From Erythrobacter sp. SD-21 (GTDB taxonomy: Bacteria > Pseudomonadota > Alphaproteobacteria > Sphingomonadales > Sphingomonadaceae): DNA of 64,000 bases. This document shows, one piece after another, positions 1 to 64,000 of the stretch. The notes under the pieces were generated by a model that was not told the origin of the DNA, searched no databases, and saw only the letters and a program-made list of their open reading frames with translations. Each line of letters starts with the position of its first letter. Positions within the stretch are counted from its first letter, which is position 1. A program made the position numbers and the translations under genes. Where the stretch lies: positions 372,001-436,000 of the forward strand of contig NZ_ABCG01000001.1 in NCBI RefSeq assembly GCF_000181515.1. The letters are read 5' to 3'.

Positions 1-2
1 AC

Positions 3-1880
3 CCGATGAAGAAGCTGCCCGCGCGCACCGAAGGGCTGATGGGCGTCGTCGAGATGGACGGCAGCGGCAAGCCCTGGCTCGCCCCGGTGGACAAGCGCGT
101 GCGCAACTCCTCGCCCATCGGCGATCTTGGCGAAGCGAAGGAAGGCGAGCTCGTGCTGGCCGAACCCATGGGCAAATCTCCTCGCGCCAAGGTGAAGGTG
201 GTCGAGGTGATCGGCGACCCGCTGGCACCCAAGAGCTTCAGCCTCATCGCTATTGCCAAGCACGGCATCCCGCACATCTTCCCGCCCGAAGCGCTGGAAG
301 AGGCACAGGCTGTTGCCGATCTCCCGCTCAGCGAGGAAAAGCGCGAGGACCTGCGCGACGTGCCCATTGTCGCCATCGATCCCGCCGATGCGCGCGACCA
401 CGATGACGCAATCTGGGCTGAACCCGACGGGGAAGGGGGCTACAAGGCCATTGTCGCCATTGCCGACGTGTCCTTCTACGTCCGGCCCGGAGGCAAGCTC
501 GACCGCGAAGCGCGGAAGCGCGGCAACTCCGTCTATTTCCCCGACCGTGTCGTGCCGATGCTGCCGGAAATCCTCTCCGCCGATGTCTGCTCGCTGGTCG
601 AAAACGAAGACCGTGCGGCCATGGCCTGCCACATCCGCATCTCGCCCGAAGGCAAGGTGACGAAGTGGCGCTTCACTCGCGCCATCGTCCGGCTCGCGGC
701 CAACATTGCGTATGAGGATGCGCAAAAAGCCATAGACGATGGCAGCGCGGACGAGACGCTCAAAAACCTCTGGGGCGCCTGGAAGCTACTCTTCAAGGCG
801 CGCGAGGCTCGCGACCCGCTGGACCTCGAACTGCCCGAGCGGCAGGTACGCCTCAACGACGAGGGCGTAATCGAGGAAATCGCCGTGCGCGAACGTCTCG
901 ATGCGCACCGGGTGGTGGAAGACTTCATGATCGCAGCCAATGTCGCGGCGGCGAAGGCGCTGGAAGAAAAGGCCGCTCCCGTAGTTTACCGCGTGCACGA
1001 GACACCGAGCCGCGAAAAGCTGATGGCGTTCAAGGAATACCTCACCAGCCAAGGCAAGAGCTTCGCCATGGGGCAAGTCATCACGCCCGGTCTCTTCAAC
1101 CGCATGCTCAAGGACATCGTCGATCCGGCGGAAAAGGCGCTGATCATGGAGGCGGTGCTGCGCAGCCAGACGCAGGCCTATTACGGGCCGGCCAACGCCG
1201 GACACTTCGGTCTTGCGCTGGGTAGCTACGCGCACTTCACGTCCCCGATCCGCCGGTATGCCGACTTGCTGGTGCACCGTGCGCTGGTGGATGCCTACAA
1301 GCTCGAACAGCCCAAGCCGAAAGGCGCCATTCCCGACGCCTCGGGTCTCTCCGACCGCGACCGCACGGCCCTGGGGCAGATCACCGACGCCATCAGCCAG
1401 ACCGAGCGCCGCGCGATGGAGGCCGAGCGCGACACCATCGATCGCTATGTGGCGGCATGGCTCTCGGGCCGCGTGGGCGAGGTGTTCGATACCCGCATCA
1501 CCGGCGTGCAGGGCTTTGGCTTCTTCGCCACCATCGAGAATCTCGGTGGTGACGGGCTTGTCCCCGTCTCCACGCTCGGCCGCGAATACTTCCGCTATGA
1601 CGAGGGCGCGCGCGAGCTTGTCGGTGAAAATACCGGCAAGACCTATGCCGTTGGCGACCGTTTGAAGCTGAAGCTTGCCGAATCCAACGCGCTCACAGGA
1701 GCGCTGAAGTTCGAATTGCCTGACAGCGAAGGCGGCGCGCCGATCGAGAAACGCGGCGAGCGCCTGCAGCACAAGAAGAAGGCGCTGAAAAAGGGGCAGG
1801 GCGCACCCCGCCAGAAGCATGCACAGGGGCAGAGAGGCCGTCCGGGTAACATCCGCCACCAAGGCCGAAAGAAGAAGTAG
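3..1880 (+). CDS. rnr: Ribonuclease R, 5' end cut by window edge
   Basis: Processive 3'-to-5' exoribonuclease of the RNB family, which degrades structured RNA. About 624 residues are visible. The reading frame runs off the left edge, and family members of this group are longer at the N terminus (winged-helix and cold-shock parts), so the gene is partial. Counting from the ATG at base 6, the RNB metal site is D125, D131, D133 and D134 (motif DPADARDHDDA), with the 6-2-1 spacing seen in RNase II. An S1-like domain follows near residues 485-565, and the protein ends in a Lys/Arg-rich tail that is probably RNA binding. The family is certain; the true start is outside the window. Confidence 0.95.
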   Translation, partial: PMKKLPARTEGLMGVVEMDGSGKPWLAPVDKRVRNSSPIGDLGEAKEGELVLAEPMGKSPRAKVKVVEVIGDPLAPKSFSLIAIAKHGIPHIFPPEALEEAQAVADLPLSEEKREDLRDVPIVAIDPADARDHDDAIWAEPDGEGGYKAIVAIADVSFYVRPGGKLDREARKRGNSVYFPDRVVPMLPEILSADVCSLVENEDRAAMACHIRISPEGKVTKWRFTRAIVRLAANIAYEDAQKAIDDGSADETLKNLWGAWKLLFKAREARDPLDLELPERQVRLNDEGVIEEIAVRERLDAHRVVEDFMIAANVAAAKALEEKAAPVVYRVHETPSREKLMAFKEYLTSQGKSFAMGQVITPGLFNRMLKDIVDPAEKALIMEAVLRSQTQAYYGPANAGHFGLALGSYAHFTSPIRRYADLLVHRALVDAYKLEQPKPKGAIPDASGLSDRDRTALGQITDAISQTERRAMEAERDTIDRYVAAWLSGRVGEVFDTRITGVQGFGFFATIENLGGDGLVPVSTLGREYFRYDEGARELVGENTGKTYAVGDRLKLKLAESNALTGALKFELPDSEGGAPIEKRGERLQHKKKALKKGQGAPRQKHAQGQRGRPGNIRHQGRKKK

Positions 1881-1933
1881 GCGGAACGGCTGCCGGGCTG
1901 TCCTCATTGGTTGAGCAAAGGAGAACAAATCCC

Positions 1934-2449
1934 GTGCTCATTCCCGGACAGCCCGTCCCCGAACTCGACCTGCCGCTGACCATCGATGCCCGCTTCGAAC
2001 TCTCGAAGCAGGATCCCCAGGCCTTCACCATGCTGGTCTTCTACCGCGGCAAGCATTGCCCGATCTGCAAGAAATACCTGACCGAACTCGGCGGCAAGCT
2101 TTCGGGCTTCACCGAAAAGGGCATCAATGTCTTTGCCGTGTCGATGGACAGCCCCGAACGCGCCGCCGTTTCCCACGAGGAATGGGACACGGGCGACGTG
2201 CCGCTGGCGCACTCGATGAGCGAGGAGAAGGCCCGCGAATGGGGCCTCTACATTTCCGAAAAGCGCGAGGGCAGCGAAGAGCCCGATACTTTCAGCGAAC
2301 CCGGCCTGTTCCTGGTGAAGCCCGACGGGACGCTGCATTTCGCCGTGGTTCAGAACGCTCCGTTCACGCGCCCCGACCTCGACGACCTGCTCAGCGGCCT
2401 GACCTTTACGCTGGAAAACGATTACCCGACGCGCGGCACGCTGACCTGA
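1934..2449 (+). CDS. Peroxiredoxin-like (AhpC/TSA) family protein
   Basis: Thioredoxin-fold protein of about 171 residues, presumably a cytoplasmic thiol peroxidase or reductase. The motif YRGKHCPIC places a C42-x-x-C45 pair at the end of the first core strand, followed by an amphipathic helix and a conserved GLFLVKPDG strand. A GTG at 1934 is preferred to the earlier TTG at 1907 because AAAGGAGA (1917-1924) lies about 10 nt upstream of the GTG. The gene follows rnr by about 50 bp on the same strand and converges with uspA. The CxxC arrangement differs from typical 2-Cys peroxiredoxins, so substrate and reductant are unknown. Confidence 0.8.
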   Translation: MLIPGQPVPELDLPLTIDARFELSKQDPQAFTMLVFYRGKHCPICKKYLTELGGKLSGFTEKGINVFAVSMDSPERAAVSHEEWDTGDVPLAHSMSEEKAREWGLYISEKREGSEEPDTFSEPGLFLVKPDGTLHFAVVQNAPFTRPDLDDLLSGLTFTLENDYPTRGTLT

Positions 2450-2453
2450 CGCA

Positions 2454-2903
2454 TCAGGCCAGCTCGTCCAGCTCTTCCTTGCTCAGGTTTCCGGGGACAA
2501 GGTAGAGCGGGCAGGGCAGGTTTGCGGCGTGCGCGGCGAAGTGACTGACGAGGGGGTTTTTCCCCTCGCGCGCCGTCCCCAGCACCAGCGCGGCGATGGA
2601 GCCGTGTTCTTCGAGGTAGTTGCCGATCACCTCGGCGGGCGATCCGGGGCGCACGGCGATGACCGGCATCTTGCCCATCTCGCCGAAGATGTTGCCCGCC
2701 GCGTTATTGGCCATGACCTCGGCGCGTTCGCGCGCTTCCTGCTCGATCGTGGCCTGCACGCCGCCGAAGGCGTTAAAGGTCTGCTGCGGCACCAGCGCGA
2801 GGATGTGCACCGATCCGCCGGTCTTCATCGCGCGCAGCGAAGCGAAGCGCAGGGCCTGCTTGGCCTCCTCCGTTTCGTCCATCACGACGAGGTAAATTCG
2901 CAT
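2454..2903 (-). CDS. Universal stress protein (UspA family)
   Basis: Single Usp domain of 149 residues, beginning MRIYLVVMDE with the usual first strand and acidic residue and ending with a hydrophobic strand (LPCPLYLVPG). The ATG at 2903 was chosen because the Usp fold begins there and GGAGGGAG lies just upstream. A longer frame back to 3029 carries no Usp sequence. It is convergent with the peroxiredoxin-like gene (4 bp between stops) and divergent from pdhC. The classical ATP-binding G-x2-G-x9-G(S/T) motif is not obvious, so whether it binds nucleotide is unclear. Role is inferred as stress protection from family membership only. Confidence 0.85.
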   Translation of the reverse strand: MRIYLVVMDETEEAKQALRFASLRAMKTGGSVHILALVPQQTFNAFGGVQATIEQEARERAEVMANNAAGNIFGEMGKMPVIAVRPGSPAEVIGNYLEEHGSIAALVLGTAREGKNPLVSHFAAHAANLPCPLYLVPGNLSKEELDELA

Positions 2904-3032
2904 AAGTCCGGCTCCCTCCGAAGGGCACCGACTACAAGCTAATTCGTATTCTGCGCAAGGACCTTGCGGGTCACGGCCAAATTGGCCAGAGACCGGCGCA
3001 ACACATTCCCAGCGAGGACGTAACGTCAAAAC

Positions 3033-4367
3033 ATGCCCACGCCGATCAAGATGCCCGCCCTTTCGCCCACCATGGAGGAGGGCACGCTCGCCAAATGGCT
3101 GGTGAAGCCGGGCGACAGTGTTTCCGCCGGCGACATCATGGCCGAGATCGAGACCGACAAGGCAACGATGGAATTCGAAGCGGTGGACGAAGGCACAATC
3201 GCCTCAATCACGGTCGATGAAGGCACCGAGGGCGTGAAGGTCGGCACGGTCATCGCCATGCTCGCCGAAGAGGGCGAGGATGTGGAGAAAGTCGCCAAGG
3301 CCGCACCGCCGGCTGAAGGTGACGCTGGCGGTAGTGACGACAGCGAGACCGAAGCCGAGACAAAGCAGCGCGAGGGAAAGGTCGCGCAGGAAGAGAAGCG
3401 GACCGAGGAGAAATCCTCTGCCTCCGATGACGAAACCTCCGCTCCAGCCGCACCGGTCGGCGACGACGGCAAGCGCATAAAGGCGTCGCCGCTAGCGCGC
3501 CGTATTGCCGAGCAGAAGGGGATCGACCTGACGACGATCAGCGGATCGGGCCCGAATGGCCGTATCGTAAAGGCCGATGTAGAGGAAGCGAAGCCCGGAG
3601 CTGCGCCTGCCAAGGACACCGCCGCCGCTCCCGAACCCGCTCCGGTCAAACCCGCTACGCAAGGCGGCGATCTCGATGCGCCTTACGAAGCGCAGAAGCT
3701 CAACAATGTCCGCAAGGTCATCGCGCGCCGCCTGACCGAGGCGAAGCAGACCATCCCGCACATCTATCTGACGGTGGACGTGCGCCTCGATGCGCTGCTC
3801 AAGCTGCGGAGCGAACTCAACAAGAGCCTCGAGGCGGACGGCATCAAGCTGTCGGTCAACGACCTGCTGATCAAGGCGCAGGCCCGCGCGCTGCAGCGCG
3901 TGCCGCTGTGTAATGTCAGCTTCCAGGGCGACGAGCTTTTCCAGTACACGCGCGAGGATATCTCGGTCGCCGTGGCCGCGCCTTCGGGCCTGATCACCCC
4001 GATCATCCGCGATGCGGGCCGCAAGGGCCTCGCGCAGATCAGCACCGAAATGAAGGAACTCGCCGGCAAGGCGCGCGACGGCAAGCTGCAGCCGCATGAA
4101 TTCCAGGGCGGCACCGCCTCGCTCTCAAACCTCGGCATGTTCGGCACCAAGCAGTTCGACGCCGTGATCAACCCGCCGCAGGCGATGATCCTCGCAGTCG
4201 GTGCGGGCGAGCAGCGTCCTCACATCATCGACGGCGCGCTGGGCATCGCCACCGTGATGAGCGCCACCGGCAGCTTCGACCACCGCGCCATCGACGGCGC
4301 GGACGGCGCGCAGTTCATGCAGGCCTTCCAGCAGCTGGTCGAGAACCCGATGGGGCTGGTGGTTTGA
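3033..4367 (+). CDS. pdhC: Pyruvate dehydrogenase complex E2, dihydrolipoamide acetyltransferase
   Basis: Core subunit of the pyruvate dehydrogenase complex, which transfers acetyl groups from lipoamide to CoA. Domains in order: one lipoyl domain (residues 1-80, lipoylated K43 in ETDKATMEF), an Ala/Pro/Glu-rich linker, a peripheral subunit-binding domain at about 150-186 ([16 protein letters not shown]), and the catalytic domain from about 230. The catalytic domain carries the active-site H417 and D421 in HRAIDG near the C terminus. Length (444) is normal for the one-lipoyl type. E3 (lpd) is about 1 kb downstream, but E1 alpha and beta lie 38 kb away at 41.5-44 kb on the opposite strand. That E1 beta has a nearly identical lipoyl domain. 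Confidence 0.96.
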
Positions 4368-4371
4368 GAGG

Positions 4372-4761
4372 ATGCGTTGGAGCGGTTTCGTCTTCGCAGG
4401 GATTTTCGCAAGCTCTCTAGCTGCAATCATCCCCGTCGCGTTTTTTAGCCTGCTTGTCGATTGGCGCACGCAGTGGGAAATCCCGGCCCGTATGCTTCTG
4501 ATATCATTGCTCGGAGTAGGACTAGTCGGGATGCCTACTCTATTGTTGGGCCGTCTGTGGTTGAAACGTGAGGGGCTATATTCGGCTCGCTCGTTGTCGA
4601 TTTTGGCAAACGCTGTCGCAGCGATCTTCTCGCTCGTTCTCATCGGAGTTGCGCAAACGTTTGCGCTAATCTTCTTGGCGCCTCCAATTTTCATCGCGGC
4701 CAACGCTTTGACATTTGGGTCGATCAAATGGTCCTTTGCTGATGAGCTGCAACATGCCTGA
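4372..4761 (+). CDS. Hypothetical small multi-pass membrane protein
   Basis: 129 residues with about four hydrophobic segments (roughly 5-30, 40-60, 75-95 and 98-120) separated by short charged loops, so very likely an inner-membrane protein. I recognise no family motif. It starts 4 bp after pdhC, and its last codons overlap the start of the thioesterase gene by 8 bp, so it is expected to be co-transcribed with them. Base composition is visibly richer in A and T, with less biased third codon positions than its neighbours. That suggests a lineage-specific or recently acquired gene inserted between core metabolic genes. Confidence 0.65.
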   Translation: MRWSGFVFAGIFASSLAAIIPVAFFSLLVDWRTQWEIPARMLLISLLGVGLVGMPTLLLGRLWLKREGLYSARSLSILANAVAAIFSLVLIGVAQTFALIFLAPPIFIAANALTFGSIKWSFADELQHA

Positions 4762-5131
4762 CCGTTCCCCCCTTATCCGCGTCACGGCCATGCCTGCCGA
4801 CACCAACCCCTATGGCGGTGTGTTCGGCGGGTGGCTGATGAGCCAGATGGCGCTGGGCGCAGGCTCGCTCGCCAGTCGGCATGGCAAGGGCAAGGCGGTG
4901 GTCGTCTCGGCCACGGATTTCGCCTTTCCCGGCGCGATGCAGGTGGGGGACGAGCTGTCGGTCTATTGCGACATCGCCGCCACCGGGAACACCTCGCTCA
5001 CCATCACCGCCGAAGCCATCGCGCGCGAGCGTAATGGCGAGGCCGAGACTAGAGTGGCGCAGGGCACGTTCAAGTTTGTGCTGCTGGATGAGGAAAACCG
5101 CCCCCGCGCGGTGGCGGAGCGCTGGGCTTGA
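4754..5131 (+). CDS. Hotdog-fold acyl-CoA thioesterase
   Basis: 125-residue single hotdog-domain protein related to YciA-type acyl-CoA thioesterases, which hydrolyse acyl-CoA to free acid and CoA. Diagnostic features are MPADTNPYGGVFGGWLMSQM near the N terminus (the N-x-x-G-x-x-FGG-W-x-M signature with its catalytic Asp/Asn region), followed by a long helix and strands ending in FVLLDE. The ATG at 4754 lies inside the end of the upstream membrane-protein gene (8 bp overlap). The longer frame starting at 4715 only adds out-of-family sequence. Substrate range cannot be told from sequence. Confidence 0.85.
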   Translation: MPDRSPLIRVTAMPADTNPYGGVFGGWLMSQMALGAGSLASRHGKGKAVVVSATDFAFPGAMQVGDELSVYCDIAATGNTSLTITAEAIARERNGEAETRVAQGTFKFVLLDEENRPRAVAERWA

Positions 5132-5157
5132 TGGCTACGTCGCAGCCCCCTCTCCCC

Positions 5158-5184
5158 AACCCCTCTCCCGCGAGGGGAGAGGGG
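5158..5184. repeat. GC-rich palindrome, REP- or terminator-like
   Basis: Perfect inverted repeat with arms CCCCTCTCCC (5160-5169) and GGGAGAGGGG (5174-5183) around a 4-nt loop, preceded by a further C-rich run (5146-5158). It sits in the gap between the thioesterase gene and lpd. No T-tract follows, so it resembles the small interspersed palindromes common in proteobacteria more than a canonical intrinsic terminator, although it could stabilise or end the pdhC transcript. Confidence 0.5.
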
Positions 5185-5352
5185 CTATGATGGCTGTCCT
5201 ACTTCGCACCCGTTGCGGTAAGGTGACCGCATGATCCGCGCCATCCCGCACCCGAATACCTATTCCGTTTCCCCTCACGGGCTTCCCGCGCTTCTAGCGC
5301 CAGGACCGTGTTTCATCCGCTCCATCGTTCAGGCTCGAAAGGCATAAACTGA

Positions 5353-6765
5353 ATGGCTACCCAATACGACGTTATCGTTCTCGGCTCCGGACCCGGCGGC
5401 TATGTCGCGGCGATCCGCTGCGCGCAGCTGGGCCTGAAGACCGCCATCGTCGAACGCGAACTGCTCGGCGGCATCTGCCTCAACTGGGGCTGCATCCCGA
5501 CCAAGGCGCTGCTGCGGAGCGCCGAGATCCTGCACTATGCGCAGCACGCGAGCGACTATGGCCTGAAGATCGCCGGCAAGATCGAAGCGGACCTCGAAGC
5601 GGTGGTGAAACGCAGCCGCGGTGTGGCGAAGCAGCTCAATCAGGGCGTCACGCACCTGATGAAGAAGAACGAGATCACGGTGCACATGGGCGAGGGCACG
5701 TTGACCGGCCCGACCAGCCTCACCGTGAAGGGCGAGAAGGGCGAAGAAAAGCTCACCGCCAAGCACGTAATTGTCGCCACCGGTGCGCGCGCTCGTGACC
5801 TGCCGTTCGCCAAGGCCGACGGCAAGCGCGTGTGGACCTATCGCCACGCAATGACGCCACCGGAAATGCCGAAGAAGCTACTCGTCATCGGCTCGGGCGC
5901 AATCGGCATCGAGTTCGCCAGCTTCTACAACGACATGGGCTGCGACGTGACCGTGGTCGAAATGCTCGACCGGATTGTGCCGGTGGAGGACAAGGACGTC
6001 TCCGCCTTCCTCGAGAAGAGCCTGACCAATCAGGGCATGAGCATCATGACCGGCGCTGGTGTCGAGGACATCAAGGTCTCCGACAAGGGAGTGAAGGCCA
6101 AGATCAAGGACAGCAAGGGCAAGACTAGCGAGACCGAATTCACCCACTGCATCACCGCCATCGGCATTGTCCCGAACACGGAGAACATCGGGCTGGAAAA
6201 GCTGGCCGAAATGGACCGCGGCTTCATCCAGATCGACGGTTACGGCCGCACCAAGTCGAAGGGCCTCTGGGCCATCGGCGACTGTACGCCCGGACCATGG
6301 CTGGCGCACAAGGCCAGCCACGAGGGCGTCACCACAGCGGAGGCCATCGCCAAGGAACTGGGCGACAAGGACGTCCACCCGCACCCGCTCGACCGCCGCA
6401 ACATCCCGGGCTGCACCTATTGCCACCCGCAAATCGCCAGCGTCGGCCTGACCGAGGCGAAGGCCAAGGAAGCCGGCTACACTGTCAAGGCGGGCACATT
6501 CCCCTTCATCGGCAACGGCAAGGCGATTGCGTTGGGCGAGGCGGAAGGCTTCGTGAAAACCGTGTTCGATTCCAAGACCGGCGAATTGCTCGGTGCCCAC
6601 ATGGTCGGCGCGGAAGTCACCGAGATGATCCAGGGCTTCGTCGTCGGCAAGACGCTGGAGACGACCGAGGCGGAACTGATGAACACCGTCTTCCCGCATC
6701 CCACGATCAGCGAGAGCATGCATGAAAGCGTCCTTGCGAGCTACGGCAGGGCGCTGCATATCTGA
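5353..6765 (+). CDS. lpd: Dihydrolipoamide dehydrogenase (E3)
   Basis: Flavoprotein that reoxidises dihydrolipoyl groups with NAD+ for the pyruvate (and possibly 2-oxoglutarate) dehydrogenase complex. The N-terminal FAD motif is GSGPGGY (residues 11-17), the redox disulfide is C42 and C47 in GGICLNWGCIPTK, and the NAD-binding motif is GSGAIGIEF in the middle. The C-terminal dimer domain has the active-site H449 and E454 (HPTISESMHE). Length 470 is typical. It lies about 220 bp after the thioesterase gene and about 1 kb after pdhC, so it probably serves the pdh complex. Confidence 0.96.
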   Translation: MATQYDVIVLGSGPGGYVAAIRCAQLGLKTAIVERELLGGICLNWGCIPTKALLRSAEILHYAQHASDYGLKIAGKIEADLEAVVKRSRGVAKQLNQGVTHLMKKNEITVHMGEGTLTGPTSLTVKGEKGEEKLTAKHVIVATGARARDLPFAKADGKRVWTYRHAMTPPEMPKKLLVIGSGAIGIEFASFYNDMGCDVTVVEMLDRIVPVEDKDVSAFLEKSLTNQGMSIMTGAGVEDIKVSDKGVKAKIKDSKGKTSETEFTHCITAIGIVPNTENIGLEKLAEMDRGFIQIDGYGRTKSKGLWAIGDCTPGPWLAHKASHEGVTTAEAIAKELGDKDVHPHPLDRRNIPGCTYCHPQIASVGLTEAKAKEAGYTVKAGTFPFIGNGKAIALGEAEGFVKTVFDSKTGELLGAHMVGAEVTEMIQGFVVGKTLETTEAELMNTVFPHPTISESMHESVLASYGRALHI

Positions 6766-6792
6766 CGCTTCCAGGCGGAGGGCGAGAAAACA

Positions 6793-8643
6793 GTGACCGG
6801 GTTCCTGATCCTCGCCTTCCTCATCCTCGTCGCCGGCGTCATCGCGGTGCCGCTGGCGAGCCGTTTCGGGCTGGGATCGGTGCTCGGCTATTTGCTGGCA
6901 GGCATGGCAATCAGCCCGCTGCTTGGCGCGCTGAACGTCGATGTGGAGGCGCTGCAGGTCTTCGCCGAATTCGGCGTGGTGATGATGCTGTTCATTGTCG
7001 GGTTGGAACTGGAACCCAAGCGCCTATGGGAAATGCGCGGCAAGCTGCTGGGGCTGGGCGGGGGCCAGGTGTTGCTGACCACTCTGGCCATCACCGGCAT
7101 TGCCCTGATCGACAGCAATCCCTGGCAGACGGCACTCGCCATCGGGATGGTGCTGGCGCTTTCCTCGACCGCGATTATCGTCCAGACGCTGACCGAGAAG
7201 AACCTGCTCAGGAGCGAGGGCGGCGAGGCCAGCTTCTCGGTGCTGCTGGTGCAGGACGTGGCCGTCATCCCGATTCTCGCGCTGCTCCCGCTGCTGGCGA
7301 TGCCGGAACTGTACGGAGCCGGTGGGCACGGCGAGGGCGCGCATGGCGGGATCGACCTCACCGCCAGCATGAGCGGATGGCTGGCCGCCCTGTCGCGGAT
7401 CGGCGCGGTCGCGGCGGTAGTCGCAATCGGCATCTACGCCATCCGGCCGCTGTTCCGCTACATTGCCGCGGCGAATTTGCGCGAGCTCTTCACGGCGGCC
7501 GCGCTCGTGGTTGTGATCGGCATCGCTCTCCTGATGTCGCTCGTCGGTTTGTCGCCCGCGTTGGGTGCTTTCGTCGCCGGCGTGGTGCTTGCTACCAGCG
7601 AGTACCGGCACGAACTCGAAAGCGACATCAATCCCTTCAAGGGTCTCCTGCTCGGCCTGTTCTTCATCACGGTCGGAGCGGGTATCGACTTTGCGCTGGC
7701 AAGCGAGATGTGGGGCTCGGTCCTGTTCTGGGCGGCGGTCACCATTGCCGCTAAGTTCGCGGTGCTGATAGCCGTCGGTTGGCTCTACGGGCTCCGGCGC
7801 CAGGCGCTCTGGCTGTTCAGCCTGAGCCTGCCGCAGGCGGGCGAGTTCGCTTTCGTGCTCATCGCCTTCGCGGTGGCCAACGCCGTATTCCCCGGGGGGC
7901 TCGCCGACCTGCTCCTCCTCGTGGTGGCACTGACCATGCTGGCCACCCCGCTGCTGTTCATCCTCTACGACAAGGTGATCGCCCACGCCCTGTGCGAAAG
8001 CGAGGGGCGCGATGCGGATACGATCGAGGAGGAGAATCCCGTCATCATCGCCGGGCGCGGCCGGATGGGCGGCATCGTCGACCGCATGCTGCAGGCGGCA
8101 GGTTTCTCGACCACGGTCATCGATTACGACAGCAAGCAACTCGAAATCGTGCGCAAGTTCGGCTTCCGCACCTATTTCGGTGATGCCACCCGGCCCGACC
8201 TCTTGCACTCGGCTGGTATCGAGAAGGCGAAGCTACTCGTCGTGGCACTCGATGAACGCGAACAGATCGACAAGCTGGTCCAGTATGCGGTGAAGAACTT
8301 CCCGGACCTCCATGTGACCGCGCGCGCAATCGATCGCAATCACGTCTACGAACTCTGGGCGTATGGTTGCCGTGACATTATCCGCGAGACCTACGACAGC
8401 TCGCTGCGCATCGGACGCTCCGCTTTCGAAGCGCTCGGCATGGATCGCCAGCAAGCCCAGGCGGCTGCGGATGCCTTCGAGGAAATGGACCGTCGGTCGA
8501 TGCGCGAGGTTGCCGACCACTATCGACTCGACATTCCCTATCACGAGAACGAGGCACTGATTGCCAAAGTCAAGGAATTGCGGGAGGAATGGGACCCGGT
8601 CCTGCGCGAGCAGATGGAGGAAATTCTGAAGCGCGGCCCCTAG
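6793..8643 (+). CDS. CPA2-family cation:proton antiporter with RCK domain (KefB/KefC/YbaL type)
   Basis: 616-residue membrane antiporter, probably exchanging K+ for H+. Residues 1 to about 390 hold 11-13 hydrophobic segments, including the ALSSTAIIVQTL and GAFVAGVVLATS stretches of the Na/H-exchanger fold. A cytoplasmic RCK-N (TrkA-N) domain follows with a Rossmann motif G421-R-G-R-M-G426 and the acidic DYD at the end of strand 2. GTG start at 6793 has GGAGGGCGAG upstream. It follows lpd by 27 bp. Regulation by glutathione adducts, as for KefC, is possible but not shown. Confidence 0.88.
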   Translation: MTGFLILAFLILVAGVIAVPLASRFGLGSVLGYLLAGMAISPLLGALNVDVEALQVFAEFGVVMMLFIVGLELEPKRLWEMRGKLLGLGGGQVLLTTLAITGIALIDSNPWQTALAIGMVLALSSTAIIVQTLTEKNLLRSEGGEASFSVLLVQDVAVIPILALLPLLAMPELYGAGGHGEGAHGGIDLTASMSGWLAALSRIGAVAAVVAIGIYAIRPLFRYIAAANLRELFTAAALVVVIGIALLMSLVGLSPALGAFVAGVVLATSEYRHELESDINPFKGLLLGLFFITVGAGIDFALASEMWGSVLFWAAVTIAAKFAVLIAVGWLYGLRRQALWLFSLSLPQAGEFAFVLIAFAVANAVFPGGLADLLLLVVALTMLATPLLFILYDKVIAHALCESEGRDADTIEEENPVIIAGRGRMGGIVDRMLQAAGFSTTVIDYDSKQLEIVRKFGFRTYFGDATRPDLLHSAGIEKAKLLVVALDEREQIDKLVQYAVKNFPDLHVTARAIDRNHVYELWAYGCRDIIRETYDSSLRIGRSAFEALGMDRQQAQAAADAFEEMDRRSMREVADHYRLDIPYHENEALIAKVKELREEWDPVLREQMEEILKRGP

Positions 8644-8735
8644 TCCCGGCTCCCTGTCTCATCCCCGCATCCGCTCGTCGCAAGCTCCGGCGCAAACCTC
8701 CTGCCCACGCGTTTGGCATGGTGAGGAGATTAGAC

Positions 8736-8915
8736 GTGGAATACGAAATCAAGGACGAGCCGCAGGGGCTGGACGAGGATGACGAGGCCACACACGATGG
8801 CGGTCTCGTTGAAGATCACATCGCGCTGAAGAACCAGTCGAGCGTCACCCCAGAGGATTACCCGGCAGATCATCGGCGCGACAGCTACCTAATCCGGCCC
8901 AGTCAGCAGAACTAG
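8736..8915 (+). CDS. Small acidic hypothetical protein
   Basis: 59 residues, strongly acidic in the first half (DEPQGLDEDDEAT) with no hydrophobic segment, so likely cytosolic. The GTG start at 8736 is chosen because GAGGAG (8723-8728) lies 7 nt upstream; an ATG at 8718 in the same frame has no such site. The stop codon ends 2 bp before the 3' end of the convergent tRNA-Ser gene. No family is recognised. Support comes from the ribosome-binding site and biased codon usage only. Confidence 0.5.
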   Translation: MEYEIKDEPQGLDEDDEATHDGGLVEDHIALKNQSSVTPEDYPADHRRDSYLIRPSQQN

Positions 8916-8917
8916 GC

Positions 8918-9007
8918 TGGCGGACAGGGTGGGATTCGAACCCACGAAGGGCTTGCACCCTTGCCGGTTTTCAAGACCGGTGCATTCAACCGCTCTGCCA
9001 CCTGTCC
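8918..9007 (-). tRNA. tRNA-Ser (anticodon UGA)
   Basis: 90-nt class II tRNA read on the minus strand. Acceptor arms GGACAGG and CCTGTCC pair fully, the discriminator is G, and CCA is encoded. The anticodon loop TTGAAAA gives UGA (serine UCA codons). A long variable arm (AAGGGTGCAAGCCCTT region) and the T-arm with TTCGAATC are present. The gene stands alone between a small ORF and the lytic transglycosylase gene. Confidence 0.95.
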
Positions 9008-9137
9008 GCTGAGCGACATGCGGGCTAGCCAAACTGGGCGTTCTTGTCACCTTCGAATTGTCGGAACTCGAATCGGGCGAGACGCGTAAGCCGTTAATGA
9101 CACTTGCCATTCATATTCAGCCTGCGAGAACGGCCCT

Positions 9138-10157
9138 ATGAGCCTCCGCAAACTACTTCTCTTCGCCAGCGCATCGCTTCTGGGACTTCCTGCCGCCCCA
9201 ATTGCCGCGCAGGACATGTCGTTCGATGCCTATCTTCAACTATTGATGGCGCGTGCCCGTGCCGAAGGCGTTAGCGAGGCGACCCTCAGCCGTATGACCG
9301 CGGGCCTCACTCCCAATCAGCGGGTCATCCAGCTCGACCAGTCACAGCCAGGGTCTTCTTCCTCGCCCGGCTATCCTCCGCTTGCCCCCTATATCGCGAC
9401 CCATGTCGACAGCGCGCGCATCAGTGGCGGTCGCCGGGAGTTTGCCAACTATCACAGCGCGCTTTCCAGGATCGAGCGTGAATACGGCGTTCCCGCAGAG
9501 GTCGTCGTCGCAATCTGGGGCCACGAGACCGCCTATGGCCGAGTGAAGGGTGGTTTCGACCTGTCACAGGCATTGGCCACACTCGCGTGGGAAGGGCGAC
9601 GCCGTGATCTTTTCTCCAGCGAATGGGTCGATCTGATGAAGGTCGCCGACAAGGGTTATTCCCGCAATGAGCTCAAGGGCAGCTGGGCCGGCGCCTTCGG
9701 CAATCCTCAATTCCTGCCGAGCGTCTACCTGCGCCTCGCCACAGATGGCGATGGCGATGGACGTGCAGACATCATGAACAACAGCGTTGATGCGCTCGCT
9801 TCGATTGCGAACTACTTCCGCGACGCCGGTTGGCGGGAAGGTCAGCCATGGGGTGTGCGTGCCTATGTGCCCTCCGGCTTCGATGTCGATCGCTACAAGA
9901 CCGAATTGGTTGGCCCCGTATGCCCGCGGGTGCATGAGCGCCACAGCCAGTACAAGACGGCGGCCGAATGGCGCGCGCTTGGCGTTCAGGCCCAGGTGCC
10001 GCTTGCGGAAAACACGCTCGTCACGCTGTTCCAGCCTGATGGCCCCGGGACGCCTGCCTGGCTTTTGACAAGCAATTACCGCGTAATTCTCGAGTACAAT
10101 TGCTCGAACTATTACGCGATGAGCGTCGGGCTGCTGGCGGACGAAATCGCCCGCTGA
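9138..10157 (+). CDS. Lytic murein transglycosylase (MltB/SLT_2 family)
   Basis: Periplasmic enzyme that cleaves the peptidoglycan glycan strand to 1,6-anhydro products. A signal peptide is clear (residues 1-24, cut near APIAAQD); no lipobox Cys is present, so it is soluble rather than a lipoprotein. The catalytic glutamate is E130 in IWGHETAYG, equivalent to WGVETNYG of MltB. GNPQFLPS and the DGDGDGRADIMN segment that forms the MltB metal-binding region follow. Length 339 is usual. It is monocistronic, with about 120 bp to dacC. Confidence 0.9.
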   Translation: MSLRKLLLFASASLLGLPAAPIAAQDMSFDAYLQLLMARARAEGVSEATLSRMTAGLTPNQRVIQLDQSQPGSSSSPGYPPLAPYIATHVDSARISGGRREFANYHSALSRIEREYGVPAEVVVAIWGHETAYGRVKGGFDLSQALATLAWEGRRRDLFSSEWVDLMKVADKGYSRNELKGSWAGAFGNPQFLPSVYLRLATDGDGDGRADIMNNSVDALASIANYFRDAGWREGQPWGVRAYVPSGFDVDRYKTELVGPVCPRVHERHSQYKTAAEWRALGVQAQVPLAENTLVTLFQPDGPGTPAWLLTSNYRVILEYNCSNYYAMSVGLLADEIAR

Positions 10158-10275
10158 AGGTCGGGCGGGGAATAGCCCCCGCCGCCCCTCGCAATTGGCA
10201 AGCCGCGTGGCTATAGGTGCCAGTCAATTCAACTCTCGATAGGGAGCGTCGCTTAAACGCGGCGCGTCGCGCTCC

Positions 10276-11442
10276 TTGCAACCCATCCTGCGCAATCTCG
10301 TTGCCTTCTGTGTCGCAGCAACGGCGGTCTGTGTTCCCGCGGTCGCCCAGAAGGCGGAACGGTCCGTACCGCCGGAGGCCGATGTTGCCCCGATCGCGTT
10401 TTTGTTCGATCTCACCAGCGGTCAGGTCCTGTTCGAACGCGAAGCCGACCGGCGCTTCATGCCGGCATCGATCACCAAGGTGATGACCACCTTCCTCGCT
10501 TTCGAATGGATGGAGGAAGGCAAGATCGTGCCGGCGCAGAGCTTCACGATCAAACCGGAAGTCTGGAGGGCTTGGAACAACGTCGGATCGACCATGTTCC
10601 TGCCTCACGATGCGCGGGTAACCGTGGATGATCTCGTCCACGGCGTGACGACGGTTTCGGCGAACGACGGGGCCGCAGCCCTGGCAGACGGAGCGGCGGG
10701 ATCGATCGAGGAATGGGTCGCGGCCATGAATAGCAAGGCCAGCGAAATCGGCATGGCGGACAGCCATTTCGGCACACCCAACGGGTGGATGGACGATGGG
10801 CGGACCTTTGTTACCGCACGCGATCTGACCACGCTCGCCACCGCCATGATCCGCCGGCATCCCACGAAATATCGCCATTTTATTGGCCAGCCCGCCTTCA
10901 CTTACAACAACATCACCCAGCCCAATCACGACCCCATAAGCGGCGTCGTGCCCGGTGCGGACGGGATCAAGACCGGATTTACCAATCAGGCGGGTTACGG
11001 CTTCCTGGGCTCGGCAGAGCGTAACGGCAGGCGCCTCGTCATGGTCGTCGCAGCGAGCCCACGGGCGCGCGACCGTGACAGGGCTGCGCGCAACCTCATC
11101 GAATGGGGTTTCGGCGCATTCGAGCAGTATCGGCTGTTCGCTCCGGAGGCCCCCGTCGGTGTGGCTGAAGTGCAGGACGGAAGCGCGCGCGAGGTCGCGC
11201 TTGTTTCTCCCTACGGAATCTATGTCGACCTGCCCGAAGGAGTAGTGAGCGCGCCGCGTTTGGCGGTGCAGTACGAAGGCCCGCTGCGTGCGCCGATCCG
11301 CAAGGGCGAGCGCGTGGCCATGCTCACCATATCCGCGCCGGGAATGCAGGATCATCGTATACCCCTCGTCGCCCGAGATGCCGTGGCAGAAGCGGGCCTT
11401 GCCGGCCGCATTCTCAATGGCGTGCTGGGCTGGATTTCGTGA
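10276..11442 (+). CDS. dacC: D-alanyl-D-alanine carboxypeptidase (PBP5/6-like)
   Basis: Low-molecular-mass penicillin-binding protein that trims the terminal D-Ala of stem peptides in the periplasm. Signal peptide at residues 1-24. Active-site motifs are S65-I-T-K68, S128-A-N130 and K232-T-G234, followed by a C-terminal beta domain and an amphipathic tail (LAGRILNGVLGWIS) that probably anchors it to the membrane. The start is a TTG: an in-frame stop lies at 10240-10242 and no ATG or GTG occurs between it and 10276. First gene of a coupled run with tmk, holB, metG, tatD and the MBL hydrolase. Confidence 0.92.
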   Translation: MQPILRNLVAFCVAATAVCVPAVAQKAERSVPPEADVAPIAFLFDLTSGQVLFEREADRRFMPASITKVMTTFLAFEWMEEGKIVPAQSFTIKPEVWRAWNNVGSTMFLPHDARVTVDDLVHGVTTVSANDGAAALADGAAGSIEEWVAAMNSKASEIGMADSHFGTPNGWMDDGRTFVTARDLTTLATAMIRRHPTKYRHFIGQPAFTYNNITQPNHDPISGVVPGADGIKTGFTNQAGYGFLGSAERNGRRLVMVVAASPRARDRDRAARNLIEWGFGAFEQYRLFAPEAPVGVAEVQDGSAREVALVSPYGIYVDLPEGVVSAPRLAVQYEGPLRAPIRKGERVAMLTISAPGMQDHRIPLVARDAVAEAGLAGRILNGVLGWIS

Positions 11443-12068
11443 GGAAAGGCAAGTTCATCGCCTTCGAAGGCGGGGAGGGGATGGGCAAGTCTACCCAGGC
11501 CCGCCTCCTTCGTGATGCGCTGGAACAGCGCGGCATCGAAGTCGAACTGACCCGTGAGCCGGGCGGTACTCCCGGGGCCGAGGCCATTCGCGAAATGTTG
11601 CTTCACCCGCCCGGCGAAGGCTGGGGCGCGCAGGCCGAGGCGCTGCTGTTCGCCGCAGCACGCGCGGATCATGTCGCACGGCTGATCCGTCCCGCGGTGG
11701 AGGCCGGGCGCTGGGTCGTCTGCGACCGTTTTCTCGATTCCAGTCGCGCCTATCAGGGCAGCGCCGGCGAGCTTGGCGACGAGCAGGTCCGCAAGCTTCA
11801 CGAGATCGGGACCGGCGGGTTGCTCCCCGATCTGACCATCGTCATCGGCGCCCACAGCGACGAAGTGTCCGCGCGTCTGCGCGCCCGCGACGGGGATACC
11901 TCCGATGCGATCGGGGGCAGAGACGAGACCTATCATCGCTCCGTGAACAAGGCCTTCGAACGCTTTGCAGAGGAAGAGCCGAACCGCTTCGCTCGGATCG
12001 ACGGGTCCGGATCGATCGAGGACGTGCACGTGCGCATCATGACGGCGCTGGCGGGTCTCCTGCCGTGA
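11439..12068 (+). CDS. tmk: Thymidylate kinase
   Basis: Phosphorylates dTMP to dTDP. The P-loop GGEGMGKST (residues 11-19), the TREPGG substrate loop near residue 38 and the CDRFLDSSRAYQG segment are all present; length 209 is typical. The GTG start overlaps the dacC stop by 4 bp (GTGA), and the end overlaps holB in the same way, implying translational coupling. Confidence 0.95.
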   Translation: MRKGKFIAFEGGEGMGKSTQARLLRDALEQRGIEVELTREPGGTPGAEAIREMLLHPPGEGWGAQAEALLFAAARADHVARLIRPAVEAGRWVVCDRFLDSSRAYQGSAGELGDEQVRKLHEIGTGGLLPDLTIVIGAHSDEVSARLRARDGDTSDAIGGRDETYHRSVNKAFERFAEEEPNRFARIDGSGSIEDVHVRIMTALAGLLP

Positions 12069-13012
12069 CGATGGTCGGTCACGAGGCCGCATGGGAGGCA
12101 TGGCGCGCGGCGAGGTCGGGCGAGCGCATGCACCACGCATGGTTGCTGGCGGGCAAGAAGGGTCTCGGCAAGGCAAGTTTCGCGCAGGCCGCGGCGCGTG
12201 AATTGCTCGGGGCGCAAGCGGAGGGCGAGCATCCCGACATACACACCCTCACCTATGGGCCGAAGAACAAGGATGAGGCGAAGAAGCGCGACGACGGCAA
12301 GGCTTACGAACTGGCCCGCGGCATCAAGGTCGACCAGGTCCGCGCAGTGCAGCGCCGCCTCACCACTCGCCCTACGATGGGCTCGAAGCGCGTCGTCATC
12401 ATCGATCCGGCCGATGATATGGAGGTCTCCGCCTCCAACGCTTTGCTGAAAAGCCTCGAAGAGCCGCCTCAGGGCACTTACTTCCTGCTCGTCGCGCATA
12501 GTCCCGCGCGGCTGCTCCCCACTATCCGTTCGCGCTGCCGGACGGTGCGTTTCCCGACGCTGCCCGCCTCCGCCATGGACGACCTGTTGCGCGACCTGGC
12601 GCCCGATGCCGATATCGCCACGCGCGACGCCGCGATTGCGGCGGCGGCAGGCTCGCCCGGTGCGGCGCTGGCCTTCGTCGAACTGGAACTCGGCAAGGCA
12701 GCGCAGCTCATGCGTCGCATCGTGGAGGAAGGGGATCGCGATTTCTCGTTGAGGGGCCAGCTCGCAGGCGTGATTGGCTCGCGTCAGGACATTCCCCGCC
12801 TTCAGGCCGTGCTCGACCTTGCCCGTGCCATCCTTGCCGAGCGCGTGATCGGCAGCGCCGGCGATCCTCGCAGACTGGTCGACACGCATGCCGAACTCGT
12901 GCGCATCACGGGCGAGCAGCCGACCTACAATTTCGATCCGGGCCTGCTCGGAATGGAAATAGGAACCTTGCTCGCAACTGCAGGCGCGGCTAGCGAGCGC
13001 GGCAATGGCTGA
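12065..13012 (+). CDS. holB: DNA polymerase III subunit delta'
   Basis: Clamp-loader subunit (AAA+ fold) of the replicative polymerase. Residues 23-36 carry a degenerate P-loop (GKKGLGKA, with Ala in place of Ser/Thr), then a Walker B-like VVIIDPADDM, SASNALLKSLEEPP and the sensor segment PTIRSRCRTV. The four-Cys zinc module of E. coli delta' is absent; the region between the P-loop and DQVR is instead charged (PKNKDEAKKRDDGKAYE). GTG start overlaps tmk by 4 bp, and the end overlaps metG by 8 bp. Confidence 0.9.
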   Translation: MTMVGHEAAWEAWRAARSGERMHHAWLLAGKKGLGKASFAQAAARELLGAQAEGEHPDIHTLTYGPKNKDEAKKRDDGKAYELARGIKVDQVRAVQRRLTTRPTMGSKRVVIIDPADDMEVSASNALLKSLEEPPQGTYFLLVAHSPARLLPTIRSRCRTVRFPTLPASAMDDLLRDLAPDADIATRDAAIAAAAGSPGAALAFVELELGKAAQLMRRIVEEGDRDFSLRGQLAGVIGSRQDIPRLQAVLDLARAILAERVIGSAGDPRRLVDTHAELVRITGEQPTYNFDPGLLGMEIGTLLATAGAASERGNG

Positions 13013-14564
13013 CCCTTATTACATCACCACCGCGATCCACTATCCTAACGGCAAGCCGCATATCGGCCATGCCTATGAAACCGTCGCGGCCGACGTCATC
13101 GCACGCTTCCAGCGCCTGATGGGGCGCGACGTGCGATTCCAGACCGGCACGGACGAGCATGGCTTGAAGATGGCGCAGAAGGCGCGCGATCTGGGCAAGA
13201 CCCCGCGCGAGTTGGCCGATGAGATGTCGGGCGCGTTCAAGGACCTCTTCGACCGGCTCGACATCACTTACGACCGCTTCATCCGCACGACGGACGAGGA
13301 TCACCACAAGGCGAGCCGCGCCATCTGGGAAGCGATGGAGGCCAAGAGCGACCTTTACCTCGACCGTTACGAAGGCTGGTACTCGGTCCGCGACGAGGCC
13401 TATTACGACGAAAAGGAACTCGTCGAAGGGGAGGGGGGCGAAATGCTTTCGCCCCAGGGCACGCCGGTTGAATGGACCGAGGAGGAAACCTGGTTCTTCC
13501 GCCTGTCGAAATACGCCGAGCCGCTGCTCGAACTGCTAAATACGCCCGGCTTCCTCGAACCGGCAAGCCGCCGCAACGAGATGATCGCCTTCGTCGAGGG
13601 CGGCTTGAAGGATTTATCGGTCAGCCGCACCAGTTTCGACTGGGGTGTGAAGGTACCCGGCGCGGACAATCATGTGATGTACGTCTGGGTCGATGCTCTG
13701 ACCAATTACATCACCGGCGTCGGCTATCCCGATGGCGGCGAGATGTGGGACAAGTACTGGCCCGCCAGCCTCCACCTGATCGGCAAGGATATCGTGCGCT
13801 TCCACACGGTTTACTGGCCCGCCTTCCTGATGAGCGCGAATATCCCGCTGCCCAAGCAGGTTTTCGGCCACGGCTTCCTGCTGAACCGGGGCGTTAAGGA
13901 GTCGAAGTCGGCGGGCAATGTGACCGATCCGATCGAACTGATCGACCTCTTCGGCGTCGACTCGCTTCGATACTTCCTGATGGCGGAAGTCGTGTTCGGA
14001 AAGGACGGCAGCTATTCCGCCGAAGCGCTTGTAAACAAGGTGAATGCCGAGCTCGCCAACAGTTTCGGCAACCTTGCGCAGCGCACGCTGTCAATGATTC
14101 ACAAGAACATGGACGGCAAGCTCGAGACCTTCGAGACCAATGGCGACGACAAGACTCTGCTTGCCACCGTGCAGGAGGCCTGCCGAGAAACTTTGCCGCG
14201 CGAGTTCGAAGCGCTCAATTTCAGCGTCGGCATCGAAGCGTGGCTCAAGGCCGTCTTCGCTTGCAACGCCTATGTCGACGAGCAGGCGCCCTGGGGCCTG
14301 AAGAAAAGCGATCCCGAGCGGATGAAGGCCGTTCTCCAGACACTGTTGCTCGCCATCCGCGACCTTGCGATCGCGATCCAGCCCGTGGTCCCGACCAAGG
14401 CGGCGGCCGTGCTCGATCAGCTTGGCGTCACGCCTGATCGGCGCAGCTATGCCGATCTGTCCGACGAAGGGTGGTTCGGTTCGCTCGTCGCCGCGGGCCA
14501 TGTTGTCGAAAAGCCGACGCCCGCTTTCCCGCGGCTCGAAATGCCGGAAGCCGAGGACGCGTGA
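13005..14564 (+). CDS. metG: Methionyl-tRNA synthetase
   Basis: Charges tRNA-Met. Class I synthetase of 519 residues with the HIGH motif at H19-I-G-H22 and the second signature at K298-E-S-K-S302, where the usual KMSKS Met is replaced by Glu. No zinc-knuckle Cys set is seen in the connective peptide, and the C-terminal tRNA-binding (Trbp111-like) domain is missing, as in the short MetG2 type. The anticodon-binding helical domain occupies the last third. ATG at 13005 lies within the end of holB; its stop overlaps the tatD start (TGATG). Confidence 0.93.
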   Translation: MADPYYITTAIHYPNGKPHIGHAYETVAADVIARFQRLMGRDVRFQTGTDEHGLKMAQKARDLGKTPRELADEMSGAFKDLFDRLDITYDRFIRTTDEDHHKASRAIWEAMEAKSDLYLDRYEGWYSVRDEAYYDEKELVEGEGGEMLSPQGTPVEWTEEETWFFRLSKYAEPLLELLNTPGFLEPASRRNEMIAFVEGGLKDLSVSRTSFDWGVKVPGADNHVMYVWVDALTNYITGVGYPDGGEMWDKYWPASLHLIGKDIVRFHTVYWPAFLMSANIPLPKQVFGHGFLLNRGVKESKSAGNVTDPIELIDLFGVDSLRYFLMAEVVFGKDGSYSAEALVNKVNAELANSFGNLAQRTLSMIHKNMDGKLETFETNGDDKTLLATVQEACRETLPREFEALNFSVGIEAWLKAVFACNAYVDEQAPWGLKKSDPERMKAVLQTLLLAIRDLAIAIQPVVPTKAAAVLDQLGVTPDRRSYADLSDEGWFGSLVAAGHVVEKPTPAFPRLEMPEAEDA

Positions 14565-15340
14565 TGCTGGTCGATAGCCACTGCCACCTCGAATACGAAG
14601 GGCTGGTCGAAAATCAGTCGGACGTGCTTGATCGTGCGCGCGGGGTAGGGGTGGGGGCCTTCCTCAATATCTCGACCAAGCAGGCCGAATGGTGTCAGGT
14701 GGTCGGGACCGCCAACGCCAAGCCCGATGTCTGGGCGAGCGTCGGCATCCATCCGCACAACGCCGACGATCATCCCGACCTGACGCGCGAGGAACTATTC
14801 GATGCGACCCGGGATCCCCGCGTCATAGGCATCGGCGAAACCGGTCTCGATTATTATTACGACCACTCCGACCGCGACGAGCAGCAGCGGCTTTTTCGCA
14901 TGCACATCGACGTCGCGCGGGAAACCGGCCTACCGGTCATCATCCACACGCGCGATGCCGAGGATGACACGCTCGCAATCCTTCGCGACGAGATGGAGAA
15001 GGGCGCGTTTCCGGCGTTGATCCATTGCTTCACGGCCTCGGCGCAGTTCGGAGAGGCGGCGCTGGAGCTTGGCCTCTCGATCTCGATCTCCGGGATCGTG
15101 ACCTTCAAGAACGCGAAGGACTTGCAAGAGGTCGCCAAGACCGTCCCGCAGGACCGCTTGCTGGTGGAAACGGACAGCCCCTTCCTCGCGCCCGTTCCGC
15201 ATCGCGGAAAGCCCTGCGAACCTGGCTTCGTGCGCGACACTGCCAGCTTCATCGCCGAGCTGCGCGCTGAGACGCTGGAAGAGCTTGCCGAGTATACCAC
15301 CAGCAACTTCTACCGGTTATTCAACAAGGCCGCTTCGTGA
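14564..15340 (+). CDS. TatD-family metal-dependent hydrolase
   Basis: Amidohydrolase-fold nuclease or hydrolase of 258 residues. Metal ligands appear as DSHCHLE at the N terminus, GETGLDYYY in the middle, IIHTRDA, LIHCFTA and the C-terminal ETDSPFLAP. The ATG at 14564 shares a base with the metG stop and starts directly at MLVDSHCH; upstream in-frame sequence is metG overlap. It ends with a 4-bp overlap with the MBL gene. The metG-tatD pairing is common in proteobacteria. Confidence 0.92.
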   Translation: MLVDSHCHLEYEGLVENQSDVLDRARGVGVGAFLNISTKQAEWCQVVGTANAKPDVWASVGIHPHNADDHPDLTREELFDATRDPRVIGIGETGLDYYYDHSDRDEQQRLFRMHIDVARETGLPVIIHTRDAEDDTLAILRDEMEKGAFPALIHCFTASAQFGEAALELGLSISISGIVTFKNAKDLQEVAKTVPQDRLLVETDSPFLAPVPHRGKPCEPGFVRDTASFIAELRAETLEELAEYTTSNFYRLFNKAAS

Positions 15341-16104
15341 AGCTCCTCATGCTCGGTTCGGGGACGTCCGCAGGCGTCCCGCGCGTGGGCAACGACTGGG
15401 GGCAATGCGATCCGAACGAGCCGAAGAACCGGCGGACCCGCGTTTCGATCATTGTTGAAAATGACGCTGGCCAGCGCATCCTAGTCGACACGGCAACCGA
15501 TCTTCGCGCCCAGCTTCTTGCGAACAATATCGACAAGGTCGACGCGGTTTTCTGGACCCACGACCACGCCGATCACTGCCACGGGATCGATGACCTGCGC
15601 GTCATGCGCTATGATCGCAGCAATCCGCTGCCGGGTTTTGCGGGCCGCGTGGCCTGCGAGCGCCTGCGCCGAAGGTTCGACTATATCTTTGAAGGCCAGT
15701 TCGGCTATCCGACCATCGTGTATCTGAAAGAAACGTCGCAGGCACAAATGGTTGCAGGCTTTACTTTCGACGATGTCGAAATGCCGCACGGTCCCGTCAA
15801 GAGTACCGGCTTTCGCTTCGAGGCGGACGGCAAGAGCGTGGTTTACGCAACCGACTTCAGCGAGATCACACCGGCGATGGTGAAATGTTTCAGGGGCTGC
15901 GATCTGCTGGTGGTGGACTGCCTTCGAGAACGCCCGCATCCCACGCATGCGCATCTGGAGATGGCTCTGGACCTGGCTCGGTGCGTAAAGGCGAAGCGAA
16001 CCGTGCTCACCCATCTCGACAAGTCGATGGATTACGCCACAATCAGCGCCAAGGTGCCGAAGGGTGTCCTTGTCGGGTATGACGGACTGGAGGTCGCGGT
16101 ATGA
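15337..16104 (+). CDS. MBL-fold metallohydrolase (PhnP-like)
   Basis: 255-residue metallo-beta-lactamase-fold enzyme related to phosphoribosyl 1,2-cyclic phosphate phosphodiesterase. It begins LLMLGSGTSAGVPR, has the metal motif H75-D-H-A-D-H80, a DFSE segment and a late HLDKSMDY. C24 in the DWGQCDP loop resembles the Cys-containing loop of PhnP. GTG start overlaps tatD. No phn C-P lyase genes are nearby, so a role beyond phosphonate use is likely; substrate unknown. Confidence 0.85.
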   Translation: MKLLMLGSGTSAGVPRVGNDWGQCDPNEPKNRRTRVSIIVENDAGQRILVDTATDLRAQLLANNIDKVDAVFWTHDHADHCHGIDDLRVMRYDRSNPLPGFAGRVACERLRRRFDYIFEGQFGYPTIVYLKETSQAQMVAGFTFDDVEMPHGPVKSTGFRFEADGKSVVYATDFSEITPAMVKCFRGCDLLVVDCLRERPHPTHAHLEMALDLARCVKAKRTVLTHLDKSMDYATISAKVPKGVLVGYDGLEVAV

Positions 16105-16286
16105 ATATGGACGGGGGTACGATTGCCTGGGCAGCGCTTATGAGCGCTTTGGCCGTGGCCTATCTTATGGGCATGAAGCGGGATCAGAACCTCAGCGGCA
16201 ACCGGATGCTGAAAATCGCTCTGATCTGGGTCGGAATCATCGGGGGGGCTTATCTTCTGGTGAGGGCTCTGACTGGGATGGACTGA
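16101..16286 (+). CDS. Small two-helix membrane protein
   Basis: 61 residues with two hydrophobic segments (about 7-25 and 38-57) and a short basic loop (MKRDQNLSGNR). Start overlaps the MBL gene stop by 4 bp (ATGA), so it is translationally coupled and last in the dacC-tmk-holB-metG-tatD-MBL run. No family motif recognised; function unknown. Confidence 0.65.
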   Translation: MNMDGGTIAWAALMSALAVAYLMGMKRDQNLSGNRMLKIALIWVGIIGGAYLLVRALTGMD

Positions 16287-16300
16287 GCCGCAGCCCTCTC

Positions 16301-16324
16301 TTGACTTAACATAATATATATTAT
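16301..16324. promoter_or_regulatory. TTGACT plus AT-rich palindrome upstream of mazG
   Basis: A perfect 14-bp palindrome ATAATATATATTAT (16311-16324) follows TTGACT (16301-16306). In this GC-rich sequence such an AT island is unusual, and it probably holds the mazG promoter and possibly an operator. No pair with ideal 17-nt spacing is found, so exact promoter elements are not assigned. Confidence 0.45.
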
Positions 16325-16383
16325 CGGTCTAACGTGTGAGTTCAGGGTTTAGCTTCCCGGCAAACCGCCCTATCCGTTCTTAC

Positions 16384-17145
16384 ATGCCTGAACAATTAGA
16401 CCGTCTGCTTCGCATCATGGCGCGCCTTCGCGATCCCGAAACCGGTTGCGAATGGGACACCGCGCAGGATTTCAGCACGATTGCTCCCTACACGATCGAG
16501 GAAGCTTATGAGGTCGCTGACGCCATCGAGCGGTCCGACATGGAGGACCTGCGTGGCGAACTGGGCGATCTGTTGTTTCAGGTCGTGTTCCACGCGCGCA
16601 TGGCCGAGGAAGCCGGTCACTTCGCCTTCGCAGACGTGGCGCGAACGATCAGTGACAAAATGGAAGCCCGGCATCCTCACATCTTCGGCGACGAAGGCGG
16701 CGTGATGGAGGAAAGCCGCTGGGAGGATCTCAAGGCCGCCGAACGCGAAGCCTCTGGTGTGAATGGCGCGCTTGACGGTGTAGCGCTCACATTGCCTGCT
16801 CTGTTACGCGCCCAGAAACTTCAGAAACGGGCGGCACGCCATGGGTTCGACTGGCCGGACCACGAAGGGCCACGCGCCAAGGTTCTGGAAGAAATCGAAG
16901 AGCTTAGTGAGGCAAGTGGTGATCAGATCGATGAGGAAGCCGGGGATTTCCTGTTCGCTGCGGTCAATCTCGTTCGAGCTTACGGGATCGACGCGGAAAG
17001 CGCACTGCGAGCGGCAAATGCAAAGTTCGAGCGGCGTTTCCGTGCCATGGAGGATCTGGCTAGCGGCGATTTCGCGACCCGCGACCTCGAGGCGCAGGAG
17101 GAACTCTGGCAGGAGGTCAAGCGGCGAGAAAAAGCAACTTCATAG
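16384..17145 (+). CDS. mazG: Nucleoside triphosphate pyrophosphohydrolase MazG
   Basis: House-cleaning enzyme that hydrolyses (d)NTPs, and in some species affects ppGpp level. About 253 residues hold two tandem MazG domains: the first has EEAYEVADAIE...ELGDLLFQVVFHARMAEE, the second KVLEEIEELSEA...EEAGDFLFAAVNLVRAYG. The two E-x-x-E...E-x-x-D metal motifs are intact in both. The ATG at 16384 is chosen because MPEQLDRLLRIMARLRDPE is the family N terminus; an earlier GTG (16336) would add unrelated residues. It converges with hflX (stops overlap by 6 bp). Confidence 0.92.
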   Translation: MPEQLDRLLRIMARLRDPETGCEWDTAQDFSTIAPYTIEEAYEVADAIERSDMEDLRGELGDLLFQVVFHARMAEEAGHFAFADVARTISDKMEARHPHIFGDEGGVMEESRWEDLKAAEREASGVNGALDGVALTLPALLRAQKLQKRAARHGFDWPDHEGPRAKVLEEIEELSEASGDQIDEEAGDFLFAAVNLVRAYGIDAESALRAANAKFERRFRAMEDLASGDFATRDLEAQEELWQEVKRREKATS

Positions 17146-18462
17146 GCTTTCGAACTGGCCCAGTTCCTTGGGGTTGAGCCGCACCACAAAGCGCCTCAAC
17201 GGCCCCGAAGCGCCCTCGCCTGCATCTTCTTCCACCAACACCTCGCCGTGCGCGTGCAGCCAGGCAATGCGTTTGCCATCGCTCGCCGGGACCTCGAATT
17301 CCCGCACCGAAGCTTTTGCGGTGAGCATTTCGCCGAGCTGGACGAGAAGTTCCTGCACCCCCTCCCCCGTCACCGCTGAAATGCGGATGATGTCGTCGCT
17401 GTTGTCGGCCAGCTGCCCCAACTCATCGGCTTTCTCGTCATCGAGAAGGTCCCACTTGTTCCACACTTCGAGGATCGGGATAGAAGATGTCCCGTCATCG
17501 CCGTCGATAACATCGAGGCCCTTCAGGACGCGAAGAACTTGCGTCTTCTGCGCCTCTGCCGATGAGTTGGAAATATCGCGGACATGGCAGATGACATCGG
17601 CGGCCGTGACCTCTTCCAGCGTTGCCCGGAACGCCGCCACGAGCTGGGTCGGCAGGTCCGAGATAAAGCCGACCGTGTCGGACAGGATCGCCTTTTCGAC
17701 GCCCGGCAGCGAGATGGCGCGCATGGTGGGGTCAAGCGTGGCGAAGAGCAGGTCTTCCGCCATCACTTCGGCGCCCGTCAGGCGGTTGAACAGCGTGGAC
17801 TTGCCCGCGTTGGTGTAACCGACCAGAGCGACGACTGGCCACGGCGCGCGCTCACGGCGTTCACGGTGGAGGCCGCGCGTCTTGCGAACCTGTTCCAGTT
17901 CCTTGCGCAGCCGTCCCATCCGCTGGCGAATCATCCGGCGGTCGGCCTCGATTTGCGTCTCACCGGGGCCGCCTAGGAAGCCGAAACCGCCGCGCTGGCG
18001 TTCGAGGTGGGTCCAGCTGCGCACGAGCCGGCTCTGCTGGTAATCGAGATGGGCGAGTTCGACCTGCAGGCGGCCTTCCGCCGTTGCCGCGCGCTCGCCG
18101 AAGATTTCGAGAATCAGCCCGGTCCGATCGATGACCTTGCGACCGAGTTTCTCTTCGAGGTTGCGCTGCTGGATGGGGCTCAGCGCGCCATCGACGACGA
18201 CCAGTTCGGCTTCGTTCTGCTCGCAGGCGATGCGGATATTCTCGACCTGTCCGGCGCCGAACAGGAGGTTCGGCCGCACTTCGCGCACCGGCAGGACAAA
18301 GCTGTCCTCGATCTCGATCCCGATAGCGAGCGCAAGCCCCTCGGCCTCGCGCAGGCGGTTCACCGCGTCGAGATCGGAGGCTTGCCCACGGATATCGGGG
18401 CAGATGACGAGAGCTTTCGCGCCGCGCGAAACCTCGCCGAGAAGATCGTCGTCGAAACTCAG
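17140..18462 (-). CDS. hflX: GTPase HflX, probable CTG start
   Basis: Ribosome-associated GTPase that splits or rescues stalled ribosomes. Counting from the proposed start the protein has 440 residues: an N-terminal HflX domain ([25 protein letters not shown] region), the glycine-rich [13 protein letters not shown] linker, then a G domain with G1 GYTNAGKST (215-223), G3 DTVGF (262-266) and G4 NKWD. The first ATG/GTG/TTG in frame is a GTG at 18363 (407 aa). However, in-frame sequence resembling the HflX N terminus ([14 protein letters not shown]) continues upstream to a CTG that overlaps the hfq stop as CTGA. I therefore place the start there, with GAGGA just before it. Confidence 0.85.
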
Positions 18463-18995
18463 TTGTCGTCCTCGTCCCAGTCCTCGGTCAGGTCGACCGG
18501 GGTGGCGGGCTGGATAGTGGAAACCGCGTGCTTGTAAGCAAGCTGGACGTAGCCATCTCGCTCGAGCAGCATGCAGAAAAGGTCATAGGCGGCGATCTTG
18601 CCCTGCAGCATCACGCCGTTGACGAGGAACATAGTCACCTGCGCTTCCGCCTCGCGAACGCGGCTGAGGAAGACGTCCTGCAGCAGCCGCTGCTTCGCAC
18701 CCGAACCCTGGCTGGCGAACTGATCCGCCTCGATGGGCTGGCCGGGCATGATGGTGCTGACCGCGTGCTTGTAGACCAGTTGCGATTGGCCATCGCGGCG
18801 CAACAGGATCGAGAAATTGTCGAACCAAGTCACAATGCCCTGAAGCTTCACGCCCTTCACCAGGAAGACCGTGACGGGTAGTTTGTTCTTGCGCAGAAGG
18901 TTGAGGAAAGCGTCCTGAAGGCTGGGCTGCTTGCCCTTGGGCTCAGGCGGCTTGGGCGGACGAGGCCGTGCCGAGAGTGTACGTTCGCCAGACAA
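18459..18995 (-). CDS. hfq: RNA chaperone Hfq with two tandem Sm-like domains
   Basis: 178-residue protein in which two complete Hfq/Sm domains are joined: residues 24-84 and 102-163, with a short linker rich in Gly/Ser/Gln and an acidic C-terminal tail (EDWDEDDN). Each copy has the N-terminal helix (LQDxFL), Sm1 (VTxFLVxGVxLQG) and the Sm2 signature YKHAVSTI. Copy 1 keeps a basic rim (R35, K36, K38); copy 2 has E115 and E117 instead. Start is a TTG at 18995 with AGGAG 8 nt upstream. Six domains could come from a trimer. Hfq pairs sRNAs with mRNAs. It lies between ntrX and hflX, the usual alphaproteobacterial place. Confidence 0.93.
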
Positions 18996-19163
18996 CTTTG
19001 TGTCTCCTGTTGTTGGCGGCCGCTTGAACGGTCCGCGATCTGGACGCTCCCACCGCGTCCGGGCACCGGGTTTTAGTCCGGATTTGAAACGCAATGTGGC
19101 AACAGGAGGTCCCGTCCGCAATAAATAAATGATTTTCGGGCAGGACGCTGGAATTTGGTGCGC

Positions 19164-20546
19164 TTATTTGCGGTCGGATCCTTTGCGTTCCGCCATACCG
19201 AGAAGCTTCAGTTTACGGTGCAGGGCCGAGCGTTCCATGCCGATGAAGCTGGCCGTTTTCGAAATATTGCCCGAGAAGCGGCGGATCTGGATCGAGAGGT
19301 ATTCGCGCTCGAAACTCTCGCGCGCTTCGCGCAAGGGCGCGCCCATCAGGGCTGCCATACCGGCGTTGCCGCTGGTCTTGCCGCCGGAAATCTCTTCCGA
19401 AAGCATCTCCGCCTCGACCGTTTCGAGCTGTTCACGCGGGGTGAGGATGATGGTGCGTTCGACCACATTGCGCAGCTGGCGGACATTGCCGGGCCAGTCA
19501 TAGGCTTGGAGCGCGGCCATGGCTTCTTCGCTGATTGCGGGCGGACGAATGCCCTGCTCGGCGGCGTATCGTGCAAAGAAATACTCGGCCAGCGCTGGAA
19601 TATCGTCGCGGCGTTCGGCGAGCGAGGGGATTTCCACCGGCACGACGTTGAGACGGTAAAAGAGATCTTCGCGGAAGTTCTTCTCTTCCATTTCGCGCGC
19701 AAGGTCGCGTGCAGTCGAGGAGACGACCCGCACATCCACGCCGATCTGGCGGGTACCGCCTACACGCACGAAACTCTGTTCGGTCAGAACGCGCAAAATC
19801 CGTGCCTGCGTGGAGAGCGGCATGTCGGCGACCTCGTCGAGGTACAGTGTCCCGCCATCGGCGGTTTCGAGCAAGCCAGGACGAACCAGCTTGCCGTCCG
19901 CTTCCTCTCCGAACAGCTCCTCTTCAAAGCGTTCGGGCGTGATGCGCGCGGAATTGACGATGACAAAGGGTTTGTCGGCGCGGCTCGACCAGCTGTGCAA
20001 AAGCCTTGCGGCGACTTCCTTGCCCGCCCCGCCCGGACCTGTGATCAGGACCCGGCTGCCAGTCTGCGCAACCCGCTTGAGCGTGGCGCGCACGGTGTTG
20101 ATCACAGCGGAGTTGCCGGTGAATTCGCCGCCCTCGCCAAGACCTTCCCGCAGCCGTGTGTTTTCGCGACGCAGGCGCTCGGTTTCGGTTGCGCGTTCGA
20201 CGAGGTGGAGCAGGCGCTCGGCCTCGAAGGGCTTTTCGATGAAATCCATCGCGCCGCGACTGACCGCGCTGACGGCCGTGTCGATATTGCCATGTCCCGA
20301 GAAGATGATGACAGGCAGTTCCGGTTCGCGGACCTTGATCGCATCGAGGACCTCGAGGCCGTCCATGTCGCTGCCGTGGAGCCAGACGTCGAGCAGGACA
20401 AGGCTGGGCCGTTTCGCATCGACCGCCTCGAGCGCCGAGGCGCTATCACCCGCCGTGCGGCATTCGTACCCCTCGTCGCTCAGCACACCTGCGACAAGTT
20501 CGCGAATGTCGCGTTCGTCATCGACGATGAGGATATCCAAGGCCAT
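19164..20546 (-). CDS. ntrX: Response regulator NtrX (AAA+ family, GAFTGA motif absent)
   Basis: Partner of NtrY in nitrogen and redox or envelope control in alphaproteobacteria. Domains: receiver 1-120 with phosphoacceptor D53 and K105; AAA+ domain 135-370 with a variant P-loop GPGGAGKE (170-177); C-terminal Fis-type helix-turn-helix (GNISKTASFIGMERSALHRKL). The sigma54-contacting GAFTGA loop is missing: the equivalent stretch (214-224) reads EEADGKLVRPG. This agrees with NtrX regulators that act without sigma54. It follows ntrY by 2 bp. Confidence 0.94.
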   Translation of the reverse strand: MALDILIVDDERDIRELVAGVLSDEGYECRTAGDSASALEAVDAKRPSLVLLDVWLHGSDMDGLEVLDAIKVREPELPVIIFSGHGNIDTAVSAVSRGAMDFIEKPFEAERLLHLVERATETERLRRENTRLREGLGEGGEFTGNSAVINTVRATLKRVAQTGSRVLITGPGGAGKEVAARLLHSWSSRADKPFVIVNSARITPERFEEELFGEEADGKLVRPGLLETADGGTLYLDEVADMPLSTQARILRVLTEQSFVRVGGTRQIGVDVRVVSSTARDLAREMEEKNFREDLFYRLNVVPVEIPSLAERRDDIPALAEYFFARYAAEQGIRPPAISEEAMAALQAYDWPGNVRQLRNVVERTIILTPREQLETVEAEMLSEEISGGKTSGNAGMAALMGAPLREARESFEREYLSIQIRRFSGNISKTASFIGMERSALHRKLKLLGMAERKGSDRK

Positions 20547-20548
20547 AA

Positions 20549-22789
20549 TCAGCTTCCCGTTCTTTCTTCGGCGGGTGCATCCGCATCGCTCTTGCGAACA
20601 TGCTGCGGATCCCGGGCGAAACGCAACGTGACGCGCGTGCCGCCTCCGTCGACAGCGGAGAAACTCATTTCCCCGCCATGTTCTTCGACGATTTTGTTAA
20701 CGATGGCGAGCCCGAGGCCGGTGCCCTTGGCGCGCGTCGTCACGTAGGGTTCGAGGATGCGTTCGCGATCCTGCGGAAGGCCGATGCCATTGTCGCTCAC
20801 CGAAACCGCCACCGCGTCCTCGTCCTCCACCACTTCGACACCTATGCGGCCCCGGTAATCGGGCTCCGCATGCGCAGTTCGGGCCTCGATGGCCTCGGCC
20901 GCGTTCTTGAGAATATTGGTCACTGCCTGGCCTAGCTGGTGCCGGTCGGCCTGGATCATCAGCGGACCCTCGACCTCGGTGGAAAGGCCGTAATTTACCT
21001 CAGGGTTGGCCACTTCCTGCAGGAACAGGGATTGGCGAATGAGGTCGAGCGCGTCTTCCGGGCGGAAGACCGGCTTAGGGAGGCGGGCGAAACTCGAGAA
21101 TTCATCTACCATCTTTCGAAGGTCGCCGACCTGGCGCACAATCGTGCTCGTCAGTTCGTCGAACAGCTCGCCGTCCTGCTCGATCTGCTTGCGATAGCGA
21201 CGCTTCAGGCGCTCGGTGGCAAGCTGGATCGGCGTGAGCGGATTCTTGATCTCGTGCGCGATCCGGCGCGCGACATCGGACCAGGCCGCCTGCCGCTGGT
21301 CGAGCAGCTGGCGCGTGATATCCTCGAAGGTGATCACATGCCCCTCCCCTTCGGGCACGATCTTGACAGCGAGGGTCATGAGTTCACCGTGCCGCGCGTG
21401 GCTGACCACGCCGCGATCCAGCCCCGCGACGACCATGGCGGTGATCTGCGGGGCCATCTCGTCGAGCGTAGCGGGCGGTGTGCTCCCCTGCCCGCCCTCC
21501 AGCAGCGTGTTCTGCGCGGGCGCGTTCATCAGGAGGACGCGGCGATCGCCATCGATTGTGATGACGCCCGCGCTGACCGATTCGAGGACGGCCTCGATGA
21601 AGCGGCGCCGATCTTCCAGTTCCGCATTGGCCGAAACGAGCGCATCGGTTTGTTTCTCGAGCTGGGCGGTCATGCGATTGAAGGCGCGGTTGAGCAGGCC
21701 GATTTCGTCCGCCCCGGTGCGCCCTTCGACGCGCATGCCGAAATTGCCGGCGCCGACCTTGCGGGCGGCCGCAACGAGATCGGTGAGCGGTTCGACCTGA
21801 CGGTCCGCGAAACGCAGCGCAAACCAGACGGCAATGCCGACCAGCGCGAGACTGACGAAGAAGAGCGCGAGGTTGAACCGTAATTGGAGGGCCCGGGCGC
21901 GCGACGTCAGTTCTTCGTAAGCGCTGGAGATCGAACGGGCCCGCTCCCAACTGCGAAAACTCGCTCCTTCCGCGTTGCGCGCCGTGTAGAGGTAAATACC
22001 AGCTACCCGGTCGATCGGTGCGACGGCTTCGATCCGCTCGGGGCTTCCGCGCACTGCAACCTGCTCACCGCTGCGGAGCGCTGTCAGGCTTTCCTCGGTG
22101 AAGGCGACCGGGTCGCTGCCTTCGGAGATGTTGTACAGGACGGCCGTCCGCGCCGTACCGTCAGGCAGCGCCTGAAGAATGGCGCTTTCGACCACGTCGC
22201 GGGGCTGCGCCTGGTATTCATAGACCAACATGAATCCAGGATCGGTGATGGAGATGCGCTGCAGATTGGTACGCATGTCCATCGCCATGGAAATCGTCTC
22301 TTGCGCAAGGTCGAGCTGGTTGTCGTCGTAATAGCTTTCGGCCAGCGCATTGGCGTTTTCCATAAGCCCGCGCGAATTGTCGGAGAACCAGAAGTCGACG
22401 CCCGACTGGAACAGCACCGCAGCAAAGGCCGCGACCAGCAGGGTCGGCACGGCTGCGACCATCGAAAAGAAGAACACGAGGCGCACATGGAGCCGGGCCG
22501 TGCTTCCCGCAGCCCTGCGAAGGGCGAGCCGTCTTCCGGCAAGCACAAGCAGGGCCATGGCAGGAATGAGCGTGCCGATCAGGAGGACCGCAACTTGCCC
22601 ACTCGGCAACAAGCGACCATCGGCCGGCGCGGCGGAGAAAGCCGCCCAGGTCATTCCAACCATTATCAGGAAGGCGATAATCGCGACGAGTTCGAGCAGG
22701 GTGAACAAATTCGCCCGGCGCGACGTCACGACGAACCTGCGCCACCAGCGCGGGATTCGGCGGGTCTGGGAAGCGGCCTGCGTCGCCAT
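20549..22789 (-). CDS. ntrY: Sensor histidine kinase NtrY
   Basis: 746-residue membrane kinase. Two transmembrane segments near 28-80 and a third at about 95-125 precede a periplasmic sensor region (about 125-310). A fourth segment near 320-345 leads into HAMP, PAS, HisKA with phosphorylated H512 (RRIAHEIKNP), and an HATPase domain (DNGIGL, GTGLGL). The ATG at 22789 (MATQAASQ) is used because the longer frame up to 22978 runs into ntrC. The 61-bp gap to ntrC holds two TTGCAA palindromes 2 bp apart (22814-22827) and may contain an internal promoter. Confidence 0.93.
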   Translation of the reverse strand: MATQAASQTRRIPRWWRRFVVTSRRANLFTLLELVAIIAFLIMVGMTWAAFSAAPADGRLLPSGQVAVLLIGTLIPAMALLVLAGRRLALRRAAGSTARLHVRLVFFFSMVAAVPTLLVAAFAAVLFQSGVDFWFSDNSRGLMENANALAESYYDDNQLDLAQETISMAMDMRTNLQRISITDPGFMLVYEYQAQPRDVVESAILQALPDGTARTAVLYNISEGSDPVAFTEESLTALRSGEQVAVRGSPERIEAVAPIDRVAGIYLYTARNAEGASFRSWERARSISSAYEELTSRARALQLRFNLALFFVSLALVGIAVWFALRFADRQVEPLTDLVAAARKVGAGNFGMRVEGRTGADEIGLLNRAFNRMTAQLEKQTDALVSANAELEDRRRFIEAVLESVSAGVITIDGDRRVLLMNAPAQNTLLEGGQGSTPPATLDEMAPQITAMVVAGLDRGVVSHARHGELMTLAVKIVPEGEGHVITFEDITRQLLDQRQAAWSDVARRIAHEIKNPLTPIQLATERLKRRYRKQIEQDGELFDELTSTIVRQVGDLRKMVDEFSSFARLPKPVFRPEDALDLIRQSLFLQEVANPEVNYGLSTEVEGPLMIQADRHQLGQAVTNILKNAAEAIEARTAHAEPDYRGRIGVEVVEDEDAVAVSVSDNGIGLPQDRERILEPYVTTRAKGTGLGLAIVNKIVEEHGGEMSFSAVDGGGTRVTLRFARDPQHVRKSDADAPAEERTGS

Positions 22790-22850
22790 CGTGGCGCTCT
22801 TACATCGCCACTGTTGCAATTTTGCAAGTATAAAAGCGACGAATTGCTGT

Positions 22851-24266
22851 TTAGCCCCGCCGGACGAACTCTTCGGGCCGGATTTCAAGCTCTCCGAGCT
22901 TCTTCCTAAGCGTATTGCGGTTGATGCCGAGAAGTTGTGCCGCACGTAGCTGGTTGCCTTGGGTTTCGCGCAAGGCATGCTCGATCAGCGGCTTCTCGAA
23001 AACGGCAAGTGCCTCGCGATAGACCGTCCCGGTCGATGGCCGCGACGCGGCAAGCCATTCATCAAGCGCGGCTTCGATCGCCGAACCCTGACTCGCGTCC
23101 TGATCGGCTCTTCCTAAGGGGAGGATATCGGCAACCAGTTCGGCATCGATCAGCCCGTCACGCGCCATGAGCGCGAGCCGGAAGACCACGTTGCGCAATT
23201 CCCGGACATTTCCCCTCCATTCCTGCGCGGACAGCGCGGAAACCGCTGCATCGTCGACCCGATTCAGGGGCAAACCCTCGTCCCGCGCCTGCCCGAGAAA
23301 GTGGCGGGTCAGCGCGCCAATATCCTCGCGCCTCTCGCGCAAGGATGGCAGGTGGATCGGCACGACGTTGAGCCGGTAATAGAGGTCCTCGCGGAACCGC
23401 CCATCGGCAATCATGGGCGCGAGGTCGCGATTGGTCGCCGCGACGATCCGCACATCGACGGCAATCTCCTGTCGCCCGCCCACACGCCGGATGCGCCCGG
23501 ACTGGAGCGCCCGAAGAAGCCGGGTCTGCGCTTCGGCCGGCATGTCGCCGATCTCGTCGAGGAAGAGCGTACCCCCATTGGCCTGCTCGAACTTTCCGAT
23601 GGCCTGCGAATGCGCCCCGGTAAAGGCCCCGCGCTCGTGGCCGAACAGTTCGCTTTCGAGAAGGTCGTGCGGGATGGCGGCCATGTTGACCGCGACGAAG
23701 GGGCCCGTGCGGCGCGAACCGAGCTGGTGGATCGCCTCCGCGACCAGTTCCTTGCCCGTCCCGCTTTCGCCCGTGACAAGGACTGTCAGGTCGTTTCGCA
23801 GGACCCGCGTGATCATGCGATAGACATCCTGCATCGCGCGGCTGCGACCGATGAGGGGGAGGTCCCCGCCCTCGCCCGCCTCGTCTTCGGCAGACAGACG
23901 TGGGGAACGCGCCACCGCCTGCTTCACGGCCTGTGTCAATTCGTCGAGGTCGAAAGGTTTCGGGAAATACTCGAAGGCCTCGCTGTCGCTGGCCCTGACG
24001 GCCGTGTCGAGCGTGTTCTGCGCCGAGAGCACTATGACCGGCATGTCGGGCGCGGCGGCATGAACCGATGCAATTCCGTCGAGGCCGTCACCGTCTTCCA
24101 GCATGATGTCGGTCAGCATCACGTCAAAGCTGTCCTGCGCCAGCAAGGCGTCGCGCCGGGCGATGCTGGTGCAGTGATCCAGCGCAAAGCCCTCGTCACG
24201 CAGGGCCTCGGTGATGACGGTGGCTATGGCGCGGTCGTCCTCGACCAGCAGGACCTTGTGGCTCAT
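22851..24266 (-). CDS. ntrC: Nitrogen regulation response regulator NtrC (sigma54 activator)
   Basis: Activates sigma54 promoters of nitrogen-assimilation genes when phosphorylated by NtrB. Receiver domain with D53; AAA+ domain with Walker A GESGTGKE (166-173), intact GAFTGA (213-218), Walker B GGTLFLDEIGD; and a C-terminal Fis-type DNA-binding helix (NQLRAAQLLGINRNTLRKKL). Length 471 is typical. Start overlaps the ntrB stop by 4 bp. The intact GAFTGA contrasts with its neighbour NtrX. Confidence 0.95.
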   Translation of the reverse strand: MSHKVLLVEDDRAIATVITEALRDEGFALDHCTSIARRDALLAQDSFDVMLTDIMLEDGDGLDGIASVHAAAPDMPVIVLSAQNTLDTAVRASDSEAFEYFPKPFDLDELTQAVKQAVARSPRLSAEDEAGEGGDLPLIGRSRAMQDVYRMITRVLRNDLTVLVTGESGTGKELVAEAIHQLGSRRTGPFVAVNMAAIPHDLLESELFGHERGAFTGAHSQAIGKFEQANGGTLFLDEIGDMPAEAQTRLLRALQSGRIRRVGGRQEIAVDVRIVAATNRDLAPMIADGRFREDLYYRLNVVPIHLPSLRERREDIGALTRHFLGQARDEGLPLNRVDDAAVSALSAQEWRGNVRELRNVVFRLALMARDGLIDAELVADILPLGRADQDASQGSAIEAALDEWLAASRPSTGTVYREALAVFEKPLIEHALRETQGNQLRAAQLLGINRNTLRKKLGELEIRPEEFVRRG

Positions 24267-25336
24267 GGCAGTTCCCCGTCTGCGACTGGCAGGTTGATGC
24301 GAAAATGGGTCAGTCCGGCGCGCTCGTCGCGTTCATGGGCGATGCGCCCTCCCATGTCGCGCAGGAGCTTCCGCACGAGGGCGAGGCCGAGGCCCTGCCC
24401 ATGCGGCTTGCCCGAAACGAAGGGCTCGAACGCGTGATCGCGCAGTTCCGGAGGCAGGCCCGGCCCGGGATCGGTGACGGTGATCTCGATCGGGAGGCGC
24501 GTCGCCTTGCCGAAGCGGATGGCCGAGAAAACAAGCCCACTCACGAACCGCGTCCGCACGGCGACCCGCGCGTTCTCCACGAGCGAACACGCGTCGCAGG
24601 CGTTCGCAAGGAGATTGATCATCACCTGCTCGAGCGCGCCCTGGTCGGCCTCGACCGGAGGCAGGGAGGGATCGAACTCCTCGACCATTTCGCAGGCATC
24701 CTCGCGTCCCGCGCGGACCGTTGCCATGGCGTTGCGTATGGCTTCATGCAGATTGCAGGGCGCGGTCCTGATCGGTTTGCGACTTCCCAGCTGCTGCATC
24801 CGGTCGATCAACTGGGCGATCCGATCCACTTCGCCCTCTATCATGCGAGCCAGAGGCCGGTCCTTTTCGGTTACGCGGCGGGCGAGAAGCTGGCTCGCCC
24901 CGCGAATGGCCGACAGCGGATTCTTGATCTCATGGGCGAGCACCGCCGGGGCGCGGAGTTCGACGCGTTCTTCGTAGTCTCCGTTGTTCCCCTCCTGGCC
25001 GACTTCGGACAGCGTCACTACGCGCCAGCCCGGATGGGCGTGCATGGGGGAGCTGGTGAAATTGACCCGACGCGCTTTCTGACCAGCTTCGATGGCAATG
25101 CCGCGTGCGATCACCTGCGCATCGAAATTGCGGAGGCTGTCGCGCAGCCTGCCGTCGTCGATCCCGATGACATCCGCGAAATCCGCATCGATCAGGCGGC
25201 CTGCGCTGCGCCCCAGCAATTCCTCGGCCGCGGGATTGGCCTGCCGGATGCGATCGTCTTGATCGAGCAGGAGGACAGCGAAAATCAGCCCTGAGATCTG
25301 CGCATCGGCATCGGGCGCGCCCGGGCTGGCGCTCAT
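24263..25336 (-). CDS. ntrB: Nitrogen regulation histidine kinase NtrB
   Basis: Soluble 357-residue kinase and phosphatase for NtrC, controlled by PII in related bacteria. PAS domain at about 12-110, HisKA with H135 ([14 protein letters not shown]), and an HATPase domain with the N box ([10 protein letters not shown]) and G boxes ([16 protein letters not shown]). No transmembrane segment. Coupled to dusB upstream (ATGA overlap) and ntrC downstream. Confidence 0.94.
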
Positions 25337-26352
25337 GCGGCGCGCCTGCGCAGGAACGGCTCGTAGAAACGCTCCAATTCGCCAAGGACTTCACTGGTAT
25401 CGTCGATGAAGTTCACGCGATTACGGAACTCGGCAGAGCCGTGCATTCCCTTGGTGTACCAGCCGAGGTGCTTGCGCGCGATTTTCACGCCAACCTGCTC
25501 GCCATAGAGTTCGAGCATATCACGGTAGTGCTCCACCACCACTTCGTACTGCTCGTCGAAGCTGGGACTTTCTAGCCGTTCTCCGGTGTGCCACCAGTGC
25601 ATGACCTGCGCCAGCAACCACGGATTGCCATAGGCACCGCGCCCGATCATCAGCCCGTCCGCCCCCGACTGGTCGAGCGCCTTGGCCGCGTCGTCGATCG
25701 TGCAGATATCGCCGTTGACGATGACGGGGATATTGACGGCGTCCTTCACCTTGCGGACGAATTCCCAGTCGGCGCTGCCCTTGTACATCTGGTTGCGCGT
25801 GCGGCCGTGTACGGTGACCATCTTCACGCCCAGATCCTCGGCAATGCGCGCCAGTTCGGGGGCGTTGAGATCGGCATGGTCCCAGCCCATCCGCATCTTG
25901 ACCGTCACAGGCACGTCCACCGCCCTGACGGTGGCTTCCATCAGCCTGGTCGCCAACGGGACTTCGCGCATCAGGGCAGAGCCGGCCAGCTGGCCGACGA
26001 CCTTGCGCACCGGGCAGCCGAAATTGATGTCGATAATATCGGCGCCATTGCCCTGCTGGAGCTTGGCGGCCTCTGCCATGCTTGAGGGGTCGCAACCGAC
26101 GAGCTGCATCGAAACCGGCTCTTCGATCGGGTCCCAGGCCGCCTTCTGGACCGACTGGCGCGTTTCACGGATTGCGGCTTCGCTCGCGATCATCTCGGTG
26201 ACATTAAGGCCCGAGCCGTATTTGCGAACCAGCTTGCGGAACGGCAGATCGGTGACGCCCGTCATGGGCGCCAGGATGACCGGCGTATCGATAGCCACAT
26301 TGCCGATATGGATCGGCTTCGGCGGGGCCGGCGGTTGGGTGATTGCGTTCAT
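25333..26352 (-). CDS. dusB: tRNA-dihydrouridine synthase B
   Basis: FMN-dependent enzyme that reduces specific uridines in the tRNA D-loop. TIM-barrel with [13 protein letters not shown] near the N terminus and catalytic C113 in [25 protein letters not shown] and [10 protein letters not shown] are FMN and tRNA contacts. Two starts are possible: the ATG at 26352 (used, 339 aa) or a GTG at 26385 that adds 11 residues; neither has a strong ribosome-binding site. First gene of the dusB-ntrB-ntrC-ntrY-ntrX-hfq-hflX run, long known as nifR3-ntrBC-ntrYX. Confidence 0.93.
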
Positions 26353-26434
26353 GAGTGCGGCTGTGCCTAAATATTGGGCAGGCACATAGTGCGTTGCAGC
26401 GAAAACCTCAAGCCGCTAGCGGCGCACTATAGCT

Positions 26435-27577
26435 ATGCAGGACGAAAGCCCCCTTCTCTCCTTCGCCGCAATCGTGGTCGCCGCGGGCAAAGGGATGCGC
26501 GCGGACCAGCCCCTGCCCAAGCAATTCGCCATGTGGCGGGGCAAACAGGTGCTTCGGCATTCGGTCGAGGCCTTTCTGGAAGCGGGCGCCGATCCGCTGG
26601 TCGTCGTCATTCCCGAAGGCGGCGAGGACGCGACTTCGACGGCGCTCGAAGGCCTCAACGGGTGGCGCATGGTTGTGGGCGGAGACACCCGCCAGCAATC
26701 GGTCGCCAACGGGCTTGACGAGATTGAGGCAGCGGACCGAGTCTTGATCCACGATGCCGCGCGCCCCGACCTGCCTCGGGATGTCATAGCCAGGCTTCTC
26801 GAAGCGCTCGCCAACCACCCGGGCGCTATCCCCACCCTTCCCGTCGTGGACAGCCTCGCCATTGACGAGAGCGGCGTGATGGCCGGAAACGGGGAACGCG
26901 AGAAGTTGCGCCGCGTCCAGACCCCGCAAGCCTTCCGCTTCGACGACATCCTCGCGGCCCACCGCGCGTGGCAGGGCGAGCCCGATGCCGGAGACGACGC
27001 GCAGGTCCTTCGCGCAGGCGCCGGTGCTGTAGCCCTTGTCGAGGGAGACGAACGCTTGAAGAAACTCACTTTCGCGGAGGATTTCGTGTCCGACCTACCC
27101 CCCGTTCGCATCGGCAGCGGTTTCGACGTCCACAAACTCGCGGCAGGCGAGGAGCTCTGGCTGGGCGGCGTGAAGATCGATCACGACAAGGGCCTTGCCG
27201 GTCACAGCGATGCCGATGTCGCGCTCCACGCCATTGTCGATGCCCTTCTCGGCGCGATTGGCGACGGCGATATCGGCAGCCACTTCCCGCCCTCGGACCC
27301 GCAATGGAAGGGCGCAAGCAGCGACCGCTTCCTTGCCCATGCCGCCGATCTCGTGGCCAAAGCGGGTTATCGCACCGGCAATGTCGATCTCACCATTATC
27401 TGCGAAGCGCCCAAGATCGGGCCGCACCGCGAGGCCATGCGCGCGCGGATCGCCGAACTGCTCGGCGTTGACATCGGCGCCATATCGGTGAAGGCGACGA
27501 CCACGGAACGGCTCGGCTTTACCGGACGCGGCGAAGGAATTGCCGCGCAGGCCGTCGCCACGGTGATCCGCGACTGA
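26435..27577 (+). CDS. ispDF: Bifunctional IspD/IspF (MEP cytidylyltransferase / MECDP synthase)
   Basis: Catalyses two non-consecutive steps of the non-mevalonate isoprenoid pathway. The IspD part (1 to about 218) has the CTP-binding [16 protein letters not shown] and the [12 protein letters not shown] segment. The IspF part (from about 220) has metal ligands D231-x-H233 in FDVHKL, H257 in GHSDAD, the GDIGSHFPP loop and a C-terminal [16 protein letters not shown]. Fusion is normal in alphaproteobacteria. Divergent from dusB with about 80 bp between starts. Confidence 0.95.
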
Positions 27578-27593
27578 CGCAATCGAGGTGGGC

Positions 27594-28097
27594 ATGACGC
27601 TCGAAACTCTTCTTCCCGACGATATCGAGGATCTCGCGCGCCGCGTGATCGAGGCCAATATGGCCGAGGGCCGCAAGGTCGCCATCGCGGAAAGCTGCAC
27701 GGGCGGCCTGGTATCGGCTGCGCTAACGGAAATCCCCGGATCGTCCGCCGTCTTCGACCGCGGCTTTGTCACCTATTCGAACGAAGCGAAAATGGAGACA
27801 CTCGGCGTCCCGCTCGACATCATCGAGACCTTCGGCGCCGTATCGGTGGCCTGCGCCTGGGCGATGGCCAAGGGCGCGCTTGCCCGGAGCGAAGCGGATG
27901 TTGCCATTGCGATCAGCGGGGTGGCAGGCCCGACCGGCGGGACAAAATTGAAGCCCGTCGGCACAGTGGTCTTCGCTCGGGTGAAACGCGGCGACGAAGG
28001 CGAGCCCGAAGGCGAACTCAGAAAGTTCGACCCGACCTCGCGCGCCGATATCCGCCGGCAGGCAACGGTCTGCGCGCTCGAACTGCTGATGCCCTAG
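27594..28097 (+). CDS. CinA-family protein (nicotinamide-nucleotide amidase, PncC-like)
   Basis: 167-residue stand-alone CinA C-terminal domain, which in characterised members deamidates NMN to nicotinate mononucleotide in NAD salvage. Signature segments are AIAESCTGGLVSAALTEIPGSS near residue 30, VTYSNEAKMETLGV, and the GVAGPTGGTKLKPVGTV loop. ATG at 27594 has GAGG upstream; a GTG 6 nt earlier is less likely. The end overlaps the ratA-like gene on the other strand by 4 bp (convergent). Confidence 0.9.
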   Translation: MTLETLLPDDIEDLARRVIEANMAEGRKVAIAESCTGGLVSAALTEIPGSSAVFDRGFVTYSNEAKMETLGVPLDIIETFGAVSVACAWAMAKGALARSEADVAIAISGVAGPTGGTKLKPVGTVVFARVKRGDEGEPEGELRKFDPTSRADIRRQATVCALELLMP

Positions 28098-28549
28098 AGG
28101 TTGGCGGCGGCGTTTTCGCGGCCGTAAAGCTCGTCCGCGCGTTTCTCAAAAGCCTCGACCATCTTGCGGAAAGCGCGGTCGAAATACTGGCCGGCCAGCG
28201 CTTCGAACACACTCGATCGGAAGGTGAAATCGACGCAGAAGTCGATCTCGCACCCGCCGTCGGGCAGGCACCGGAAGTTCCAGTTGTTGTCGAGATCCTT
28301 GAGCGGCCCATCGACGTAGAACACCTCGAGATGCTCGGGCCGGTTCTTGACTACGCGCGAGGTGAATTTCTCGCGGATCGCCTTGAAGCCGACCAGCATG
28401 TCGGCGACCATCTCCGTTTCGTTGTCGCTGCGCACGCGGGTCGCAACGACCCACGGCAGGAACTTGGGATAATTGGTCACGTCCGCAACCAGATCGAACA
28501 TCTGTTCGCAGCTGTAAGGAAGGCGCCGCGTCTCGCGAATGCCAGGCAT
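28094..28549 (-). CDS. RatA / COQ10-type START-domain protein
   Basis: 151-residue SRPBCC (START-like) protein with the family N terminus TRRLPYSCEQMFDLVADVTNYPKFLPW and a C-terminal helix rich in Phe/Arg/Lys. Homologues are either called ribosome-association toxin RatA or bind coenzyme Q (COQ10). No antitoxin-like RatB gene is adjacent, so a ubiquinone role is the more likely. Its start shares a base with the lipA stop (TGATG), implying coupling with lipA. Confidence 0.88.
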   Translation of the reverse strand: MPGIRETRRLPYSCEQMFDLVADVTNYPKFLPWVVATRVRSDNETEMVADMLVGFKAIREKFTSRVVKNRPEHLEVFYVDGPLKDLDNNWNFRCLPDGGCEIDFCVDFTFRSSVFEALAGQYFDRAFRKMVEAFEKRADELYGRENAAANL

Positions 28550-29502
28550 CAGGCGGACTGCCTCGCGCGCTCCTTCGCGAGCCGCTCTTCGCGCGCGGCC
28601 TTCATCACGGCGAAATCGTCGCCCGCGTGATAGCTCGAACGGGTCAGCGGGCTCGAGGCGACCTGCAGGAAGCCTTTAGCGCGCGCGATCGAACCGTAAG
28701 CGGCAAAGGCCTTGGGCGTGACGAAATCTTCCACCTTGGCGTGTTTCGGCGTCGGCTGGAGATACTGGCCCATGGTGATGAAATCGACGTCCGCGCTGCG
28801 CATGTCGTCCATCACCTGATGCACTTCGAGGCGCTGTTCGCCGAGACCGAGCATAATGCCCGACTTGGTGAAGATAAGCGGGTCGTGATTTTTCACTTCC
28901 TCCAACAAGCGCAGCGAGGCGTAATAACGCGCGCCCGGACGGATCGTCGGATAAAGGCGCGGCACGGTTTCGAGGTTGTGGTTGTAAACGTCCGGACCGG
29001 CTTCGCAGATCTTTTCGACCGCCCCGCGCATCTTGCCGCGGAAATCGGGGGTGAGGATCTCGATCGTCGTGTCCGGGGTCTCGCGGCGAAGGGCCTTGAT
29101 GACCTTCACGAACTGGTCCGCGCCGCCATCGGGCAGATCGTCGCGGTCCACCGACGTGATGACGATGTGGTTGAGGCCCATCTGTCCCGCCGCAATGGCG
29201 ACATTCTCAGGCTCCATCGGATCGACGATGCGCGGCATGCCGGTCTTAACGTTGCAGAAAGCACAGGCGCGGGTGCAAACATCGCCGAGGATCATCACCG
29301 TGGCGTGCTTCTTGTCCCAGCATTCGCCGATGTTCGGACAGGCCGCTTCCTCGCACACGGTGTTGAGCGACAGGTCGCGCATCAGCTTGCGCGTCTCGTG
29401 ATAGCCCTTGCTGACCGGCGCCTTGACGCGGATCCAGTCGGGCTTGCGCTGCTTCTTCGGCTGTTCGCCCTCGGGCTTCGGTGTGGAGGAAAGATCGTTC
29501 AT
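28549..29502 (-). CDS. lipA: Lipoyl synthase
   Basis: Radical-SAM enzyme that inserts two sulfurs into octanoyl groups to form the lipoyl cofactor needed by the pyruvate dehydrogenase E2 and E1 beta lipoyl domains encoded in this window. Auxiliary cluster Cys are C50, C55 and C61 ([12 protein letters not shown]); the radical-SAM motif is C76-x3-C80-x2-C83; RSSYHAGDD near the C terminus holds the usual RSSY Ser ligand. ATG at 29502 is used; one 12 bp earlier (29514) is possible. Confidence 0.95.
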
Positions 29503-29615
29503 CGCGCCGCCCATCTAGGCGCGAAGCCGGTTTGCCGCAACCTTGCATAGCTATGTGCATGAAGGACGATTCGAGGGCTTGCCTCGCCCAAGGTTTCGGG
29601 GCAGCAGCACGAGCC

Positions 29616-30254
29616 ATGAAGACATTCGAACAGATGATCGACGGCTATCGCAATTTCCGCGCCACTGAATGGCATAAAGAGCGGGCGCAGTGGCAGCAGC
29701 TTGCCGAGGGTCAATCGCCTCAGGTCATGGTCATTTCCTGTTCGGACAGCCGCGTCGATCCGGCGCAAATCCTCGATGTCGCGCCGGGCGAAATCTTCGT
29801 CGTCCGCAACGTCGCGGCGCTTGTCCCGCCCTTCGAGACCACGCCCGGTCGCCACGGGGTTTCGGCTGCGGTCGAATTCGCGGTGCAGTTCCTCAAGGTG
29901 CGCGAAATTGTGGTCATGGGCCACGGCCTGTGTGGCGGGTGCCAGGCGGCGTTGACGCAGGATTTGCACGGCAACGAGATCGGCCAGGGGGGCTTTGTCG
30001 CGCACTGGGTCGATATGCTGGACGAGGCGCGCGAACCGATCGCCGCGAAATACGGGACTTCGGGTCGCGAGGCGGAACTGGCAATGGAACTGGAAGCGGT
30101 GAAGGTCAGCCTCACCAACCTCATGACCTTCCCCTATGTTTCTGACAAGGTGGCGAGCGGCGATCTGGCACTACGCGGCGCGCATTTCGCCATTTCCGAT
30201 GGCATCCTGCGCCTGCTCGACCGCGACAGCGGCGAGTTCTCTCCGGCGGAGTGA
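29616..30254 (+). CDS. can: Beta-class carbonic anhydrase
   Basis: Zinc enzyme for CO2/bicarbonate exchange, 212 residues. Zinc ligands C42, H103 and C106 and the catalytic dyad D44-R46 (SCSDSR, HGLCGG) are all present, as are VRNVAALVPP and a C-terminal segment. The ATG at 29616 (MKTFEQMIDGYRNF) matches the family N terminus; the frame stays open upstream to 29481 without family sequence. Divergent from lipA. No signal peptide, so cytoplasmic. Confidence 0.93.
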   Translation: MKTFEQMIDGYRNFRATEWHKERAQWQQLAEGQSPQVMVISCSDSRVDPAQILDVAPGEIFVVRNVAALVPPFETTPGRHGVSAAVEFAVQFLKVREIVVMGHGLCGGCQAALTQDLHGNEIGQGGFVAHWVDMLDEAREPIAAKYGTSGREAELAMELEAVKVSLTNLMTFPYVSDKVASGDLALRGAHFAISDGILRLLDRDSGEFSPAE

Positions 30255-30291
30255 CTTGCGCTTGCAGCCCGCTCCGCCCATGTGAGCGCGC

Positions 30292-31017
30292 ATGTCTGAC
30301 AAAGAACTGAAGAACATCGCCCTGCTGATCGACGCGGACAACACCACTCCGCGCGGGATCGACCCGGTGCTGACCGTCATGGCCGAACTGGGCCAGGTCA
30401 ATATCAAGCGGGCCTACGGCAATTTCACCAAGAAGAACCTCCAGGGCTGGGACAAGTACAGCCACAAGTTCGGCATCCTGCCCTACCAGCAGTTCGACAT
30501 GACGACCGGCAAGAACGCCACCGACATGGCCATGACGATCGACGCGATCGACCTGCTCTACCAGGGCAAGGTGGACGGCTTCGGCATCATGAGCTCGGAC
30601 AGCGATTTCACGCCCTTGGCAACGCGTCTTCGGCAAGACGGCCTCATCGTTTACGGCTTCGGCAGCAAGAGCAAGACGCCGGACGCCTTCAAGAGTGCCT
30701 GCACCCGTTTCATCGACATCGATGCCCTGATCGCGGGCGCGGCCGATGAGCCGGCGCCTTCGAAGTCGCAGGGCAAGGCGGAAAAATCCACGGTTGACGA
30801 CGACCTCGTCGAATTGCTCGGCACTGCCTGGAAGGCTGCCAATCGTGACGAGGACGGCTACGCCCAGATGGGCGAGGTCGGCAGCCTGGCGGGCAACCGG
30901 TCCAGCTTCGACGTACGCAACTACGGCTTCAAACGCCTTTCGGACCTGTTTCAGGCTATGGACCAGTTCAAGGTCGAACGGCGGGACAACGGGCTCTACG
31001 TCAAACGCCTGCGCTAG
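30292..31017 (+). CDS. NYN-domain putative ribonuclease with C-terminal LOTUS/OST-HTH-like domain
   Basis: 241 residues. The N-terminal NYN (PIN-like) domain has acidic active-site residues D14 and D16 (LIDADN), D78 (NATDMAM), and D103 and D105 (SSDSDF), the set expected for metal-dependent RNA cleavage. After a Lys/Ser/Pro linker (about 148-165), residues 168-240 (DLVELLGTAWKAA...GFKRLSDLFQAM) resemble the winged-helix LOTUS/OST-HTH fold that binds RNA. This matches the LabA/DUF88 architecture. Monocistronic, with its own start at MSDKELKN. Target RNA unknown. Confidence 0.85.
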   Translation: MSDKELKNIALLIDADNTTPRGIDPVLTVMAELGQVNIKRAYGNFTKKNLQGWDKYSHKFGILPYQQFDMTTGKNATDMAMTIDAIDLLYQGKVDGFGIMSSDSDFTPLATRLRQDGLIVYGFGSKSKTPDAFKSACTRFIDIDALIAGAADEPAPSKSQGKAEKSTVDDDLVELLGTAWKAANRDEDGYAQMGEVGSLAGNRSSFDVRNYGFKRLSDLFQAMDQFKVERRDNGLYVKRLR

Positions 31018-31026
31018 ACAGCAAAA

Positions 31027-31060
31027 CGGCGCGGATCCGCTTAGGACCCGCGCCGCTTTA
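31027..31060. terminator. Bidirectional hairpin terminator between NYN and TPR genes
   Basis: Arms CGGCGCGG (31027-31034) and CCGCGCCG (31048-31055) form an 8-bp GC stem with a 13-nt loop, with AAAA before and CTTTA after. It lies between convergent genes and can serve both, though the T-tract is weak. Confidence 0.65.
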
Positions 31061-31080
31061 AGTGGCTAAACCCTATTGGA

Positions 31081-32409
31081 TTACATGCCGCTCTTCTGGG
31101 CGGCGTAAATGGCCCAGAGGTTGGCGATGTCCTGACGAGCGCCCTCGACCTTGCCAAAGGTTTCGATGGCTTCGGCATACTTGCCCTGGTCATACTGGGC
31201 GATGCCGAGACGGGTGAGAACCATCGGAGTCTCGACGCCGCTCATGCCGAGCGCCTTGGTGTAGAACTCTTCGGCTTCGGTCGGCTGGTCGTAGCTGAGG
31301 AAGGTGTCGCCAGCTACTACCAAGGTCTTGAGCGAAGCATTGCTTGCACGCGCATCCGCGGCAAGACTAGCAAGTTCCTTGCGATCGGTGTCCACTCGGC
31401 CAGCAGCCTCCTTGCGCGTTTCGGCGAGGAAGGGATCGCTTCCGTCCGCTACGCCCTTGGCAATGCCTTCATCGATCGCAGCGAGGACCTCACCAGGATA
31501 ACGCCTGGCGTCGAGCACTTCGACATACTCCGACAGCACACGCGCGTCGTTGTATGCGCCAGTCCGGCGTGAGAGCCGCAGGAGATCGAGCACTTCAGGG
31601 TTCGCGTAGCTGTTGGCGTTAAGCGTGATGATTACCGCATCGCCCCAGGTTACATCGGTCGGGTAGTTTTCAGCCAGCAGCGCGACATACTCCACTGACT
31701 GGCGGTTGAGGTTGTTTTCGTAAGCTTGGGAAAGACCGGAGCGGATCAAACTTTCGGGTACCGGCTGACCGGCGGCTTTCAGCGCTTCGATCTGGCTCGA
31801 AATGTAGGACAGACCTTCCGCGTATTGTCCCTGATCGAAATATAGATCGGCGATCATGCGCTGCATGTCAGCGGCAGCGATAGTACGTTGGCTGCCGTCA
31901 CTCATCTGCGCAGTGAAGGCATAGTTCGATTTGATAGCGCCCTCGAGCACTTCGCGCGCGCCGGCAATATTTCCGGCATCTTTGTACGCCTGATAGGCGG
32001 CAAAACTAAGCTGGCCACCCAAGTCGGAATCGACCTTGCCGCTGGAAAGCATCATTTCGATACCCTTCAGACGCAGGTCGGCGTCGCTCGATGAGTTGGC
32101 AAGGTTGAATATCAGGCCGCCCGCAGCGCGTTTCTCGTCAGCGCTCTTGACGGTCGCTTCGAGTGCAGGAACCAAAGCCTTAGCAGCCGCGTAATCGGGC
32201 GCTTCAGCCTTCAAAGCTTGGTCGAGTGGGGAATAGGCGGCCATGAACTCCTTGGAGTATTCGGGCTTGGCTTCCTTTTCCTTGTCCTGCTTGGCGAAGG
32301 CAGGAGCCTCGAGTGCGGACACACCGAGCGCGCCGGTGGCGGCAAGCACAAGCGCCATGGCAATAGAAGAACCGGGGCGCGAAGCCTTGTTGATGCGGGT
32401 GAAGATCAT
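31081..32409 (-). CDS. Exported tetratricopeptide-repeat protein
   Basis: 442 residues. Basic N terminus followed by a hydrophobic stretch (about 16-39, ending APAFAKQ) gives a clear signal peptide, so the protein is periplasmic or secreted. The rest is helical with TPR-like units (LYFDQGQYAEGLSYI; PTEAEEFYTKALGM; AQYDQGKYAEAIETF). No enzymatic motif. GGGAG lies 7 nt before the ATG. It is divergent from gyrA across about 300 bp. Likely a scaffold; partner unknown. Confidence 0.8.
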   Translation of the reverse strand: MIFTRINKASRPGSSIAMALVLAATGALGVSALEAPAFAKQDKEKEAKPEYSKEFMAAYSPLDQALKAEAPDYAAAKALVPALEATVKSADEKRAAGGLIFNLANSSSDADLRLKGIEMMLSSGKVDSDLGGQLSFAAYQAYKDAGNIAGAREVLEGAIKSNYAFTAQMSDGSQRTIAAADMQRMIADLYFDQGQYAEGLSYISSQIEALKAAGQPVPESLIRSGLSQAYENNLNRQSVEYVALLAENYPTDVTWGDAVIITLNANSYANPEVLDLLRLSRRTGAYNDARVLSEYVEVLDARRYPGEVLAAIDEGIAKGVADGSDPFLAETRKEAAGRVDTDRKELASLAADARASNASLKTLVVAGDTFLSYDQPTEAEEFYTKALGMSGVETPMVLTRLGIAQYDQGKYAEAIETFGKVEGARQDIANLWAIYAAQKSGM

Positions 32410-32716
32410 TCGTGAACTCCCAAGAGTGGATTAGGGGAACAGAGCGCCACGCAGGGCGACTTTTTATACCATAGGTGCGGCCCTTGCCGCGTCTGCGCTC
32501 TCATTGCAAACTGTCTAAGCGAAACGCGCTGAACAGCGATTGAATACCGCCTCGTCCCACCGTTCAGGGTTACATGCGGTCCGGTCGATACCCATATGTG
32601 GAAAAAGCGCGCAGGTTGCGGCTTTGGTTCCCTCCATCGGTGGCGCTGCAAGGGCAATTCGCCTAGGCTCACCGGCCTGAATACCTGTCAGAAACAGCAT
32701 ATGGATTACCCGAGTT
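32410..32716. other. Intergenic region between TPR gene and gyrA
   Basis: About 307 bp between divergent genes. It must carry both promoters, but I see no convincing sigma70 pair. A 7-codon frame (32701-32724, starting ATG and ending TGA) overlaps the gyrA TTG start out of frame. No other ORF, repeat or RNA gene is seen. Confidence 0.5.
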
Positions 32717-35557
32717 TTGGCTGACGACATCGACACGATCGATACCCCCGTTCCGGGCGGCGAAGAACATACCCGCATCGACATCGTCGAGGAGATGAAG
32801 ACGAGCTATCTCGATTACGCAATGAGCGTGATCGTGAGCCGTGCGCTGCCCGATGTGCGCGATGGCCTTAAGCCGGTGCACCGCCGTATCCTGTATGCCA
32901 GCAACGAAGGCGGTTTCGTCGCGGGGCGTCCGTTCCGCAAGAGCGCCAAGATCGTCGGCGACGTGATGGGTAACTACCACCCGCATGGCGACGCTGCGAT
33001 CTACGACGCGCTTGCCCGAATGACGCAGAACTGGTCTCTGCGGGTTCCCCTGATCGACGGTCAGGGTAACTTTGGTTCGATGGACCCCGATCCGCCGGCC
33101 TCCATGCGTTACACCGAGGCGCGTCTCGCCCGCGTTGCCAACTCGCTTCTCGACGATCTCGACAAGGATACGGTCGATTTTGCGGACAACTACGACGGAT
33201 CGCGCCGCGAACCGACGGTCCTTCCGGCACGTTTCCCGAACCTCTTGGTCAACGGCGCAGGCGGCATCGCGGTCGGCATGGCCACGAACATACCGCCGCA
33301 CAATCTGGGCGAGGTGATCGACGGCTGCTTCGCCTATATGGACAACCCGGCGATTACGAACGAGGAACTGTTCGAGATCATCCCGGGCCCCGATTTCCCG
33401 ACCGCACCGCTCATCCTCGGCAAGACCGGCGCCCGCGCCGCCTACACCACCGGGCGAGGTTCGATCCTGCAGCGCGCGCGCCACGAGATTGAAGAGAGAC
33501 GCGGCGATCGCAAGTCCATCGTCCTCACATCCATTCCCTTCCAGGTCGGTAAAAGCGGGCTTGTCGAGAAAATTGCCGAAGCGGCGAAGGACAAGCGGAT
33601 CGAGGGCATCTCGGATATTCGCGACGAATCGAGCCGTCAGGGCGTTCGCGTGGTCGTCGACCTCAAGCGCGATGCCTCGGCCGAAGTCGTGCTCAACCAG
33701 ATCTGGCGCTACACCCCTGCCCAGTCGAGCTTCCCGGCCAATATGCTCGCCATCAGCGGCGGCCGTCCGGAAGTCCTGACGCTGCGCGAGTTCATCCAGG
33801 CCTTCATCACTTTCCGCGAGGAAGTGATCACCCGCCGCACCAAGTACGAACTGAACAAAGCGCGCGACCGGGCGCACATCTTGCTTGGCCTCGTCGTTGC
33901 GGTCTCGAACCTTGACGAGGTGGTGGCGATGATCCGCAGCGCGCCGACCCCGGCGGAAGCGCGCGCTCGGCTGCTCGCCAAGGAATGGCCGATCGGCGAT
34001 ATCGCGCAATATATCGCGCTGGTCGAAGCCATCGAACCGAGCGACGAGCAGACCGGCGGCACCTATCGCCTGTCGGAACGTCAGGTGAAGGCCATCCTCG
34101 ACCTGCGCCTGCATCGCCTGACCGCGCTCGGCCGCGACGAGATCGGTGACGAACTCAAGCTACTTTCGCTCTCGATCGAGGAATATCTCTCGATCCTCGC
34201 TGACCGCGTGAAGCTTTACGGTGTCATGCGCGGCGAGCTGGAAGAGATCCGCGCCGCCTATGCCACGCCGCGAGTATCTGAAATTGCGCCGGCCTGGGAC
34301 GGGATCGACGATGAAGACCTGATCGAGCGCGAGGAAATGGTCGTGACCGTGACCCACGGTGGCTACATCAAGCGCACCCCGCTCGATACCTTCCGCGCGC
34401 AGGCCCGCGGCGGCAAGGGCCGCAGCGGCATGGCGACAAAGGACGAAGATGCCGTCGTAGAACTGTTTGTAACTTCGACACACAACCCTGTGCTTTTCTT
34501 CACGAATACCGGCCGCGTCTATCGCATGAAGGTGTGGAAGCTGCCCGAAGGCGGACCGCAAACCAAGGGTCGCCCAATGGTAAACCTGCTGCCCTTGGGC
34601 GACGACGAACGCGTGACCAACGTGCTCGCCCTCCCCGAGGACGAGGCCGAGTGGGCCAAGCTCAACATCGTCTTTGCCACCGAGCAGGGCATGGTTCGCC
34701 GCAACTCGATGGACGCATTCACCAATGTGCCCAGCAACGGCAAATACGCCATGGGCTTCGTGGAAGACAGCGGCGACCGGCTTATCGGCGTCGAATTGCT
34801 GACCGAGGACCAGGAGATTTTCCTAGCCTCGGATTCGGGCAAGGCGATCCGCTTCTCCGCCACCGATGCGCGCGAAACCAAGAGCCGCACCGGTATCGGC
34901 GTGCGGGGCATGAAGCTCAAGGAAGGCCAGAAGGTCGTCTCGATGGCCGTACTCGATGCGGGCGAACGCGACACCGAGGTACGCGAGGCTTATCTGCGCG
35001 CAGCCGAATGGAAGAACAACGAGAACGATTATACGCTTGATGCCGAAAAGGTCGAGGAAATGGCCGAGGCGGAGGAGTTCATCCTCACCCTCACCTCGCG
35101 CGGTTACGGCAAGATCTCCTCGGCCTATGAATACCGCACCATCGGTCGCGGCGGCATGGGCCTGACCAACATCGGCGAGCCGAGCAGCAACCCCGACCGC
35201 AACGGGACGGTGGTCGCCAGCTTCCCGGTCAAGCACGGTTCACAACTGATGCTGGTCACCGACCAAGCGAAGCTGATCCGCCTGCCGATAAATTTCCGCT
35301 ACCTTCTCGAAAACGGTTTCGAGAACCACGAAGGTTACTCGATTTCTGGCCGCGGGTCCTCGGGCGTTCGTATCTTCAACGTGGCGAAGGGCGAGCAGAT
35401 CGTCGGTGCCGCACTGATCGACGAAACCGAAGAACCGGAAAACCAGGCCGAGGAACTGGTGCAGGACGAGATTGCCGCTCGCGGCGGCCTCAATAAGACC
35501 GAGCCCTACACCACGGCGCATTCCGATAAGAACATCGAGGACGAGCCGGGGGGCTGA
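32717..35557 (+). CDS. gyrA: DNA gyrase subunit A
   Basis: Introduces negative supercoils with GyrB. Catalytic Tyr is Y132 ([14 protein letters not shown]. coli Y122). The quinolone region reads [12 protein letters not shown]: the residue equivalent to E. coli Ser83 is A93, while D97 keeps the Asp87 equivalent. The C-terminal beta-pinwheel carries a GyrA-box-like ARGGKG, and the acidic tail resembles other GyrA proteins. Total 946 residues. The start is a TTG at 32717, the only ATG/GTG/TTG after an in-frame stop at 32678-32680; no good ribosome-binding site is seen. Confidence 0.95.
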
Positions 35558-35573
35558 TAGCCTCCCGGTAACA

Positions 35574-35605
35574 GTTCAGACCTTGCCCTTGCGCAAGGTC
35601 TGAAC
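35574..35605. terminator. Perfect 11-bp inverted repeat at convergent gene ends
   Basis: Arms GTTCAGACCTT (35574-35584) and AAGGTCTGAAC (35595-35605) around a 10-nt loop. The left arm begins just before the stop codon of the lysoplasmalogenase-like gene, so the hairpin is formed by that gene's last codons. For gyrA it lies about 17 bp after the stop and is a likely transcription end or mRNA-stabilising structure; no T-tract follows. Confidence 0.6.
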
Positions 35606-36232
35606 AACGCCGGTCGCAATCAGGAACTGGCCGCCGTAATAGAGCGGCCAGACCAGCCATTCGGCCATGCCGCGAGACATGTGCCCTGCCTCTCGAGCGA
35701 AGATGACGAGGTCGCTCACCACGAACAGCACAGCGCCCACTCCGACGCGGTAGCGCGGGAAGCGGCTCGTCCAGGCTGCGCCTGCCATGGCGCCCACAAT
35801 GGCGGCATAGAGAGCCGCGAGAATCCAGTTGTCGAGCGGATAGGTTAGCATGCCCGCAAGAACCGGCGTCAGCACGAGCAGCGCGAGCCCGGCTCCTAGC
35901 TGGCTACTTGTCGGATCGGCCCGGCGATTGGTCATATAAAGCCAGATCGCGACCATGTGGCCCACGGCGAAGATCGCTCCGCCGGCAAGGAAGCTGAATT
36001 CCAGCACCACATCGGCCAGCGCTCCGAGCGTCATAATGATCGTGATCAGAGCTCCGTCCCGCCCCCTACCCCGATGCGCGGCGTAGATGGCGAGGAAGGC
36101 AACGCCAGCCCCTTTCCACAGGGCCAGCCAGCTGCCGCCTACTTTTCCGTCCATCACGAAGAAATAGGTGATGCCGAACAACAGGCTCAGCAGGAGGTAG
36201 GGCCGGTGATCGATAAGGGCGCGTTTTGGCAT
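35576..36232 (-). CDS. YhhN/TMEM86-family membrane protein (lysoplasmalogenase-like)
   Basis: 218 residues with about eight hydrophobic segments and the family pattern GALADVVLE (metal-type Asp/Glu), GHMVAIWLY, and FVVSDLVIFA near the C terminus. Family members hydrolyse the vinyl-ether bond of lysoplasmalogens; activity in bacteria without plasmalogens is uncertain. ATG at 36232 (MPKRALIDHRPYLL) is used in place of the longer frame from 36268. Divergent from trmFO with about 55 bp between starts. Confidence 0.8.
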   Translation of the reverse strand: MPKRALIDHRPYLLLSLLFGITYFFVMDGKVGGSWLALWKGAGVAFLAIYAAHRGRGRDGALITIIMTLGALADVVLEFSFLAGGAIFAVGHMVAIWLYMTNRRADPTSSQLGAGLALLVLTPVLAGMLTYPLDNWILAALYAAIVGAMAGAAWTSRFPRYRVGVGAVLFVVSDLVIFAREAGHMSRGMAEWLVWPLYYGGQFLIATGVVQTLRKGKV

Positions 36233-36287
36233 CTTCGCGTCTATTCCCTTGATAGGGGCCGGGTGCAAGCACTAGGTGGCGCGCGAT

Positions 36288-37655
36288 ATGACACACGACA
36301 TCCACATCATCGGCGGCGGTCTCGCGGGAAGCGAAGCGGCCTGGCAGCTCGCGCGGCGGGGCTTCAAGGTGCGCCTGTCCGAAATGCGCGGCAGCGGCGA
36401 GATGACACCAGCCCATCAGACCGATGGCCTTGCCGAACTCGTATGTTCGAACAGCTTCCGTTCGGACGATAGCGACAAGAACGCGGTCGGACTGCTGCAC
36501 CACGAAATGCGCCGCCTGGATAGTCTGGTTATGCGCGCCGGTGAAGTCGCGCGCGTTCCGGCGGGAAGCGCCATGGCGGTCGACCGCGATGTCTTCTCCG
36601 CCGAGGTTCAGCGCACGCTCGACGAACATCCCAACGTCACCGTCGTGCGCGAGCAGGTCGATGCCCTCCCCGCATCCGGCCCGACCATCGTCGCGACCGG
36701 CCCCCTGACTGCGCAGTCGCTGGCCGAAAGCATCGTGAAGTCGACCGGGCAGGACCGCCTCGCCTTCTTCGACGCCATCGCTCCCATCATCCACCGCGAC
36801 AGCATCGACATGTCGAAGTGCTGGATCCAGAGCCGCTGGAACAAGCGGACCGAAGCCTCGAACGAAGACGGCGATTACATCAACTGCCCCATGACCAAGA
36901 AGCAGTATCTCGCCTTCCACCAAGGCCTGATGGACGGAGAGAAGACCGAATTCCGCGAATGGGAAGCCGACACACCCTATTTCGATGGCTGCATGCCGAT
37001 CGAGGTCATGGCCGCGCGCGGTGTCGAAACGCTACGCTACGGTCCGATGAAAGGTGTCGGGCTCGACAACCCCTACGACACGAGCGAGGAGCATCCGCAG
37101 GGACGCTGGCCCTACGCCGTGGTCCAGCTGCGCCAGGACAACAAGCTCGGCACGCTGTGGAACATGGTCGGCTTCCAGACCAAGCTCAAATACGGCGCGC
37201 AGATCGAGCTGTTCCGCACCATCCCGGGCCTGGAGAACGCCGAATTTGCACGCCTTGGCGGCCTGCATCGCAACACTTTCATCAATTCGCCGCTCGTGCT
37301 CGACCGCCAGTTGCGCCTGCGCGGGGGCGAGCATATCCGCTTCGCCGGCCAGATCACCGGTTGCGAAGGCTATGTCGAAAGTTCCGCTGTGGGGCTGATG
37401 GCGGGCATGATGGCGGCGAGCGAGCTTGCGGGCCACGACTGGTCCCCTCCGCCGCGTACCACCGCCTTCGGGGCGCTGCTCTCGCATATCACGGGCGATG
37501 CGGAGGCTGACACCTTCCAGCCGATGAATGTCAATTTCGGCCTCTTCCCGCCACTTCACGAGGTAAAGAAGAAGCAGCGCAAGGAAGCCTATACCTCGCG
37601 CGCCAAGATCGAGTTCGGGGAATGGTTGGCTACTCTCGAGGCCATACCGGCGTAA
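36288..37655 (+). CDS. trmFO: Methylenetetrahydrofolate-tRNA-(uracil-5-)-methyltransferase
   Basis: Folate- and FAD-dependent enzyme that makes m5U54 in the T-loop of tRNA. N-terminal FAD motif [13 protein letters not shown], then [12 protein letters not shown] with the functional Cys, and C-terminal FAD-contact segments ([23 protein letters not shown]). The ATG at 36288 has AGGTGG 8 nt upstream; an earlier GTG (36276) is less likely. 455 residues, normal. Convergent with the EF-hand gene (stops adjacent). Confidence 0.94.
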
Positions 37656-38123
37656 TCAGCAGGCGCAGCGGCGTTTCTTCCTTGGCTTGGGTGCGGTGGT
37701 CGCGAACTCGCCGGGCGACAATTCACGGTCGCCATTCGCATCGGCACCCTCGAACTTATTCACAGTGTTCACGGCCCATTCCTCGAACGTGAGGAGGTTA
37801 TTGCCGTCCTTGTCGAGCTTGCGAAAAGCATCGGAGCGGCTTGAGAGCATCTCGCTGCGCGTGATGCGCCAGTCGCGATTGCGGTCATACCGGAAAAAGC
37901 GGCTTTGCTCCTTCGTCAGCTCGCTTGCTTCGGGCGGCGCGGGGCCTTCCATGTCGCCCGGGTCGGTGATCGGCAGCTTGTCGGGGTCGAAGGGTTCGGG
38001 CGCGAAGGCCATCGGATCTGGAGGCGGTGCCGCCGCTTCGACCTCGGCCCTCCCCTGCCACCAGAATAGCCCCACGCCGAGCAGGGTCAGCGTCACGAAC
38101 GAACCGATCACAAAGGCTTTCAC
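37656..38123 (-). CDS. Membrane-anchored EF-hand calcium-binding protein
   Basis: 155 residues. An uncleaved-looking N-terminal hydrophobic segment (4-23) is followed by a Pro/Asp-rich spacer and three EF-hand loops: 80-91 (DRNRDWRITRSE), 104-115 (DKDGNNLLTFEE) and 128-139 (DANGDRELSPGE). Each loop keeps acidic residues at positions 1, 5 and 12 or their equivalents. The tail is unusual, Lys/Arg-rich and ending RRCAC. It probably sits in the periplasm bound to the inner membrane; function unknown. Confidence 0.8.
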   Translation of the reverse strand: MKAFVIGSFVTLTLLGVGLFWWQGRAEVEAAAPPPDPMAFAPEPFDPDKLPITDPGDMEGPAPPEASELTKEQSRFFRYDRNRDWRITRSEMLSSRSDAFRKLDKDGNNLLTFEEWAVNTVNKFEGADANGDRELSPGEFATTAPKPRKKRRCAC

Positions 38124-38161
38124 TGGCAGTGCTCCCCTCCTGCGTGAGAAGCCTACCTAGC

Positions 38162-38800
38162 CTAAGTCCCGAAAATTCCAAGCCTTAGCGCGACAAGGGG
38201 GCTGAACCGGTCCCCGAACATGGCCTTGCCTCCGCGCTGCAGGGCGCGCCGGGCGAGGCCGCCAATCATTGCGAGCGGACGCAGACTTCTGGGCAGGCGC
38301 GGGAGTGGGCGGATGGACCCGGACGACGGCAATCCGAAGGCCGCGAGGTCGGCGCGGGCCCATGCGCTTGCATGCGCTGCAGCGTCGGAAGCGCTGGCGG
38401 TTTCCCCCGAACTCACCGCTATCTGCGAAAACACCGCTTCCCGCCCGGCAGCGAACCCGACGGCAGCCGCACCCGAAGGTGGCAAATCTCCTATGAGCTC
38501 CTCCCAACCGTCGATCAGACGGATTAGGGCAGAACGGTCATCGCCCCACTCCCGCAAGAGCGAGGCGAGCAAGGGATCGGGCGGCATCTGAGCCTCGGCG
38601 GGCCGCTCGCGCGAGAGCTCGTCGCGCCACCAAGCGAGGCGGATCTGCGAAAGCGCCGGTTCGCTCGCCGTCAGGCATATGCGCCCGAGCCGCGCGTCGA
38701 GCCGGAGCGCACTTTCGAGCAACCCACGCAAGCGCGGCGAAGCGGATGCCAGCACCAGACCGGCCCATTCGGGAAGCTCGTTATCGACGGTATCGTTCAC
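38162..38800 (-). CDS. Squalene/phytoene synthase-like protein, degenerate
   Basis: 212 residues with weak similarity to the trans-prenyltransferase fold: ALSQIRLAWWRDEL matches the family's Q-x-R-L-x-W-W-R-D helix. The Asp-rich DxxxD motifs needed for catalysis in true squalene or phytoene synthases are not evident, so it is probably a non-catalytic relative, like NDUFAF6-type proteins. GTG at 38800 starts at MNDTVDNELPEW; the frame extends upstream with Arg-rich sequence that looks non-coding. The neighbouring Tad genes run divergently. Confidence 0.6.
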   Translation of the reverse strand: MNDTVDNELPEWAGLVLASASPRLRGLLESALRLDARLGRICLTASEPALSQIRLAWWRDELSRERPAEAQMPPDPLLASLLREWGDDRSALIRLIDGWEELIGDLPPSGAAAVGFAAGREAVFSQIAVSSGETASASDAAAHASAWARADLAAFGLPSSGSIRPLPRLPRSLRPLAMIGGLARRALQRGGKAMFGDRFSPLVALRLGIFGT

Positions 38801-38955
38801 GCAGGCGGCTTCGGGACCGCGCCGGTTGCTGTCAAGCACCGACCGGCCCGAGCGCCACCTAAACGGCCTCTTAACCACTCTTGGTACATGAATGGAAAGG
38901 AACCGGCCTTTTATAAGGCACATTCGCATCGAACCGTTCGAAGGTATTGGATATT

Positions 38956-40542
38956 ATGGGCTTCACCAAACTGATGAAGCGGCTGCAGGCCGACACTAGC
39001 GGGAATGCTCTCATGCTCGTTGCGATGGGCGCGCCGGTCCTGTTCGGATCGGCCGGTCTCGGTGTCGACATGGCGCAGTATTACATGTGGAAGCGCGAGA
39101 TCCAGTACGCGGTCGATCAGGGGGCGCTGGCCGGCGCCTGGTCGCGCGGCAACGGCGATATGGGGCTGGAGTACAAGACCCGCGCCAAGCAGGAATTCTA
39201 CATCAACCTTTCGGAAACGAAGGACTACCTGCTCACCCACTCTATCGAATTGCAGACCTTTGACGGCACTCCCGATAGTGCCGTCTACATGCATGCGACG
39301 GTGTCCGCCCAATTGCCCTTTACCAAGGTCATGATCAACGAAGGCATGACCATCGCCGTCCAAGCGCGTGCAACCTGGGAAACGCAGAAGCAGTTTACTG
39401 CCTGTCTCTATTCGCTAGACCCGAGTTCGACGCGAACGATGTGGTTCAACGGCGGGCCGACGGTAGACGCAGCATGTGGTGTGGGCGCGCGATCGAATGC
39501 CGATAATGCGATCGTTACGAATGGCGGTTCGGGGGCTCAAAACATCAACTGGGTCGTCGCCGGCGGCACAATCAATGACGGTGCCGGAGCCTTCGTTAAT
39601 GCGGAGGTTGTCGAGAACTACGACAACATGGTCGATCCGTGGGAAGGATTGACCCCACCTGACAACGCGACCCCGCGAACCGTGACCTGCGGCTCGGCCG
39701 ATGCGAATTGGCAGGCTGACGAGGCGCAGCTCGACGCGATCACCTTCAAATACTATCGCGGCAAGAACAAGAACGATGCCAAAAGCGCCGGAGCAATAAG
39801 CTATTCGGGACCGGGCTCGGAAAGCGCTTATGATGTCACTTACGCGACGAACGTCGGCGCCATGTTCACGAGCGAACCAAATGACTACAATCAGGCTCCG
39901 GTGGCAGAAAACCTTTCGCAGATTGCGGGTAGTGGCCCTGACAAAATTTTCATCGAACGCATTACCACCTCCTATTTCCGCTATTACAATAAAGTGGATC
40001 TGTCTGGATCCAATGATCTGCTACCCGGGACGTACACCGACTTCGACATAGCTTGCGATGTGAACCTTGCAGGCGGCGTTTATGTGATCGACGGTGGGCA
40101 GCTTAAGGTGAACGGCGGCACTGCTGTAACCGGAACCGGTGTCATGTTCGTGCTGAAAAACGGCGCGACCGTGGACATCAGCGGCGGCGGCGGGGTCTAC
40201 CTTACCCCCATGACGGTGACCGAGCTTATTGCCGCCGGGGTAGACGCAGATGACGCGGAAAAGATGGAGAACATGCTGATTTTCCAAGATCCGAACTCGC
40301 CTCCTACCACCGGTAACAAGATAACCGGTAACGCGACCTTCGATCTTAACGGTATCATCTACATGCCCAATGGCGACATGGACATGGCTGGCACCATGAG
40401 TGCATCGGCCGAGTGTCTCATGGTCGCGACCAGAACCCTTAAAATCAGCGGTACAGCCGACCTGACCACCCTGTGCCCTGCCGGCAAAACGCACGATATC
40501 GTTGTCGGCGAAGGTCGCACCCGCGTGAGGCTGGTGCTATGA
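38956..40542 (+). CDS. TadG-like Flp-pilus or pseudopilus-associated protein
   Basis: 528 residues. The N terminus has the TadE/G-like pattern: a short basic cytoplasmic part, SGNALMLVAMGAPVLFGSAGLGVDMAQYY as a membrane segment, then REIQYAVDQGALAGA. The large extracytoplasmic region is Gly/Asn/Thr-rich and its last third repeats short strands (GGVYVIDGGQLKVNGG; FVLKNGATVDISGGGGVY; FDLNGIIYMPNGDMDMAG) suggestive of a beta-helix. ATG at 38956 has AAGG about 11 nt upstream. It is coupled by ATGA to two TadE genes. No tad ATPase or secretin gene is in the window. Confidence 0.78.
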   Translation: MGFTKLMKRLQADTSGNALMLVAMGAPVLFGSAGLGVDMAQYYMWKREIQYAVDQGALAGAWSRGNGDMGLEYKTRAKQEFYINLSETKDYLLTHSIELQTFDGTPDSAVYMHATVSAQLPFTKVMINEGMTIAVQARATWETQKQFTACLYSLDPSSTRTMWFNGGPTVDAACGVGARSNADNAIVTNGGSGAQNINWVVAGGTINDGAGAFVNAEVVENYDNMVDPWEGLTPPDNATPRTVTCGSADANWQADEAQLDAITFKYYRGKNKNDAKSAGAISYSGPGSESAYDVTYATNVGAMFTSEPNDYNQAPVAENLSQIAGSGPDKIFIERITTSYFRYYNKVDLSGSNDLLPGTYTDFDIACDVNLAGGVYVIDGGQLKVNGGTAVTGTGVMFVLKNGATVDISGGGGVYLTPMTVTELIAAGVDADDAEKMENMLIFQDPNSPPTTGNKITGNATFDLNGIIYMPNGDMDMAGTMSASAECLMVATRTLKISGTADLTTLCPAGKTHDIVVGEGRTRVRLVL

Positions 40543-41000
40543 TCAGGATGCTTCGCAAGCTCGCGGCAATCCGTCGCAACGAAAATGGCTCGGTCGTGAT
40601 CGAGACCGCTATCGTCCTCCCTGTACTCGTGCTGATGGCGCTGGGCGGGTTCGAGACCAGTCGCATCGTCTCCCGCGAAAGCGAACTCCAGGCTGCAATC
40701 GCCGAAGGGGCGGCCGTTGTGCTCGCAACATTCCCGGAGGACCAGGAAGAACTCGATACGATCGAGGAGATCATCGAGGCGTCGACCGGGCTGCCGGACG
40801 GCAAAGTGCGCCTGTTGTTAAAATACCGCTGCAACTCGGACGCATCGCTCCAGGCCGATGAGAGTTCCTGTCCGACCGGCGCGGTTATCTCCGAGATCAT
40901 CCAGATCAATATCTGGGATACTTATGACCCCATCTGGACCGAATTCGGGGTCGGCGGAACGGTCCGCTATGACATCATGCGAAGGGTACAGATCTCATGA
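40539..41000 (+). CDS. TadE-family pseudopilin-like protein (first copy)
   Basis: 153 residues: a basic N terminus (RMLRKLAAIRRNENG), then the TadE signature GSVVIETAIVLPVLVLMALGGFE forming the single membrane helix with the conserved Glu five residues after the cleavage-type Gly, then a periplasmic domain with a Cys pair (C112 and C126, approximate) that may form a disulfide. Overlaps the TadG-like gene and the next TadE gene by 4 bp on each side. Confidence 0.82.
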   Translation: MIRMLRKLAAIRRNENGSVVIETAIVLPVLVLMALGGFETSRIVSRESELQAAIAEGAAVVLATFPEDQEELDTIEEIIEASTGLPDGKVRLLLKYRCNSDASLQADESSCPTGAVISEIIQINIWDTYDPIWTEFGVGGTVRYDIMRRVQIS

Positions 41001-41431
41001 GTGCGCCCCTTTTCCATCGCCTGCGCCGCGACGAACGTGGCACGGCCATTATCGAATTTGCACTGCTCGCGCCGGTCATTCTCGGCCTGTTCTTCGGCTT
41101 GATCCAGATTGGTATCAGCATGCAGGCGTACAATTCGCTCCGTGGTGTCGCTTCGGACACGGCCCGCTACGCCGTGGTCGAATATATGAACGGGGACACG
41201 ATCGACGATACGACGATCGAAAACAGGGCGAAGGCGATCGCGACCGGAGCGCCCTATCTGCTGAACAACAGCGTGACAGCAACAATTACCCCGGTCGCAA
41301 CACCGCGCGTTCACGGTACGCATGAGAAGACGCTGCTCATTTCCTACACGCCGCCCGACGTGCTCCCGTTCTTCAACTTCACCAGCAAGCAGATGACTTA
41401 CGAGCGCCCCATCTTCGTGATCGACGAATGA
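40997..41431 (+). CDS. TadE-family pseudopilin-like protein (second copy)
   Basis: 144 residues with the signature RGTAIIEFALLAPVILGLFFGL, where a prepilin-peptidase-type Gly precedes a hydrophobic helix with Glu at +5, followed by a periplasmic domain. Coupled to the preceding TadE gene by an ATGA overlap. The operon ends at a strong hairpin terminator. Probably a minor component of an Flp/Tad pilus whose other genes are elsewhere in the genome. Confidence 0.84.
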   Translation: MSAPLFHRLRRDERGTAIIEFALLAPVILGLFFGLIQIGISMQAYNSLRGVASDTARYAVVEYMNGDTIDDTTIENRAKAIATGAPYLLNNSVTATITPVATPRVHGTHEKTLLISYTPPDVLPFFNFTSKQMTYERPIFVIDE

Positions 41432-41453
41432 TCGGATAGCGACAAGCCACACG

Positions 41454-41493
41454 AAAAAACCCGCCGCCGGATTGTCCAGCGGCGGGCTTTTTG
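41454..41493. terminator. Bidirectional intrinsic terminator between TadE and pdhB
   Basis: AAAAAA, then CCCGCCGC (41460-41467), an 11-nt loop and GCGGCGGG (41479-41486), then CTTTTT. The A-tract on one side and T-tract on the other make it a two-way Rho-independent terminator for the convergent Tad and pdhB-pdhA operons. Confidence 0.9.
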
Positions 41494-41511
41494 TTGGCTC
41501 ATGCAGCGCAC

Positions 41512-42903
41512 TCAGTCGCGGTAGCAGACCTTCTTCACCGCCTTCACGATGCGCGGAGTGTCGATCAGTGCCAGCTTTTCGAGATTGGCGGCATAGGGCA
41601 GCGGCACATCTTCGTCGCACACGCGGGTGACCGGCGCATCGAGGTGGTCGAAGCCGTCTTCCATGCAGATCGCGACGATTTCCGATGCAATCGAGCAGGT
41701 CGGCCAGCCTTCCTCGGCGATGACCATGCGGTTGGTCTTCTTGAGGCTTTCGAGCACGGTTTCCTTGTCGAGCGGGCGCAGCGTGCGAAGGTCGATGACC
41801 TCGGCGTCGATGCCCTCGTCCGCCAGTTGCTCGGCCGCTTCCAGCGCAAGGCCGACGGCAATCGAGTACGCGACGATGGTGACGTCCGCCCCCTCGCGCA
41901 CGATGCGCGCCTTGCCGATGGGCAGGACATGGTCGTCAAGCTCGGGCAGTTCGAAGCTGCGGCCGTAGACCAGCTCGTTCTCGAGGAAGACCACCGGGTC
42001 TTCGCAGCGGATCGCGGCCTTCATCAGGCCCTTGGCGTCCGACGCGTCATAGGGCGCAATCACGATGAGGCCGGGAACGCTGGCGTACCAGGGCCCGTAG
42101 TTCTGGCTGTGCTGCGCGCCCACGCGGCTTGCGGCAGCGTTGGGGCCGCGGAACACGACCGGACAACGCATCTGGCCGCCGGACATATAATTGGTCTTCG
42201 CCGCCGAGTTGATGATGTGGTCGATCGCCTGCATGGCGAAGTTGAAGGTCATGAACTCGACGATCGGGCGCAGGCCGCCCATGGCAGCGCCTGTGCCGAT
42301 GCCGGCGAACCCGTACTCGGTGATCGGTGTGTCGATCACGCGCTTGGGGCCGAATTCGTCGAGCAGGCCCTGCGTGACCTTATAGGCACCTTGGTACTGC
42401 GCGACTTCCTCGCCCATCACGAAGACACGCTCGTCACGGCGCATTTCTTCGGCCATGCCGTCACGCAGGGCTTCGCGAACGGTGACGGTTGCCATGTTGG
42501 TGCCGTGCGGGATCTCGGGATCCTTGACGCCCCACTTCTTGGCCGGCTTGGCGATTTCCGCCTCGCTGCCCTCGCCCGATCCTTCGGGGCGACCGACATC
42601 CTTGCCCTCGCCCGGCACATCGTCGACCGGTGCGGCAGCCGCGGCCTCGGAGACATCCTCGCCCTCGCCCGCCAGCATAGCGATCACCGTGCCGACCGCG
42701 ACGTTCTCGGTCCCTTCGGCAACGAGGATCTTGCCCAGCGTGCCTTCGTCGACCGCTTCGAATTCCATCGTCGCCTTGTCGGTCTCGATCTCGGCGATGA
42801 TGTCGCCGATCTCGATCGTGTCACCTTCCTGCTTGAGCCACTTGGCGAGCGTGCCCTCTTCCATGGTGGGCGACAGCGCGGGCATCTTGAGTTCGATAGC
42901 CAT
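41512..42903 (-). CDS. pdhB: Pyruvate dehydrogenase E1 beta subunit with N-terminal lipoyl domain
   Basis: 463 residues. Residues 1-80 are a lipoyl domain with K43 in ETDKATMEF, almost identical to that of PdhC in this window. An acidic, Ala/Pro-rich linker (to about 130) leads to the transketolase-like E1 beta part ([33 protein letters not shown]; the C-terminal [13 protein letters not shown]). E1 beta with an extra lipoyl domain is known in alphaproteobacteria. It follows pdhA by 3 bp. Confidence 0.96.
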
Positions 42904-42906
42904 GGC

Positions 42907-43977
42907 TCAGTACTCCTCCACCAGGACATCGGTGTAGAGTTCGCTCGGATCCGGTTCGGGCGAGTTTTCGGCAAAGTCCGCCGCTTCGCTCACCACCTTA
43001 CGGATGCCCTTGTCGATGGCTTTCAAGTCGTCCTCGCTATTGCCCTGTTCGATCAGGATCTTTTTCACCGCCTCGATGGGGTCCTTGTGTTCCTTGACGT
43101 CCTGCACTTCCTCGCGCGTGCGGTACTTGGCCGGATCGGACATGGAGTGGCCGCGATAGCGGTAGGTCTCGCATTCCATCAATACTGGGCCGCGACCTTC
43201 GCGTACGTGCTTGAATGCGATCTCGGCAGCCTGGCGCACTTCGAGCACGTCCATGCCGTTGACCTTCATGCCTGGGATGCGGAACGCGGTGCCGCGGCGG
43301 TAGAATTCGGTTTCGGCCGAGCTGCGGCTGACCGCCGTGCCCATGGCGTACTGGTTGTTCTCAATCACGAAGACGATCGGCAGCTTCCAGAGGGAAGCCA
43401 TGTTGAAGGTCTCGTAGACCTGGCCTTGGTTGGCCGCGCCGTCGCCGAAATAGGCGAGGCAGAGGCCGCCGTCCTCGTTGTACTGATGCGCGAGCGCCAG
43501 CCCGCCGCCGAGCGCGACCTGCGCACCGACGATGCCGTGGCCGCCGTAGAACTTATGCTCGGTCGAGAACATGTGCATCGACCCGCCCTTGCCCTTCGAG
43601 ATACCTGCTTCGCGGCCGGTGAGCTCGGCCATGATGACCTTGGGATCGATACCGTAGGCGAGCATGTGCCCGTGATCGCGGTAGCCAGTGATCACGCTGT
43701 CGAGTTGTTCGGTCAGTGCCGATTGGAGGCCGACTGCGACGGCTTCCTGCCCGATGTAGAGGTGGCAGAAGCCGCCGATCAGGCCGAGCCCGTACAGCTG
43801 GCCGGCGCGTTCCTCGAAGCGGCGAATGAGCAGCATCTGCTCGTAGAAGTCGCGCAGCTGGTCGTCCGTCGCATCGTATCGCTTCTTGGCTTCCAGCTCT
43901 TCCTGGAGGGAATGAAGCGCGAAATCGGGGTTTTCCGCCGGGCTATGCGGGGCTGTTTTCGTGGGGGCCTTGGCCAA
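42907..43977 (-). CDS. pdhA: Pyruvate dehydrogenase E1 alpha subunit
   Basis: Thiamine-diphosphate-dependent decarboxylase subunit, 356 residues. The ThDP motif runs from GDGAANQGQVYE to NNQYAMGT, and the phosphorylation-loop region YRYRGHSMSDPAKYRTREE is conserved. First gene of the pdhA-pdhB pair, transcribed away from the FtsB-like gene 136 bp upstream. E2 and E3 are encoded 35-40 kb away. Confidence 0.96.
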   Translation of the reverse strand: MAKAPTKTAPHSPAENPDFALHSLQEELEAKKRYDATDDQLRDFYEQMLLIRRFEERAGQLYGLGLIGGFCHLYIGQEAVAVGLQSALTEQLDSVITGYRDHGHMLAYGIDPKVIMAELTGREAGISKGKGGSMHMFSTEHKFYGGHGIVGAQVALGGGLALAHQYNEDGGLCLAYFGDGAANQGQVYETFNMASLWKLPIVFVIENNQYAMGTAVSRSSAETEFYRRGTAFRIPGMKVNGMDVLEVRQAAEIAFKHVREGRGPVLMECETYRYRGHSMSDPAKYRTREEVQDVKEHKDPIEAVKKILIEQGNSEDDLKAIDKGIRKVVSEAADFAENSPEPDPSELYTDVLVEEY

Positions 43978-44113
43978 AACGTGTCGTCCCTTTTCCTGTC
44001 GGGGAATTCTCTCGCAGCGCCTATAGGCACAGCGTCACGGGCAGCGCAACACGGCGCGGCGCCTGCATACGAAAACCTTACGGAAAAGCGGGGGTTCCGG
44101 CCCTCGCGCCGGA

Positions 44114-44401
44114 TCAATCTTCCAGCTTGATGACGACTTCGTCGGGGTGCACGACATTGAGCTGGCTTCGCAGCAATTCGCCCACCATGTCCGGATCGGC
44201 GTGGTCGGGATGGAGCAGCGCGACCTTGTTCTGGAGCGCGGCGCGTTCCTTCTGCAAGGCCTCGAGCTGCGCCTCGCGCTGGTCCAGAAGGCGCAGGTTC
44301 TCGCTCCATGCGAGAAGGCCCGAAGGTCCGGCAACGGCAAGCCCCCCGAGCACGAGCAGCACCAGAAGCGCCGCATTCTGCGTCGTCTTCTGCTTGCGCA
44401 T
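44114..44401 (-). CDS. FtsB/DivIC-type septum formation initiator protein
   Basis: About 95 residues: a short basic cytoplasmic N terminus (MRKQKTTQ), one membrane helix (AALLVLLVLGGLAVAGPSGLLAW), then a coiled coil (LLDQREAQLEALQKERAALQNKV) in the periplasm, the layout of FtsB. It probably links FtsL and FtsQ in the divisome. A second ATG at 44428 would add 9 residues. Found next to pdhA in many alphaproteobacteria. Confidence 0.82.
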   Translation of the reverse strand: MRKQKTTQNAALLVLLVLGGLAVAGPSGLLAWSENLRLLDQREAQLEALQKERAALQNKVALLHPDHADPDMVGELLRSQLNVVHPDEVVIKLED

Positions 44402-44540
44402 GATGTCGATTCTGCCAGCCCGCCTCATGGAAGCACAGAATCACAGTTAACCGTGTCGCGCAAGGAGAATTCACGGCGAATGCGGCGGGTTGAAGCGATG
44501 TCGGGCTTGGAACCGCGCGCTTGGCCACTCCGTTGGAACC

Positions 44541-44569
44541 TTGACAGTACCAGCGCCAAGACGTATTTG
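44541..44569 (+). promoter_or_regulatory. Sigma70-type promoter upstream of hppD
   Basis: TTGACA (44541-44546), a 17-nt spacer, then TATTTG (44564-44569), placed about 38 bp before the hppD ATG. The -35 box is a perfect consensus; the -10 box matches at four of six positions. Confidence 0.6.
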
Positions 44570-44606
44570 GTTTCCATTGAAACTATATAGCTCCCAGAGG
44601 ATTTCC

Positions 44607-45728
44607 ATGCCCGATCTTTTCGAAAACCCCATCGGTCTCGACGGCTTTGAATTCGTTGAATTCTGTGCCCCCAAGAAAGGCACTATCGAGCCGGTTTTCG
44701 AAGCCATGGGCTTCACGCATGTCGCCACGCACCGCTCCAAGGACGTCGATCTCTGGCGCCAGGGCGGGATCAACCTCATCCTCAACTACGAGCCGCGCAG
44801 CGCCGCCTGGTATTTCGCTCGCGAACACGGCCCCTCGGCCTGCGGGATGGGCTTCCGCGTCCGCGATGCGAAGAAGGCTTATGATGAACTGCTCGAGCGC
44901 GGCGCAGAACCCGTGGCGGTCGAAACCGGCCCGATGGAGCTGCGCATCCCCGCGATCCGCGGGATCGGCGGCGCGATCGTCTATCTGATCGACCGCTATG
45001 CCGAACAAGGCGAAGACGGCCTGTCGATCTACGACATCGACTTCGAATATCTCGACGGCGTGGAAAAATGGCCGGTCGGCGCGGGCTTCAACGTGATCGA
45101 TCACCTCACGCACAACGTCTACAACGGCCGCATGAAGTACTGGGCGGACTATTACGAGACGCTCTTCAACTTCCGCGAAATCCGCTTCTTCGACATCAAA
45201 GGCGAATATACGGGCCTCACTTCCAAGGCGCTCACCGCACCCGACGGCAAGATCCGCATCCCGCTCAACGAAGAAGGCGAAGGCGGCAAGGGCCAGATCG
45301 AGGAGTTCCTCAAGGAGTTCAACGGCGAAGGCATCCAGCACATTGCGCTGATCTGCGACGATCTGGTCAAGTGCTGGGACAACCTCAAGGATCGCGGCGT
45401 CCCCTTTATGACCGCCCCGCCCGAGACCTATTACGAAATGCTCGAAGAGCGCCTGCCTGACCATGGCGAGCCGGTCGACGAACTGAAGATGCGCGGCATC
45501 CTCCTCGACGGTACGACCGAAGGCGGCAGCCCCCGCCTGCTGCTCCAGATTTTCGCAGAGGCGCAGGTCGGTCCGGTGTTCTTCGAATTCATCCAGCGCA
45601 AGGGTGATGAAGGCTTCGGTGAAGGCAATTTCAAAGCGCTGTTCGAAAGCATGGAACGCGACCAGGTCAAGCGCGGCGTGCTGAGCGTCGAAGATGCCAA
45701 TTCGGTCGAGACGGAGCCGGCCGAATGA
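44607..45728 (+). CDS. hppD: 4-hydroxyphenylpyruvate dioxygenase
   Basis: Converts 4-hydroxyphenylpyruvate to homogentisate in tyrosine catabolism (or toward pigments and tocopherol-like compounds). 373 residues with two VOC-fold halves; the Fe(II) ligands are H166 (IDHLTHNV), H245 (IQHIALIC) and E327 ([18 protein letters not shown]), all present. The ATG at 44607 has AGAGGA 5 nt upstream. It overlaps the following VOC gene by 4 bp. No homogentisate dioxygenase gene is in the window. Confidence 0.95.
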
Positions 45729-46297
45729 GCGAGGCTGCCGCACACCCCGTAAAACTGGGCGGCGTCCACCACGCCGCCTACCGCTGCAAGGACGCCAAAG
45801 AGACCGTCGAGTGGTACGGTAAGGTCCTGGGCATGGACTACACCACCGCATTCGCCGAGGACCACGTGCCGTCCACCGGGGAATACGACCCCTATATGCA
45901 CGTCTTCCTGGACGCGGGTAACGGCAACATCCTCGCCTTCTTCGAACTGCCCAACCAGAAGGACATGGGCCGCGACGAGAATACCCCCCAGTGGGTCCAG
46001 CACCTCGCTTTCAAGGTCGATAGCGAAGAGGGACTCGTGGCTGCCAAGGAACACGTCGAGAGCCTCGGCATCGACGTCCTCGGTCCGACCCATCATGGCA
46101 TCTTCAAGTCGATCTATTTCTTCGACCCGAACGGCCACCGCGTAGAACTCGCCACCGACATCGGCACCGACGAGCAGTATGCGGAACTCAAGCGCGTGGC
46201 CCCCTTGATGCTGGAAGAATGGAGCGAGACCAAAAAGGCACCGCGCCATGCCGACTGGCTGCACGAGCTGGCCCGCAAGGAACACGGTCAGGGTTAA
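45725..46297 (+). CDS. VOC-family (glyoxalase/dioxygenase fold) protein coupled to hppD
   Basis: 190 residues containing one complete VOC unit: [20 protein letters not shown] with a first-strand His ligand, WVQHLAFKV in the middle and [12 protein letters not shown] with the final Glu. A C-terminal extension (about 155-190) is helical and charged. The ATGA overlap with hppD implies a linked function, perhaps in aromatic breakdown, but the substrate is not identifiable. It could be a lyase, isomerase or dioxygenase. Confidence 0.75.
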
Positions 46298-46373
46298 CGC
46301 CCGCTAACGGCACTTTTCCGCTATTTCGGAACCTGCTGCGGGGCACACCGTTGCCCCGCAAAGGGAGCCGTGC

Positions 46374-47252
46374 GTGAATTACATCCAGACCTTGCGAGAA
46401 CAGCTGCAATCCATGGGGGAAGGGTTCATCGAAACCCTCCCCAGTATCGCGATCGCGCTGTTCATTGTCCTGCTGACATGGATCGTTGCCCGTTTTGCCG
46501 TGCGCATTTCCGACATGATCGTCGGCCGGACCGAAATTCGTACGAGCCTCAAGGCACTTGTCGATACGGCGGTGCGGCTAACCATCTGGGTGCTTGGCCT
46601 CTTCATCGCGGCCGTCGTGGTCATGCCCGACCTGACGCCCGCCAGCCTTCTCGCAGGCCTCGGCATCGGCGCAGTCGCCATCGGTTTTGCCTTCCAGGAC
46701 ATCTTCGAGAATTTCTTCGCCGGCATCCTAATCATGTTGCGCGAAAAGATGCAGATCGGCGACATCATCGAGTGTGAGGGTATTTCGGGCAAGGTGGAGC
46801 ATATTACCCTGCGCGAAACGCATGTCCGCAAGCTTTCCGGCGAACTCAGCGTGGTGCCCAACTCGATCCTGTTCAAGAACCCGGTCGAAATCCTGACCGA
46901 TGTCGAACAGCGCCGACACGATGTGGTGGTCGGCGTCTCCTACGATACCAACCTCGATCACGCCGCCGACGTGATCCGCCGCGCGGTGGAGAATGTCGAC
47001 GATGTGCTGGCCAGCAAGGGCATCGACATCTTCGCGCAGGAGTTTAACTCCAGTTCGGTCGATTTCCTCGTGCGCTGGTGGGCCGGTTCCGCACCCCGCT
47101 CGGGATGGGAAAGCAAGGACAAGGTAGTGCGCGCCATCAAGGCTGCGCTGGACGAGGCCGGGATCGAGATCCCCTTCCCCTATGTCACCCACACCTTCAA
47201 GGAAACGGTGCCGGTCAGCCAGCTGGGTGACAGCAGCAAGCGCACGCCCTAA
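46374..47252 (+). CDS. mscS: Small-conductance mechanosensitive channel (MscS family)
   Basis: 292 residues. Three membrane helices in the first 120 residues, the third being the Gly/Ala-rich pore helix (LLAGLGIGAVAIGFAFQDIFENFFAG), then the beta domain (QIGDIIECEGISGKVEHITLRETHVR, PNSILFKNPV) and alpha-beta cytoplasmic domain. Releases solutes on hypo-osmotic shock. GTG start at 46374 with AGGGAG 7 nt upstream. Confidence 0.92.
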   Translation: MNYIQTLREQLQSMGEGFIETLPSIAIALFIVLLTWIVARFAVRISDMIVGRTEIRTSLKALVDTAVRLTIWVLGLFIAAVVVMPDLTPASLLAGLGIGAVAIGFAFQDIFENFFAGILIMLREKMQIGDIIECEGISGKVEHITLRETHVRKLSGELSVVPNSILFKNPVEILTDVEQRRHDVVVGVSYDTNLDHAADVIRRAVENVDDVLASKGIDIFAQEFNSSSVDFLVRWWAGSAPRSGWESKDKVVRAIKAALDEAGIEIPFPYVTHTFKETVPVSQLGDSSKRTP

Positions 47253-47327
47253 GCGTTGCAAACAGAAACGGGAATCGCGCGCGGCTTCTGCCCACCTGTC
47301 CTCCCGTGCATCCGGGGAGAGACGGCC

Positions 47328-48242
47328 ATGGAAATCCTTCGCACACCGGCAGAGCGCTTTGCCGATATTCCCGACTATCCCTTTGCGGAGCACTGGTTCG
47401 AAGTCGATCTCGGCAACGGGCAGACTGCGTGTCAGCACTATGTTGATGAGGGCGACAAGGGCGCGCCGCCCGTCCTCCTGTTCCATGGCGAGCCAAGCTG
47501 GTCTTTCCTCTATCGCAAGATGATCCCGATCCTTGCCGATGCGGGCATCCGGGTGCTTGCACCCGACCTCATCGGTTTCGGCAAGAGCGACAAGCCGGAC
47601 GACATCGCTTTCTTCACCTATGAGCGCCATGTCGACTGGCTCAAGCAATGGCGCAGCGCGGTCGAACCGCGTCCTGCGGCCCTCTTTTGCCAGGACTGGG
47701 GCGGATTGCTGGGGCTGTGCATGGTGGCGCACGATCCCGATCTCTTCGCCTGCGTCGTCGCCAGCAACACCTTTCTGCCTGCTGGCGGCACGCCCTCACA
47801 GGCCTTCCTCGCCTGGCGCGACTTTGCGCGCTCCTCGCCCGATTTCCGCATCGGTCCGCTGCTCGACCGCGCCACCCAGACGCCGCTCACCGAGGCCGAA
47901 ATCGCGGCCTATGACGCGCCCTTCCCCGACGAACCTTCGAAAGCCGCAGCCCGCGCCTTTCCTTCGCTCGTGCCGGTCGAGGACGGGATGTCGGGCGTGG
48001 CCGAGAACAAGGCCGCCTGGCCAGCTCTGGCCGCTTTCGACAAGCCGTTCCTCACGCTGTTCGGCGACGAGGACCCGATCACCAAGGGCAGCGAGAAATT
48101 CCTGATCGAGCGGATCGCAGGCGCCGCCGGGATCGACCATCGCACACTCAGCCCCTGCGGCCATTTCTGCCAGGAAGATCAGCCCGAAGCGCTGGCGCAG
48201 GGCGTGATCGACATGGCGCGCAAGGCAGGCCACCTCGCGTGA
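47328..48242 (+). CDS. Haloalkane dehalogenase (HLD-I type)
   Basis: Alpha/beta hydrolase of 304 residues. Key residues match haloalkane dehalogenase subfamily I: nucleophile D123 followed by halide-stabilising W124 (FCQDWGG), second-halide/oxyanion region HGEPSW (53-58), and catalytic His in CGHFCQED near the C terminus, with a likely Asp/Glu acid in GDEDPITKG. ATG at 47328 has GGGGAGAG 8 nt upstream. The 4-bp overlap with an MFS transporter suggests uptake or export of substrate or product. Native substrate unknown. Confidence 0.88.
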   Translation: MEILRTPAERFADIPDYPFAEHWFEVDLGNGQTACQHYVDEGDKGAPPVLLFHGEPSWSFLYRKMIPILADAGIRVLAPDLIGFGKSDKPDDIAFFTYERHVDWLKQWRSAVEPRPAALFCQDWGGLLGLCMVAHDPDLFACVVASNTFLPAGGTPSQAFLAWRDFARSSPDFRIGPLLDRATQTPLTEAEIAAYDAPFPDEPSKAAARAFPSLVPVEDGMSGVAENKAAWPALAAFDKPFLTLFGDEDPITKGSEKFLIERIAGAAGIDHRTLSPCGHFCQEDQPEALAQGVIDMARKAGHLA

Positions 48243-49414
48243 CCACAGCCTCGCGGCTGACCGCGACACAGGAATATTCGCTCGCCTTTGCCGCCGCGGT
48301 GGTGACGGCGAACGCCTATTACATCCACCCGATCATCGGCGATGTCGCGACCCATTTCGGGGTAAGCGAGGCGCGGATCGGACTGGTTCCGGCGTTGAAC
48401 CAGATCGCGCTCGCCGTGGGCATCCTACTGCTGCTGCCGCTGGGTGACCGCTACTCGAACCGCCGCCTGACGATCATGTTCGCCAGCGGGCAGACGCTCT
48501 CGTTGGCCATCATGACACTCGCCCAAAGCTTCGTCGGTTTCACGGCGGGATCGACGCTGCTCGGCTTCTTCACCATCGCGCCCTACCTCCTTCCCGCCTA
48601 TGCCTCGAAGCGGGTCGCGCCGGAGCGGCTCGGCCATGTCACGGCGCTGCTGACCGCCGGAGTAATCCTCGGCATCCTCATCGCGCGGGTCGGTGCCGGT
48701 TGGGTGGCCGAGCATTACGGATGGCGCCTCGTCTACTGGATTGCCTCCGGGCTGATGCTCACCGTCACCCTCGCCCTGCCCCGCCTGATGGAAGGCGGCG
48801 AGCGAGACCGCGGTGGCGAGAGCTACTGGGCGCTCGTCTTCTCGGTCTTCGCCCTGGCGCGCCGCCATCGCGAAGTTCTGCTATCCGGCGCGATCCAGGC
48901 GCTCAATTTCGCGCAATTCATCGCGCTGTGGCTGGCGCTGGCGCTTTATCTGACGGCTCCTCCGCTTGGCTATGGGACGGACGTCGTCGGCTATCTTGCC
49001 GCCATTGCGGCGGTGAGCATTCTGTCCACTCCGCGCCTCGGCCGCTGGGCCGACCGGATTGGCGCCCGGCGCGCGCGGTTCGTCTTCGCCTGCATCCAGC
49101 TGGTGGGCATCGCGCTCTTCTGGCCGCTTGGAGGATCGCTCTGGGGGATAATCGTCCCCCTCGTCATCGTAAACCTCGTCGGCCCCGGGATCGACGTGAC
49201 GGGCCGCATGACATTTCTCTCGCTCGAACCTGATCTCCGGACCCGGCTGACGACGGTCTATATCGTCCTGATGTTCATCGGAGGCGGTATCGGGAGCTTC
49301 GGGGGAACGGCGGTCTACGACGGTTTCGGCTGGGCCGGCGTCTGCATCGCGCTCACGGCCTCTTCGGCGCTGCTGACCGGGCTGTGCTGGGTGGCCGTCA
49401 AGAAAGGAAAGTAG
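48239..49414 (+). CDS. Major facilitator superfamily transporter
   Basis: 391 residues with about 12 hydrophobic segments and typical MFS loops (GDRYSNRR between helices 2 and 3; GRWADRIGARRARF between 8 and 9). It resembles drug/proton-antiporter-type MFS proteins (YgaY/NepI-like). GTG start overlaps the dehalogenase stop by 4 bp (GTGA). The last chromosomal gene before the tRNA-Arg integrative element. Confidence 0.85.
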   Translation: MTTASRLTATQEYSLAFAAAVVTANAYYIHPIIGDVATHFGVSEARIGLVPALNQIALAVGILLLLPLGDRYSNRRLTIMFASGQTLSLAIMTLAQSFVGFTAGSTLLGFFTIAPYLLPAYASKRVAPERLGHVTALLTAGVILGILIARVGAGWVAEHYGWRLVYWIASGLMLTVTLALPRLMEGGERDRGGESYWALVFSVFALARRHREVLLSGAIQALNFAQFIALWLALALYLTAPPLGYGTDVVGYLAAIAAVSILSTPRLGRWADRIGARRARFVFACIQLVGIALFWPLGGSLWGIIVPLVIVNLVGPGIDVTGRMTFLSLEPDLRTRLTTVYIVLMFIGGGIGSFGGTAVYDGFGWAGVCIALTASSALLTGLCWVAVKKGK

Positions 49415-49499
49415 GTGGCGTCCCCGACAGGATTGGCGCCTTCGGCGCCGTCTTCGCTTCGCTGCGACTCGGAACCAGGCACGAGCCTGAATGGGCAAA

Positions 49500-49537
49500 C
49501 CACACGAGGCGGCCCATCGCAGGACAGCCTCGTGTGG
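49500..49537 (-). terminator. Probable original tRNA-Arg terminator, left outside the element
   Basis: Perfect 11-bp arms CCACACGAGGC (49500-49510) and GCCTCGTGTGG (49527-49537). Read on the minus strand, the 5' arm begins with the CCA of the att copy and the 3' arm is followed by TTT. Before the element inserted, this hairpin directly followed the tRNA-Arg gene and would have ended its transcript. Confidence 0.6.
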
Positions 49538-49579
49538 TGCGCCCGACAGGATTCGAACCTGTGGCCCCCAGATTAGGAA
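49535..49579. repeat. Attachment-site repeat, int-distal copy (tRNA-Arg 3' fragment)
   Basis: 45 bp identical to 52865-52909. It equals the 3' part of tRNA-Arg from the anticodon loop through CCA. Matching stops at 49580 (G versus T), after which the cloverleaf cannot form. This is one end of the integrative element. Confidence 0.95.
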
Positions 49580-49640
49580 GCCGACGTGGAGCGGTGGAAT
49601 TCTAAATCCAGCACAAAGACTTGAGGTAACTAGACGAAAA

Positions 49641-49657
49641 AATTCGTGTGAAATTCG
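49641..49657. repeat. 17-bp direct repeat, left copy (putative integrase arm site)
   Basis: AATTCGTGTGAAATTCG, identical to 52739-52755. It lies 61 bp inside the int-distal attachment repeat. Similar flanking bases (GGGGATTA here, TGGAGATTA on the right) extend the likeness. Confidence 0.6.
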
Positions 49658-49721
49658 GGGATTATGGAGGTGCTTGCGGAGGTTTAATGAAGCTAGGGAG
49701 CCAAGCACCTCAGATCTAATC

Positions 49722-51422
49722 TCAGACTTTCCAAACCTGTTCTCTTGCGATTTCAGCGAGCCGTAGAGTGTTTGATCTAAGCAATTTCGGGGTCAATTCT
49801 TCCGCCCCAGCTAGCTGCTCGGGCAATCTGTAGCCGCGCGATTCTAGGATCCGCTTTTTATCTGCGAAACGATTGGAGCTCAGCATGCCATTCGTCTCAC
49901 TGTCGATCAGAATGAGATTCCCAAGCTGTCCTACTTCCTCCTCTGAATAACCTGCACCGATGGCTGCTTGGGGAACAAGGTGCTCGATGGTCAGATCATC
50001 AGTTTCCCCTTGGAATTGATGCCCTTCGTGCTTGGCAAGTTTCAGCAAAATGTACCTAACCAAAGCCTTCTTGGCAGACTTGGTTTTCGTATAAAAAATT
50101 TGCTCGAAACCAGCATCGAACTCCACCGCTGGCACCTCTCTGAAGCGCAGCTTCTCTCTGTGCTCAGCGATAAGTCTTCCAATCTTCGCGCTATCACTCT
50201 GAGCCCGAAAAATATTCTGACCTAGTGATGCATACATACCGGATATACCGCCTGACGAACGAGAGGAGGTCACCGCGTTGAAGGAAAAGTGAAAATACTC
50301 GATATCTCGGATTGCGTCTCGAAGTGTACGATATTTAATATGTCCGTCACGATAGCTGCGGATCAGTGAAAGCAATCCAGGCGTGGGCTGCACGACTTTA
50401 AATATATGCAAAGCGCTCAGTGAGCGAATGACATCCTTCTCTTTCTTTGAATGCCATTGGTATTCAATATCGAATATAGAGCGCCACTGGCCTGCATCGC
50501 TCAATAATCTATTCAAATGCGGCCTTGCATTACTCTCCTTAATGGCGACTTTTGCCTTTTGGAATGTCTTTGCTTTGGTGACGAAGTCGTAACGAGATTG
50601 CCAAGAATGGACAATGAATTGGTCCACATCGAGCTCCATAGGAGCGCTTTCGATCGTCTCATGAATCTCGCGCAGCTTATGGATAGGAGGATCGGTTACA
50701 CCCGTTGGCTTTAGATACTTGGTAAAATGATTACGCAACAAATCGAAAAGCTCGAGGTCTTTCCCGCGCGTATTCAATGTCTCAAAAATTAGATAGGCAT
50801 CATCCTCGTCATCGAGCTGAACCAATATTAGATTCAAATCGAGGATAGTGTCACGCAACTTCGAAAGCCAAGCAATGGAGTCTTCGTTGTTCTGCTCCGG
50901 CGTTTGTTCGACATTGGAAATAAATTCCGCCAGCTTATCGGTTATGTTTCTACGGAATAGACGAAAAGCTTGTTCTATTCTCTCTTCTTCCCGACCAATT
51001 TGGCAGTCGATTTCAGATGGGTCGCTCTTTAAGACCTCTTCTTGAAGGTAGGGATAAGAGGTTTCAGTCTCTAATACATAAACGATTTCGTTATCGCGGT
51101 CGCGTTGCTCCACGTACGATTGGATGCCGTCGGCCAACTGTGGGGCTTCCAGCATTTTGTAAGCCTCTCTGATCGCACAGAGTAGGATTGTGATCGTAGT
51201 TATTCGCTGTTGACCATCGACTACTGCGAGGCTTCCCCTGCCCTTCGTATAAACGACCATAGAACCGATGAAGTAACTGTCACCAATGCTATCAACAACG
51301 TCGCTCCAGAACTCTTGGAGGTGGTCAGATTCCCAGTTGTAAGGTCGCTGCAATCGCGGAATGATGAATGTGTTGCCCTTGAAAAGAGCTTCTACTCGAA
51401 TGTCTTTTGATTCAATTTTCAA
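49722..51422 (-). CDS. DUF262/DUF1524 (GmrSD-like) putative nuclease, element cargo
   Basis: 566 residues. The N-terminal DUF262 domain (ParB/sulfiredoxin-like NTPase or nuclease fold) shows IPRLQRPYNWE (21-31) and the signature DGQQR (69-73); FETLNTRGKDLELFDLL follows around 220. The C-terminal DUF1524 HNH-type domain has IEHLVPQ with H481 and the later N-rich LILIDSETNGMLSSN. This two-domain layout is that of GmrSD and SspE-like enzymes that attack modified phage DNA. TTG start (51422) begins at the family N terminus MKIESKDI; only a weak GGGG site lies 8 nt upstream. Codon use is less GC-biased than flanks. Target unknown. Confidence 0.85.
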   Translation of the reverse strand: MKIESKDIRVEALFKGNTFIIPRLQRPYNWESDHLQEFWSDVVDSIGDSYFIGSMVVYTKGRGSLAVVDGQQRITTITILLCAIREAYKMLEAPQLADGIQSYVEQRDRDNEIVYVLETETSYPYLQEEVLKSDPSEIDCQIGREEERIEQAFRLFRRNITDKLAEFISNVEQTPEQNNEDSIAWLSKLRDTILDLNLILVQLDDEDDAYLIFETLNTRGKDLELFDLLRNHFTKYLKPTGVTDPPIHKLREIHETIESAPMELDVDQFIVHSWQSRYDFVTKAKTFQKAKVAIKESNARPHLNRLLSDAGQWRSIFDIEYQWHSKKEKDVIRSLSALHIFKVVQPTPGLLSLIRSYRDGHIKYRTLRDAIRDIEYFHFSFNAVTSSRSSGGISGMYASLGQNIFRAQSDSAKIGRLIAEHREKLRFREVPAVEFDAGFEQIFYTKTKSAKKALVRYILLKLAKHEGHQFQGETDDLTIEHLVPQAAIGAGYSEEEVGQLGNLILIDSETNGMLSSNRFADKKRILESRGYRLPEQLAGAEELTPKLLRSNTLRLAEIAREQVWKV

Positions 51423-51437
51423 GGTGCTTGCCCCGTT

Positions 51438-51492
51438 CCTCCAACCCAGACTTAATTCCGCTATTATTCAGTGAAATCAAGTAGGTTGGAGG
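51438..51492 (-). promoter_or_regulatory. Inverted repeat in the leader of the DUF262 gene
   Basis: CCTCCAACC (51438-51446) and GGTTGGAGG (51484-51492), 9-bp perfect arms 37 nt apart. The arm nearer the gene contains GGAGG on the coding strand. The repeat could be a protein operator, or an RNA stem masking a ribosome-binding sequence. Confidence 0.4.
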
Positions 51493-51522
51493 ATGCGTCT
51501 GGGGACAGTCTAAGGAAATTCG

Positions 51523-52614
51523 CTACCGACGAGCGCGGCTGCGCGCTTCCATCGCCTTTCGAACGTCGTCGCTGATCACGTGTGCGTAACGCTCAGTTTG
51601 TGAAACATCTGAGTGACCGAGGAGATCTCGAGTTGCGGTTAGATCTTTGCTGGCTCGAAGCAACTCCGTTGCCGCAGTGTGACGCAGATCGTGGATACGC
51701 CGCCAATCCTTTAACCCAGCCCGCTGCACCGCACGTCCCATTTCACTTTTGAAACCCTCATAGGTGATTGGGTATCGTCGGCCTCGGACCTTGCCATTGA
51801 ACGTCCGTTTCGCTCGAAATGTGAAGACGTGCTCACAATCAGATGGTGACTTCCGTAACTCGTTGCGCAACAGGCGCTCCACGTCTTCGGTAATCGGTAT
51901 GAAGCCAAAATCGTTCTCGAATTTGCTCTTCTTGTCGTAGATTATAAGACCCTTCTCGAAGTCGATTTGATCTTTCTTAATGAGCATCGCGTTTGCTCGA
52001 AGCGCAGAGAGTAGCGCGAACTTGACTAGAGGCCGGTAATCTTTGCTGATTGAGATATACAGCCGCGCCTTTTCGTTTCGCGTCAGCCAGCGAACTCGCG
52101 GTCGTGGTACACGCAATTTTAGTTCGCCCCACGGAAAATCGCTCTGGCCCAATGGGCCAACCTCAACTCCCCAGCTCCGAGCACGTTTGTAAATGGGGCG
52201 AAGAGTATCGAGAATGTCCGAGTTCACGGTTCGATTTGCTACTTCTTTGCGTCGGGTAGCCTGGTAACGAAGCAAATCATCGTGTGTGAGGCTACAGATT
52301 GTCCGATCTGATCCTAATCGCTTTGCCAGGCGCTCCAGTCGCGTAAGGAGTTCAGGCGGGCGTGCGATATCCGGACTATGTTCTTCGAAGTACCGGGCAA
52401 AAGCAGAGTCTAAAGTAATTTTCGGCTTAGGACGAATTTTGTGGGGGCCTTGGAGCTCTGCAAAGGCACGAGCCTCTGATGCTACCCGGGTCGCTTCTCG
52501 TAAGTTGGTCTTACCAGTGGACCGTTTGTACCTTATTCCGTCTACATTGAAGTCGTAGACGTAGGTGCGTCCGTTCTTGGGAATATGTAAGCCGAATGGG
52601 GCTTTCTGGTGCAT
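51523..52614 (-). CDS. int: Tyrosine-type site-specific integrase
   Basis: 363 residues. N-terminal arm-binding segment (about 1-55), SAM-like core-binding domain (65-170), catalytic domain with R206 (LLSALRANAM), H308-x-x-R311 (HDLRH), H334 (LLGHSDVSQTERY) and nucleophile Y343, the full active-site set. ATG at 52614 with AGAGGA upstream. Lies about 250 bp from the intact tRNA-Arg, as usual for integrases of tRNA-inserted elements, and is expected to recombine the 45-bp repeats. Confidence 0.93.
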   Translation of the reverse strand: MHQKAPFGLHIPKNGRTYVYDFNVDGIRYKRSTGKTNLREATRVASEARAFAELQGPHKIRPKPKITLDSAFARYFEEHSPDIARPPELLTRLERLAKRLGSDRTICSLTHDDLLRYQATRRKEVANRTVNSDILDTLRPIYKRARSWGVEVGPLGQSDFPWGELKLRVPRPRVRWLTRNEKARLYISISKDYRPLVKFALLSALRANAMLIKKDQIDFEKGLIIYDKKSKFENDFGFIPITEDVERLLRNELRKSPSDCEHVFTFRAKRTFNGKVRGRRYPITYEGFKSEMGRAVQRAGLKDWRRIHDLRHTAATELLRASKDLTATRDLLGHSDVSQTERYAHVISDDVRKAMEARSRARR

Positions 52615-52644
52615 TGCAACATCCTCTCTCGATCAGGGGGAAAC

Positions 52645-52674
52645 TGAGAATGAGAATGTTGAATGTTGAGAATG
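52645..52674. repeat. Three TGAGAATG repeats upstream of int
   Basis: TGAGAATG at 52645-52652, 52651-52658 and 52667-52674, with TTGAATGTTGA between. Short tandem sites directly upstream of int suggest binding sites for the integrase itself or a regulator. Confidence 0.45.
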
Positions 52675-52738
52675 CCCTCTAACCTAGCTTCGTCGAAACC
52701 GCTCCTCAAGAAGAATCACGGACAAAACATAGCAAGAG

Positions 52739-52755
52739 AATTCGTGTGAAATTCG
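52739..52755. repeat. 17-bp direct repeat, right copy (putative integrase arm site)
   Basis: Identical to 49641-49657 (AATTCGTGTGAAATTCG) and 109 bp inside the int-proximal attachment repeat. A partial relative, GAATTTCGCGAG, follows at about 52797-52808. Confidence 0.6.
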
Positions 52756-52846
52756 TGGAGATTAGTGGGCTCTAGAGACGCTAAATGCGCTTAGATGAAT
52801 TTCGCGAGTGGTCTTCAGCTAAATTATCTGGGACCACAATATGTTG

Positions 52847-52862
52847 AAAAACCAAGGTTTTT
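52847..52862 (-). terminator. Element-borne terminator for tRNA-Arg
   Basis: AAAAACC-AA-GGTTTTT palindrome, 7-bp arms, starting 3 bp beyond the tRNA CCA end on the minus strand. It takes the place of the original hairpin now found beyond 49535. Confidence 0.55.
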
Positions 52863-52864
52863 AT

Positions 52865-52909
52865 TGGTGCGCCCGACAGGATTCGAACCTGTGGCCCCCA
52901 GATTAGGAA
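52865..52909. repeat. Attachment-site repeat, int-proximal copy (inside intact tRNA-Arg)
   Basis: 45 bp identical to 49535-49579, running from the tRNA anticodon loop to its CCA end. The repeat starts exactly at the last base of the tRNA, as expected when the element restores the tRNA 3' end on integration. Confidence 0.95.
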
Positions 52910-52941
52910 TCTGGTGCTCTATCCGACTGAGCTACGGGCGC
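52865..52941 (-). tRNA. tRNA-Arg (anticodon CCU)
   Basis: 77 nt, minus strand. Acceptor GCGCCCG pairs with CGGGCGC, discriminator A, CCA encoded. D-arm with AGCTCAGTCGGATAGAGC, anticodon loop TTCCTAA giving CCU (arginine AGG codons), T-arm with GGTTCGAATCC. It is the insertion target of the neighbouring integrative element. Confidence 0.96.
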
Positions 52942-52980
52942 CGCCGGAACGCTGTATAGCGCCTTGAAGTCTGGTGACAA

Positions 52981-53448
52981 TCAGTTGAGTTCGTCGGGCT
53001 CGGCGATCGGGAAAAGGATCGGAGCGACGGAAATGCCCTCCTCTGCAAGGTCCTCGGCTTCCTTGCGGGTGGCCTTACCGTGAATCGGGGATTCAGCCTT
53101 TTCGCCGTAGTACTGCGAGCGCGCTTCGTCGGCGAACTTCTCGCCGACATAGGTGCTGCTTTTCAAGGCCTTGGCCTGCGCTTTTGCCAACTGCTTAAGC
53201 GCTTTTTCCACCTCGGGCGGCATGGGCGCGTTGGAGAGCTGGGTTTCCTTCGCAGAAGGAGCTTTTGCCTCCACGGTATTACTCTTCGCCGGAACAGCGG
53301 GAGCCATCGGCGCCTTGCCCACAGTCTTGCTGCCGCATTCCGGGCAGTCGACGAGGCCGCGCGCCTGCTGGCTGTCGTAGTCGGCCGACGAGCCGAACCA
53401 GCCTTCGAAACGGTGGCCGTTGTCGCAATGGAGGTCGTAGACGATCAT
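52981..53448 (-). CDS. DUF1178 family protein
   Basis: 155 residues. N terminus MIVYDLHCDNGHRFEGWFGSSADYDSQ with C8, and a later CPECGS, forms a rubredoxin-like zinc-ribbon of the DUF1178 type. The middle is Ala/Lys/Pro-rich and the C-terminal part helical, with GEKFADEARSQYYGE. Starts 7 bp after the amidase gene stop; ATG at 53448 is chosen because the zinc-ribbon begins there. Function unknown, but conserved next to nitrilase and glutaredoxin genes in alphaproteobacteria. Confidence 0.85.
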   Translation of the reverse strand: MIVYDLHCDNGHRFEGWFGSSADYDSQQARGLVDCPECGSKTVGKAPMAPAVPAKSNTVEAKAPSAKETQLSNAPMPPEVEKALKQLAKAQAKALKSSTYVGEKFADEARSQYYGEKAESPIHGKATRKEAEDLAEEGISVAPILFPIAEPDELN

Positions 53449-53455
53449 CGGCGCG

Positions 53456-54271
53456 CTAATTGGCGATTTCGCGGCGGTTGGCAAGGCTCGGGACCTGCGC
53501 CCGCACTTCCGTGATCCGCGCGGTGTCGATTTCGGCGAAACCGAGGCCTGCGCCTTCTCCCCCCATATCGAGGCCAATTTCGCCCCAGGGATCGACGACG
53601 AGGCTGTGGCCGTATGTCCGCCGCCCGTCTTCGTGCTCGCCCACCTGCGCGGCGGCTATGACATAGGCGCTCGCCTCGATAGCGCGGGCGCGCTGAAGGA
53701 CGTGCCAATGCGCCTCGCCGGTAGGCACGGTGAACGCGGCCGGGATAGCGATGGCGTCGCACTGCGCCCTACCGAGCGCCTCGAACAGCGCGGGAAAGCG
53801 CAAGTCGTAGCAGACCGCCAGGCCCAGCCTGCCGAGTGGCGTTTCCACCGTCACAACCTCGTCGCCCGCGCGATAGGCGTTGGACTCCCGCCAGCTTTCG
53901 CCGCTGGCCAGATCGACATCGAACATGTGGATCTTGTCGTAGCGCGCCGCAATCTCACCGGAAGGGTCGACCACGAAGGACCGATTGGCCCACTTGCCCT
54001 CCCCCGTGTCGATGGCGAGCGAGCCGAGACAGGTCCAGATACCTTCCCGCGCGCAGGCCTCGCGCACTTGCGCCAGTACGCCATCCTCCTCCTCGCGCAG
54101 AATCGAAGCGGCGGCGCGTTTCCGATCCCGGTCGAGCAGGCCCGACATTTCGGGCGTGAACAGCATTGCAGCGCCCTCGCCGGCCGCCTTCGCGATGGCA
54201 TCAGCGATAGTGCTGCCATTGGCCACCGGATCGATACCCGTGGTCATCTGCAGGACGGCAATGCGGGTCAT
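53456..54271 (-). CDS. Carbon-nitrogen hydrolase (Nit2/deaminated-glutathione amidase-like)
   Basis: 271-residue nitrilase-superfamily amidase with the catalytic triad E41 (FTPE), K113 (YDKIHMFD) and C154 (AVCYDLRFP). The segment KIHMFDVD and the C-terminal NRR are like Nit1/Nit2, which hydrolyse omega-amides or deaminated glutathione. Its start codon directly abuts the grxC stop, and with DUF1178 downstream forms a three-gene operon; the glutaredoxin neighbour fits a thiol-related repair role. Confidence 0.9.
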   Translation of the reverse strand: MTRIAVLQMTTGIDPVANGSTIADAIAKAAGEGAAMLFTPEMSGLLDRDRKRAAASILREEEDGVLAQVREACAREGIWTCLGSLAIDTGEGKWANRSFVVDPSGEIAARYDKIHMFDVDLASGESWRESNAYRAGDEVVTVETPLGRLGLAVCYDLRFPALFEALGRAQCDAIAIPAAFTVPTGEAHWHVLQRARAIEASAYVIAAAQVGEHEDGRRTYGHSLVVDPWGEIGLDMGGEGAGLGFAEIDTARITEVRAQVPSLANRREIAN

Positions 54272-54535
54272 TCAGCCTTCGAGCAGCGGGTCGAGCTTGC
54301 CCGACCGTTCCAGCGCGGCGAGCTCGTCCGAACCGCCGACATGGGTCTCGCCGATGAAGATTTGTGGCACCGTGCGAGCCTGAGGCGCGCGCTGGAGCAT
54401 TTCCTCACGCTTGGGGCCGCCCATGGTGATGTCATGCTCGTGATAGTCGGCACCCTTCTCGTCGAGCAGGCGCTTGGCGCGGACGCAAAAGCCGCAGCCG
54501 AACTTTGTGTAGATGTCGATATGAGGCTGGCTCAT
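54272..54535 (-). CDS. grxC: Glutaredoxin 3
   Basis: 87-residue dithiol glutaredoxin with active site C14-G-F-C17 (the common form is CPYC), TVPQIFIGE with the cis-Pro and HVGGSDEL for glutathione binding. Reduces disulfides with glutathione in the cytoplasm. First gene of the grxC-amidase-DUF1178 operon and divergent from hsp20. Confidence 0.94.
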   Translation of the reverse strand: MSQPHIDIYTKFGCGFCVRAKRLLDEKGADYHEHDITMGGPKREEMLQRAPQARTVPQIFIGETHVGGSDELAALERSGKLDPLLEG

Positions 54536-54584
54536 GTGTGTTCCTTAGTGTCTCGGCAGGTGTGGATAGGGCCAAGCCCACCGG

Positions 54585-54612
54585 CTTGAAAGCGATTTTC
54601 CAACGCTTATCT
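54585..54612 (+). promoter_or_regulatory. RpoH (sigma32) promoter of hsp20
   Basis: CTTG (54585-54588), exactly 17 nt, then CTTATCT (54606-54612), matching the alphaproteobacterial RpoH consensus CTTG-N17-CYTATnT at all defined positions. It lies about 92 bp upstream of the hsp20 ATG. Confidence 0.8.
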
Positions 54613-54617
54613 TGGAT

Positions 54618-54703
54618 GCGTCGTCACACGCAGTGGCGGCGTGGGAGTGCCGGTTTCGGGCTCCCATTACATATTCAAATTGCTCACTGGAGGATTTGTT
54701 TCG
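54618..54703 (+). ncRNA. ROSE-like RNA thermometer in hsp20 5' UTR
   Basis: Leader of about 85 nt between the RpoH promoter and the hsp20 start. Its end carries TTGCTC (54680-54685) one base before CTGGAGGA (54687-54694): the U-U-G-C-U anti-Shine-Dalgarno motif facing GGAGG that defines the last ROSE hairpin. Upstream inverted segments (GCGTCGTCACACGC and nearby) can form further stems. Translation would open on heat. Leader start is estimated from the promoter. Confidence 0.7.
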
Positions 54704-55171
54704 ATGAACCGTTTTGACACCACCCCCTATCGCCGTTCGACCGTCGGCTTCGACCGTCTGTTCGACCTGATGGAACGCCAGGCGCGCAACGCCGGGGGCG
54801 ACAATTATCCGCCTTTCAACATAGAGCGCCGCGATGAGGATGAATACCGCATCACTCTCGCCGTCGCCGGGTTCCGCGCGGAAGATCTCGACATTACCGC
54901 GCAGCAGAATCTGTTGGTGATCCAGGGCCGCAAGCGCGACGACCAGCCCGAAGGCGAGATGCTGCATGTCGGTATCGCCAACCGTGGCTTCGAGCGCCGC
55001 TTCGACCTTGCCGACTATGTGCGCGTCGAGAACGCCGACCTCAAGGACGGCATGCTCGTGATCGACCTCGTGCGCGAAGTGCCCGACGCGATGAAGCCGA
55101 AGAAGATTTCGATCGGCGGCGCAAAGACGCTGGAAATCGTGAAGGACGACGACGACAGCGCCGCGGCCTGA
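54704..55171 (+). CDS. hsp20: Small heat-shock protein (Hsp20/IbpA family)
   Basis: 155-residue ATP-independent holdase. Short N-terminal region (FDRLFDLMERQ), alpha-crystallin domain about 35-125 (PPFNIERRDEDEYRITLAVAGF, LVIQGRK, FERRFDLADYV, GMLVIDLVREVP) and a C-terminal tail with the KKISIG anchor. ATG at 54704 with GGAGG inside the ROSE hairpin. Heat regulation is read from the promoter and leader. Confidence 0.94.
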   Translation: MNRFDTTPYRRSTVGFDRLFDLMERQARNAGGDNYPPFNIERRDEDEYRITLAVAGFRAEDLDITAQQNLLVIQGRKRDDQPEGEMLHVGIANRGFERRFDLADYVRVENADLKDGMLVIDLVREVPDAMKPKKISIGGAKTLEIVKDDDDSAAA

Positions 55172-55195
55172 TCGAACTCGCGTCTAGCAACAAGA

Positions 55196-55224
55196 GGCGG
55201 TGCCCACATCGGGCGCCGCCTTTA
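55196..55224 (+). terminator. Intrinsic terminator of hsp20
   Basis: GGCGGTGCCC (55196-55205), loop ACATC, GGGCGCCGCC (55211-55220): a 10-bp stem with one G-T pair, followed by TTTATCGTTT. Confidence 0.85.
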
Positions 55225-55245
55225 TCGTTTGGGCTGGAAATGAAA

Positions 55246-55270
55246 GGGGGTGACACCAGGTGCCACCCCC
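55246..55270. repeat. Imperfect 25-bp palindrome, REP-like
   Basis: GGGGGTGACACC-A-GGTGCCACCCCC: 12-bp arms with one mismatch around a single central base. Located just after the hsp20 terminator. Resembles interspersed palindromic units associated with RAYT-type transposases, but no such gene is nearby. Confidence 0.5.
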
Positions 55271-55549
55271 GCGACGCATAACGTCGCCAAGCCTCGGATT
55301 CGGCCGTCCGGGTCGCAGAAGACGACTGGGTTCGAGGCAAGCCCCACCGCTTGCTCGCGCGAGCGAAAACCTTGCTGTCTCAAGCGCTTTCGGCACCTGA
55401 GTCGGTTCTGTCCTGCATCAAATGTAACAAAAGATAAAGCCGCGGGCGCAAGACGCGCGGGGTCGCCGTGTCGCGCGGTTACAATAGTTTTCGAACGAGG
55501 GTAACCAAATCAGCGACTTAGCGCTAAAGCCGCGTGCGGAAAAATATTT

Positions 55550-57184
55550 TCAGACAAGGCGTGCCTGTTCGAGTGCCGCTCCAATAAAGCCGGCAAACAG
55601 GGGGTGCGGGTCGAATGGTTTGGACTTCAGTTCGGGGTGGAACTGGACACCGACGAACCACGGATGGTCGGGGCGCTCGACGATTTCCGGCAGCAAGCCA
55701 TCGGGCGACATGCCGGAGAAAATCAGGCCCTGCTTCTCGAGCTGCTCGATATACTTGCCGTTCACCTCGTAGCGGTGACGATGGCGTTCGGAAATGTCGG
55801 TCTGGCCGCCGTAGATCGACGAGACGTGGCTGTTTGCCGCGAGCTTCGCATCATAGGCGCCGAGGCGCATGGTTCCACCAAGATCCCCACCCGCTTCGCG
55901 GGTCTGGAGGCCTTCTTCGGTCATCCATTCGGTGATGATGCCGACCACCGGTTCCTCGGTACTGCCGAACTCGGTCGAGCTCGCCTTTCCGAAACCGGCG
56001 TTGCGCGCGCCTTCGACGCAGGCCATCTGCATGCCGAGACAGATGCCGAGGAACGGTACCTTGCGCTCGCGCGCGAAGCGGACGCTCGCGATCTTGCCCT
56101 CGCTGCCGCGCTCGCCGAAACCGCCGGGGACGAGGATGCCGTGCATCGGTTCGAGCTGGGCGGCGATATCCGCACTGCTCTGCTCGAACACCTCGGCGTC
56201 GATCCACTTGATGTTGACCTTGACGCGATGCGCCATGCCGCCGTGGACGAGCGCTTCGTTGAGCGACTTGTATGCGTCCTGCAGGCCGACATACTTGCCG
56301 ACAACGCCGATGGTCACTTCGCCTTCGGGGTTCGAGTGGCGGTCCACCACATCGTACCAGCGCGAGAGGTCCGGCTTGGGCGCATCGGCGATGCCGAAAC
56401 CGCGCAGGACCTCGGTGTCGAGACCTTCGGCGTGGTACTGCAGCGGCACCGAATAAATCGAGGGCGCGTCGAGCGCGGGGATGACGGCTTCCATGCGCAC
56501 GTTGCAGAAGTTGGCGATCTTCTGGCGCTCGCCATCGGGAATGGGGTGCTCGGCGCGGCACAGCAGCACGTCGGGTTTGATGCCGAGGCTGGCCAGTTCG
56601 CGGACCGAGTGCTGGGTCGGCTTGGTCTTCAGCTCGCCCGCAGCCGCGATGTAAGGCACCAGTGTCACGTGGACACTGAGCGATTGCATCGGCTCTAGTT
56701 CGTTCCTGAGCTGGCGGATCGCTTCCATGAAGGGGAGGCTTTCGATGTCGCCCACCGTGCCGCCGATTTCGCACAGGATGAAATCGTGATCGTCCTGGCC
56801 GGCGAGCGCGAATTCCTTGATCGCGTCGGTGACGTGCGGAACCACCTGCACCGTCGCGCCGAGATAGTCGCCGCGGCGTTCCTTGGCGATGATCTGCTGG
56901 TAGACGCGGCCGCTGGTGATGTTGTCGCCCTGGTGCGCCGAGACACCTGTGAAGCGCTCGTAATGGCCGAGGTCGAGGTCGGTTTCCGCCCCGTCGTCGG
57001 TCACATAGACCTCGCCGTGCTGATACGGGGACATCGTGCCCGGATCGACATTGAGGTAGGGGTCGAACTTACGAATGCGGACCTTGTAGCCACGCGCCTG
57101 GAGGAGGGCAGCAAGCGATGCTGCCATGAGACCTTTGCCAAGCGAGGAGACCACGCCGCCGGTGATGAAAATATACCGCGCCAT
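55550..57184 (-). CDS. pyrG: CTP synthase
   Basis: Makes CTP from UTP with glutamine. 544 residues: N-terminal amidoligase domain ([14 protein letters not shown]-loop, [20 protein letters not shown]) and a C-terminal class I glutamine amidotransferase (VPGGFGERG, nucleophile Cys in [10 protein letters not shown], and the final VGVQFHPEL His-Glu). ATG at 57184. Downstream of secG by about 100 bp, same strand. Confidence 0.96.
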
Positions 57185-57285
57185 GGGAGTCGGGCCTTAA
57201 GCGTGCGTGTTGAGTCGGCGCAAGGGAAAAGGCGCGCAAAAAGGCGCCATCCACAAGCGCTATGCGAATTCAGAAGCCGGAAGGC

Positions 57286-57648
57286 TTATTCAGCGAGCGG
57301 GTCGTCGTCCGTAGCCGGTGCCTCGGCTGGAGCAGGCGGAGCCGTAGCCGCCGGGCCGCCCAGCGGATCGTTGTCCACCGGGGTCACGGTGCGGTCGAGA
57401 GTGGATTCGATCTCGCCCGTTCCAACCCCTTCGACAGCCATCGCGGCCAGCGCGATCGACAGGGCGACGAAGGTCACCGCCAGCCACTTGGTCGAGCGGG
57501 TCAGGAAGTCCGCCGCACCGCGCGCGCTGAGCATGCCGCCCGGGCTACCGCCGATTCCAAGGCCGCCGCCTTCGCTGCGCTGCATCAGGATGACGGCGAT
57601 CAAAGCTGCCGCGATGATCGCCTGGACGACGGTGAGGAAGAGGAACAT
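57286..57648 (-). CDS. secG: Preprotein translocase subunit SecG
   Basis: 120 residues, two membrane helices (1-22 and about 53-73) joined by the conserved Gly-rich cytoplasmic loop (MQRSEGGGLGIGGSPGGMLSARGAADFLTRSTK). An Ala/Pro-rich acidic C-terminal tail is typical of alphaproteobacterial SecG. Helps SecYE-SecA translocation. The tpiA-secG-pyrG order is common in this group. Confidence 0.93.
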   Translation of the reverse strand: MFLFLTVVQAIIAAALIAVILMQRSEGGGLGIGGSPGGMLSARGAADFLTRSTKWLAVTFVALSIALAAMAVEGVGTGEIESTLDRTVTPVDNDPLGGPAATAPPAPAEAPATDDDPLAE

Positions 57649-57727
57649 GAAAAGACTACTCTATCGATAGGTTGTGCGCCGCATCTAGTCGCGGCGCGGC
57701 AGGAGGGCAAGGTCCGACAGGGGCCGG

Positions 57728-58489
57728 TCAGGCGTCTTCGGTCTCCGATGCGGCGACCACGATTCCGAGGAAGCTCTCGGCCGACAGGCTTGCGCCGCCG
57801 ACCAGCGCACCGCCTACTTCGGGGACGGACAGGATCTCGCGCGCGTTGTCGGGCTTGACCGAACCACCGTAAAGGATGCGGACCTCGGCGGATTGTTCCG
57901 CGCCATAGGTCTCGTCGAGCAGGCCGCGAATCGCCCGGTGCATCTCCTCGATGTCCTTCGGGGTCGCCGTCTTGCCGGTGCCGATCGCCCAGACGGGCTC
58001 GTAGGCAACCGTCAGCCGCTCGGCCGCGTCTTCGATCTTCGGCAGGCTCGCCTTGAGCTGCTTGAGCACGAATTCGACGGCGTCGCCCTTCTCGCGCGTC
58101 GCCAGCGTCTCGCCGCAGCACAGGATGATGCGGAGACCTGCCTCGAGGGCGGCCTCGATCTTCGCGTTGATCTGCGTGTTGGTTTCCTTGTGATCGGCGC
58201 GGCGTTCGCTGTGACCGAGGATCACGAACTTCGCCCCGGCATCGGCGACCATGGCCGCCGAGATATCGCCGGTATGCGCGCCATCGTCGCCATCGTGGCA
58301 GTCCTGCGCGCCGATGCCGATCTGCTCGGCCTCGCGGTGCACGGCATGGATCAGCGTATAGGGCGGCGCCACAGCCACTTCGGCTTTCATGTAGCGCTGT
58401 GCGGCACGATCGATAGCGCGCGCTTCGGAAAGCATCGCCCGCGTGCCGTTCATCTTCCAATTGCCAACGATGTAGGGCCGTTCGGCCAT
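57728..58489 (-). CDS. tpiA: Triosephosphate isomerase
   Basis: Interconverts dihydroxyacetone phosphate and glyceraldehyde 3-phosphate. 253 residues, TIM barrel with N10/K12 (GNWKMNG), H93 (ILGHSERR), E164 (AYEPVWAIGTG) and the YGGSVKPDN and GGALVGGASL phosphate loops. ATG at 58489; the open frame upstream has no family sequence. Divergent from ppiD. Confidence 0.96.
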   Translation of the reverse strand: MAERPYIVGNWKMNGTRAMLSEARAIDRAAQRYMKAEVAVAPPYTLIHAVHREAEQIGIGAQDCHDGDDGAHTGDISAAMVADAGAKFVILGHSERRADHKETNTQINAKIEAALEAGLRIILCCGETLATREKGDAVEFVLKQLKASLPKIEDAAERLTVAYEPVWAIGTGKTATPKDIEEMHRAIRGLLDETYGAEQSAEVRILYGGSVKPDNAREILSVPEVGGALVGGASLSAESFLGIVVAASETEDA

Positions 58490-58710
58490 AAATAAGTCTT
58501 CCTGTCGTGAATGCCTGCGCAGCGAGGCGCCTATATAGGGCGTGAGCGACGCTTCGCTAGTCGTGGTTTGTTTATCCGTCAAAAGCCGATGCGACCTGTT
58601 GCGGCGAGGACGCAGGGCGGATAAAGCGCGCTGCTCCAACCGGCAATCCGCCGCTACCGGCCTGGAGAAGCGGCGCGCCCTAAGCACACGAAAAGGCCTT
58701 TTCGCAAGCC

Positions 58711-60648
58711 ATGCTCACCTTTTTCCGGAATTTCTTCAAAACGAAAATCGGTCTGGCGATCGCGCTGGCCTTTCTGGGCCTGATCGGCTTCGCCTTCGCC
58801 AGCATGGATGTGTCCAACACCGGTGCCTTCGGCGGCGTTGCCGGCGGAGATAGCGTTGCCGTGGTCGGCGGAAGCAAGATCAGCACTGCCGAACTCAACG
58901 AGGCGATGGACAACGCCCTGCGCCGTGCGCGCGAGGAAAACCCCGATGTGACGATGCAGACCCTTATCGCCGAGGGCGAGATGGACCGTGTGCTCGAAGG
59001 GCTGATCGACCGCTATGCGCTGATGGCCTGGGCGGAGGAGAACGGTTTTCGTGCAGGCGCGAACCTCGTCAACAGCGAAATTCGCCAGATCCCTGCTGCG
59101 CGCGGGCCGAGCGGCAATTTCGAAACCGCAGCCTACGAAGCCTTCCTGCGGAACAACAGCATCACCGATTCCCAGCTTCGCCAGCAGTTGCGTACCACGG
59201 TCTATTTCCAGCAGGCCGTTTTCCCCGCGCTCTACGGCACGCAACTGCCGGAATCGATCGCACGCACTTATGCGCGCAGCTTCAAGGAACGCCGGAGTGG
59301 CGGCATCGCGACCATCCCGGCCGCTCTCTTCGCACCTCAAGGCGATCCGACCGACGCGCAGCTGAGCGAATTCTATGCGGAGAACCGTTCGCGCTTCGTC
59401 AGGCCCGAGCGCCGTACCTTGCGCTACGCCACCTTCGATAGCAGTGCGCTCGGGGGCAGCATCAATCCGAGCGATGAAGACATTGCCGCCTATTACCAAG
59501 ATAACGCCGAAGAATATGCCGCGCGCGAAACCCGCAATTTGACCCAGCTGATCGTTCCGACCCGCGAAGGGGCGGAGGCTCTCGCAGCCCGGGTCCGCGG
59601 CGGCGAAAGCTTTGCGCAGGCTGCCAGCAGCTCGGGACTGCGCACCACGCAACTCGATGGGCGTGAGCGTTCGGACATTCGTTCGGCGGCATCTCAGGCC
59701 GTCGCCGACGCTTACTTTTCGGCAAGCGAAGGCGCCGTTACCGCTCCTGCGCGCAGTTCGCTCGGCTGGCACATTGCACGCGTGAACTCGGTCGATCCGC
59801 AGCCGGCCCGTTCTCTGGCCGAGGTCCGCGATTCCATCGTGGAGGTCCTTCGCGAACAGAAACGCCAGCGCGGCATAGCCGAACTGGCCGTCGGGATCGA
59901 AGATCGCCTGGCCGATGGGGCCTCGCTTTCTTCCGTAGCCTCGGAGCTCGGTGTCGAACTTCAGGACACCCCGCCGCTCACGGATTCCGGCCTCATTTAC
60001 GGGACCGGCGAGCGCGTTCCGGACATGCTTGCCCCGGTACTCGAATTCGCCTTCCAGATCGATGAGGGCGAGCCCGAGATCGGCGCACTTGCCGACCAGC
60101 AGACCTTCCTGATCTACGAAGTGGCCGATATCACGCCCTCGGCAGCCGCGCCGCTGGCCGAAATTCGCAATGAGGTGACCGCCGAATGGCGCCGCGTACG
60201 CGGCAATGAGGGAGCCGAGGAGGCTGCCAACCGCGTGCTGAGGCGCGTCGAGGAAGGCGCGACCCTTGCCGAGGCCGTGGCTGCCGAGGAAAAAGCGATT
60301 GGCGCGCCCCAGCAGGTTACCTACAGCCGCGAAGAACTGGCGCGCATGGGAAATACCCGCGTGCCTGCTCCCATCGCTCTCCTGTTCGGGATGGCGAAAG
60401 GAACGGCGAAGAAGCTGGAAGGTTCGCGTGACCTTGGCTGGTATGTAGTCGATCTGGAAGACATCGTTCTCGAGGATCTCGAAGATAACGATCCCCTGAT
60501 CGGCCAGGCCAAAAGCCAGATCGCGCAGGCTTGGGGCAATGAGTATGGCGAACAGCTGATTGCCGCCATGCGCAGCAAGCTGGGTGTCGAACGCAATGAG
60601 GAAGCGATCGCCGCCGTGCGTCGCCAACTCCTCGGCGAAACGAACTGA
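58711..60648 (+). CDS. ppiD: Membrane-anchored peptidyl-prolyl isomerase-like chaperone (PpiD/SurA type)
   Basis: 645 residues. One N-terminal membrane helix (13-31) with a basic cytoplasmic end, then a SurA-N-like helical region (about 50-210), a parvulin-like region (about 265-355: RNLTQLIVPTREGAEALAARVRGGESFAQAA, ending in GWHIARVNSV), and a helical C-terminal part. Acts on proteins emerging from the Sec translocon in E. coli PpiD. First gene before trpE with 8 bp between; PpiD-TrpE order is usual in sphingomonads and rhizobia. Confidence 0.9.
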   Translation: MLTFFRNFFKTKIGLAIALAFLGLIGFAFASMDVSNTGAFGGVAGGDSVAVVGGSKISTAELNEAMDNALRRAREENPDVTMQTLIAEGEMDRVLEGLIDRYALMAWAEENGFRAGANLVNSEIRQIPAARGPSGNFETAAYEAFLRNNSITDSQLRQQLRTTVYFQQAVFPALYGTQLPESIARTYARSFKERRSGGIATIPAALFAPQGDPTDAQLSEFYAENRSRFVRPERRTLRYATFDSSALGGSINPSDEDIAAYYQDNAEEYAARETRNLTQLIVPTREGAEALAARVRGGESFAQAASSSGLRTTQLDGRERSDIRSAASQAVADAYFSASEGAVTAPARSSLGWHIARVNSVDPQPARSLAEVRDSIVEVLREQKRQRGIAELAVGIEDRLADGASLSSVASELGVELQDTPPLTDSGLIYGTGERVPDMLAPVLEFAFQIDEGEPEIGALADQQTFLIYEVADITPSAAAPLAEIRNEVTAEWRRVRGNEGAEEAANRVLRRVEEGATLAEAVAAEEKAIGAPQQVTYSREELARMGNTRVPAPIALLFGMAKGTAKKLEGSRDLGWYVVDLEDIVLEDLEDNDPLIGQAKSQIAQAWGNEYGEQLIAAMRSKLGVERNEEAIAAVRRQLLGETN

Positions 60649-60656
60649 GAGCTGCC

Positions 60657-62171
60657 TTGGCCGGGTCGCTGGAAGGTCGGAGCCGCGCGGATAAGGCGCT
60701 TAGCAAAGGCCGGCCCGCCCTCGTCTGGCGCAAGGTCGTTGCCGATACGGTGACACCCGTTGGCGCCGCGCTACGCCTGATCGAGGAAGGGCGCGGGGAT
60801 TTCCTGCTCGAATCGGTTGAGAGTAGCGAGGTTCGCGGGCGGTACAGCCTGCTCGGCCTCGATCCCGATCTCGTTTTCCGCGCCGAGGGTAACGAGGCCG
60901 CGATCAACCGACACTGGCGGCAGGACCGAGAGGACTTCACGCCGTCCACTGGCGGCACGCTCTCTGCCATGCGCGCGCTCATGGCCGAATGCCGGATCGA
61001 CGTGCCGGAGGATCTGCCCCCAGCCCTTGCCTGCCTCGTCGGCTATTTCGGATACGAGACCATCGGCCTGGTCGAGAAACTACCGCGTCCTGACGAGCAG
61101 GCGCTGGACCTCCCCGACATGCTCTTTGTGCGCCCGACCCTGCTGCTGGTGTTCGACAGTCTGAAGGACACGCTGTTTTGCATCGCGCCGCTGTGGCCCA
61201 AGAACGGCACCGCTGCTGCACAGATCGGGTCGGCGGAAGAGCGGATCGATGCGGTCCTTGCCCGCCTCGACGCAGGCCTCGACCGCGCCTCACCGTTTGC
61301 GCAGTCGCATGACGAGCCGACGCCGCAGCCCGTCATGGAGCCGGGGGATTACGCGGCGATGGTGGACCGGGCCAAGGAATACATCACTGCGGGAGATATC
61401 TTTCAGGTGGTCCTCTCGCAGCGCTTCACCGCGCCTTTCGAACTGCCCCCCATCGCGCTCTACCGTGCGCTGCGCCGCGTGAACCCCTCGCCCTTCCTCT
61501 ATTTCCTCGACCTGCCCGGCTTTGCCGTCGTGGGATCGAGCCCGGAAATCCTCGTCCGCGTGCGCGATGGCGAAGTGACCGTGCGCCCAATCGCCGGGAC
61601 GCGTCCGCGCGGCGCGAACGCCGAGGAAGACCGGGCGGCCGAAGCCTCGCTGCTGGCCGATCCCAAGGAAAGGGCCGAGCATCTCATGCTTCTCGACCTC
61701 GGCCGCAACGATGTCGGACGGGTGGCGAGCAGCGGCAGCGTCACTGTCACCGACAGCTTCACGGTCGAACGCTACAGCCACGTGATGCACATCGTCAGCA
61801 ATGTGGTGGGCCGGCTCGAACCGTCGAAGGACGCTGTCGACGCGCTGTTCGCGGGCTTTCCCGCAGGCACAGTCAGCGGCGCGCCGAAGGTGCGGGCCTG
61901 CGAGGTCATTGCCGAGCTTGAGCCAGCCACCCGCGGCCCCTATGCGGGCGGCGTCGGCTATTTCGCGCCCGACGGCTCGCTCGACAGCTGCATCGTCCTG
62001 CGCACGGCCGTGGTGAAGGACGGCACGATGCATGTGCAGGCCGGCGCCGGGATAGTCGCGGACAGCGATCCCGCCTATGAACAACGCGAGTGCGAGGCCA
62101 AGGCCGGCGCGCTCTTCGCAGCAGCACGCGAAGCGGTCCGCCTCGCACAGGAACCCGGTTACGGACAATGA
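60657..62171 (+). CDS. trpE: Anthranilate synthase component I
   Basis: Converts chorismate to anthranilate with the TrpG amidotransferase (not in this window). 504 residues. The N-terminal regulatory part has LLESVES and GRYSLLGLDPD, the Trp-binding LLESxE-type motif; the catalytic part has SPEILVRV, PIAGTRPRG, ERAEHLMLLDLGRNDVGRV, and FPAGTVSGAPKVRA. TTG start at 60657 with GAGAG just upstream. Overlaps the next gene by 4 bp. Confidence 0.94.
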   Translation: MAGSLEGRSRADKALSKGRPALVWRKVVADTVTPVGAALRLIEEGRGDFLLESVESSEVRGRYSLLGLDPDLVFRAEGNEAAINRHWRQDREDFTPSTGGTLSAMRALMAECRIDVPEDLPPALACLVGYFGYETIGLVEKLPRPDEQALDLPDMLFVRPTLLLVFDSLKDTLFCIAPLWPKNGTAAAQIGSAEERIDAVLARLDAGLDRASPFAQSHDEPTPQPVMEPGDYAAMVDRAKEYITAGDIFQVVLSQRFTAPFELPPIALYRALRRVNPSPFLYFLDLPGFAVVGSSPEILVRVRDGEVTVRPIAGTRPRGANAEEDRAAEASLLADPKERAEHLMLLDLGRNDVGRVASSGSVTVTDSFTVERYSHVMHIVSNVVGRLEPSKDAVDALFAGFPAGTVSGAPKVRACEVIAELEPATRGPYAGGVGYFAPDGSLDSCIVLRTAVVKDGTMHVQAGAGIVADSDPAYEQRECEAKAGALFAAAREAVRLAQEPGYGQ

Positions 62172-63007
62172 AATACGCTTTCCTCGCCCTTCCCCTGCTT
62201 GCGCTCACCGCTTGCGAGCCTGCGCCCGAGGGTGAGCCGGTCACCCGCACCCGCATCGATGGCAACGCTCCCGCCCCCAGCCCGAGCGCGACGGAAACGG
62301 CTTCGGGCACGACACAGGTCGAAAGCGCCTGTCGCTCGATCATCTTCGAGGACACCCCGCTTACCCATTGCCTCGCGACGCCCGCGCGCCATCGCATATC
62401 GATGGACCTCAGCCCTTCGGGCGAGGTGCCCTATCGCAGCCTTTCCGCCTATTCCCAGGCACATTCCGCAGGCACAATCGCCTTTGCCATGAACGCGGGC
62501 ATGTATGACGACGAGGGCAAGCCCATCGGCTATTACGTTGAGGACGGTGATCGCCTGCAGACCCTCAGCACAAGCGATGGAGAGGGCAATTTCCACATGA
62601 AGCCCAACGGCGTGTTTTTCGGCAGCGGCGACGCCTGGGAAGTGCGCACCACCGACGACTTCCTCGCCAATGTCCGCGAACGGCCGCAGTTCGGCACACA
62701 ATCGGGCCCGATGCTCGTAATCGATGGCAAGCTCCACCCCGAAATCGCGCAGGACGGCGATTCCCGTCTCGTCCGCAACGGCGTGGGCGTCGACGAAAGG
62801 GGGCGCGCGCATTTCGTCATCTCCAACGCGCCGATCAGCTTCGGCAAGCTGGCGCGCTTCTACCGTGACGAACTGGAGGTGAAGAACGCGCTTTATCTCG
62901 ACGGCAATGTCTCTGCGCTCTGGAACCCGGCGACGGGCCGCCTCGACACGGGCGCACCGATCGGCCCCATCGTGGTCGTCGAGAAAAAGGAACAATCCGA
63001 TGATTGA
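62168..63007 (+). CDS. Phosphodiester glycosidase-family lipoprotein (NAGPA-like)
   Basis: 279 residues. Lipoprotein signal with lipobox LTAC and acylated C16, a Pro/Ser/Thr-rich spacer, then a DUF2233/NAGPA-type domain: FAMNAGMYDD, MKPNGVFFG, TQSGPMLVIDG, RNGVGVDERGRAHFVIS and NALYLDGNVSALW. Family members remove GlcNAc from phosphodiester-linked glycans; here it is probably at the outer or inner membrane surface. ATGA overlap with trpE and 8-bp overlap with pip. Confidence 0.82.
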   Translation: MKYAFLALPLLALTACEPAPEGEPVTRTRIDGNAPAPSPSATETASGTTQVESACRSIIFEDTPLTHCLATPARHRISMDLSPSGEVPYRSLSAYSQAHSAGTIAFAMNAGMYDDEGKPIGYYVEDGDRLQTLSTSDGEGNFHMKPNGVFFGSGDAWEVRTTDDFLANVRERPQFGTQSGPMLVIDGKLHPEIAQDGDSRLVRNGVGVDERGRAHFVISNAPISFGKLARFYRDELEVKNALYLDGNVSALWNPATGRLDTGAPIGPIVVVEKKEQSDD

Positions 63008-63962
63008 GTACGAGCGCGGCCTCTATCCGGAGATCGAACCCTACGAGACCGGCCTGCTCGACGTCGGCGACGGCCACTCGCTCTATTACGAGCGCGTCGG
63101 CACGCCGGGCGGCAAGCCCGCGGTGTTTCTCCACGGCGGACCGGGTGGCGGAATGTCGCCCAGCCATCGCCGGCAGTGGGACCCGGAGCTCTATGACGTC
63201 CTCCTCTTCGACCAGCGCGGCTGCGGCAAATCGCTGCCCTTCGCCGAGATCGAACACAACGACACCTGGCGTATCGTCGAGGATATCGAGAAACTGCGCC
63301 AAATGTGCGGCCATGAGAAATGGCAGGCGTTTGGCGGCAGCTGGGGCGCAACGCTCGCTCTCGCCTACGCCCAGACGCATCCGGAACGCGTGAGCGAGAT
63401 CGTCCTTCGCGGCGTTTTCCTCGCGCGCCAGAAGGAAAAGGACTGGCTCTACACCTACGGCGCGAGCGAGATCATGGCCGAACAATGGGACGATTTCGCC
63501 GGTCTCATCCCCGAAGGTGAGCGCTCCAATCTCGTCCAGGCCTATTACGATCGCCTCACCAGCGACGACGAACCCACCCGCCTTGCCGCCGCGCGCGAAT
63601 GGTCGCTGTGGGAAGGCAATGTCGCCACACTGCTGCCCGACGAGGAGTTGCTCGACAGTTTCGGCGATCCGGCCAAGGCCGTCCCCTTCGCCCGTATCTG
63701 CGCCAAGTTCTTCCTGCAGGACTTCTTCCTGGAAGAAGCGCAGCTGCTGAAGAACGTCGACAAGATCAAGCACATCCCCGGTATCATCGTGCAAGGGCGT
63801 CACGACATCTGCACCCCGCCCACTTCGGCATGGGAGCTGAAGAAAGCGTGGCCCGAAGCCGAGCTGTGGATCGTCCATGATGCGGGGCATTCGGCGGGCG
63901 AACCGGGCATCATCGAGGGCCTCGTGCGCGCGACCGACAAGCTTGCTGGCAAGGAGGCGTGA
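63000..63962 (+). CDS. pip: Proline iminopeptidase
   Basis: Removes N-terminal proline from peptides. Alpha/beta hydrolase of 320 residues with HGGPGGG oxyanion motif, DQRGCGKS, nucleophile S114 in GGSWGATLALAYA, then QGRHDICTPP (Asp) and DAGHSAGEP (His). ATG at 63000 lies within the end of the upstream lipoprotein gene; complete in the window, stop at 63960-63962. The last 38 bp of the window hold no recognisable feature. Confidence 0.94.
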   Translation: MIEYERGLYPEIEPYETGLLDVGDGHSLYYERVGTPGGKPAVFLHGGPGGGMSPSHRRQWDPELYDVLLFDQRGCGKSLPFAEIEHNDTWRIVEDIEKLRQMCGHEKWQAFGGSWGATLALAYAQTHPERVSEIVLRGVFLARQKEKDWLYTYGASEIMAEQWDDFAGLIPEGERSNLVQAYYDRLTSDDEPTRLAAAREWSLWEGNVATLLPDEELLDSFGDPAKAVPFARICAKFFLQDFFLEEAQLLKNVDKIKHIPGIIVQGRHDICTPPTSAWELKKAWPEAELWIVHDAGHSAGEPGIIEGLVRATDKLAGKEA

Positions 63963-64000
63963 TCGCTCTGGCAGCTTTCCTTGCTTGAAAGCGAGGGCAG

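Follow-up and report, generated by a model that had tools for sequence, protein, structure and literature searches.

Islands integrated in tRNA genes are compiled in the Islander database, which, as it is described, accepts them from 2 kb upward and shows peaks of island size at 13.6 kb and 39.9 kb (PMC4383910). Islands with defence cargo are exemplified by the non-autonomous phage-defence islands I23, I44 and I55 of Pseudomonas, which combine an integrase with defence genes, lack transfer genes and have direct repeats at a tRNA/tmRNA end; their description places them at tmRNA, with 14-bp repeats, an encoded AlpA and gene numbers running to at least orf39 (PMC12595487). Very small elements with an integrase and optional defence cargo are represented by the PICMI satellites, whose account gives int, alpA and prim as core genes and fis as the site of integration (PMC10803314). 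Regarding the cargo considered here, the Type IV restriction proteins GmrSD, Eco94GmrSD, BrxU and TgvB carry the DUF262 and DUF1524 domains on one chain, with the motifs of GmrSD as defined in PMC4619093, while SspE and DndI are gated by phosphorothioate (PT), the PT-sensing tyrosine being Y25 in DndI according to the account in PMC11662687.

Within the window (the whole 64-kb stretch of DNA analysed), positions 49535-52909 correspond to an integrated element in tRNA-Arg(CCU), of 3,330 bp from the start of one 45-bp end to the start of the other and with two genes, which is an unusually small instance of an already known kind of mobile defence island. It is probably a compact integrative genomic island whose one cargo gene encodes a Type IV restriction nuclease. 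The features of the locus are the following:

49495-49545, minus strand: strong hairpin beyond the element (MFE -34.1, z -5.3)
49535-49579, no strand assigned: distal 45-bp att copy, a displaced tRNA-Arg 3' fragment (45/45 identical to 52865-52909)
49641-49661, plus strand: left putative arm-type integrase site (20/21 identical to 52739-52759)
49722-51422, minus strand: 566-aa DUF262/DUF1524 (GmrSD-family) protein, TTG start (Pfam GmrSD_N 1.9e-36, GmrSD_C 5e-12)
51423-51522, minus strand: intergenic gap between integrase and nuclease, with a strong hairpin (fold of 51395-51522, first codons included: MFE -41.1, z -4.1)
51523-52614, minus strand: 363-aa tyrosine integrase with a lambda-Int-like fold (Pfam Phage_integrase 2.7e-20; top fold matches, lambda integrase)
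52739-52759, plus strand: right putative arm-type integrase site (20/21 identical to 49641-49661)
52848-52864, minus strand: short AT-rich inverted repeat at the right end of the element (57-nt fold not significant, z 0.28)
52865-52909, no strand assigned: proximal 45-bp att copy, within the intact tRNA gene (repeat match and tRNA call)
52865-52941, minus strand: intact tRNA-Arg(CCU), the integration target, its 3' part restored by the element (ARAGORN, which reports CCT)

The preliminary description of this DNA had proposed an element bounded by perfect 45-bp repeats, one being the 3' part of a tRNA-Arg gene, and this was borne out: the copies are identical at 45 of 45 positions, no other exact direct repeat in the window reaches 24 bp, and the ARAGORN call on the minus strand identifies the right copy as the 3' part of tRNA-Arg. 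As described for the Islander class, the displaced tDNA fragment has the same orientation as the tRNA gene, the integrase gene lies between the two, the tRNA is regenerated and the size exceeds 2 kb; unlike the bulk of that class, the element has only two genes and lies far under both size peaks (PMC4383910). The earlier view that so small an element is uncommon is therefore a matter of degree, given that Islander accepts tRNA islands from 2 kb. The claim that only an integrase and a 566-aa DUF262/DUF1524 protein are enclosed also held, since these are the two long ORFs inside the element in the mechanical ORF list and match Phage_integrase, GmrSD_N and GmrSD_C in Pfam. The remaining mechanical ORFs touching the element do not exceed 91 aa, except for one of 275 aa (48881-49708, minus strand) that is antisense to the flanking MFS gene, crosses the left end of the element and is taken as spurious. 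The segment is indeed AT-richer, with a GC content of 0.466 in the DUF262 gene and 0.525 in the integrase gene versus 0.634-0.665 in three flanking genes, and a GC3 of 0.50-0.54 versus 0.80-0.83. No excision, relaxase/transfer, replication or packaging gene was recognised in the 3.3-kb element from the ORF list and Pfam, and neither element gene matches a relaxase in Pfam; mobility thus probably needs help or is lost, and the present mobility of the element appears doubtful. Compared with I23, I44 and I55 as described in PMC12595487, the element shares the combination of integrase and defence cargo, the lack of recognised transfer genes and the direct repeats at a tRNA end, but it has only two genes and no alpA.

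The comparison of this tRNA site in relatives, suggested in the preliminary description, gave both empty and otherwise occupied sites and supported the notion of an integrated tRNA element. The nearest genome (G152) has an unoccupied, collinear site, with 179 of 200 bases identical and no gap up to the repeat boundary, and no element DNA is present in the 15.5-kb locus. Sites could be taken from 57 of the 59 other genus genomes (omitting G182, in which only other tRNAs matched, and G198, a fragment at a contig start); neither element gene was found at them (tblastn, E 1e-10), and 36 of the 57, where a conserved neighbour lies no more than 300 bp from the tRNA, were counted as empty. At a cut-off of E<=1e-30, no DUF262 relative was present in the other 297 of the 298 family genomes searched. 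Three genus genomes carry other islands at the same tRNA, with different, highly divergent integrases; that of G180 spans 9.1 kb, encodes an integrase, D5/DUF5906, an S78 protease and an HK97 capsid protein, and looks like a satellite. Blastn of the element DNA against plasmids gave two weak matches, each covering 5% and falling within the DUF262 gene of a Phaeobacter plasmid. A 27-bp match to the junction of right end and tRNA, found in one viral contig (L190), was discarded as a sign of a related element and treated as coincidence, because the 14.7-kb stretch contains no homolog of either gene.

The integrase was stated earlier to have its full catalytic residues, and R206, K229, H308, R311, H334 and Y343, which we take to be the catalytic set, are invariant in the 14 aligned sequences. 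Its best fold matches, to lambda integrase, extend over nearly the full length with a TM of 0.55-0.58, yet identity is 16-18% and the rmsd is about 15 A, so that the domains are placed differently. The closest relatives are 30-36% identical, and phage integrases are no more distant than bacterial ones (Rhizobium phage RHph_I3_18, 34% over 94%; Sinorhizobium phage phiLM21, 32% over 97%). A peptide-pattern search of GTDB contigs and IMG/VR confirmed no integrase relative, and the class-level integrase search was run at E<=1e-45, a cut that relatives of 33% identity within the family would themselves fail. An HTH_17 excisionase-like neighbour, missing here, accompanies the integrase at 4 or more of the 14 related-integrase loci (L177, L178, L183 and L187), the scan having covered only the four ORFs that resemble it; the nine proteins chosen by hand at related-integrase loci, and a tenth from L088, stand as examples and yield no tally. 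Two 21-bp repeats located inside both ends are probably the arm sites of the integrase, an arrangement, with the core flanked by arm-type repeats, that fits a lambda-like enzyme, even though no Xis was found. Their identity of 20/21 compares with a best value of 16/21 in 100 mononucleotide shuffles of both end regions, and their 17-bp core occurs twice in the genome, never outside these repeats, in none of the 59 other genus genomes and in no viral contig. Two IHF-like sites with one mismatch, both in the right end, do not stand out from chance, as 5.8% of 500 shuffles do as well. The sequence shows that an element has inserted site-specifically into the 3' part of tRNA-Arg(CCU) and regenerated the tRNA, and that it has a lambda-type integrase, probable arm sites at both ends and one cargo gene.

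The cargo was previously assigned to the GmrSD family, and Pfam, motifs and fold agree on this. The DUF262 motifs QR, DGQQR and FxxxN are all present, as are the GmrD motifs (E/D)HxxPQ (IEHLVPQ at 479-485) and L(G/A)NLxLLxxxN (LGNLILIDSETN at 500-511), whereas the third GmrD motif, NxxFxxKK, retains F519, K522 and K523 but has S516 in place of its first N, a position occupied by N in 19 of the 35 aligned sequences. Residues Q25, R26, D69-R73, F213, N217, E480, H481, N502 and N511 are invariant in all 35, an alignment of this protein with 32 of the 54 GTDB loci and 2 of the 11 viral loci; copies with obvious interrupting stops (L112, L155 and L157) were excluded rather than mended. PADLOC labels the protein Orf5/HEC-06, labels that include candidate systems, placing it in a subfamily of its own within the GmrSD family. 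In the structure model (pLDDT 89.6), the only PDB folds matched at E<=0.001 are those of DndI, SspE and BrxU, with DndI being the closest (TM 0.67) and also giving the best profile match (3.9e-44). However, the position of DndI Y25 is occupied by L24 in this protein, and each of the other 34 homologs in the alignment has F there. DndC (TIGR03183) had no match at E<=1e-3 in the genome, a weak control given that 5 of 14 control genomes matched and none did so above the cut-off, and the BREX gene PglZ was not found either (control above cut-off in 2 of 14). The presence of the GmrSD core motifs, the replacement of Tyr by Leu and the failure to find DndC or PglZ make a modification-dependent (Type IV) nuclease the best reading, and the protein is probably an NTP-regulated His-Me nuclease. 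Since the host carries one C5-cytosine methylase, a nuclease cutting all 5mC would endanger it, so that either the target must be narrower or the methylase inactive.

Homologs of the nuclease were found in three further compact, tRNA-bounded islands, two of which show visible, different integrases. That of Litoreibacter albidus (L117), at tRNA-Cys, has a nuclease 60% identical, a 44-bp repeat, a size of 5.9 kb and a different integrase; in L135 the corresponding values are 35%, 19 bp and 5.9 kb, and in L123, 38%, 23 bp and 8.2 kb. That one clade of nuclease turns up in tRNA islands whose integrases differ suggests that it has been captured repeatedly. The idea of a vehicle, or a site, that swaps defence genes is supported only indirectly, by the three genus genomes in which islands with other integrases occupy this tRNA and by the cargo clade in three other tRNA-bounded islands. 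Relatives at 36-38% identity occur in the wider order, in Novosphingobium, Sphingobium and Sphingomonas (L128, L129 and L143), and DUF262 homologs are present in viral contigs (11 viral loci, at least one of them duplicated, as L165 appears to be the same DNA as GTDB locus L111). A tyrosine-integrase-like ORF lies within the fetched flanks of only 7 of the 54 GTDB homolog loci and none was seen at the other 47; the pairing of nuclease and integrase is thus not a family rule. Neighbour ORFs were collected at 56 of 65 homolog loci (106 listed, 104 aligned and scanned), and the tallies, for which the ORFs were called crudely, show every Pfam family at most three times and every PADLOC family in at most two of the 104 nearest neighbours.

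The inner 21-bp repeats, the hairpin at 49495-49545 and the intergenic hairpin are additions to the preliminary description. The sequence of 49495-49545 abuts the tRNA in the nearest relative, and the hairpin is most simply the original terminator of the tRNA, displaced by the element; the inverted repeat at 52848-52864 is a possible, though weak, substitute. The intergenic hairpin pairs the GGAGG that precedes the nuclease start. It does not appear to be a family feature (z<=-3 in only 2 of 33 homolog leaders, L114 and L155, with 40 shuffles each), and its identification as an integron attC was rejected, as it departs from the attC consensus by a single base on either side and no cassette array is present.

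Alternative accounts of the element concern mostly its origin and its dependence on others. The element might derive from something larger (a prophage, a satellite or a conjugative element) that lost all but its end genes and cargo and is now stuck, a tentative reading but one that draws on the failure to recognise any excisionase, relaxase, replication or packaging ORF, on the excisionase-like neighbours of related integrases, on the closeness of phage integrases and on the phage-gene-bearing island of G180. However, the two genes are intact, neither the ends nor the arm repeats are missing, and no additional phage ORF was seen in the 3.3 kb; moreover, the integrase of G180 is only 24% identical over 142 aa, which makes its island no close parent. 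A phage satellite, excised, replicated and packaged by a helper phage, with a nuclease that shields host and helper from competing phages, is unlikely: satellites with very few genes and a defence cargo do exist, as PICMI is described (PMC10803314), a satellite-like island occupies the same tRNA, and both genes have viral relatives, but neither AlpA nor a primase, nor any gene for replication or packaging, was recognised, the arm core does not occur in viral contigs and the integrase peptide patterns matched no relative there. No positive evidence was obtained for the satellite suggested earlier, and PICMI in particular was rejected, because only int is present of its core genes, and the site is tRNA-Arg, not fis.

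Other accounts concern the role of the nuclease. It could serve the element, by excluding rival islands or by stabilising it, rather than defend the host against phages; the co-directional genes, about 100 bp apart, and a hairpin that may hold nuclease synthesis low are compatible with this, yet the 47 of 54 homolog loci without a visible integrase, and the IS or toxin-antitoxin genes that adjoin the gene at four of the five plasmid loci inspected, make it improbable. A PT-sensing effector working with a host DNA-modification system, in the manner of SspE or DndI, would account for the fold and profile matches to DndI, but it is highly improbable in view of the missing tyrosine, of the failure to find DndC in the host genome (the weak control noted above) and of an element without a modification gene; the "SspE-like" label of the preliminary description was consequently abandoned as a statement on PT sensing, and a host Dnd/Ssp partner was judged unlikely. 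A BREX partner, as for BrxU, was discarded because no PglZ was found in the genome.

The preferred reading, a compact island with a Type IV nuclease, can be integrated in the following proposal. Briefly, the integrase would recombine the tRNA with a circular form in which an arm site lies on either side of the att core. Excision would need a directionality factor, and as none was found in the element, this would be supplied by another element or excision would now be very rare; the earlier claim that the element is moved by its own integrase is thus only half supported, the integrase being present but no excision factor recognised. The cargo would act as a modification-dependent restriction nuclease, in which the DUF262 domain may sense modified DNA and NTP hydrolysis gate the DUF1524 His-Me nuclease, which would cut or nick incoming phage DNA bearing a modification. 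The host would be spared because no modification gene travels with the nuclease and host DNA lacks the target mark. The nuclease would probably attack viruses carrying chemically modified DNA. On a wider scale, a single-chain GmrSD-like nuclease clade may, rather speculatively, spread among tRNA sites as the sole, or almost the sole, cargo of tiny islands with varied integrases, near-minimal immune cassettes relying on the excision and transfer functions of neighbours; this 3.3-kb, two-gene element would be the smallest case seen here and the Litoreibacter albidus island a second, independent one.

The element is close to the smallest conceivable mobile immune gene, consisting of a single nuclease together with a single recombinase and the sites that it binds. 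With its att core, probable arm sites and empty target known, and a cargo without a recurrent partner gene, it offers a clean test bed, and, if it is still mobile, the horizontal spread of defence genes would need only an integrase and borrowed functions.

The element is bounded by two identical copies of a 45-bp sequence, one of them within an intact tRNA-Arg, as the preliminary description had stated, and this pair is the only exact direct repeat of at least 24 bp in the window. The features are arranged as follows:

49535-49579, left copy of the 45-bp direct repeat, identical to the right copy
49641-49661 and 52739-52759, candidate arm-site pair, 20/21 identical
49722-51422, minus strand, DUF262/DUF1524 protein (the nuclease) of 566 aa, same direction as the tRNA
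51423-51522, gap separating the two genes, with a strong hairpin whose stem has about 20 bp
51523-52614, minus strand, integrase of 363 aa, same direction as the tRNA
52865-52909, right copy of the 45-bp direct repeat, the 3' part of tRNA-Arg(CCU)
52865-52941, minus strand, intact tRNA-Arg(CCU)

The segment had also been described as visibly AT-richer, and this is borne out by a GC content of 0.466 for the nuclease gene and 0.525 for the integrase gene, against 0.659, 0.665 and 0.634 for three flanking genes (GC3 of 0.504 and 0.538 against 0.832, 0.798 and 0.817). The element is an insertion of foreign composition that regenerated the tRNA and carries two intact genes, with repeats paired at its ends and the core nuclease and NTPase motifs preserved.

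In the nearest relative (G152), which matches the right flank of the element with 90% identity over 1,290 aligned bases, the 200 bp left of the repeat aligns ungapped (179/200 identical) and directly adjoins the tRNA, and no element DNA was found in its 15.5-kb locus. A strong hairpin at 49495-49545 (MFE -34.1, z -5.3) adjoins the tRNA in this empty site; the simplest view is that it is the terminator belonging to the tRNA, from which the insertion has separated it. The interval from the MFS gene to the tRNA holds an intergenic, tRNA-derived stretch of about 120 bp (49416-49534), containing partial tRNA 3' sequence, a spacer and the terminator-like hairpin; a partial tRNA copy of 17-19 bp also lies beyond the tRNA in 12 of the 57 genus loci described below, at most about 130 bp away in 10 of the 12. 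In the closest relative (L041, 13853-13929), the tRNA-Arg(CCU) differs from that of the window on either strand of its acceptor and anticodon stems, as though it had been replaced.

The tRNA-Arg site was retrieved from 57 of the 59 other genus genomes. In 36 sites the tRNA has a conserved neighbour gene no more than 300 bp away; in 11 that gene is at a distance of 0.8-13.8 kb, and in the remaining 10 it fell outside the retrieved stretch (some as short as 4.9 kb). Neither the integrase nor the nuclease gene was found at any of the 57 (tblastn, E 1e-10). Therefore, the search for empty and occupied sites among relatives, proposed in the preliminary description, yielded 36 sites free of this or any other element, and other islands at this tRNA in three genus genomes. 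A scan of the 57 sites for tRNA-Arg repeats of at least 16 bp found them in L070 and L088, both integrase-bearing islands. The former (G180, L070 4819-14003) is a 9.1-kb island flanked by a 49-bp repeat taken from the end of the tRNA. It encodes an integrase, a D5/DUF5906 protein, a prohead protease and an HK97-type capsid protein, and resembles a phage satellite or a small prophage. The latter (in G194) presents an 18-bp repeat, a methylase-like gene and, 12 bp from the tRNA, an integrase-like gene with DUF6538 and a Phage_integrase score of 22.5 bits, under the Pfam cut-off. In a third locus (L087, in G168), 11 bp separate the tRNA from an integrase, and there is a D12 methylase as well. By BLASTP, the window integrase matched that of L070 with 24% identity over 142 aa and that of L087 with 27% over 62 aa, and did not match that of L088; several different, highly divergent integrases therefore occupy tRNA-Arg.

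The window integrase belongs to Pfam Phage_integrase (2.7e-20), and R206, K229, H308, R311, H334 and Y343, which we take to be the catalytic set, are invariant in 14 aligned sequences. The best fold match of its model (pLDDT 87.6) is lambda integrase, with 360-373 alignment columns, TM 0.55-0.58 and rmsd of about 15 A; since this match covers nearly the full length, the N-terminal domain should be included. Lambda-type integrases require arm-type sites on either side of the core. The candidate arm sites are separated from the core copies by 61 and 105 bases, and 100 mononucleotide shuffles of both end regions reached at most 16/21 identities versus the 20/21 observed. Their 17-bp core occurs twice in the genome, both times at these sites, and is absent from all 59 other genus genomes. 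The integrase would act on the 45-bp core, and the 21-bp repeats would be its arm sites.

The closest integrase relatives are 30-36% identical. Apart from the element's own genome, they were found in 8 of 149 family genomes (E<=1e-20) and 7 of 396 order genomes (E<=1e-35), and in none of 385 class genomes at a stricter E<=1e-45. Phage integrases are equally close (Rhizobium phage RHph_I3_18, 34% over 94%; Sinorhizobium phage phiLM21, 32% over 97%), with 375 matching phage records in all. An HTH_17 excisionase-like ORF adjoins the integrase in at least 4 of 14 related-integrase loci (L177, L183, L187, L178), and none was recognised in the element among ORFs of at least 25 aa outside both genes; excision would depend on a factor supplied from elsewhere. 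Regarding these related loci, L174 (11601-13526) encodes a CBASS-type cyclase and a patatin-like phospholipase, beginning about 1.3 kb from its integrase. L178 (7936-10474), an island of 2.5 kb, sits at tRNA-Val; its 44-bp repeat covers the 5' half of the tRNA, and the integrase and HTH_17 ORF are the sole genes recognised. A genome with one relative of the integrase carries a second, shorter one (L182 9626-10393; 36% over residues 160-361) beside tRNA-Asn.

The nuclease matches GmrSD_N (1.9e-36) and GmrSD_C (5e-12) in Pfam, and Orf5 PDLC02699 (483.5 bits) and HEC-06 at the top of the PADLOC matches. According to the GmrSD-defining motifs in PMC4619093, it contains the DUF262 motifs QR (25-26), DGQQR (69-73) and F213 and N217 of FxxxN, and the GmrD motifs IEHLVPQ (479-485) and LGNLILIDSETN (500-511), the third GmrD motif being present without its initial N; all 35 aligned sequences share the key residues. 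The fold matches of its model (pLDDT 89.6) at E<=0.001 are DndI (TM 0.67), SspE (0.30-0.44) and BrxU (0.31), and no others. The DGQQR motif is shared with TgvAB, in which DGQQR substitutions and TgvB H571A or N602A abolished phage protection (PMC11411939). The tyrosine that senses phosphorothioate in DndI (Y25) and SspE (Y30) (PMC11662687) is a leucine in the nuclease and a phenylalanine in the 34 other aligned homologs. In its own genome, DndC gave no match (with a weak control for the DndC model), PglZ was not found, and there is one C5-cytosine methylase, which argues against a nuclease acting on 5mC indiscriminately. As no modification gene accompanies the nuclease, unmodified host DNA must be tolerated, and this favours a predicted Type IV, modification-dependent enzyme. 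It would restrict modified phage DNA, and its target is probably narrow, for example a bulky modification of cytosine in phage DNA. The intergenic hairpin, folded with the first nuclease codons (MFE -41.1, z -4.1), pairs the GGAGG 5' of the nuclease start and may keep translation low; since it is not a family feature, such control is only an idea.

Of the 298 family genomes searched, the 297 others carry no nuclease relative at E<=1e-30. A GTDB contig scan yielded 54 loci, including relatives of 36-38% identity in Novosphingobium, Sphingobium and Sphingomonas (L128, L129, L143), so the nuclease family does occur in related bacteria; the closest (59-61%) are from Rhodobacterales and a Rhodospirillaceae MAG. 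Homologs were also found in 278 plasmid records, 16 phage records and 11 viral-contig loci, of which L165 apparently duplicates L111. The 104 neighbour ORFs from 56 homolog loci matched 145 Pfam families with at most 3 members each, and PADLOC families with at most 2. Given such heterogeneity, the nuclease seems to act on its own, and the settings in which it is found are not all defence islands. Among individual loci, Vibrio coralliilyticus L134 (755-6564) has several 27-67-bp direct repeats to the left and right of the DUF262 homolog, possibly integron cassette sites, and in viral contig L163 (702-4306), a homolog 61-62% identical lies directly 3' of a terminase large subunit-like ORF. The Pfam tally of neighbour ORFs includes one GpA_nuclease member, which it does not name.

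Precedents exist in several papers: tRNA/tmRNA islands that are non-autonomous, lack transfer genes and combine an integrase and direct repeats with defence cargo (PMC12595487), the definition and sizes of tRNA islands (PMC4383910), Sinorhizobium phage-related sequences down to 3.24 kb (PMC11476347) and small satellites with few core genes (PMC10803314). No two-gene integrase-plus-DUF262 island appears in the titles and abstract openings of the literature matches listed. The element therefore joins two kinds already described, and its size is what is notable about it.

A tyrosine-integrase-like ORF is found in the retrieved flanks of only 7 of the 54 GTDB nuclease loci, and a tRNA in 8. In three of these eight, the 3' end of the tRNA recurs as a perfect copy past the DUF262 gene; the other five gave no repeat of this kind:

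L117, Litoreibacter albidus, 44-bp repeat, 5.9 kb, integrase beside tRNA-Cys, nuclease 60% identical, GC about 0.49 versus 0.57 outside
L135, Bosea sp., 19-bp repeat, 5.9 kb, integrase beside tRNA-Met and a serine resolvase, nuclease 35% identical, GC about 0.51 versus 0.68 outside
L123, Bacteroidetes MAG, 23-bp repeat, 8.2 kb, Fic protein, no integrase seen, nuclease 38% identical, GC about 0.39 versus 0.49 outside

The L117 and L135 integrases share with that of the window short local matches alone (7 and 29 aa). The nuclease clade has thus come into compact tRNA islands more than once, and with different integrases.
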